This document shows positions 1-28,154 of a stretch of 28,154 nt of DNA, piece after piece. Both the position numbers and the translations under genes were made by a program. Source of the DNA: a virus; the IMG/VR virus record IMGVR_UViG_3300021976_000061, positions 1 through 28,154 of that record; one strand, 5' to 3'. The notes under the pieces are model-generated. The model did no database searches and was not told where the DNA came from. It was given only the letters and a program-made list of their open reading frames with translations. Position 1 is the stretch's first letter. Each line of letters begins with the position of its first letter.

Positions 1-2
1 AC

Positions 3-437
3 CCGCCCGCGCCGACGTCGCCGGCGACCCCGACCCCGTCGCCCGCGCCCGCGTCACCCTCGACCCCGTTTTTCATCCGTCACGAACTCGACGAGCCCGC
101 CGCGCCGCCCTTGCCGCCGGCCGTGCCGGCCCCCGACCCGTCAGCCGCCGGCGTGACGTGTCCTGCGTGCGGGGCGCTGGTGCCGGTGCCGGAGATTCAG
201 GCGGAGCTATGGCGCACGTTGACGACCTTGCGGCGCACGACGGAGCAAGCGGAAACGAACGAAAACCCCGCGCACATCATCAGCGCGTCCAGGGCGATTA
301 CGGCGCTCATCGCGCAGATCGACAAGATGACACCTCCGCCACCTCAGGATCCGAACGAGCACCCGGACATGGTGCGCGCCGCGGCGGAATGTCGTGAGCT
401 GTTGATGAACGCCGTACGGCGGAAGGGCGAGAAATGA
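3..437 (+). CDS. Left-truncated small protein of unknown function, possible packaging accessory
   Basis: The reading frame is open to the left edge, so the true start is probably outside the window; TTG at 111 is only a fallback start. The visible N-terminal part is a Pro/Ala/Thr-rich low-complexity stretch. It is followed by one CPACG knuckle near base 160, then a helical region rich in Ala, Arg and Glu. There is only one CxxC pair, so a complete zinc ribbon is not visible. The stop overlaps the next start as ATGA (434-437), which suggests translational coupling to the coiled-coil genes and terminase. Its place before the large terminase fits a small terminase subunit, but I recognise no TerS family signature, so that role is only a guess. 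Confidence 0.6.
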   Translation, partial: PPAPTSPATPTPSPAPASPSTPFFIRHELDEPAAPPLPPAVPAPDPSAAGVTCPACGALVPVPEIQAELWRTLTTLRRTTEQAETNENPAHIISASRAITALIAQIDKMTPPPPQDPNEHPDMVRAAAECRELLMNAVRRKGEK

Positions 438-937
438 CCACCACGAATGAAGCGCTCGAGGCCGAGCGGGACGAGGCGCGCGCCGAGGTGGACACACTCG
501 AGTCCGCGTACGAACGTGTCTGCGCCGAGCGGGACCGCCTGCGCGACGAGATCGATAGGTTTAGCAAGACGCTGACCCTCGAGGCGGACATGTCCGCGCA
601 GGATCGCAGCGCCCTTCACGCCGTCCGCGCCGCGCTGAATATCGTCCGCGCCGAGCGGGACGCCACCCGCGCCGACCTCGAAACCGTCCGCGCTCTCTTG
701 CGCGACGAACACGACGCCGCCGAGGGGTATCGCGCCGAGCGCGACGCCGCCCGCGCGGAGCTCGAAACCACGCGCAAGGAGCGCGACGCCCTGCGTGCGC
801 GCCATCATGACACATTGACCACACTCGAGCACGCGCAAGCAAAGGCGTGGACGCGACGCGAGCAGCGCGACGCCGCCCGCGCGGAGCGGGACGCCGCGCG
901 GAAGGGTCAGACGGCAGCGGAGCAGGACGCGGAATGA
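434..937 (+). CDS. Coiled-coil protein with AERDAAR-type heptads
   Basis: This 167-residue protein is almost entirely charged alpha helix. Seven-residue units of the type AERDAAR recur through it, for example around residues 98-120 and 140-157, as expected for a long coiled coil. There is no signal peptide, membrane segment or catalytic motif. The ATG overlaps the upstream stop, and its own stop overlaps the next start as ATGA (934-937). The following gene has the same heptad type, so the two look like duplicated or co-evolving partners. Position just before the terminase suggests a role in packaging or assembly, but the function is unknown. Confidence 0.75.
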   Translation: MTTTNEALEAERDEARAEVDTLESAYERVCAERDRLRDEIDRFSKTLTLEADMSAQDRSALHAVRAALNIVRAERDATRADLETVRALLRDEHDAAEGYRAERDAARAELETTRKERDALRARHHDTLTTLEHAQAKAWTRREQRDAARAERDAARKGQTAAEQDAE

Positions 938-1263
938 ACCCAATCACGGAACCAGAATTCCGCCGGGCGCTCGAATACTACCGCGCGCGATTGACCGAAT
1001 TGCGCGCGGAGCGGGACAGCGCCGAGGCCGAGCGGGACGCAATGCGTGCGACGTTCGACGCCGCGTGCGCCGAGCGTGACGCCGCGTACCATAATGCTAT
1101 GCAAGTCGTCGCGGAAATGTGCGCGGAGCGCGACGCCGCGCGCGCGGAGCGCAACGACGCCGAGCGAGACACCGCCCGCGCCGAGCGAAACGCCGCCCGC
1201 GCCGAGCGAGAGCTCGACGCCTCGCACCGGCCATGGTGGGCACGCGCGTGGTTTGACCGGTGA
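934..1263 (+). CDS. Second coiled-coil protein with a Trp-rich C-terminal tail
   Basis: I chose ATG 934 (109 residues) because it overlaps the previous stop as ATGA and begins the repeat-rich segment; the frame is open further upstream, but that part is Arg-rich shadow sequence. The protein is mostly AERxxAR heptads, with the densest run near residues 66-96. It ends in a short aromatic basic tail with PWWARAW. The stop overlaps the terminase GTG start as GTGA. It resembles the preceding coiled-coil protein, so tandem duplication is likely. The function is unknown. The Trp-rich end could be a docking or membrane-contact peptide, which is inference only. Confidence 0.7.
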   Translation: MNPITEPEFRRALEYYRARLTELRAERDSAEAERDAMRATFDAACAERDAAYHNAMQVVAEMCAERDAARAERNDAERDTARAERNAARAERELDASHRPWWARAWFDR

Positions 1264-2738
1264 CGTCACCAGCCTCCGAATTCATCACGCGATGCGACGA
1301 GCAGACCCTCACCGAAGTGCTCGCCCGCTGCTCCGTCGTCCAGCTCGCCGCGCTCCGGTATGACTGGGCGGATTGGTGGGCGCGTCCAAAGCAGAGGATC
1401 CCCGACGGACCGTGGCGTAGCTATGGATTCCTGACCGGGCGCGGGTTCGGCAAGACGCGGACCATTAGCGAGTGGGTCCAACAGGAAGTATTCGCCGGGC
1501 GCGCGGAGCGAATCGCACTCATAGCGCAGAACGAGGACAAGACAATCGAGGTGATGATAGAGGGGGAGTCCGGTCTGCTCGCCACGTCCCCCCCATGGTT
1601 CAAGGCGCGCTATGAATCGGGGCGCGTCCTATGGCCGAACGGCGCGCAGGCTTTCGTGTACACCCCATTCGAGCCGCAAAACGTCCACGGGCCGGAGCAT
1701 CACCTTGCATGGTGCTCCGAAATCGCGCGCTGGCCGGCCGCCACGCGCGATGAAGCGATGGCGGACCTCCGGCGCGGTCTGCGCCTGGGATACGGCAAGC
1801 TCATATGGGATACCACGCCGCGGCGTCGCAACCCGCTGGTGCGCAAGCTCCTTGAGCGCGCCGCGAGCAACCCCACGCGGCATGTCGTCGTCCGCGGCTC
1901 GATGCGTGAGAACGAGGCGAATCTCACCCCGGAATTCGTCCAGGAGCAGATCGACGAATACGGTGGGACGCAACAAGGCGCCGAGCAGATCGACGGCGTA
2001 TTTCTGGACGACTCCGCCGGCGCTCTCTTCCGGCAGGCCTGGATCGACGCCGCCCGCCGGTCCGCGCCCGGGTCCTTCCGCCTGCGCATCCTATCCGTTG
2101 ACCCCGCGATCTCCACGCGCCGGGGGACGGACCGGACCGGCATCGTCGATCTGGGCCAAGGGGACGACGAGCAGATCTACGTGCTGGGGGACATGTCCGG
2201 CAAGCACGCGCCGGAGGAATGGGCGCGGGTCGTGCTCGACGCGTACGGTCGAAATGAATGCAACGCCGTAATCGTCGAGCGCAACCGCGGCGGAGACCTC
2301 GTGGCCAGCAACCTCCGCGCGCAGGCGCAGGCCCGCGGCTGGCGCGTCATCGTGCTCGACCTGCGCGCGAGGCTGTCCCCGTACCGCGCCGGGATCGTGT
2401 ACGTGAAGGAAGTCCACACCAGCCGCACGAAGGAAACGCGCGCCGAGCCGGTAGCGGGCCTGTATGAGCGCGGGCGCGTGTCGCACGCGCACGGCGCGGA
2501 CCTGCGCGCGCTCGAAGACACGCTCACGACGTGGGAGCCCACCCCGACGGCCGAAAGCCCCGACGCGCTAGACGCGCTGGTGCACGGTGTCTACGAACTC
2601 GCGGGCCTGCGTGACGATCGGCCGGATGCTCGCGCCGGATTCAAGGGGATCACGGACGCGGCGAAGAGCCTGACGAGAGCCTCGTCGGCGGACCTGTCGG
2701 CGGCGCTATCCGGGTTGCGGCGGACGTCAACCCTTTGA
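1260..2738 (+). CDS. Terminase large subunit (DNA-packaging ATPase and nuclease)
   Basis: This motor cuts concatemeric phage DNA and pumps it into the prohead. The N-terminal ATPase has a Walker A loop GRGFGKTR at about residues 60-67 and a Walker B-like strand ending HHLAWCSE with Glu154. The RNase H-like nuclease follows, with candidate metal ligands Asp281 (SVDPA), Glu340 (VIVER) and an Asp near 434-438 (PDALDAL). The length of 492 residues is normal for the family. The usual Walker B Asp before the catalytic Glu is Ser153 here. GTG 1260 overlaps the upstream stop. The gene meets the portal gene tail to tail, with a 12-bp overlap of their 3-prime ends. Confidence 0.93.
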   Translation: MTSPASEFITRCDEQTLTEVLARCSVVQLAALRYDWADWWARPKQRIPDGPWRSYGFLTGRGFGKTRTISEWVQQEVFAGRAERIALIAQNEDKTIEVMIEGESGLLATSPPWFKARYESGRVLWPNGAQAFVYTPFEPQNVHGPEHHLAWCSEIARWPAATRDEAMADLRRGLRLGYGKLIWDTTPRRRNPLVRKLLERAASNPTRHVVVRGSMRENEANLTPEFVQEQIDEYGGTQQGAEQIDGVFLDDSAGALFRQAWIDAARRSAPGSFRLRILSVDPAISTRRGTDRTGIVDLGQGDDEQIYVLGDMSGKHAPEEWARVVLDAYGRNECNAVIVERNRGGDLVASNLRAQAQARGWRVIVLDLRARLSPYRAGIVYVKEVHTSRTKETRAEPVAGLYERGRVSHAHGADLRALEDTLTTWEPTPTAESPDALDALVHGVYELAGLRDDRPDARAGFKGITDAAKSLTRASSADLSAALSGLRRTSTL

Positions 2739-5024
2739 TGCCTTCGCGGCAGCCTTGCGCCGCGCGCGCCAGTAAGATTGGCGCTTTAGTGCACGTTTAT
2801 ATTCGTCCGCGTAATCACGTTCGCGCGCGGCTGCGCGTTCTGCGGTGTCTACAAGTGCGTCGTATTCGCGTTCATCCCCGCCTTTTGCCTTGTCTCTGCG
2901 TTCTCTTGCGGCGGCGGTGAGCGCAGCGGCTTCGCGCATCGGTTTGGCTGATTTCTCTGCGTCCTCGCCCGCAGTCTCCTCGAGCTTGCGCATGGCACCG
3001 TCGCGTTGGCTCTCATCCATTGCTAGAACGGCGGCGGTATCCCTATGCAGGTTTGCGTCGACGCGAGCGTTCGCGCCTTCCCATTTGGCATTGGCTGCTG
3101 TAGATTCCGCAGCTTCGGCTCGATGCGCAAGGCGATCGTATTGTGCGTCTGTTTTCTCGGCCGTGATTTGCGCCCGGTCAAATTGCTTGGAATCGTATCC
3201 GTACTCCTGCTCGATTGCTTCGAGATCTGCTTGTGACTTGTCCGCGTTTGCTTTGGCTTCGTCGCGTTGCGCACCTAACGCGTCCGCCTTGGGTTGCATT
3301 TGTGCGTGCTTCGCTTCGTGCTTCGACGCCAGTGCGTCCGCCTTGGTGTGCGCCGCCAGCGCCGCCTTCCGATCATTCGTGGGGCCGTCCGATTCGTCCT
3401 CGGGTTCGTCCTCGTCATCGTCGGAATCGTCAGACGAACCCCCGCCACCGTCGTCGAATTGTCCGGTGCCTGGATCGTGCTTGTCGTTGACCCACTTCGC
3501 CACGGAGGCCCGCACGGCGGGCGCGAGCGCGGGCGCGGCGACACCGGCCGCCTTCTTCGCGCTGTATTCCTCCACGGTCAGGCGCCCGTCGGGATCGGGC
3601 GCGCCGGTGACGAGCAGCACCGGTCCGAGGCCGGCGCTCGCGCGCGCCTCGTTCACCGAAACCACGCGCGCAATGTCCGTCGGCGCGAGCGCGATGGACG
3701 GCGCCGACTTGCCTGTTTCCTCGAGGCTCGGAGCGTCGACGCCGAACGCCCCCGCAAGCGCGGCGATTGCCGGCTGGTCGACGACGAAACCGAGCTCTCG
3801 ACTTTCCTTGACCGCCCGATGAAAGTCGTCCGTTCTCTTGGCCAGCGAAGCTCGGCGCGCGTCCTCGTCCGCGTCGGGGATCAGATAGTCGCGGTGAGGC
3901 GCGAGCGTCGAATCCCCGAAGTTGACCGCGGCCCACACTTCGATTGTTCCGGTCAGGATCCCCCGCTCGAGGCAACGCAGGTCGGACTCGACGATATCGT
4001 TCCGCACGCCAAACAGCGCCGTCGCGTCGACGCCCGGCGCGGAACCATTGCTGCCGAGCGTGGCATCCTGGCCAAGGTAGATACGGGACGCGGCGCGGTC
4101 GCTGCCGTCAACGATTTCCTTGAAAATCTGCCACGCCTGCGACGTGTTCGTAATGTAATCGAGCGTCGCCCCGAAAGGCTTGATCCCCACCGGCGCGTCA
4201 ACGGACGCAATGATTTTCAGGAGCTCGAGGTACGCGCGCCCCTCGTCGGAATCGATCGGGATGCCGTCTGGCAAGGTCCCGACAACTTTCGCGTTTCCGT
4301 GCGTCGTCCCGGCCCGACCGCGGTCTCTGGTGCCGAGCGCGTGATCCGCCCATACCAGGGCAGCCGGCAGCACCGCGGCGTCGTGTTTCCACGGCGCGTG
4401 CGCGTGCTTGCGGAACACACTCCAGCGGCCGTCTCCGTGGACGATCGGGACCTCCCCCGTAATCCCCCCCGTACGGTCGAACTCCGAACCGGAGCCGTCG
4501 TCCACGCGCGTCAGGAGCATGCGCGCCTGCGCGTCCCATCGGCACCATTCCAGCGGCCAGTGACGGAGCTCGAAGTCCACCCGAGAGCCATCCTCGCGCG
4601 GCGTCGCCACGTTGTATCCGATCGCGATGCCATGGTTTACCAGCTCGCCATGGATGGCGCCGATCTGGTCGGGATGCGCGCCGATACCTCGGGGCCCGTA
4701 AAGTGCGTCCGCCTCGTCCCGAATGCGAAGGGCGCGCGCCGTGTCGTTCGCCGGGGTGAGCCGGACCGGGAGCCCGCGCTGCGGTGCCAGCCGATTCAGG
4801 TATGCGACGAACAGCGCGGAGTCCGTGCGCATGGATTCCGCCAGACGGACCGGCATGCGAAAGCGGCCTAGGAGCTGCGCGTCCCGCGCGGAGCGAATCG
4901 CCTCGAGCGTCCAGGCGTACGCACCCGAGTTCTCTTTCGGCGCGAGCAATTCGGCCGCCAATCGCAGGGTGTCAAACTCCCCTGCGTGTCGGACCTTGCG
5001 CGCGCGATGCGATTTACCGGCCAT
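2727..5024 (-). CDS. Portal protein (Mu gp29/DUF935-like) with a C-terminal coiled-coil extension
   Basis: The portal ring is the DNA gate of the capsid and the docking site for terminase. Residues 1 to about 509 look like the Mu gp29/DUF935 portal family: an N-terminal region ending in a helical motif, a segment with ASRIYLGQDATLGSNGSA, and a C-terminal SVNEARASAGLGPV motif. A DPGTGQF motif and a Gly/Ser/Asp/Glu linker follow at about 510-551. The last 214 residues or so are Ala/Lys/Glu-rich helix that the family does not need. The gene keeps the expected position between terminase and protease but lies on the opposite strand. It starts 23 bp from the sigma-like gene, reading away from it. 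Bases 2730-3400 have visibly lower GC than the neighbours (28 of 60 in the row at 3181). Confidence 0.83.
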   Translation of the reverse strand: MAGKSHRARKVRHAGEFDTLRLAAELLAPKENSGAYAWTLEAIRSARDAQLLGRFRMPVRLAESMRTDSALFVAYLNRLAPQRGLPVRLTPANDTARALRIRDEADALYGPRGIGAHPDQIGAIHGELVNHGIAIGYNVATPREDGSRVDFELRHWPLEWCRWDAQARMLLTRVDDGSGSEFDRTGGITGEVPIVHGDGRWSVFRKHAHAPWKHDAAVLPAALVWADHALGTRDRGRAGTTHGNAKVVGTLPDGIPIDSDEGRAYLELLKIIASVDAPVGIKPFGATLDYITNTSQAWQIFKEIVDGSDRAASRIYLGQDATLGSNGSAPGVDATALFGVRNDIVESDLRCLERGILTGTIEVWAAVNFGDSTLAPHRDYLIPDADEDARRASLAKRTDDFHRAVKESRELGFVVDQPAIAALAGAFGVDAPSLEETGKSAPSIALAPTDIARVVSVNEARASAGLGPVLLVTGAPDPDGRLTVEEYSAKKAAGVAAPALAPAVRASVAKWVNDKHDPGTGQFDDGGGGSSDDSDDDEDEPEDESDGPTNDRKAALAAHTKADALASKHEAKHAQMQPKADALGAQRDEAKANADKSQADLEAIEQEYGYDSKQFDRAQITAEKTDAQYDRLAHRAEAAESTAANAKWEGANARVDANLHRDTAAVLAMDESQRDGAMRKLEETAGEDAEKSAKPMREAAALTAAARERRDKAKGGDEREYDALVDTAERAAARERDYADEYKRALKRQSYWRARRKAAAKASKG

Positions 5025-5047
5025 TTGGTGCTTTCCCGGAAACCCTA

Positions 5048-5545
5048 ATGACGAAAGAGGAAGAGTCCGCGCTGGTGCTCGCGGCGCAGGCCGGAGATAG
5101 GGCGGCGGTCAATAAGCTGTTGCTCGCGTTCCGGCCGCTCGTCATATCGCTCGCGCGAAAATCCGCCGAGGGGACGGACCTGGACGATGCAATCCAAGAG
5201 GGGACGATCGGGCTGCTCCACGCGATCCAGTCTTGCGATCTCGCGAAGGGCGCGCTGCACACGCACGCGCGCATTCGAATTCGCGAGGCGATCCAGCGCT
5301 GGCGCCGACAATACGGGCGCATGTTCGAAACGCTCCCCGACGAGCCCGCGCATTCGCACGCGCCGCGAGACCAGAACGACGACGCGGGGGAATACGTCCC
5401 ACCGGAGCTCCGGTCCGAACCGACGCAGGAGGTAGCCTGCGCGGCGTCGCGCCTGACCGCGCGCGAGCGCGCCGCCATTGCGTGGGACGATATGCCGGAA
5501 CGGACTGCGGAACGCATACGTGCGAGCGTGCGAGGCAAGCTCTAG
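5048..5545 (+). CDS. Small sigma-70-like factor, candidate late regulator
   Basis: The 165-residue product matches sigma-70 region 2. Residues about 28-90 include LARKSAEGTDLDDAIQEG, then GLLHAI and a basic helix IRIREAIQRWRRQYG, equal to regions 2.2 to 2.4 that bind core RNA polymerase and the -10 element. The C-terminal half is short; LTARERAAIAW near 137 may be a remnant of region 4. A minimal sigma of this kind is known in phages, T4 gp55 being the classic case. ATG 5048 is the first start fitting the domain, although the frame is open upstream into the antisense of the portal gene. The stop codon lies inside the left arm of a nested palindrome before the capsid operon, so control of late genes is likely but inferred. 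Confidence 0.85.
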   Translation: MTKEEESALVLAAQAGDRAAVNKLLLAFRPLVISLARKSAEGTDLDDAIQEGTIGLLHAIQSCDLAKGALHTHARIRIREAIQRWRRQYGRMFETLPDEPAHSHAPRDQNDDAGEYVPPELRSEPTQEVACAASRLTARERAAIAWDDMPERTAERIRASVRGKL

Positions 5546-5620
5546 TTACTAAGTAGGCGCGGCGGGCGAATTTCCGACACGTGTCGAAAAACCATAGGCT
5601 GATCCTACTTAGGCACTAGA
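5541..5620. promoter_or_regulatory. 80-bp nested palindrome between sigma gene and capsid operon
   Basis: The left arm 5541-5557 and the right arm 5604-5620 match in reverse complement at 15 of 17 positions. Both are centred at 5580.5. At the same centre lies a perfect 12-bp palindrome CGACACGTGTCG (5575-5586), extending to 5571-5590 with one mismatched pair. The left arm contains the sigma stop codon TAG. The right arm contains an AGG (5611-5613) that could be the ribosome site for the next gene, and the first base of its ATG. It could be a dimer-binding operator, a terminator or attenuator, or an RNA hairpin that hides the ribosome site. The dyad is seen directly; the role is inferred. Confidence 0.8.
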
Positions 5621-6795
5621 TGCCCAAGCTCGTTCGCGGAACCTGCGCGGCGCGCGTGCTGCCCGAAGCGGCCGGCGCGTTGCCCGTCGCGTTCTGTCTC
5701 TTTCGCGCCGGTTGGAACCGGACGGAGAACGGGGACGCGCTCTTCGACGCGGCGGCCGCGGCCGCCGTGATGGCTGCATATCAGCGGCATGGCGTCGATC
5801 GAATGATCGACCTCGAACATTTGTCGCTCGAGGACCCTGCGAAGTCTTCCAACTACGACCCTGACGCGCGGGGTTGGTTTCGGCTCGAGCTCCGCGCCGA
5901 CGGGTCGCTTTGGGCCGTCGACGTGCGATGGACGGACGACGGCGCCGCTCGGCTCAACGCGAAACGACAGCGTTACATCTCGCCTGCATTCCTATTCGAC
6001 GGCGACACGCGGCGCATTACCAGGCTCCTAAACGTCGCGATTACGGCGCTGCCGGCGACACACGGAACGGCGGCGCTAATGGCCGCGAGTATCGGCTACG
6101 GGGACGACTTGCCAATGTCAAAGGAATTGCTCGCAGTCCTCGGTTTGGAGGAAGGCGCCACGCTCGAGGACGTCATCGCGTCAATCGGCGCGCTCAAGTC
6201 CAAGCTCGACGCCGCTCTAGGCACGCCTCCGGCGGAGCCTCCGCCCGCGGAGCTCCCTCCGCTCCCTCCGCTCGAGGCCGACGGCGGACCGCCGGCTCCG
6301 CCCGCGGAGGACGAGGATGAGGATGAGGATGAGGACGAGCAAGCCGCGGCGAGTCTCCTGCGCCTGACCGCGCGCCCGACGTTGGCGGAGGCCGCGCGGG
6401 ACATCGCCGCATGGCGGGCGTCTCACGTCGCGCTCGAGGCGGACCGCGCGCGGCTCGCCAAGGAGCGCGCGACCCTCGAGGCTGGCGAGCGCCGGTCCCT
6501 CGTGGCGTCGCTCGTCAGGCTGGGGGTCGAGCTCCCGGCGACCGCATGGGAGGACGACCGCGCGCAGCGCCCCGTCCCGCGGCTCGCGTCGGAGCCGATC
6601 GCGGAGCTCCGCGCCCGCGTGGCCAAGCACACGGCCGCACGCACCGGAACCGCGCCCGCAACGCCGGCGCAGCCGACGACGGACGCGCACGGGCTGACCG
6701 AGCGGCAGCTCCGAATCTGCCGGGAGACCGGTTGCAAACCCGAGGATTTCGCCGCGCTGGCAAAGCGCCGCGGCGCCGTGGCTCGCGTGGACTGA
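5620..6795 (+). CDS. Head maturation protease and scaffold (Mu gpI-like)
   Basis: The 391-residue protein resembles the Mu I family, which combines a prohead protease with a scaffold. The N-terminal domain shows IDLEH (63-67), DARGWF (82-87), the VRWTDDG strand (102-108), RYISPAF (118-124) and ITALPATHG (143-151). A Pro-rich linker and a run of Glu-Asp repeats (about 228-240, encoded by GAGGAT units near 6309-6340) follow. A helical C-terminal part then resembles a scaffold. In Mu the C-terminal part is also made separately as gpZ; ATG 6115 (residue 166) is a possible equivalent start. It sits before the decoration and capsid genes as in Mu-like phages. Its ribosome site overlaps the right arm of the upstream palindrome. 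Confidence 0.88.
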   Translation: MPKLVRGTCAARVLPEAAGALPVAFCLFRAGWNRTENGDALFDAAAAAAVMAAYQRHGVDRMIDLEHLSLEDPAKSSNYDPDARGWFRLELRADGSLWAVDVRWTDDGAARLNAKRQRYISPAFLFDGDTRRITRLLNVAITALPATHGTAALMAASIGYGDDLPMSKELLAVLGLEEGATLEDVIASIGALKSKLDAALGTPPAEPPPAELPPLPPLEADGGPPAPPAEDEDEDEDEDEQAAASLLRLTARPTLAEAARDIAAWRASHVALEADRARLAKERATLEAGERRSLVASLVRLGVELPATAWEDDRAQRPVPRLASEPIAELRARVAKHTAARTGTAPATPAQPTTDAHGLTERQLRICRETGCKPEDFAALAKRRGAVARVD

Positions 6796-6801
6796 AACGA
6801 A

Positions 6802-7245
6802 ATGGCAAACACGACCCGCAATCTCATTCGCAGGCCGGTCGGGCGCGAGGGCTATCAAATGCACCTCCCGGTCGACGGTGGGGCACATATCTACGAGGGA
6901 TCCCTCGTCGCGCAGTTGACGGCGACGGGCATGCTCGTTCCCGCGTCGACGGCCGGGAGCGGTCCAGCAATCGGCGTCGCGTGCCACGAAGTGGACGCCA
7001 GCGCGGCCGCGGACGGCGACAAGCGATGCATGATCGAGACCGACCGCGTTTTCATCTTCCCCAATGGTCTGACGACCGACGCGTTCTCGGAGGCGAGCAT
7101 GATCGGCGCTGATGTCTTCGTCGGCGATGACCATACCGCCTTCGACAACGATGGCGGGGCGACCCTGCAAAAGGCGGGAATTTTCATGGGCATGGACCCC
7201 GAAGGCGTCCGCGTCCTCGTCTCGCCGAAGACGGCGCAATACTGA
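6802..7245 (+). CDS. Capsid decoration (cement) protein, DUF2190-like
   Basis: A 147-residue beta-rich protein between the protease/scaffold and the major capsid gene. This is the usual place for the small DUF2190-like cement protein that stabilises expanded heads. Gly/Ala-rich strands such as VPASTAGSGPAIGVA and the C-terminal GIFMGMDPEGVRVLVSP segment fit a beta-tulip fold. There is no membrane segment or enzyme motif. The gap to the upstream stop is six bases, and 22 bases separate it from the capsid start. Family assignment rests on context and general sequence style, so it is less certain than for its neighbours. Confidence 0.7.
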   Translation: MANTTRNLIRRPVGREGYQMHLPVDGGAHIYEGSLVAQLTATGMLVPASTAGSGPAIGVACHEVDASAAADGDKRCMIETDRVFIFPNGLTTDAFSEASMIGADVFVGDDHTAFDNDGGATLQKAGIFMGMDPEGVRVLVSPKTAQY

Positions 7246-7267
7246 TCGGTTACGCGGGTAATCATGA

Positions 7268-8233
7268 ATGGCAACCATTAAGGTAACCGACCAGCTTCCG
7301 ACGAACTCTGCGGATGCGATGCGGGAGTTCGATGATCGCTATCTGGCGGTCTATGGCATCGCCCAACCGCCGGGGTGGGCGGACGACATCGGCGATCTAA
7401 TCGAAACCGCGTCCCCCGACGTGACGTTTCCGATCGGTCTGCTCTCCACGAAGTACCAGGAGTTCTCCGGCGAAAACCGGGCAAAGACCCTGCAAGAGAA
7501 GGACATTCGCGTCAAGGTCGCAGAGTACGACGCTGGCTATGAGGCCCGGCTAATCGATCTGACGACGAACGTTTTCGCCTATCAGAAGTGGCAACAGATC
7601 CCGGCGCGCTTCCTCGCGGCCGAGCAGCGCCATCGCAACGCGCAGGTTGCGGCGATGCTCGAGGCCGGGACGGTCGGCAACTCCGCAATCGACGGCGTTC
7701 CGTTTTTCAACGCGTCGCATCCCGCCAATCCGGCGGAAGGTACGGACGTTTTCAGCAACTATCAGGCGTCCACGAAGGATGTCGTTTCGCTCGTCAATAT
7801 CGAGGCGGAAGCCACGATCATGATGGGGGTCCTGGACGAGAACGGACAGAAGCTCGGGATCCAGCCCGACACCATTCTCGTCCCGACGGGGAAGTTCCTG
7901 GCACTCACGAATCTCTTGAAGCAGGACATCGTTGCGAGCACAGCCGGAACGGCGACGGTGCGCAACCCCTTCCTTGGGGTTTTCAATGTCGTGCACGTCC
8001 CCGAACTCACGGACGTCAACGATTGGTACCTGGTCGATTCGAAGGCGTTGTCCCAGGGGTTGACCCCGTGGGGCATGCTCCGATACCAGCCGGCCGCGTC
8101 GCTCGGCCTGCGCCATTGGGACGAGGACTCGGACTTTTTCAAGAACACCGGGAAAATCAAGGTGTCCTCGCACATCTGGTATGGGTTCGCCCTGCTCTTC
8201 CCGCACGCAATCCGCCTCGTCAAGGGCGCGTGA
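7268..8233 (+). CDS. Major capsid protein (Mu gpT-like)
   Basis: The 321-residue length and pattern fit the Mu T major head subunit, which has the HK97 fold. The N-terminal part carries FPIGLLSTKYQEFSGENR, then KTLQEKDIRVKVAEYDAGYEARLID, equal to the family block before the long spine helix AEQRHRNAQVAAMLEAG. It is followed by the DGVPFFNASHP motif typical of gpT, where newly formed capsid lattice loops occur. The later VPTGKFLALTNLLK and C-terminal WYGFALLFPHAI segments also fit. Many copies would form the icosahedral shell after gpI processing. ATG 7268 gives a complete family N-terminus. Confidence 0.9.
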   Translation: MATIKVTDQLPTNSADAMREFDDRYLAVYGIAQPPGWADDIGDLIETASPDVTFPIGLLSTKYQEFSGENRAKTLQEKDIRVKVAEYDAGYEARLIDLTTNVFAYQKWQQIPARFLAAEQRHRNAQVAAMLEAGTVGNSAIDGVPFFNASHPANPAEGTDVFSNYQASTKDVVSLVNIEAEATIMMGVLDENGQKLGIQPDTILVPTGKFLALTNLLKQDIVASTAGTATVRNPFLGVFNVVHVPELTDVNDWYLVDSKALSQGLTPWGMLRYQPAASLGLRHWDEDSDFFKNTGKIKVSSHIWYGFALLFPHAIRLVKGA

Positions 8234-8236
8234 TTC

Positions 8237-8497
8237 GTGACGACTAAGGGGATCGAATCAGCGGTCGACTCCAAGGATTACGCCGACCCCGCGGCGGATC
8301 TGAGTCTGATCGCGGAGCGCGGGCTTCCGAGCCGGCGCATTCGACCGCTCACGTCCGGAAACCTCGTCGTGACCCTCGTCGGAACGAAAGCGGGGGACGC
8401 GCCGCGGACGTTGGCGGTAACCGCCAACGTGGACGAGGATATCCAAGTCACGACCGTACACGCCGCGACGAACATCCTCTTTCGCGTCTATTGGTGA
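8237..8497 (+). CDS. Small unknown head-associated protein
   Basis: An 86-residue protein starting at GTG 8237, three bases after the capsid stop, and ending three bases before the next start. It is mostly polar N-terminally and beta-strand-like in its second half, with VVTLVGTKAG and a Val/Thr-rich stretch. There is no recognisable motif, signal peptide or membrane segment. The position between major capsid and the gp36-like adaptor suggests a head accessory or minor decoration protein. The function is not known. Confidence 0.6.
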   Translation: MTTKGIESAVDSKDYADPAADLSLIAERGLPSRRIRPLTSGNLVVTLVGTKAGDAPRTLAVTANVDEDIQVTTVHAATNILFRVYW

Positions 8498-8500
8498 CCC

Positions 8501-9139
8501 GTGGCGGTCTCCTACGCCACGCGCGCGGACTTGTACCGCTACGGACTCCCGCGCGGTCTGCTGTCCAACCCTGGTCGGCTGGCCGCAACGGTGTCCACGA
8601 TCGGTGACACGTTCGAACTCGAGGATCACGGGTTCGAGAGCGGCGCGGAGGTACAGCTCCGCGCCGAGGCGGGCGGCGCGCTCCCTGCGCCGCTAGTCGG
8701 CGGCACGATCTACTACGTGCTCCGGGTGAGCGATTCGCTCTTTCGGCTCGCCGAAACGCTCGGCGGCGCGGTCATCGACTTGACGTCGGAAGGGGGCTCG
8801 ATCGTCGTCGCGGCGTCGCTCGAACCGACGATTGATGCGGAGCTCGAACGGTGCTCGCGGCTGTTCGACACGTACCTACCGGCGCACGCGGTCCCCTTAG
8901 TCGCGCCGTTTCCCGCGTTCGTCTCGGCCTGCGTGGCCAAGCTCGCGGCCGCGGCGCTCCTCGAAATCACCGGCCAGTCCTCCGCGCTCGTCCAGGCGAG
9001 CGCGGAGCAGACCCGGAAGGAAATGGCGCGGCTTGCCGGGGGTATCAACCTCCGGGATCCAGCGGCAACGTCGGCAAGCAATTGCGCGATCGGCTGGTAT
9101 CCCGCGGCCGATAGAGGTGGACCGGACACCGTACCTTGA
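8501..9139 (+). CDS. Head-tail adaptor (Mu gp36/DUF1320-like) with an inserted beta domain
   Basis: The N-terminal YATRADLYRYGLP and the later segment from about residue 108 (IDAELERCSRLFDTYL, then PAFVSACVAKLAAAALLEI) match the two halves of the Mu gp36/DUF1320 connector family, which links portal and tail. Between them, residues about 28-104 form a separate module: DTFELEDHGFESGAEV, then TIYYVLRVSDSLFRLAET and GGAVIDLTSEGG. I recognise this pattern as a beta module common in phage structural proteins. It makes this protein, at 212 residues, longer than typical gp36. GTG 8501 is the start, and the stop overlaps the next TTG start as TTGA. Confidence 0.72.
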   Translation: MAVSYATRADLYRYGLPRGLLSNPGRLAATVSTIGDTFELEDHGFESGAEVQLRAEAGGALPAPLVGGTIYYVLRVSDSLFRLAETLGGAVIDLTSEGGSIVVAASLEPTIDAELERCSRLFDTYLPAHAVPLVAPFPAFVSACVAKLAAAALLEITGQSSALVQASAEQTRKEMARLAGGINLRDPAATSASNCAIGWYPAADRGGPDTVP

Positions 9140-9534
9140 TCCGTGGTGACTTCTCGCGGCTGTCCAAAATCAAGGCGTCGCTTCGGGCGATGCCAACCGT
9201 CCTCGCGCAGCGCGTGGCGGCGCGCATCGCGCCCGTGATCACGGACCTCGCTCGGGGGACCTACGGCGGGCAACGGAACGTGTACGGGGACGCGTGGCGA
9301 GAGCGCGTCGACGGAAGCGATGCAACCCTCGTCGCAACCGGCGCGCTCAAGAGCAAGGTCAAGTTCGCGGCGGTCGGGACGTTGATCCGGGTCGTGCTCG
9401 GGACGAGGTACGCCAAATACCAGATCGGTATGCGGCGCATTCTGCCCGCCCCGTCCGCGCCGCTCCCGACCGAATGGTCAGCACGAATTGAGCGCGAGGC
9501 GCAGGACGAGATTCGAAAGGAACTCAAGTCGTGA
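9136..9534 (+). CDS. Virion morphogenesis protein (Mu gpG / HK97 gp10-like)
   Basis: A 132-residue basic protein with the short motifs typical of the phage virion morphogenesis or tail completion family: YGDAWRERVDG near residue 50, LVATGALKSKVKF near 65-77, and a VLGTRYAKYQ strand. Such proteins complete the head-tail junction. TTG 9136 overlaps the preceding stop (TTGA), and no in-frame ATG or GTG lies nearby, so TTG is accepted. The stop overlaps the next GTG as GTGA. The gene lies between adaptor and terminator genes as expected for this family. Confidence 0.72.
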   Translation: MIRGDFSRLSKIKASLRAMPTVLAQRVAARIAPVITDLARGTYGGQRNVYGDAWRERVDGSDATLVATGALKSKVKFAAVGTLIRVVLGTRYAKYQIGMRRILPAPSAPLPTEWSARIEREAQDEIRKELKS

Positions 9535-10100
9535 TTTACGAAATCACGAAGGAGCTACGCGCGGCATTGAAGTCGCGCGGCGTCCCTTTTCCCGTCCTGT
9601 ACGGGCCGGAGCGCACGCAGTCGGCCGCCATGGTCGCCGAGCGGATAGTGATCCAGCGCGCCGAGGACTCAACGGGGCCCGCGCGGTCCGTCCACCGCAA
9701 TCCCAAGCTCCGCGGCGTCCGCCTGCAAGGCGTGATGATCCGCATCTATGCGCGGTCCGGACTCGCGGGCGCGGCCGTGCACGATCATGAGCGGCGCGCC
9801 GAGGCGGTCCTTGACCGGGTGCAGGCGGTCCTATCATTGATCGCGGCCGGACGCCGCAATGCACTCGAATGGGGCGCCGGTAAATTCCTACTGCCGGAAG
9901 ACCTCGAGGCGTCCGAGACCTGGCCGGGCGCGGTCTACGAATTGGCGTGCTCGATCGAGCGCGGGATTTTCGACACTGATTGGCAGGGCGAGGCACAGCC
10001 CGAGGCGCCCCTCGGCGGCGTCAAGAATCGAACGGACGTGACGGCGGCGGGCGCGCCCGAGGGCGGACCGGTAGTTACGGCATGCGGAGCAGCGAGCTAA
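9531..10100 (+). CDS. Probable tail terminator protein
   Basis: A 189-residue protein in the slot of the tail terminator or Mu gp37-like protein, immediately before the sheath gene. The N-terminal helix (MIYEITKELRAALKSRG), then PFPVLYGPE and the later LRGVRLQGVMIRIYARS strand, followed by a helix with HERRAEAVLDRV, fit the alpha/beta terminator fold. The C-terminal 40 residues are low in complexity. GTG 9531 overlaps the preceding stop. The family call is based on gene order plus the helix-strand pattern rather than a strong motif. Confidence 0.55.
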   Translation: MIYEITKELRAALKSRGVPFPVLYGPERTQSAAMVAERIVIQRAEDSTGPARSVHRNPKLRGVRLQGVMIRIYARSGLAGAAVHDHERRAEAVLDRVQAVLSLIAAGRRNALEWGAGKFLLPEDLEASETWPGAVYELACSIERGIFDTDWQGEAQPEAPLGGVKNRTDVTAAGAPEGGPVVTACGAAS

Positions 10101-11795
10101 ATGGCAACCCTTCCGAGCGCAAACGTACGGGTCGACGCACGCGCGAGCGCAATCGCGGCCGGGACCGATCTGCTCTGCATGATTGCGCCCGTACCGTTGA
10201 ATGCGGACGTGACGCCGCGGCTGTTCGTGTCGGCGCAGGCGCTGCTCGACTTCCACGGCTATTCGCCGAGCGCCGACTATTGCGCGATGCACTTCGACGC
10301 GCCGAGCAAACCCGTCCTATTCGTCGGCGTCCCGATCGTCACTGCGGGCGCGGTCGCTGACGAGGATGACACGCAGGTCGACGGGACGAGCGCCGTCACC
10401 GTCACCGGTACGCCGCTGGACGAGTCCAACGTCGAGCTCACGGTCACGCGCGGCGGCACGGTGTCGACGGACGACATCGCGTTCGACCTGTCGGCCGACG
10501 GCGGCCGGACGGTGCGCAGCGTGCGCCTCGGGACGGCGACGAGCTACACGATTCCGTACCTCGGAGTCACGATCAACTTCGCGGCGGGAACGCTGCTCGT
10601 GGACGACGCGTACACGTTCCGCACCTCGGCGCCGCGCGGCGACCAGGTCGGTATGCAGGCGGCGCGGCTCGCGTTGGCCGCACAGCAAAAGCAGTTTCGA
10701 TCCATTCTGCTCGGCTGGGATCTGCAAGACGAGGACGACGCGGCGGATCTACTCGCAGAGGTCGACGCATACGAGACCGCGAACGAGCGCTTTACCTACG
10801 CGCGCGCGAACGTGCGCGATCACCATCCCGAGGCGGTCAAGGCTGCTCTCGGCACCCTGACGTTCGCGGAGGTTGGGTTGACCGGTGACACGGTGACCCG
10901 CTCCGCGGGCTCGTGGCTCACCGATGGTTTCCGCGTCGGTCAGGTCGTGACGTTCTCCGGCACCGTTTCAAACAACGTCTCCGGTCCGATCGCCGCGCTA
11001 TCAGCGACCGTCATGACGATGGGGGATACAGATCTCTTGGCCGAAGCTGCGGTCGCGGGCGCAGCGGTCGGCGCGGCGGAGTCCGCCGTTGCGTGGCGCA
11101 CGGACATCGACGCGGAGTTCGCCGACGTGACGGACGCGCCTCGGCTGGTGCTCGCGGCCGGGCGCGCCCGCAAGGCGAGTCCGATCCACGGCTGGCGCCT
11201 GCGCCGTCCCGTCGCCTGGGCCGTCACGCTCCGGGACTATGCGAGCGACGTCCACATTCCCACGTGGCGGAAGGCGGACGGGGCGCTGGACGGTTGGGAC
11301 CTCGAGGACGAGGACGGCGCGACCGTGGAGCATGACGAACGGATCGACGGCGGACTGCTCGCGGCCGGGTTCACGTGCCTTCGCACGTACGCCAACGGCC
11401 CGGCCGGCGCGTACGTCGCGCTCGACCTGACGCGCGCCGAGGACGCGTCCTTGCTTTCGCGGACGCACAACCAAGCGGTTGCAAACGTCGGGTGTGCCGT
11501 CACGCATGTGGAGACAGAGAACGCAATCGGCGAAGTCCTCGTCCTCCGCGCCGGCGGGCTCGCAACCGAGGGGAGCCTCAAGGAAATCGAAGCGCGCGTC
11601 AACAGCGCGCTCGCAATGGCGTTGCTCCAAAGCAAGGGCGGGAATCCCCCGCGCGCGTCGGGCGCCGTCTGGACCGCGAGCCGGAGTGACGTGCTCAACG
11701 TTCCCGGCGCGGAGCTCAACGGCGTCCTCGCGCTGGAAATCAACGGCACCCTCGAGCACATCAATACCGTGGTGCGTATTCGGTCGGCGGGCTAA
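10101..11795 (+). CDS. Contractile tail sheath protein (DUF2586-like) with two inserted domains
   Basis: The 564-residue protein forms the outer contractile tube. An N-terminal Gly/Ala-rich domain is followed by a beta module at about 86-180 ending YTFRTSAP, typical of DUF2586 sheath proteins. A helix with SILLGWDLQDEDDAADLLAEV then leads to the sheath core. A second beta module sits near 250-325 (TGDTVTRSAGSW, GFRVGQVVTFSG), of a kind scattered through phage structural proteins. The C-terminal region with RTYANGPAGAYVALDL, then LNVPGAELNGVLALEINGTLEHINTVV, looks like the interlocking end. The following tube, chaperone and tape-measure genes support the sheath role. ATG 10101 directly follows the previous stop. 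Confidence 0.83.
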   Translation: MATLPSANVRVDARASAIAAGTDLLCMIAPVPLNADVTPRLFVSAQALLDFHGYSPSADYCAMHFDAPSKPVLFVGVPIVTAGAVADEDDTQVDGTSAVTVTGTPLDESNVELTVTRGGTVSTDDIAFDLSADGGRTVRSVRLGTATSYTIPYLGVTINFAAGTLLVDDAYTFRTSAPRGDQVGMQAARLALAAQQKQFRSILLGWDLQDEDDAADLLAEVDAYETANERFTYARANVRDHHPEAVKAALGTLTFAEVGLTGDTVTRSAGSWLTDGFRVGQVVTFSGTVSNNVSGPIAALSATVMTMGDTDLLAEAAVAGAAVGAAESAVAWRTDIDAEFADVTDAPRLVLAAGRARKASPIHGWRLRRPVAWAVTLRDYASDVHIPTWRKADGALDGWDLEDEDGATVEHDERIDGGLLAAGFTCLRTYANGPAGAYVALDLTRAEDASLLSRTHNQAVANVGCAVTHVETENAIGEVLVLRAGGLATEGSLKEIEARVNSALAMALLQSKGGNPPRASGAVWTASRSDVLNVPGAELNGVLALEINGTLEHINTVVRIRSAG

Positions 11796-11800
11796 GCGGC

Positions 11801-12289
11801 ATGTCAGAGCAGGAATTCCCGACCCTCAACGACGTCGCCCCTTCGTGGGCCGATCTAACCGTATCCATTCCGGTGTACGGCGGCGTCGCGGTCAAGACGG
11901 CAGATATCGTCGGGATTACGTGGGAGGAAACGGTCGAGGTCGGCGCCGTCCGCGGTCTGTCCGGCGGACGTAAGCGCAAGCGCACGCGCGGTCAGTATGA
12001 CTGCTCCGCTTCGCTCACCATGCTGCGCCAGGGCTATCGTACGCTCGCAGCCGCGTTGACCGCGCGCGCGAAGGCGCTCGGGGTCGGTCTGAGCCTGATC
12101 GGTTTCGATATCGTGCTGCTCCATACCACGCCCGAGCTCACCGGCGATTCCGAGGTGCACGAGGTCAAAATCGAGGGGTGTCGAATGACCGGCCGCTCGG
12201 GTGACATGGCGGAGGGTACGGACGCGGATCAGATCGAGACGACGGTCGATTGTATGCGCATTCTGGTGGACGGGATCCCGCTTCTATGA
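11801..12289 (+). CDS. Tail tube protein
   Basis: A 162-residue protein between sheath and tail assembly chaperone, the standard place of the inner tube subunit. Strands such as DLTVSIPVYGGVAVK and the C-terminal HEVKIEGCRMTGR, then DQIETTVDCMRILVDG, fit the beta-barrel tube fold. In a contractile phage the tube is driven through the cell envelope when the sheath contracts. The start lies five bases after the sheath stop, and the stop overlaps the next ATG as ATGA. Confidence 0.75.
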   Translation: MSEQEFPTLNDVAPSWADLTVSIPVYGGVAVKTADIVGITWEETVEVGAVRGLSGGRKRKRTRGQYDCSASLTMLRQGYRTLAAALTARAKALGVGLSLIGFDIVLLHTTPELTGDSEVHEVKIEGCRMTGRSGDMAEGTDADQIETTVDCMRILVDGIPLL

Positions 12290-12699
12290 ACATTGCCGAA
12301 CTCGAGGCCCGACGAACGGAACGCAAGGCGGCCGCAACGCGAGCGCGCGAGGAGCAATACGCACAGGATCTCGAGGCGCTCGACGCGCTGGAGACGGAGC
12401 TCGGAGACGGCGCCGTGTCCCCGATCGATCTGGCGGCGCACAGCGCCGGGCTCCCGACAATGGTCGTCGTCCGAACGCCGTCAGCGCTGCATTTCAAGCG
12501 ATTTCGAGACATGGTGCGGCGCGCGAAGGACGGCAACACCGGCGCCGCTACGGACCTCTTGGCGGACGTGTCCGTTGCCTATCCCGACCCGGACACGTAC
12601 GCCCGCGTTCGCGAGGCGTTCCCGGGCGTGCATGACAGCGTCGGGGTCGTCGCGATCCGCCTCGCGCAGGGTCAGGCGACGAACGAGGGAAAAGGCTAG
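12286..12699 (+). CDS. Tail assembly chaperone, short (G) form
   Basis: The 137-residue 0-frame product starts at ATG 12286, which overlaps the tube stop, rather than at the upstream in-frame start. It has a charged helical N-terminus (ELEARRTERKAAATRARE) and a C-terminal segment with LHFKRFRDMVRRAKDG and YARVREAFPG. It lies between the tube and tape-measure genes, where phages encode the G and G-T chaperones that coat the tape measure during tail assembly. Its last codons contain the slippery heptamer G-GGA-AAA three codons before the TAG. The G-T form is produced by slipping there. Confidence 0.83.
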   Translation: MNIAELEARRTERKAAATRAREEQYAQDLEALDALETELGDGAVSPIDLAAHSAGLPTMVVVRTPSALHFKRFRDMVRRAKDGNTGAATDLLADVSVAYPDPDTYARVREAFPGVHDSVGVVAIRLAQGQATNEGKG

Positions 12700-12742
12700 G
12701 ACGCCTCGTCAAGGACGGCCGCGGTAACCGCGGCGTCCTAGC
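12687..12742 (+). promoter_or_regulatory. Programmed -1 ribosomal frameshift site
   Basis: Bases 12687-12693 read G-GGA-AAA in the chaperone frame, a canonical X-XXY-YYZ slippery heptamer. One base later, GCTAGGACGCC (12695-12705) is perfectly complementary to GGCGTCCTAGC (12732-12742), an 11-bp stem. A compact alternative hairpin, CCGCGG-TAA-CCGCGG (12719-12733), lies inside. The -1 frame then stays open for 54 codons and its TAG (12855-12857) shares its last base with the tape-measure GTG. Together this is strong evidence of a G/G-T frameshift; the efficiency cannot be read from sequence. Confidence 0.9.
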
Positions 12743-12857
12743 TGAGTGCTTGCTCGCACTCTTCCGCGGCTCGGGGGACGTCGAGGCGCAGGCCGGCGCG
12801 TACGCGCTGGCTGACGCACTGATCCGTATTCGTCAGGCGTTGCGGGGTAAACGATAG
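12693..12857 (+). CDS. Frameshift extension of the tail assembly chaperone (T domain)
   Basis: This part is translated only after a -1 slip at 12687-12693, and adds 54 residues to the 136 preceding ones, for a G-T fusion of about 190 residues. It begins RLGRLVKDGRGNRGVLAE and ends ALIRIRQALRGKR. It has no start codon of its own and would be missed as a separate gene. The family's T domain is thought to recruit tail tube subunits to the chaperone-coated tape measure. The stop overlaps the tape-measure start by one base, which fits translational coupling. Confidence 0.85.
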   Translation, partial: RLGRLVKDGRGNRGVLAECLLALFRGSGDVEAQAGAYALADALIRIRQALRGKR

Positions 12858-14833
12858 TGGGCGACGGGACGCGGTTTGACATTGACGTCGTAGCGAAGGC
12901 GGATTCCGCCATCGCCGCGGCGGCCGCCGTGTCTCGGCTCGAGGGCGAGCTCCGCGCCGCGGGTGACGCGTCGACGGCGTCGGCCGCGGCGGTCGCGGCG
13001 GGGGAGGCAAAGTACAAGCAGCTCGAGGTTGCGGCGTCGCGCGCGGCGTCCACCGCGGAGCGCCTCGGCGCAACGCTCGACGCGCATCAGGCCAAGATGC
13101 AGGCTGCCATGGACGCCGGCAATGACGGTGCGTTCTGGCGGCTTGCTCCGAAGATGGTGGAGCTCGAGGGGAAGCAACGCGCAGCGGCGGCCGCGGCGCA
13201 GGCGGCCGCGTCCGCTCTCAAGGGTGAGGCCGCGTCGCTCGACGCCGCGAAGTCTGCCGCGAACGCGGCGGACGCGGCGCACGTGAAGCTCGGTCAGGAT
13301 ATCAAGGCGGCGGGCGTCGCCGCAAAGGACGCGGCCAAAGCACTCGACGTCGCGAAAGAGGCGGAGCAAAAGGCCGTCACGGCGGCGCGCGGGAGCGGGT
13401 CGATTGACACGTTCGGGCGCTCGTTCAAAAAGCTTGGCGGTCCCGTCGGTCAGGCCGCGGACACGGTTGGGGATTTCGTCGAGTCCGCCGAGGAGCTGTC
13501 GGGCGCGCTCGGTGGCGCGGGCGGGTTGCTCGCGATCTCCGCCGTCCTATTCGTGGCGATCGCCGCGGCGGCCGCGGCCGCGACGATCGCGATCGTCAAG
13601 TGGGCCGTCGGGTTGGCGGACGCAAACCGCTCGGCCGCGTTGAATGTCGAGGCGCTCGAGGCCTCGAGCGAGGCGTTGCGAGGACTCTCCGGGATCCTTC
13701 CGGGCGTCTCGGGCGCGACGGGTCTCGCGTCCGACAAGGTCGCCGACCTGGCGAAGCAACTGGCGTCCGCCGGCGTATCGGCCGCGGACATGCCGGACGC
13801 GCTGCGCGCCGCCGCAATGCAGGCCGCTGCACTCGGGCAGGCCGACGTAGGCAAGCTCGCGGCAGATCTCAAGGCGGGAAAGAAGTCCGCGGCACAGCTC
13901 CGAAAGGAGATGGAGAAGACTTTCGGCGGCGTCGTCAAAAAGAAGCTCCTCGGGATCGACGCCCAGGCCGCGGCGCTCAAGAAAAACCTCGCGGCGACGT
14001 TCGGCGGTCTCGATATTGAGCCGCTACTCGCAGGCGCCGCGAAGCTGGTCGGGTTGCTCGACGCGAACACGGCGACGGGCCGCGCACTGAAGTTGATTTT
14101 CGAAGGGGTGTTTCAGCCGCTCATTGACGGCGCGGTCGCTGCGATCCCCGTCATCGAACGCCTATTCATCGGCGCGACGATCCTCGCACTGAAAGCTTAC
14201 ATAGCGCTCAAGCCCTACGGGGAAGAGATCGCGTTCGTCGCGAAAGTCTTCGCTGTGCTCGCGGCGATTGTGGTCGGGGTAGTTGTCGGGTCGATCGCAC
14301 TGTTCGTCGGGTTCATCGCCGGCGCCGTTGCGATCATTGGCCTGGCGATCGCGGCCGTCGTCGCGCTTGGAGCTGTCATCATTGGCGCGCTGGGCGGCGC
14401 GATCGACTGGCTCACGTCGCTGGACTTCGCGTCCATCGCGACCGGTCTAATTGATGGGCTCGTCGGCGGCATCGTGTCCGGTACCGGGATCGTGGTCGAT
14501 GCGATTCGCGGACTCGGTTCGTCGGCCATGAGCGCGCTAAAGGGCGTCCTCGGCATTGCGTCTCCGTCGAAAGTGTTCGAGGGTTTCGGTATCAACACTG
14601 CGGAGGGTTTCGCGGGCGGCGTTGACGACGGCGCAGGCGCGGCGCAGTCCGCGCTCGCGAGCATGGTCGAACCGCCCGACGCGCCCGGAGCGAAGGGTGC
14701 TGGCGGCGGCGCGGTGTCCTTCACGATCAACATCAACGCCCCGTCCGGCGACGCGAAGTCGATCGGCGCGGAGGTGCATCAGGCGGTCGCCGATCTGGTC
14801 GCCCAATGGGGATTGGAGCTCGGCGCAACATGA
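12857..14833 (+). CDS. Tape measure protein
   Basis: This 658-residue protein sets tail length and is likely threaded into the envelope at infection. Residues about 1-200 are Ala-rich helix and coiled coil. A hydrophobic stretch near 219-255 and a longer one near 455-515 resemble membrane segments seen in tape measures. GIASPSKVFEGFG near 570 is a hallmark of phage tape measures. By the usual rule of about 0.15 nm per residue, the tail would be near 100 nm, which is a family rule and not a measurement. GTG 12857 shares its first base with the frameshift stop. The stop overlaps the next ATG. Confidence 0.9.
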   Translation: MGDGTRFDIDVVAKADSAIAAAAAVSRLEGELRAAGDASTASAAAVAAGEAKYKQLEVAASRAASTAERLGATLDAHQAKMQAAMDAGNDGAFWRLAPKMVELEGKQRAAAAAAQAAASALKGEAASLDAAKSAANAADAAHVKLGQDIKAAGVAAKDAAKALDVAKEAEQKAVTAARGSGSIDTFGRSFKKLGGPVGQAADTVGDFVESAEELSGALGGAGGLLAISAVLFVAIAAAAAAATIAIVKWAVGLADANRSAALNVEALEASSEALRGLSGILPGVSGATGLASDKVADLAKQLASAGVSAADMPDALRAAAMQAAALGQADVGKLAADLKAGKKSAAQLRKEMEKTFGGVVKKKLLGIDAQAAALKKNLAATFGGLDIEPLLAGAAKLVGLLDANTATGRALKLIFEGVFQPLIDGAVAAIPVIERLFIGATILALKAYIALKPYGEEIAFVAKVFAVLAAIVVGVVVGSIALFVGFIAGAVAIIGLAIAAVVALGAVIIGALGGAIDWLTSLDFASIATGLIDGLVGGIVSGTGIVVDAIRGLGSSAMSALKGVLGIASPSKVFEGFGINTAEGFAGGVDDGAGAAQSALASMVEPPDAPGAKGAGGGAVSFTININAPSGDAKSIGAEVHQAVADLVAQWGLELGAT

Positions 14834-15399
14834 GCCTAAACCCGATCGACCACGAGGATCTTTTCGAGGCGCCGATCATCGGCGGCCGAACGATGCCAGG
14901 ATCCGTCAAGCTGAGCGGCCACGATCGCGAGTTCAAATACGACGACAAGGAAGGGGACGGGCAATCGGGCGCGAGCTCCGAATATAAGGGGCGCAAGCTC
15001 GGCGGATTCCTGGCGACCGTTTACCTGGTAAAGGATGACACGCAGGGGTTGGACGAATTCGCGGAGTGGGATGATTTCCAGGCGAGCGTCCTGGAGAAGT
15101 CCCTAGCGGTCGACCCACCCGCCGCATTGCTCATCTATCATCCGGACCTTTTGCGCAACGGCTATGACTGCGTGTCCGTGCAAAAGATCGGCGGCATGAC
15201 GCACGACGAAAAGGGTGGCGCAACGGTCGCCGTCGCATTCAAGGAATACGCGCCGCCGAAAACGGCGGGCGGGAGCCCCAAGCCAAAGGGTGGCGGGCAG
15301 GGTGGCGCCGCGTGGGAGCAGGGCAAGGCGGCACCGGACCCGAACGCAGCAGCGAAAGCGGAGCTGGATGCATTGGTGGCGGAGGCTAGCAAACCGTGA
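14830..15399 (+). CDS. Baseplate or tail connector protein downstream of tape measure
   Basis: I chose ATG 14830, which overlaps the tape-measure stop (ATGA), giving 189 residues. The N-terminal portion has PIIGGRTMPGSVKLSGHDREFKYD, followed by strands LGGFLATVYLVKDD, and a C-terminal Gly/Pro/Lys-rich tail (PKPKGGGQGG). The position between tape measure and hub is that of proteins that link tube to hub. I see no LysM repeat. I do not recognise a specific family, so the call rests on context. The stop overlaps the following GTG. Confidence 0.6.
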   Translation: MSLNPIDHEDLFEAPIIGGRTMPGSVKLSGHDREFKYDDKEGDGQSGASSEYKGRKLGGFLATVYLVKDDTQGLDEFAEWDDFQASVLEKSLAVDPPAALLIYHPDLLRNGYDCVSVQKIGGMTHDEKGGATVAVAFKEYAPPKTAGGSPKPKGGGQGGAAWEQGKAAPDPNAAAKAELDALVAEASKP

Positions 15400-16490
15400 C
15401 GGCGACCCTGGCCGGACATCGCGCGACGCACGCGCGCGCCTACCTCCCTGCGTGGGGCGTATGGTGGGCCGAGGTTTCCGTCGACGGCGATCACGCGCTC
15501 GCGGGGCGCGTCGAGCTCCGCATCGCGGACTTGACCCTGGCCGGTACGGTCGTTTCCGGGGGGCCGAGCAAGGGGCGGAGCCACTACCGGATCGCCGGCG
15601 GCTCCGCGGGTTGGGCCACGTCCGCGCCGGCGCGGTCGTATGCGAACGACGCCGGAGTGAAGCTCACCACGATCATCGCCGACGCAGCCGCGGCCGCCGG
15701 CGAAGAGCTCGACCTTGCGACGGTGCCGTCCACGCGCGTGGGACCCTCCTACGTGCGCCCGGCGGGCCCCGTGGCGCGCGTCCTCGAGCAGCACGCCCCG
15801 TCGGGTTGGTACGTGGACGAGGCCGGCAGAACCCGCCTAGGACGCCGCGCGGCCGCGCCGTTGGTTGTCGAGGCGGTCCGCGGTCCGCTCGACGCTGCCC
15901 GCCGAACGGTGACCCTGGCCGCGAAGCTGGTCGCGACGATCCTCCCGGGCGTCGTCGTCGACGGGCTCGAGGCGGTCGACGTCCAGCACGACGTCGGGCC
16001 CGACACCGGCCTGCGAAGCACGATCTGGGGAGACGCCCCGAAAAACCCCCTGCGCGATATCGTCCGCCAACTACTGCCCGATTACGCCTTCCGCGGCGGG
16101 CCGTATGAGTATCGCGTCGTCACGCGCGAGGGAGAGCGCGTGAACCTGCAACCCGTCCGCAGCTCCGTTGGGATGCCCGATCTCCGCCGCGTCACCGTCC
16201 GGCCGGGCGTTCCCGGCGTGCGCGCTGACGTCGCGCTCGGGGCGCGCGTGCTCGTCGGGTTCGTGGACAACGATCCGGCGCGGCCGTTCGTGGCGGCGTT
16301 TGAGGACGCCGACGGGGACGGGTTCGCGCCCGAGCGGCTCGACCTATCGAGCGAGGACGAGCCGAACGTCACCGTGCTCGAGTCCGCCGGCCGCGTCGTG
16401 CGGTACGGCGATCCGATCGTGTTCGCGTCCCCCGGTCCGGGCACGGTGACCCTGCCCGCCGTCGCCTCGCTTTCGAGGGTGCGCGCATGA
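15396..16490 (+). CDS. Baseplate hub protein with an OB-like C-terminal segment
   Basis: The 364-residue protein fills the gene slot of the baseplate hub (Mu gp44, T4 gp27-like). The N-terminal two thirds are mixed beta with GRVELRIADLTLAG and a helix LRDIVRQLLPDYAF. The C-terminal part (VRADVALGARVLVGFVDNDP, then RPFVAAFED near residues 275-305) resembles the OB-fold used by spike proteins. No separate spike gene is seen before the gp25-like gene, so hub and spike base may be combined. GTG 15396 overlaps the previous stop, and the stop overlaps the next ATG. Confidence 0.65.
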   Translation: MTATLAGHRATHARAYLPAWGVWWAEVSVDGDHALAGRVELRIADLTLAGTVVSGGPSKGRSHYRIAGGSAGWATSAPARSYANDAGVKLTTIIADAAAAAGEELDLATVPSTRVGPSYVRPAGPVARVLEQHAPSGWYVDEAGRTRLGRRAAAPLVVEAVRGPLDAARRTVTLAAKLVATILPGVVVDGLEAVDVQHDVGPDTGLRSTIWGDAPKNPLRDIVRQLLPDYAFRGGPYEYRVVTREGERVNLQPVRSSVGMPDLRRVTVRPGVPGVRADVALGARVLVGFVDNDPARPFVAAFEDADGDGFAPERLDLSSEDEPNVTVLESAGRVVRYGDPIVFASPGPGTVTLPAVASLSRVRA

Positions 16491-16876
16491 CGACCGATTA
16501 CGGGCGCGACACGTCGTGCACGCGCGGCATTCGAAGCGGTCGGCTCGTGCGCGGAACGGTGCTGCTAGCGGAGGCGATCTTTCGTCGGTTGACGACTCCG
16601 CCGGGAATGCTCAGGGACGATCCCTCCTATGGGCTGGATCTCGAGGCGATGATAGGTCTGACCGGCTCGTCCGCGGAGGCCGGCATGTGGGCGCAGCAGA
16701 TCCGCAATCAATGCCTGAAAGACGAGCGCTTGCAGGATGCAATCGCGACCGTCACGCGCGGCGACCCCGGTACGTGGGACGTGACCGTCGATTGTATCGC
16801 ACGCGAGGGTGAGCCGTTCTCCCTGCGTATCGGGATCGCGGGCGTCACCGTGGAGTTACTCGGGATCACTGCGTGA
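16487..16876 (+). CDS. Baseplate wedge protein, gp25/gpW-like
   Basis: A 129-residue protein with the gp25-like pattern: VLLAEAIFRRLTTPPGMLRD, then PSYGLDLEAMIGLTG, followed by a helix with WAQQIRNQCLKDERLQDA. Members of this family nucleate sheath assembly on the baseplate. It lies directly before the J-like wedge gene as in Mu-like and P2-like phages. The ATG overlaps the upstream stop and the stop overlaps the next GTG, so translation is likely coupled. Confidence 0.82.
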   Translation: MTTDYGRDTSCTRGIRSGRLVRGTVLLAEAIFRRLTTPPGMLRDDPSYGLDLEAMIGLTGSSAEAGMWAQQIRNQCLKDERLQDAIATVTRGDPGTWDVTVDCIAREGEPFSLRIGIAGVTVELLGITA

Positions 16877-18021
16877 TCACTCTTGGCCAGCTCCTAGTCA
16901 AACAGACGAAAGCGGCGCTGCTACAGGTCGGGCTCGACGTCGCCGCGGCGCTGGGCTTGCCCGTGTCGAGCTGGCAGCCCGGCGACCCGACGCGCACCAC
17001 CTATCACTACTTGGCGGAGATCCTCGAAACGCTCGAGGTGATGCTCGCCGATTTCTGCGCGGCGGGTTTTCTCGACTACGCCGCGGGGGATTGGCTCATC
17101 CTGCTCGCTAAGCAGGTTTTCAACGTCGACGCTATCCCCGCGACGTTCGCGACGTGCACCGTCCTGCTCTCGAACGCGGGCGGAGGCGTCTACGATTTCG
17201 AGCCGGGCGATATCACCTTTCGCAACAGCTCAACGGATCGCACGTACCGGAACACGACCGGCGGACATCTCGGCGCGAGCGGGACGCTACTCCTCGAGGC
17301 AATCGCCGACGAGGCCGGCTCGGATAGCTCCGCCGCGGTCGGCGAGATCGACGAGCTGGTGACGACCCTGCTCGGGGTCACGTGTGCGAATACGACCGCG
17401 GCCGTCGGTCAGGACGCGGAATCGCCCGAGTCCATCCGGTCCCGATGCCGCGCCAAGCTCGGGGCGTTGTCGCCCAACGGGCCGCGCGACGCATACGCGT
17501 ACGTCGCGCGCGAGCCGTCGCTCACGGGGACGACCAATATCACGCGCGTGCGCGTGTTCCCCGACTCGGACACGGGCGACGTCGCGGTGTACGTGGCCGG
17601 GCCTGCGGGTCCGGTGTCAACGGCGGATCTCGCCGCGGCGACCGCCGCGATCCTCCGTTGGGCCACACCGCTCACAATCACGCCCCTCGTGGCGAACGCG
17701 GTCGCCGTGCCCGTTCCGCTGACCTACACCCTGTGGATCTATCGCGCCGTGAACCGGTCTGACGCGGAGGTCAAGACGGCCATCGCGGACGCCTTCGCGC
17801 GCATGCTGGCGACGCAACCGATCGGTGGTGACGTCGTTCCGCCCGCGACCACGGGCGCCCTGTATCGGACCCTCGTGGAGTCCACCGTCCGCGGCGTCTA
17901 TCCCGCGGACGCCTTCCGCGTTGCCGTTGTCGCGCCGGCGGTCGACGTCGCGCTAGCAAACAATCAAGTCGCCGTTGCGGGAGCCGTGACGGGGACGATC
18001 GTTTTCGTGGACGACCCGTAA
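16873..18021 (+). CDS. Baseplate wedge protein J (Mu gp47-like)
   Basis: A 382-residue member of the baseplate J family, the wedge that transmits the contraction signal and completes the baseplate ring. Visible family parts are the N-terminal FLDYAAGDWLILLAKQVF, a strand-rich centre with YDFEPGDITFRN, the ESPESIRSRCRAKLGALSPNGPRDAYAYVAR block near residues 184-215 (read in pieces), and the C-terminal GVYPADAFRVAVVAPA. GTG 16873 overlaps the gp25-like stop. The stop lies one base from the next start. The order gp25, J and then fibre genes is typical. Confidence 0.88.
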   Translation: MITLGQLLVKQTKAALLQVGLDVAAALGLPVSSWQPGDPTRTTYHYLAEILETLEVMLADFCAAGFLDYAAGDWLILLAKQVFNVDAIPATFATCTVLLSNAGGGVYDFEPGDITFRNSSTDRTYRNTTGGHLGASGTLLLEAIADEAGSDSSAAVGEIDELVTTLLGVTCANTTAAVGQDAESPESIRSRCRAKLGALSPNGPRDAYAYVAREPSLTGTTNITRVRVFPDSDTGDVAVYVAGPAGPVSTADLAAATAAILRWATPLTITPLVANAVAVPVPLTYTLWIYRAVNRSDAEVKTAIADAFARMLATQPIGGDVVPPATTGALYRTLVESTVRGVYPADAFRVAVVAPAVDVALANNQVAVAGAVTGTIVFVDDP

Positions 18022-18022
18022 C

Positions 18023-18997
18023 ATGTCCCTTCACTACAACACTGTTGACCGAAGCCCGGTGACGGGCTCCGTCGCAATGTGGGTCGTTATTTCGACCCTG
18101 CTCGCGGCCGGCTGGACGAAGCTCGCTGACTCGGACGGCGCGACGTATAGCGCCGTGGGCGCGGCCGTGTCGAGCGGCGCGGTAGGCGGCGGGGGACTCG
18201 CAAACAATAACGCATGGGTCCGCCTGCGCGCGCCGACGGGCACGCGCGAAATCACGATCCAGCGCGGCACTATCGGCCACTTCTATTGGCGTATCAAGTA
18301 TTCGAAGGGTGCAGGCTTCGTCGGAGGATCGCCGGCGGCCGCGCAGACCCCGAGCGCAACGGACGAGGTAATCATTTGGGGGAGCGGAACCGACGCCGCG
18401 CCGGGCTATGTCAACATCTGGGGCACCGACAATTCCTATCGCTTGCAGGTGTGGGCGGACGACGCAACCCCTTACGGGTTCGGCGCCGTATCGTGGACGA
18501 ATGGGAGCGGTAACACGAATAACGGCGTCCTGATTTACGAGCCGGTGACGGGCCTCCCGGTCGAGGGTGATAACGATCCTTTCGTCTGGCACGTTGGTAA
18601 CGGGTCGACAACACAAGGCTCGAGCGGCTCCATTTCGAATCAAGGGGGCTCCGGGAATACAAGCGGTTGTCGTGCTTGGTTCAAGCCCGGACTCGTCGGT
18701 GAGTCGTTCGTCCTGTTGAGCGGTTGCACACTAAACACCGTTACGAATAATGTGGTCGCTCCAGGCCAAATCGGGACGAACGCGGTCAATGGGAAGGATG
18801 AGGAGATCCCCATCCCGTTTATTCGCCCGTCGGGCCTCGGCGGCGTCACCGGCTATAAGGGCATGTCCACGCTCATCTCGTGGTCAGGCTCGCCCCGCGC
18901 GACCGGCGACCGTCTCTCGTCGGGGGGTGGGACGAACAATCGCCTAGTCTACAATCAAATCACCGTGCCGTGGGATGGTACGGCAGTGACAATCTAA
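18023..18997 (+). CDS. Tail fibre or baseplate appendage protein, unknown fold
   Basis: A 324-residue Gly/Ser/Asn/Thr-rich, beta-type protein starting one base after the J stop. The composition, for example NGSGNTNNGV and GSSGSISNQGGSGNTSG, fits exposed adhesion or fibre parts. The central part has short strands such as HFYWRIKYSK and YVNIWGTDNSYRLQVW, which resemble a carbohydrate-facing sandwich. Its stop overlaps the next ATG as TAATG. I do not recognise a family. It is the first of six genes that look like an adhesion module. Confidence 0.7.
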   Translation: MSLHYNTVDRSPVTGSVAMWVVISTLLAAGWTKLADSDGATYSAVGAAVSSGAVGGGGLANNNAWVRLRAPTGTREITIQRGTIGHFYWRIKYSKGAGFVGGSPAAAQTPSATDEVIIWGSGTDAAPGYVNIWGTDNSYRLQVWADDATPYGFGAVSWTNGSGNTNNGVLIYEPVTGLPVEGDNDPFVWHVGNGSTTQGSSGSISNQGGSGNTSGCRAWFKPGLVGESFVLLSGCTLNTVTNNVVAPGQIGTNAVNGKDEEIPIPFIRPSGLGGVTGYKGMSTLISWSGSPRATGDRLSSGGGTNNRLVYNQITVPWDGTAVTI

Positions 18998-19416
18998 TGG
19001 ACTTCGCCGCGGAGCAGGTTGCCGTCCTCACGCCGCGCCAAGCGGAGACGGGTGAGTTCGCGAACCGTTACACGTCCATCGAGCTTTCGACGGCTCCGGT
19101 CCTGGACTCTACGCCGCCCACGATCGGGAGCTACAACCCCACACCGGGCACGCCGATCCACACGTACCGCCCGATCGCGTTCACCGTCACGGACAACGGG
19201 GACCTCCGCCGCGTCATGGTGATTGTTTCCTACGCGTCTGGCGCCGTGGACGTGGCGCACGACGGGGACGCCTTCCGCGGTCTGTACTTCGGCTCGCGCG
19301 TCGCCGTTGCCGGAGGGTGGCGCTACACCGTCGCGCGCGGCGGAGGTTGGCCCGCGGCGCCCACGTTCGAGGTCCGTGCGATCGACACGGCCGGCAACGA
19401 AACGAGCGCCGTCTGA
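18997..19416 (+). CDS. Ig-like tail protein
   Basis: Starting at ATG 18997, which overlaps the previous stop (TAATG), the protein has 139 residues. After a short N-terminus comes SYNPTPGTPI, then PIAFTVTDNGDLRRVMVIVSY, and a C-terminal PTFEVRAIDTAGNETSAV. These are the strand pattern and ending of bacterial Ig-like or fibronectin-like domains. Such domains decorate phage tails and help them stick to cell surfaces. The stop overlaps the next start as TGATG. Confidence 0.68.
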   Translation: MDFAAEQVAVLTPRQAETGEFANRYTSIELSTAPVLDSTPPTIGSYNPTPGTPIHTYRPIAFTVTDNGDLRRVMVIVSYASGAVDVAHDGDAFRGLYFGSRVAVAGGWRYTVARGGGWPAAPTFEVRAIDTAGNETSAV

Positions 19417-20273
19417 TGCCTACCTGGCCGCTCATTCCCGGCGGGCCTGCGCCCGAGCAACCGGCCACCCCGCGCGTGCGCCCGGTCGCGTCCTACATGA
19501 CAGCCTTCCGGCGACTCGTCCCACGCTGGCTCATCGAAGGGGAAGGGGAGCGGATCCTATTCGCTCTCGGGACCGTCAAGCAAGCGTTGGCGGAGTCCGC
19601 GCGCCTGCGCGTGCGGGCGCGGTTCCCGAGCACGGCACCGCCGGACGCGCTGCCCGCCATTGGGCGCGATCGTCGGATGGCGCGAGGCCTGCGCGAGACG
19701 GACGCCGAATACGCCGCGCGACTTCCGACGTGGCTCGACGCGCACCGCACGGCGGGCAACCCCTTCCGTCTGCTCGCCGAATTGACGACGCACATCGGCG
19801 TCCTAATGCGCATGCGCACGGTCGACAACCGCGGCAATTGGTACACGCGCGAGGCGGACGGCACGGAGTCCCAACTACTCGCCCAAGGGAATTGGAATTG
19901 GGACGACGACCCCGCGAAGTGGTCGCGGTTTTGGGTCTTGCTCTATCCCCCGCCTTCCCTGTGGACGGTGACGGCGGAGGACATCGGAGACCCGGGGCTT
20001 TGGGGCGGCGCCATCGGGCCATCCGGCCGGCGGTACACCATCGGGACGACGGCGACCCCGGCGGAGGTCTCTGCCGTGCGCGGCGTCGTCCGCGAATGGA
20101 AGCCCGCCGGGACCCGTTGCGTCAACATCATCCTCGCGTTTGACCCCGACTCGTTCGACCCCGTGGACGCGACGCCCGGCCCGGATGGGACGTGGGGACG
20201 CTGGGGGATCGGCGACGACCCGCGCGCGCGGGCGCGCCTGGATACTGCACGCTACTGGGACGGGACCTCGTAA
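19416..20273 (+). CDS. Baseplate-to-fibre attachment protein, gpI/gp48-like
   Basis: ATG 19416 overlaps the preceding stop, giving 285 residues. The helical N-terminal part has ALGTVKQALAESARLRVRARF, then DALPAIGRDRRMARG and YAARLPTWLDAHRTAGNPFRLL. This is the pattern of P2 I or Mu gp48-type proteins that join the baseplate to fibres. A Trp-rich centre follows (RGNWYT, GNWNWDDD, SRFWVLLYPP). The C-terminus has WKPAGTRCVNIILAFD, also common in this group. The place after J, with two fibre-like genes between, is slightly unusual. Confidence 0.62.
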   Translation: MPTWPLIPGGPAPEQPATPRVRPVASYMTAFRRLVPRWLIEGEGERILFALGTVKQALAESARLRVRARFPSTAPPDALPAIGRDRRMARGLRETDAEYAARLPTWLDAHRTAGNPFRLLAELTTHIGVLMRMRTVDNRGNWYTREADGTESQLLAQGNWNWDDDPAKWSRFWVLLYPPPSLWTVTAEDIGDPGLWGGAIGPSGRRYTIGTTATPAEVSAVRGVVREWKPAGTRCVNIILAFDPDSFDPVDATPGPDGTWGRWGIGDDPRARARLDTARYWDGTS

Positions 20274-20905
20274 TGCCTAGCTCCTACGCCGGTGACCCGG
20301 ACCTTTTCCCGACCGCCGCCAACATCCCGAGCGACGGCGACGAGCCCGACGCGGCCGCATGGACGGTGTCGCTCGAGGCGTTGCTCGACCGCACAGTATG
20401 GCTGCGCGCGCGCATCCTCAGTGAACCGATCGTCCGAGTCCTTTCGGAGACGCCGCACTATCGGCCGGCTCAATGGGAGCCGTCCGTGGGCGCGGGCTAT
20501 CTCATGTCCATCGCAACGGGCGTCACCGGAACGGATATCGTCTGGCCCCTGCGCCTTCCGCAGGGCGCGCGCGTCGACTATTGCCGCCTCTATATCACGC
20601 CGACGTCCGGCCATATCTTCCCGATCCAATTCGGACCGGGCCTCGCGATCTGTCGAATGGCACACGCGACGGGAACGCTCGAGGTTCTGGCGATGACAAC
20701 CGAGGCGCCGGTCAATTCCTCCTATGAGGTGCGGCACGAGGTTCAAGTTGCGGCGGATCCAGGAACGCCTATCACGATCGACAACGGCACGTATGCGTAC
20801 TTCCTTCTTTTCCGGAACGAGGACGGTACCAACGCGCACTGGGAAGACATGCGCGTGGAGAACGCGCCGACGGTCGCATTTGATAGTCCGCTAGGGGGGT
20901 TGTGA
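20273..20905 (+). CDS. Tail fibre-associated protein, unknown
   Basis: I chose ATG 20273, which overlaps the preceding stop as TAATG (210 residues). The N-terminus is acidic and the rest is beta-rich, with VDYCRLYITPTSGHIF and YAYFLLFRNEDG. There is no enzyme motif. The location between attachment and fibre genes suggests a virion surface component. The stop is one base before the next ATG. Confidence 0.6.
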   Translation: MPSSYAGDPDLFPTAANIPSDGDEPDAAAWTVSLEALLDRTVWLRARILSEPIVRVLSETPHYRPAQWEPSVGAGYLMSIATGVTGTDIVWPLRLPQGARVDYCRLYITPTSGHIFPIQFGPGLAICRMAHATGTLEVLAMTTEAPVNSSYEVRHEVQVAADPGTPITIDNGTYAYFLLFRNEDGTNAHWEDMRVENAPTVAFDSPLGGL

Positions 20906-20906
20906 T

Positions 20907-21332
20907 ATGGCCGGCCTACTCTCCACACTGATTTTCGGATACCGAACGATCATGAGCGGCGGCGCCGCGCTCATCCAACGGGATACGATCAATCTCATCG
21001 GCGCGACCGCGGTAGACAATCCGGATCAGGACCGGACCGATGTCATCGTCGGCGCGTACGACGTCCCGGAAGTCATGACGGACGACGGCGCGGCCGAGGC
21101 GGATGCATTCGTACAGGCCGACACGAGCGGCGGCGCGTTCACGCTGACCCTCCCGAGCGCGGTCGGGCTACAGGGGCGGCGCATCGCAGTGTCCCTCGTG
21201 GAGGACGGGAACACGCTCACGATCGCCGCACCGGGTGCGGAGACAATCAACGGCGATCCGACGTACACGCTAACCACGCAGTGGCAATCGGTCGGGCTCG
21301 TCTCGAATGGTACTAGCTGGATCGCGGTGTGA
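20907..21332 (+). CDS. Tail fibre domain protein
   Basis: A 141-residue protein with ALIQRDTINLIGATAVDNPD, followed by DRTDVIVG, a motif seen at junctions of many phage tail fibres. The C-terminal half is beta-rich, with DTSGGAFTLTLPSAVGLQGRRI, then WQSVGLVSNGTSWIAV, typical of fibre shafts with small knobs. It probably forms part of the receptor-binding apparatus. Its stop overlaps the GTG start of the lectin-like gene (GTGA). Confidence 0.72.
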   Translation: MAGLLSTLIFGYRTIMSGGAALIQRDTINLIGATAVDNPDQDRTDVIVGAYDVPEVMTDDGAAEADAFVQADTSGGAFTLTLPSAVGLQGRRIAVSLVEDGNTLTIAAPGAETINGDPTYTLTTQWQSVGLVSNGTSWIAV

Positions 21333-22147
21333 GGATCGGGACCGGGCTAGCAATCCCGGGCCGCGCGCGCGGACCGTCCGGGTTCACGGAGGCAGACGCC
21401 TCCGCCATTATCGCGGAGCTCGGCGGCTTTTGGCTGCGGATGCGCGACCCGTACCTGACGATGGGGACGCCGCCAGCGATCGCGAGCGTGGCCTGCAAGG
21501 ACGGTTTCGCGACGTACGGCTCGTTCGCGCAGGCGTCGACGTTGAAGCGGCCGACGCTTTCGACCGTCGACGGCGGTAAGCCTAGTGCCGCATTCGACGG
21601 CTCGGGCGGCGCTACGTCGGGCAAATGGTTCGTTAACAATAAGACTGCGGCCACGTGGAAATGGCTGCACGCGGCGGAGGGTTGCACGCTGTTCGTGGTC
21701 GCACGTCGCACGGGAGGGACCGGGACGCAGCGGATCCTTGACACGGGCAGCGCCGGCAGCGTGAGCCAGCACGGAATCAGCCTCTCTTACAACGCGACAA
21801 CCAATTCGACGGAGGCGCGCGTTACGAACGGCGGAGGCACCGGTAACGGCGTGTTTTCCGCGACGGTTGCGGGCGTCGTCGCGAGCACGCTCTACTTGCA
21901 TGAGCTGACCCACTCGCTGGCGGCCGGCTATTCGTACCGGCTCAGTGGAGGGACACCGACGGTCGGTGAGGCCGCACAAGCCTATTCGACCTCAAACCCG
22001 TTTAGCTCACTAGGTCTCGGCGCGAATGCAGCGGGCTCCGTGCAATGGCTCACGGGGGATATCTGCGAGGTCTACGGCGTGCCGGGCGTCCTCACGGCGG
22101 CGCGGCTCGCGTCGCTTCGCGGCATGTTCGCGGCGGAGTATCCGTGA
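21329..22147 (+). CDS. Lectin-like (LamG/concanavalin-type) tail fibre protein
   Basis: The 272-residue protein has the alternating strands of a concanavalin A-like jelly roll: KPSAAFDGSGG, TLFVVARRTGGTGTQRILDTG, ISLSYNATTN, then SSLGLGANAAGSVQWLTGDICEVYGVPG and LASLRGMFAAEYP. The last parts match the typical ending of LamG-like repeats. It is likely a glycan-binding adhesin on the tail. GTG 21329 overlaps the preceding stop. The next gene starts right after the stop. Confidence 0.72.
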   Translation: MRIGTGLAIPGRARGPSGFTEADASAIIAELGGFWLRMRDPYLTMGTPPAIASVACKDGFATYGSFAQASTLKRPTLSTVDGGKPSAAFDGSGGATSGKWFVNNKTAATWKWLHAAEGCTLFVVARRTGGTGTQRILDTGSAGSVSQHGISLSYNATTNSTEARVTNGGGTGNGVFSATVAGVVASTLYLHELTHSLAAGYSYRLSGGTPTVGEAAQAYSTSNPFSSLGLGANAAGSVQWLTGDICEVYGVPGVLTAARLASLRGMFAAEYP

Positions 22148-23188
22148 ATGGGAATCGTCCTAGCCTCGGCGCCCGCGCCCGCGTCGGATTGCTCCGCGCC
22201 CCGACTGCTCCTGCCCGCTCATCTGTACGCGGTCGTCAATGAGCCGTCCGAGATCTGGCGCGACAACGTAGCGCTTCGGGACGGATACTGCGCGCAGTCC
22301 TGCCGCGTGCTTGACGGCCCGGCTGCGCTCCGGGTGTACGACCACCTCGAGGATCGCTGGCGCGTTTTCCCGACGACGGCCGGCAACTACACCCTCGAGG
22401 TAGGGGCGGGCGGTCAGACGAAAACGGCGACGCTGCACGTCGCACCCGCACTGCCCGCCGAGGCGCCGGTCAAGCGCGTCGCGCCCGTCGGGGACTCCAT
22501 CACCGCGGCGGTAGGTGACGGCGGATACGTGCGTCACCTGTCGACCGCGCTCGGCGCACGGATGGTGTTGCTCGGAACGCAAACCAATAACACATATAAG
22601 AGCGAGGGGTTTCCGGGCTCGCAGTGGCAACGCTTCGCTACGCAATTCGGGAACGTCCCCGAAGCGGGCGTCCCGAATTCCCCGTTCTGTACGGCGACGA
22701 GCACGATCAACATTCCCGCGTGGCGGACCGCGGTCGGTGCCGATCCGGACCTCGTAACGTGGTCACTCGGGACGAACGACATTTACCCGACGGACCTCGC
22801 GGCCGTCACGGCGAAGTCCGTCGCGTCGTTCGCTTACGCGGAGGCGTTGATCTCCGCATTCAAGGCGGCGCTTCCGTCGGCCCGTCACCTGCTCGTTCCG
22901 TGCTGGCCGGGCAACGCCAACGCCGGCGCGTGGGCGGGCGGAGCGGCCCCTGCGTTGACGTATCGGCAGAAGGCCCACCTATGGGCGGAGCTCCTCGAGG
23001 CTCGTTTCGCGTCCCGCGAAGCGGAGGGTATCTACCACCTCGGCGGTTCGTTCCTACAGATCGATCGGGCCCGTGGTTATCCGTCGAATAATGACATCCA
23101 CCCCGACGTCAACGCGGGTCACGTCACGCTCGCGCGCACGCTGCGTCATTGGATGACGTGGCAATGGGTCTTCGGGTTTTGGGCATGA
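22148..23188 (+). CDS. Tail-associated SGNH/GDSL hydrolase
   Basis: Residues 1 to about 105 form a beta-sandwich-like domain that could anchor the enzyme on the fibre. The hydrolase follows: block I VGDSI with Ser117, block II near FPGSQW (154-160), block III GTND with Asn210, and block V NDIHPD with His318. The SGNH family removes acyl groups from polysaccharides or lipids, so the likely job is modifying cell-surface glycans during adsorption. In block V the usual DxxH reads NDIH, with Asp two residues before His rather than three. The stop overlaps the next ATG as ATGA. Confidence 0.8.
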   Translation: MGIVLASAPAPASDCSAPRLLLPAHLYAVVNEPSEIWRDNVALRDGYCAQSCRVLDGPAALRVYDHLEDRWRVFPTTAGNYTLEVGAGGQTKTATLHVAPALPAEAPVKRVAPVGDSITAAVGDGGYVRHLSTALGARMVLLGTQTNNTYKSEGFPGSQWQRFATQFGNVPEAGVPNSPFCTATSTINIPAWRTAVGADPDLVTWSLGTNDIYPTDLAAVTAKSVASFAYAEALISAFKAALPSARHLLVPCWPGNANAGAWAGGAAPALTYRQKAHLWAELLEARFASREAEGIYHLGGSFLQIDRARGYPSNNDIHPDVNAGHVTLARTLRHWMTWQWVFGFWA

Positions 23189-23418
23189 ATATGGAATCCT
23201 GGCAGGGCATCATCGTTGACCTGGCCGTACTCACGGCGGCTACGGTCCTGACCGCGCTCCGTGTCGTTCCCGCGGAGGCCGCTATCGCGGTGCTCTCCAT
23301 GCTCGTCGGCTCGCGCGCGGGCTCGCGCATCAATCTGATGAATCCGCTTCAACCCGTCGTCAGGCCGCCGCCCGTCGCTCACCCTCCGCATCCTCCGTCG
23401 TCAGAAACGTTGCAGTAA
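23185..23418 (+). CDS. Small membrane protein, candidate holin
   Basis: Using ATG 23185, which overlaps the preceding stop, the product is 77 residues. It has a hydrophobic stretch at about 8-41 that could form one long or two short membrane spans, followed by a positively charged SRAGSRI turn and a Pro-rich tail (PVVRPPPVAHPPHPP). Small size, membrane spans and position before lysin genes fit a holin, which makes holes that release the lysin. No holin family signature is recognised. Confidence 0.6.
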   Translation: MNMESWQGIIVDLAVLTAATVLTALRVVPAEAAIAVLSMLVGSRAGSRINLMNPLQPVVRPPPVAHPPHPPSSETLQ

Positions 23419-23430
23419 GGGTCACCCCGA

Positions 23431-24198
23431 ATGCTCGAATTGCTCGAATCCCCCGCAATGATCCTGCTCTACGTCGCGATCCTCGGCGCGATCGTCAACG
23501 CCATTTCGCGTCCCCTCGTGGCTCGGTTCCCGGCGCTCGGTCCGTACGCGCGCGCCGCGCTCGACGCGCTGCCCAACGTGGTCGGAGCGCTCATGACGAT
23601 CATCACGAAGCGCCCGCTGGATCCGCCGGTCCCACCGATCTGGCCACCAGCCGATGACGACGACGGTGACGCCGAGGCACTCCCGCCGCCCGCTGCTCCG
23701 CCGGCGCGCGCCCGATCTCGCGCGTCGACCGTCCTGCGCTTGCTCTCCTGTCTGACGCTCGCCGCGGCGTGCGCCGGCTGCGCCGGAAACCAGAGCCAGC
23801 TCGACGCCGCCGTCCAGGTACTCAACTCGACGCAAGTTCTGTTGGTGGAGGCGAACGCCACGATCGCCGTGCTCCACCGTCGGGCGCGCGATGCCGCCGT
23901 CGACGCCGCCGCGTCCGCGGACGCGGCGCGCAAGGCGTTGCCCGCCGTCCACAAGCGCTTCGCCCCTGCGTGGCGCGCATACGAGCGCGCACGCGCCCTG
24001 TGGCTCGCGGCCGCGGCGTCGACCCGAGCGGCCATGGCGGCCGAAGCGGCGCAGCAACGCCCCGACGTGGCTCGTGTGCTCGCGTCGCTCGCCGCGCTGT
24101 CCGCAGCGTGCGTTGCGCTCGAGGACGCCGCCCGCGCGCTCGCCGCGCCCGTCGCCTCCGATTGGTTCTACGCGCCGCCCGTGTCGAGGTACGCATGA
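23431..24198 (+). CDS. Membrane protein fused to a lipoprotein-like domain (candidate holin-spanin fusion)
   Basis: The 255-residue protein has a membrane span at about residues 10-24, then an acidic Pro-rich linker (about 62-92). A second typical lipoprotein signal follows: Arg-rich ARARSRAS, hydrophobic LRLLSCLTLAAACAGC (about 103-117) and then Gly-Asn. Beyond it lies an Ala-rich helix of about 130 residues. No start codon stands directly before the internal signal, so it looks like one polypeptide. In Gram-negative phages an outer-membrane lipoprotein (o-spanin) and a membrane protein act at this site. A fused product with an internal lipobox would be uncommon. The stop overlaps the next ATG (ATGA). 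Confidence 0.6.
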   Translation: MLELLESPAMILLYVAILGAIVNAISRPLVARFPALGPYARAALDALPNVVGALMTIITKRPLDPPVPPIWPPADDDDGDAEALPPPAAPPARARSRASTVLRLLSCLTLAAACAGCAGNQSQLDAAVQVLNSTQVLLVEANATIAVLHRRARDAAVDAAASADAARKALPAVHKRFAPAWRAYERARALWLAAAASTRAAMAAEAAQQRPDVARVLASLAALSAACVALEDAARALAAPVASDWFYAPPVSRYA

Positions 24199-24392
24199 GT
24201 TCACTCCCCTTCGCATCGGCGCTCGTCGCCGAAATCCTACGGCTCGCGGCGTTGCTCGGGCCCGACCTCGTTCGAGCCATCACCGATGCGATCCGGTCCG
24301 AGCGCCCGGACCTGCTGCCCGATCCGCCCGAGTCCCAGGCGGACGTGATCGAGGGCGAGGACGAGGACGTGATTGCTCGGAAGTTCGGCTGA
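24195..24392 (+). CDS. Small acidic protein of unknown function in lysis region
   Basis: ATG 24195 overlaps the preceding stop, and the stop overlaps the lysin start as TGATG. The 65-residue protein has an amphipathic N-terminal helix (ALVAEILRLAALLGPDLVRAI) and a strongly acidic second half (SQADVIEGEDEDVI). The hydrophobic content is not long enough for a confident membrane span. Tight coupling to both neighbours suggests a lysis or lysin-control role, but this is inferred from context only. Confidence 0.6.
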   Translation: MSSLPFASALVAEILRLAALLGPDLVRAITDAIRSERPDLLPDPPESQADVIEGEDEDVIARKFG

Positions 24393-25633
24393 TGAAACAC
24401 CTTGTCCTTTTCGTCCACGACAACGCCGAATCGCGCCCGCTCTATCGGGCGGCGCTCGCGCCGGTCGATGGCGTCGAAATGGTGTCCATCTATTGCGGTG
24501 GATACTCGCAAGCGTACGTCGATGCGGCGCGGTCCATGCGCGGCTCGGGGCGCGGGCGTCTGCTCCCGCAAGTCGTCGCTCGCTACGCGCGCGTTCCGCA
24601 GCTCGGGGCGTACGGCACCGTCAGCGTCATCTCGTTCTCCGCAGGGTACGCGCTGGTGCGTGAGCTTCTACAACACCCCGACGACCGCGCCGCGATCGGC
24701 GCGGTCGTCGCGATCGACTCCATTCACGCGGGTTTCGACCCGGACCGCACGGCAATGGACGCGCAGTGTGCACCGTTCGTCGAGCTGGCGCGGCGCGCGA
24801 AGGCAGGCGGCGCGCTGTTCGCGCTCGGACACACGGACGTCCGGACGCCGCAAACGGGCCCGAAGGCGTTCGCGAGCACGACGCAAACGGCCGCCGAAAT
24901 CGTCCGGCTCGCCGACGGCACGGGCGGAGACTTCGTGGCCGAGGCGTTCGACACGGAGAAGGACGACACGCGGGAGCACGTCGCCGCGCTCATGTCGTGG
25001 GGGCCCGCGTTCGCCGCGCGGGCGCTCGTCCCCTACCTCGGCGGGGTGCTCCCGGCGGAGCCGGAGCCGGAGGAGTGGCCCGAGCCGGACGCGCCCGACC
25101 CTGACCCAAACCCGGAGGCCGAGCCGGATTCCCTTGGCGCGCGCTGCGTCGCATGGTGCGAGGCGGAACGCGCGGCGGGCGTCCAGGAGGAACCGCTCGG
25201 CTCGAACCATTCGGACCGGATCGAATGGTACGCGGAGCCCGCCTACCGCAGGGAGACGGGCGCGCTGCTCCGGTTGAAGGCGCTCCCGTGGTGTGCGGTC
25301 GCGCAGTGCGCCGCGCAGCGCGAATGCCTGGCGCCGGGCGAGGCGGGCGCGCACGGCTATTACGCCAGCGGCGTCGAGCTCGAGGAGAGTGCCCGCACGG
25401 TCGGGACCTGGCGCGGACCGGACTACCGCCCGCGCGTGGGGGACCTCGCGATCCTGCTCCGGCAGGGTGTCAGCGACCCCGCGACCGCCGGGTGGGAGCG
25501 GCACGTGGTGCGCGTCCGGACCGTCGGCGCCAGCGAATGCACGACGATCGGAGGCAACGAAAACAACCGCTGGGGCGTCTCCGCGTTGCGCCTGGACGAC
25601 GCGCGGATCGTTGGGTGGATTGCCTATCCTTGA
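24392..25633 (+). CDS. Two-domain lysin: alpha/beta-hydrolase-like domain plus CHAP-like domain
   Basis: ATG 24392 overlaps the preceding stop (413 residues). The N-terminal ~220 residues look like an alpha/beta hydrolase: opening strand LVLFVHDN, nucleophile elbow SFSAG (Ser about 83), Asp about 109 in VVAIDS, and a possible His near 197 (TREHVAAL). An acidic Pro-rich linker (about 222-247) leads to a CHAP/NlpC-like domain. It has LPWCAVAQCA (Cys about 302), VGDLAIL, HVVRV (His about 372) and TIGGNENNRWG (Asn about 390). The C-terminal domain probably cuts peptidoglycan peptide or amide bonds. The first domain could hydrolyse an ester in the envelope, as LysB does in mycobacteriophages, but that comparison is only functional. 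Confidence 0.75.
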   Translation: MKHLVLFVHDNAESRPLYRAALAPVDGVEMVSIYCGGYSQAYVDAARSMRGSGRGRLLPQVVARYARVPQLGAYGTVSVISFSAGYALVRELLQHPDDRAAIGAVVAIDSIHAGFDPDRTAMDAQCAPFVELARRAKAGGALFALGHTDVRTPQTGPKAFASTTQTAAEIVRLADGTGGDFVAEAFDTEKDDTREHVAALMSWGPAFAARALVPYLGGVLPAEPEPEEWPEPDAPDPDPNPEAEPDSLGARCVAWCEAERAAGVQEEPLGSNHSDRIEWYAEPAYRRETGALLRLKALPWCAVAQCAAQRECLAPGEAGAHGYYASGVELEESARTVGTWRGPDYRPRVGDLAILLRQGVSDPATAGWERHVVRVRTVGASECTTIGGNENNRWGVSALRLDDARIVGWIAYP

Positions 25634-26370
25634 CCCGATTACAGCGTATTCTCATCGTCCCCGACTGCCATTGGCCGCACGGGGACGAGCCGGCGTGGGG
25701 CGTCCTGCTCGCGGCCGGACGCGTCCTGAAACCGGATCGCATCATCGTCCTAGGGGATTTCGGTGACTTCGATTGCGTGTCGGGTCATCGCAAGGACCCG
25801 AACCGTTGCCAGCTACTCGAGCATGAGCTCGCGTCCTGCAACGCCCGGCTCGACGAATTGGATGCGCTCGGGGCGAGGAAGAAGGACTTCATTGCAGGCA
25901 ACCATGAGCACCGGTTGGCGCGACACCTCGCCGACAATTCGCCGCAATTGGCAAACCTCGTCCGCGTCGAGCGCTTGCTGCGCCTGCGCGAACGTGGCTG
26001 GACGTGGACGCCCTACGGCCAATTGCTTCGCGTCGGGAAAACCTACTACGCGCACGACCCGTCGGGTTGCGGCGCGTACGCGCACACCCGGGCGAGCGTC
26101 GCCTGCGGACACCCGATCGTTTTCGGGCACACGCACCGCGCCGCAGTGGCCTACCACGGCGACACGACCGGCGCGAAGCGCGTCGCAATGATGGCCGGCT
26201 GGCTCGGGCGGGCGGACGCCGCGCACTACGTGCACGACATGCGAAAGCAGCATGATTGGATGCACGCTTTCGCCGTCGGTTACATGGAGCCCGGCGGAAC
26301 GACGCACGTCCAGCTCGTGCCAATCCTCCGGGGTCGAGCCTGCATCAATGGGAGGATCGTAACATGCTAG
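25630..26370 (+). CDS. Calcineurin-like metallophosphoesterase
   Basis: TTG 25630 overlaps the lysin stop (TTGA) and gives 246 residues beginning right before the first catalytic strand. The full set of metal motifs is present: DxH (Asp12, His14), GDxxD (Asp43, Asp46), GNHE (90-93), a His in YAHDPS (about 142), and GHxxxxGHTH (about 160-169). The family hydrolyses phosphodiesters or phosphomonoesters with a two-metal centre. The substrate is not evident; nucleotide or nucleic acid turnover and phosphatase activity are possible. Phage genomes often carry such an enzyme near lysis genes. The stop overlaps the next gene by seven bases. Confidence 0.85.
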   Translation: MTRLQRILIVPDCHWPHGDEPAWGVLLAAGRVLKPDRIIVLGDFGDFDCVSGHRKDPNRCQLLEHELASCNARLDELDALGARKKDFIAGNHEHRLARHLADNSPQLANLVRVERLLRLRERGWTWTPYGQLLRVGKTYYAHDPSGCGAYAHTRASVACGHPIVFGHTHRAAVAYHGDTTGAKRVAMMAGWLGRADAAHYVHDMRKQHDWMHAFAVGYMEPGGTTHVQLVPILRGRACINGRIVTC

Positions 26371-26543
26371 CGTTCATCGTTTACGTTGTGGCGGCGCTGT
26401 TGATTGCGGGCCTCGGGTTGACGCTCGTCAACGTGGTGACGGACGACGCCGCGATCCGAAGCATCGCCCGGTTCGTCGTGCTTGCTGCACTAGTCCTGTG
26501 GCTCGTCGGGATGTTCGTGGGTGTCCCGTTCCCGTCGCACTGA
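26364..26543 (+). CDS. Small two-span membrane protein
   Basis: ATG 26364 lies inside the end of the metallophosphoesterase gene and has a good Shine-Dalgarno sequence, GGAGGA at 26351-26356, seven bases before the ATG. The 59-residue product has two hydrophobic spans (about 3-24 and 37-53) separated by a short charged turn with TDDAAIRS. This shape suits a holin, antiholin or lysis-related membrane peptide. No family was recognised, and a second holin-like gene lies at 23185. Confidence 0.65.
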   Translation: MLAFIVYVVAALLIAGLGLTLVNVVTDDAAIRSIARFVVLAALVLWLVGMFVGVPFPSH

Positions 26544-26997
26544 GCTCGCGATCCCCCTGTGCGAGCAGCGCACGGATTATACGTGCGGGCCTGCGTCTCT
26601 GCTCTGCGCGCTCCGATACCTCCGCGTCGCCGGGCGCGCGACGGAGCGGAGCCTGGCCCGGGAAATGGGGAGCGACCCGGAGCACGGAACGACCCTGCGC
26701 GCCATGCTACGGGCCGCGCGCCGGCGCTGGGCGCACGTCCGGCTCGTGCGCCGGTGCGACCTCCGCGCGGCGCTCGCGCGCGGCGACGTGGCGATCTGCG
26801 CGCTCGCCGCGTGGGGCGACGGGCACTACGCCTGCGCCGTGTCGGCGGACTCTCGGCGCTTCGTGTTCGCCGACACGGCGACCGGCGACCGACGTTCGCT
26901 GTCGGTCCGGGCGATGCGTGAGCGTTGGGACGGGACGGCGATCCTGCTCTCGCTCGCGCCGCGCCGGCGCGCGGGCCCGACGAAGCCGATGGGTTAG
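26521..26997 (+). CDS. C39-like cysteine peptidase
   Basis: The 158-residue protein shows the signature of papain-like C39 peptidases: QRTDYTCGPASLL with Gln16 and Cys22, then WGDGHYACAV with His102, and FADTATG with Asp118. The order Q-C-H-D matches the catalytic set. C39 domains usually trim leader peptides inside transporters; as a stand-alone phage protein it might process a virion or host protein. There is no signal peptide. GTG 26521 overlaps the end of the membrane protein gene by 23 bases. The protein has a basic C-terminal tail. It is the last gene before the terminator at 27088. Confidence 0.75.
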   Translation: MSRSRRTELAIPLCEQRTDYTCGPASLLCALRYLRVAGRATERSLAREMGSDPEHGTTLRAMLRAARRRWAHVRLVRRCDLRAALARGDVAICALAAWGDGHYACAVSADSRRFVFADTATGDRRSLSVRAMRERWDGTAILLSLAPRRRAGPTKPMG

Positions 26998-27000
26998 GGT

Positions 27001-27075
27001 GTCCGCCGGCGGATGGCGCGTGCTGCGCGCGAATCGCCGCCGCCACCGCCGTGCTTCAATGGGCCGCCGGCGGAC
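27001..27075. repeat. GC-rich inverted repeat in the gap after the late operon
   Basis: GTCCGCCGGCGG (27001-27012) and CCGCCGGCGGAC (27064-27075) are perfect inverted copies. Each is itself nearly palindromic. They lie in the 90-base gap between the C39-like gene and the terminator. They may be paired sites for a dimeric protein or a weak hairpin, but GC-rich DNA of this kind can produce such matches by chance. I see no gene or promoter in the gap. Confidence 0.45.
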
Positions 27076-27087
27076 GAGACCATGGAA

Positions 27088-27128
27088 CACGAAAGCCCCG
27101 GCCGGGTCAACCGGTCGGGGCTTTCGTG
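27088..27128. terminator. Bidirectional terminator hairpin at the end of the late operon
   Basis: Bases 27088-27105 pair with 27111-27128 as an 18-bp stem with one G-T pair, leaving a five-base loop GTCAA. The core is CGAAAGCCCC against GGGGCTTTCG. It follows the last plus-strand gene by about 90 bases and also overlaps the last codons and stop (27107-27109) of the minus-strand ribbon-helix-helix gene. It would end transcription from both sides. The GAAAG and CTTTC ends give short A and T runs. Confidence 0.85.
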
Positions 27129-27502
27129 CGTCCGAGTGTGAGCGTGCGCCCGTTGAGGAAGATTTCGAGTGCCCGCGCGCCGTCGTCGTACTCAACAGCC
27201 GTAAGAGCTTCGGGTGCCTTCTGGATGGCTTCGGCCGTGACCGCCCGGACGAACTCCTCCTTGCTCTTCGCCTCCCTGAGAAGCTCCGTAAGCCGGGGCT
27301 TGGGTATTTTGAGCAGCGCGAAGAGGACGGAGGCTTCCTTTTTGGGGCGCGCCGCGAGTTCCAACACGGCGCGGTCCAGTATAGAGCTCCGCGTCCCCCC
27401 GAGCCGGCGCACCAGCGTGTCCAGCGCGCGGAGCGTGGCGGGATCCAGGGTCACGCACACGGCGACGCGCCGGCGGGCGGCGGGCAGGGGCGGTCGGCTC
27501 AC
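27107..27502 (-). CDS. Ribbon-helix-helix (CopG-like) DNA-binding protein with a C-terminal extension
   Basis: I chose GTG 27502, which overlaps the upstream lipoprotein stop as GTGA, giving 131 residues; longer in-frame starts only read through shadow sequence. Residues about 10-45 contain the short strand RRRVAVCVTLDPATLRALDTLV and a helix GTRSSILDRAVLEL, the pattern of CopG/Arc regulators. About 85 further residues include a charged helix (LLREAKSKEEFVRAV) and a strand (VEYDDGARALEIFL). It may regulate its own operon. Its stop lies in the loop of the terminator. Confidence 0.75.
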   Translation of the reverse strand: MSRPPLPAARRRVAVCVTLDPATLRALDTLVRRLGGTRSSILDRAVLELAARPKKEASVLFALLKIPKPRLTELLREAKSKEEFVRAVTAEAIQKAPEALTAVEYDDGARALEIFLNGRTLTLGRTKAPTG

Positions 27503-27951
27503 GGGTCCACGTCCAGGCACATGGCGTACGCGCGGACGATGGCCGGACCCTTCCCCGTGGCGTGGCATCGCCAGCCGATCGCCGTCCCGTCGTCCCACGA
27601 CGTCGGCGCGCTGGCGGTGAGCATGCTCGGGGGATCGGACGGCATTAGTTCGCACCCTCCGCCGAGCGTCGCCGCGCCGTCGTCGCACCGGATCTCCGTC
27701 CGGGCGATCCCGTCGATCTCCTCCGCCCAATCGCCCGTCACCACGTACACGCGCTCCGGGTCGAGCCCGGCGCCCGGCAACCCACGCGGGCCACGCGCAC
27801 CGCGCGGCCCGGCCGGCCCGGCGCCCGGCGCGGAGACCGCGGCGGGTTCGGCCGCCGGCTCGTCCGACGACGTCGTCTCGTCGACGGCGACCGAGCCCGC
27901 GCAGCCCACCAACGTCAAGAGCACCAGCACCAGCATCCCGATCGATTTCAT
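27499..27951 (-). CDS. Lipoprotein with a collagen-like Gly-X-Y segment
   Basis: The 150-residue protein starts with a clear lipoprotein signal: Lys2, a hydrophobic core LVLVLLTL and lipobox LVGC with Cys17. After an acidic Pro/Ala linker come Gly-X-Y triplets (GPAGPRGARGPRGLPGAG, about 44-61), as in collagen-like stalks. A small Cys-containing C-terminal domain follows (RCDDGA, GGCELM, GWRCHATG). It is likely anchored in the outer membrane. GGGGGAG directly before the ATG is a good ribosome site, though spacing is short. It is the first gene of a two-gene minus-strand operon with the regulator. It could be a host gene next to the prophage or a phage-carried surface gene. Confidence 0.8.
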   Translation of the reverse strand: MKSIGMLVLVLLTLVGCAGSVAVDETTSSDEPAAEPAAVSAPGAGPAGPRGARGPRGLPGAGLDPERVYVVTGDWAEEIDGIARTEIRCDDGAATLGGGCELMPSDPPSMLTASAPTSWDDGTAIGWRCHATGKGPAIVRAYAMCLDVDP

Positions 27952-27967
27952 GACTCCCCCAATCGTC

Positions 27968-28023
27968 GCCCGGCATCCGGGCTGTAGAGAAAATAGAGAC
28001 GCCGATTATTGAGTCCCGACTCA
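27968..28023 (-). promoter_or_regulatory. Leader region of lipoprotein operon with two small dyads
   Basis: The gap before the lipoprotein gene holds GCCCGG-CAT-CCGGGC (27968-27982), a 6-bp stem with a three-base loop, and TGAGTC-CC-GACTCA (28010-28023), a perfect 6-bp dyad. The second dyad could be an operator for the ribbon-helix-helix protein of the same operon, since such proteins bind short inverted repeats. An AT-richer stretch lies between them (near 27985-28010), where a promoter is plausible. I could not fit good -35 and -10 hexamers. Confidence 0.45.
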
Positions 28024-28027
28024 GTAA

Positions 28028-28065
28028 CCCCGGCCGGGGCCCCGGCTAGGGGGCCCCGGCCCGGG
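28028..28065. terminator. Very GC-rich hairpin, probable terminator
   Basis: Bases 28028-28043 pair with 28050-28065 (15 of 16 pairs) around a six-base loop GGCTAG; the core is GCCGGGGCCCC against GGGGCCCCGGC. It begins directly after the stop of the partial minus-strand gene (28067-28069), so it most likely ends that transcript. There is no T run, so its strength as an intrinsic terminator is uncertain. Confidence 0.7.
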
Positions 28066-28066
28066 C

Positions 28067-28154
28067 TCAGAACATCCGGCGGCAGCGGGCGATCTCCTGC
28101 TCTGCCAGGGCGCGCTCCGTCGCGTCCTGGATCCGGTCGGCGAGCACCGCCGCG
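28067..28154 (-). CDS. C-terminal end of a minus-strand gene cut by the window edge
   Basis: Reading from the right edge on the minus strand gives 28 open residues ending in ARCRRMF and a TGA at 28067-28069. The piece is helical and charged (LADRIQDATERALAEQE). The hairpin that directly follows supports a real gene end. Too little is present to say what it encodes. Confidence 0.5.
   Translation of the reverse strand, partial: AAVLADRIQDATERALAEQEIARCRRMF

Follow-up and report, generated by a model that had tools for sequence, protein, structure and literature searches.

Head gene layouts of Mu-like phages and P2

Few features of tailed phages are as conserved as the order and strand of their head genes, on which tools for annotation and module detection rely. 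The head genes of Mu and B3 all point in one direction. The clusters of Mu, B3, JBD30, Mx4 and Riverbug resemble the locus described here in encoding a terminase, a Mu-type portal, a Mu-like protease, a decoration protein and a gpT-like capsid protein in the same order, and its closest sequenced portals are those of Myxococcus phage Mx4 and Thermus phage Riverbug; these two phages differ from it in having all of these head genes in one direction. Head and tail modules of the Mu-like prophages of Leptospira are reported to be always in the same orientation (PMC8705779).

Divergent transcription of a portal gene is already known, from P2 (Peduovirus, NC_001895), in which, as in the clade described below, the portal gene (Q) runs leftward, divergently from the O-N-M-L head operon. 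In the P2 annotation, 111 bp separate the starts of the leftward P/Q and rightward O operons, and this interval includes one activator site. P2 differs from the clade in that the terminase ATPase gene (P) is part of the leftward operon, nearer to the promoter, whereas the locus described here and most of its relatives have a rightward terminase gene and a portal gene that is inverted alone, and in that the proteins of the clade are of Mu type.

Gene map of the window

The stretch of DNA that was analysed, hereafter the window, comes from IMG/VR; it is a linear viral fragment of 28 kb and of metagenomic origin. A sequence-only reading had placed the portal gene alone on the minus strand between plus-strand neighbours, overlapping the terminase gene by 12 bp and starting 23 bp from a sigma-like gene; its coordinates and strands are correct and both distances are exact. 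Since the terminase gene lies outside the leftward unit, the window does not have the P2-type layout. The features of the region are as follows, with the overlap and the head-to-head gap read directly from the sequence.

1260-2738, plus strand: large terminase subunit, closing the upstream rightward unit (Pfam Terminase_6N 9.6e-17, Terminase_6C 2.5e-12)
2727-2738: tail-to-tail overlap of the terminase and portal genes, 12 bp, with both stop codons within it
2727-5024, minus strand: Mu-type portal gene, inverted relative to the terminase gene and the head operon, 765 aa (Portal_Mu 1.7e-18)
2733-3374, minus strand: portal C-terminus, aa 551-764, a coiled-coil extension (AlphaFold helices 551-764)
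5025-5047: head-to-head gap between the start codons of the portal and sigma genes, 23 bp
5048-5545, plus strand: gene of a sigma-70 region 2 protein (Sigma70_r2 1.6e-10)
5546-5619: intergenic stretch preceding the protease gene, 74 bp, with a nested dyad; candidate control site
5620-6795, plus strand: Mu-like head maturation protease/scaffold, opening the rightward head operon (Mu-like_Pro 4.1e-33)
6802-7245, plus strand: head decoration protein (phrog_1731 3.5e-23)
7268-8233, plus strand: major capsid protein (Mu-like_gpT and Phage_capsid_4, each 1.7e-8)

The terminase is 47-50% identical to those of the family. Upstream of it (434-1263) are two orfs consisting mostly of repeats of the AERDAARAERD type, predicted to form coiled coils and matching no Pfam family; their products could be rapidly evolving proteins of the small terminase or scaffold-like kind. 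The tail region (22148-23188) encodes a GDSL-type lipase/acylhydrolase (PF13472, 8.8e-10), possibly a surface-modifying tail enzyme.

Identity of the portal protein

The minus-strand orf had been called a portal gene, and several lines of evidence bear this out. Residues 60-393 match PF06074 Portal_Mu with an E-value of 1.7e-18 and 67.5 bits (curated cut-off 23.9), and the portals of the family align to the protein at 40-57% identity. When an AlphaFold model built from 24 sequences (the window portal and its relatives) was compared with the PDB by Foldseek, the best matches were the connector chain of JBD30 (E 1.8e-11) and entries for the Mu neck (2.3e-10). The neighbouring terminase, protease and capsid genes are those expected beside Mu-type portals. 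The identity to family portals and the structural match to Mu-type portals establish that the orf at 2727-5024 is a real coding gene for a Mu-type portal.

Beyond the portal core, which is all that most family portals cover, a Gly/Asp-rich linker (HDPxxGxF-GGGG) leads into a long, charged C-terminal extension. A similar extension is present in the portal of L009 (6001-8121, 3′ part) and absent from the other portals examined; in the window protein, Portal_Mu was the only Pfam match and no PHROG matched the extension. In four co-directional relatives (L006, L012, L015, L018), the C-terminus of the portal is a short domain resembling GKWCVYSEGGKKLGEYxTKAEAEKRLRQIEY, and the N-terminus of the L112 protease opens with a stretch resembling this domain.

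Distribution of the inverted portal

Searches of GTDB and viral contigs with the window portal as a single protein returned nothing; relatives of the portal were reached with profiles made from terminase-linked relatives. Contigs were gathered with terminase, portal and capsid profiles, and the strand of each gene was recorded by profile searches. A clade portal is present in 41 distinct contigs, the window included, which make up the clade set. Among 50,697 phage records, none was identified as a sequenced isolate of this clade.

The sequence-only reading had treated the inverted portal as a peculiarity of this locus and had proposed that related prophages be searched for the same orientation. 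The search found the layout in at least 26 other contigs, and the inverted portal turned out to be not a peculiarity but the commonest state in the clade. The exact arrangement of the window (type A: rightward terminase, leftward portal, rightward protease and capsid) occurs in 22 of the 41 contigs. In five more the portal is opposed to the protease and capsid but the contig does not reach the terminase, bringing the contigs with an inverted portal to 27 of 41, two contigs from metagenome-assembled genomes (MAGs) among them. Type C is P2-like, with terminase and portal both leftward and the protease rightward, and comprises five contigs (L119, L172, L174, L176, L178), the only relatives with a leftward terminase. 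Altogether the portal diverges from the protease and major capsid genes in 32 of 41 contigs, i.e. the window and 31 of its 40 relatives. Type B, in which all genes are co-directional, comprises eight contigs, although the capsid gene lies beyond the available stretch in L015 and L018, as does the protease gene in L018. L110, in which the contig lacks the terminase gene and the protease is poorly matched, is probably co-directional too.

Two contigs deserve mention for their binning or condition. L022, a phage contig of the clade, was assigned to the MAG of a Thermoplasmata archaeon; this is probably a binning error, since the other named host is a myxobacterium. In the prophage of a Polyangiaceae MAG (L021), which points to myxobacteria as hosts, the terminase (8386-9878) and the protease (5424-5948) are each split over two reading frames; therefore, this prophage may be decaying or may carry sequencing errors.

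A misassembled or misbinned portal segment might be suspected in a linear metagenomic viral fragment such as the window, but the chance of this is negligible: the same inverted portal is present in 21 other independently assembled contigs with all markers and in five with some of them, including the two MAG contigs and three type A records from different samples (L127, L128, L129) that are identical over 6,409 bp spanning the whole region, and the gene ends at both junctions in the window are intact. The assembly error that had been raised as an alternative is thereby ruled out.

Phylogeny and direction of change

The portal tree shows type A as paraphyletic, with all eight type B members united in a single nested clade (99/89), a pattern which indicates that the layout is inherited. 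The type C members fall within one supported clade of six together with a type A member, L173. Type B and type C are each a single clade in the terminase tree as well. Three changes are required on the portal tree for the orientation of the portal relative to the head operon, and five for the three-state layout. A single change of orientation, with the inverted members on one side of a branch, was rejected by the AU test (p 1.7e-4), which was run on an earlier tree of 35 rows for a group named after the data had been seen.

The tree was rooted with an outgroup of distant co-directional Mu-like portals; because the outgroup branch is long, the root and the direction of change are less sure than the number of changes. 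With this root, the simplest account of the sequences would be one basal inversion, making the inverted portal ancestral in the clade, followed by a flip of the terminase that would have given rise to the P2-like type C and a reversion that would have given rise to type B; L110 is perhaps a second reversion. The inverted portal is thus an old inherited arrangement of one uncultured lineage of tailed phages.

An alternative is that the portal segment is a phase-variable element flipped by a recombinase, as the differing orientations among relatives would allow. The sequence-only reading had seen no inverted repeat at both edges of the portal gene, and this was essentially right: the best inverted pair across the edges in the window is a weak one of 17 nt (2756-2772 and 5072-5088, 88%; p about 0.02 versus shuffles), and no consistent pair emerged among the 16 clade members tested. 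Pfam scans of the window orfs revealed no site-specific recombinase or invertase. As neither an invertase among these orfs nor an edge repeat common to the relatives was found, and as orientation follows the portal tree and is the same in the three identical independent records, an invertible segment is exceedingly improbable.

The terminase-portal junction

The junction between the terminase and portal genes varies across the clade from an overlap of 119 bp to about 2.2 kb of inserted sequence, with 0.2-2.2 kb in several members. Overlaps of about 100-119 bp occur in one sub-clade, the terminases of which are on a separate branch. The terminases of L102, L103, L108, L111, L127, L152, L155 and L158 belong to a different branch from that of the window, although their portals are near neighbours; it seems, therefore, that terminases have been swapped next to a junction of portal and head operon that stayed stable.

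The junction appears to accommodate cargo genes. In L021, an FRG-domain gene (PF08867, 5e-17; 7384-8358, minus strand) lies within it. In L106, leftward orfs extend from the portal to the terminase (2876-4701, minus strand) and include a matrixin-like metalloprotease (PF00413, 1.5e-8), so that the portal may be the first gene of an extended operon running leftward. In L096, the start of a 660-aa leftward gene (2743-4725, minus strand) adjoins the portal stop; this gene has no Pfam match at E 0.01.

Convergent antisense effects on the terminase, another proposal of the sequence-only reading, would require portal and terminase transcripts to collide or pair so as to limit the amounts of either. 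The overlaps of the one sub-clade and of the window would suit such control, as would the outcome of a scan for terminator-like sites at 2500-2950 of the window, which gave nothing clearly beyond chance. However, the junction is not conserved, ranging as it does from overlap to kilobases of insertion, and the sub-clade with the long overlaps is the one with terminases from a separate branch. Antisense control is therefore unsupported and is considered very unlikely.

The portal-protease gap and control signals

A minus-strand gene that has no minus-strand gene upstream of it needs a promoter of its own; for this promoter, most members offer no non-coding place other than the gap between the portal and protease genes. 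Every inverted member keeps a gap between the two starts, with a median of 138 bp and a range of 29 to 595 bp; because protease starts were picked automatically, gap sizes follow predicted starts and are approximate. Among the co-directional members measured, the portal and protease genes overlap in four of eight, and the gaps in the other four are 29, 438, 891 and 2211 bp. These observations lend support to the suggestion, made from the window alone, that the portal is likely to need separate promoter control.

Conservation within the gap was judged against the fourfold sites of the flanking genes, which are about 30-60% identical between most pairs and near saturation in many. By this standard, conservation of the whole gap is modest, and it is discounted because short gapped alignments inflate identity; what stands out is a single element of 25-26 nt in eight related members, of the type CCANTG[GT]-N7/8-AA-N-TTGC, which all eight carry at a distance of 30-33 bp from the start of the portal gene. 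Read rightward, the element could be a promoter with a -35-like TGG and an extended -10 TGC, and it could serve the rightward side only; no leftward portal promoter was identified in the gap. A reading of the element as a sigma-54 promoter was ruled out by its GG-GC spacing of 16-17 rather than 10. Scans for a sigma-70-type promoter in the gap of the window and in L108 gave nothing clearly beyond chance.

The gap of the window contains a nested dyad (5541-5620), in which CTAAGTAGG (5549-5557) and CCTACTTAG (5604-5612) surround the palindrome CGACACGTGTCG (5575-5586). Its p-value versus shuffles is 0.015, and that of a dyad at the matching place in L009, the sister of the window in the portal tree, is 0.007; in L009 a similar nested palindrome precedes the protease gene after an insertion of its own. 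Across the clade, the combined p-value of gap dyads is 0.03, versus 0.07 in co-directional controls. An operator dyad in the gap of every inverted member seemed plausible by eye, but the clade-wide shuffle test gave it no clear support. There was likewise no support for a recurrent presence of regulatory genes in the gap, the only Pfam matches being sub-threshold HTH-like ones in L153 and L154. No match to an Ogr-type zinc-finger activator was found among the Pfam-scanned orfs of the window, itself a fragment.

The usual gap is replaced in the window by the sigma gene and the 74-bp stretch at 5546-5619, so that the portal start is 595 bp from that of the protease and 23 bp from that of the sigma gene. 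The rightward sigma gene encodes a small protein with sigma-70 region 2 and a short region-4-like tail. No homologue is encoded by the clade relatives in the contig stretches searched, and from this comparison the gene appears to be an insertion in the gap that is peculiar to this member. Because 23 bp leave no room for separate promoters, and because the sigma gene is inserted in the gap, the portal gene of the window must have its promoter within the sigma gene or beyond it; the likely sites should be within that gene or at 5546-5619.

A model of head gene transcription

The portal is probably a leftward transcription unit of its own, inverted in the common ancestor of the clade and controlled together with the head operon from the gap that they share. 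The head region would then comprise three units: a rightward one ending in the terminase, the leftward portal, and a rightward operon of protease, decoration, capsid and tail genes. Back-to-back promoters in the short gap would start the portal and the head operon, one late control region would fire both, and the terminase, tail to tail with the portal, would be driven separately. By analogy with the one activator site of P2 for P/Q and O/N, shared late control of the portal and the head operon is most likely. It is rather doubtful that the portal is kept separate because its dose or timing must be set independently of those of capsid and terminase.

The arrangement may also be a neutral frozen accident, in which the portal flipped once, gained a usable promoter and was inherited in an orientation without functional value, while the terminase-portal junction merely tolerates insertions and terminase exchange. 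A single origin followed by reversion and flips would fit such a history, as would the existence of co-directional relatives and the varied contents of the junction (12 bp of overlap, overlaps of about 100 bp, the FRG-domain gene of L021, the matrixin-like gene of L106). The lasting promoter-sized gap and the element of eight members suggest instead that control has been maintained, although a non-adaptive origin is still compatible with them; a wholly neutral explanation is a tentative one, somewhat unlikely to be correct.

Significance for phage head organization

Literature searches limited to open-licence texts returned no title or abstract describing a Mu-type clade in which a lone inverted portal is the usual state and reverted and P2-like branches occur. 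Here gene order is constant throughout a single clade, yet terminase and portal occur in three strand arrangements, the history of which can be traced and includes a reversion; the clade thereby bridges the Mu-like and P2-like head layouts. It also provides a natural experiment on whether the dosage of the portal has to be uncoupled from the expression of the capsid. If the portal is indeed a separate unit, the mixture of inverted, P2-like and reverted members would offer a ready-made comparison of transcription architecture with the assembly of one portal per capsid.
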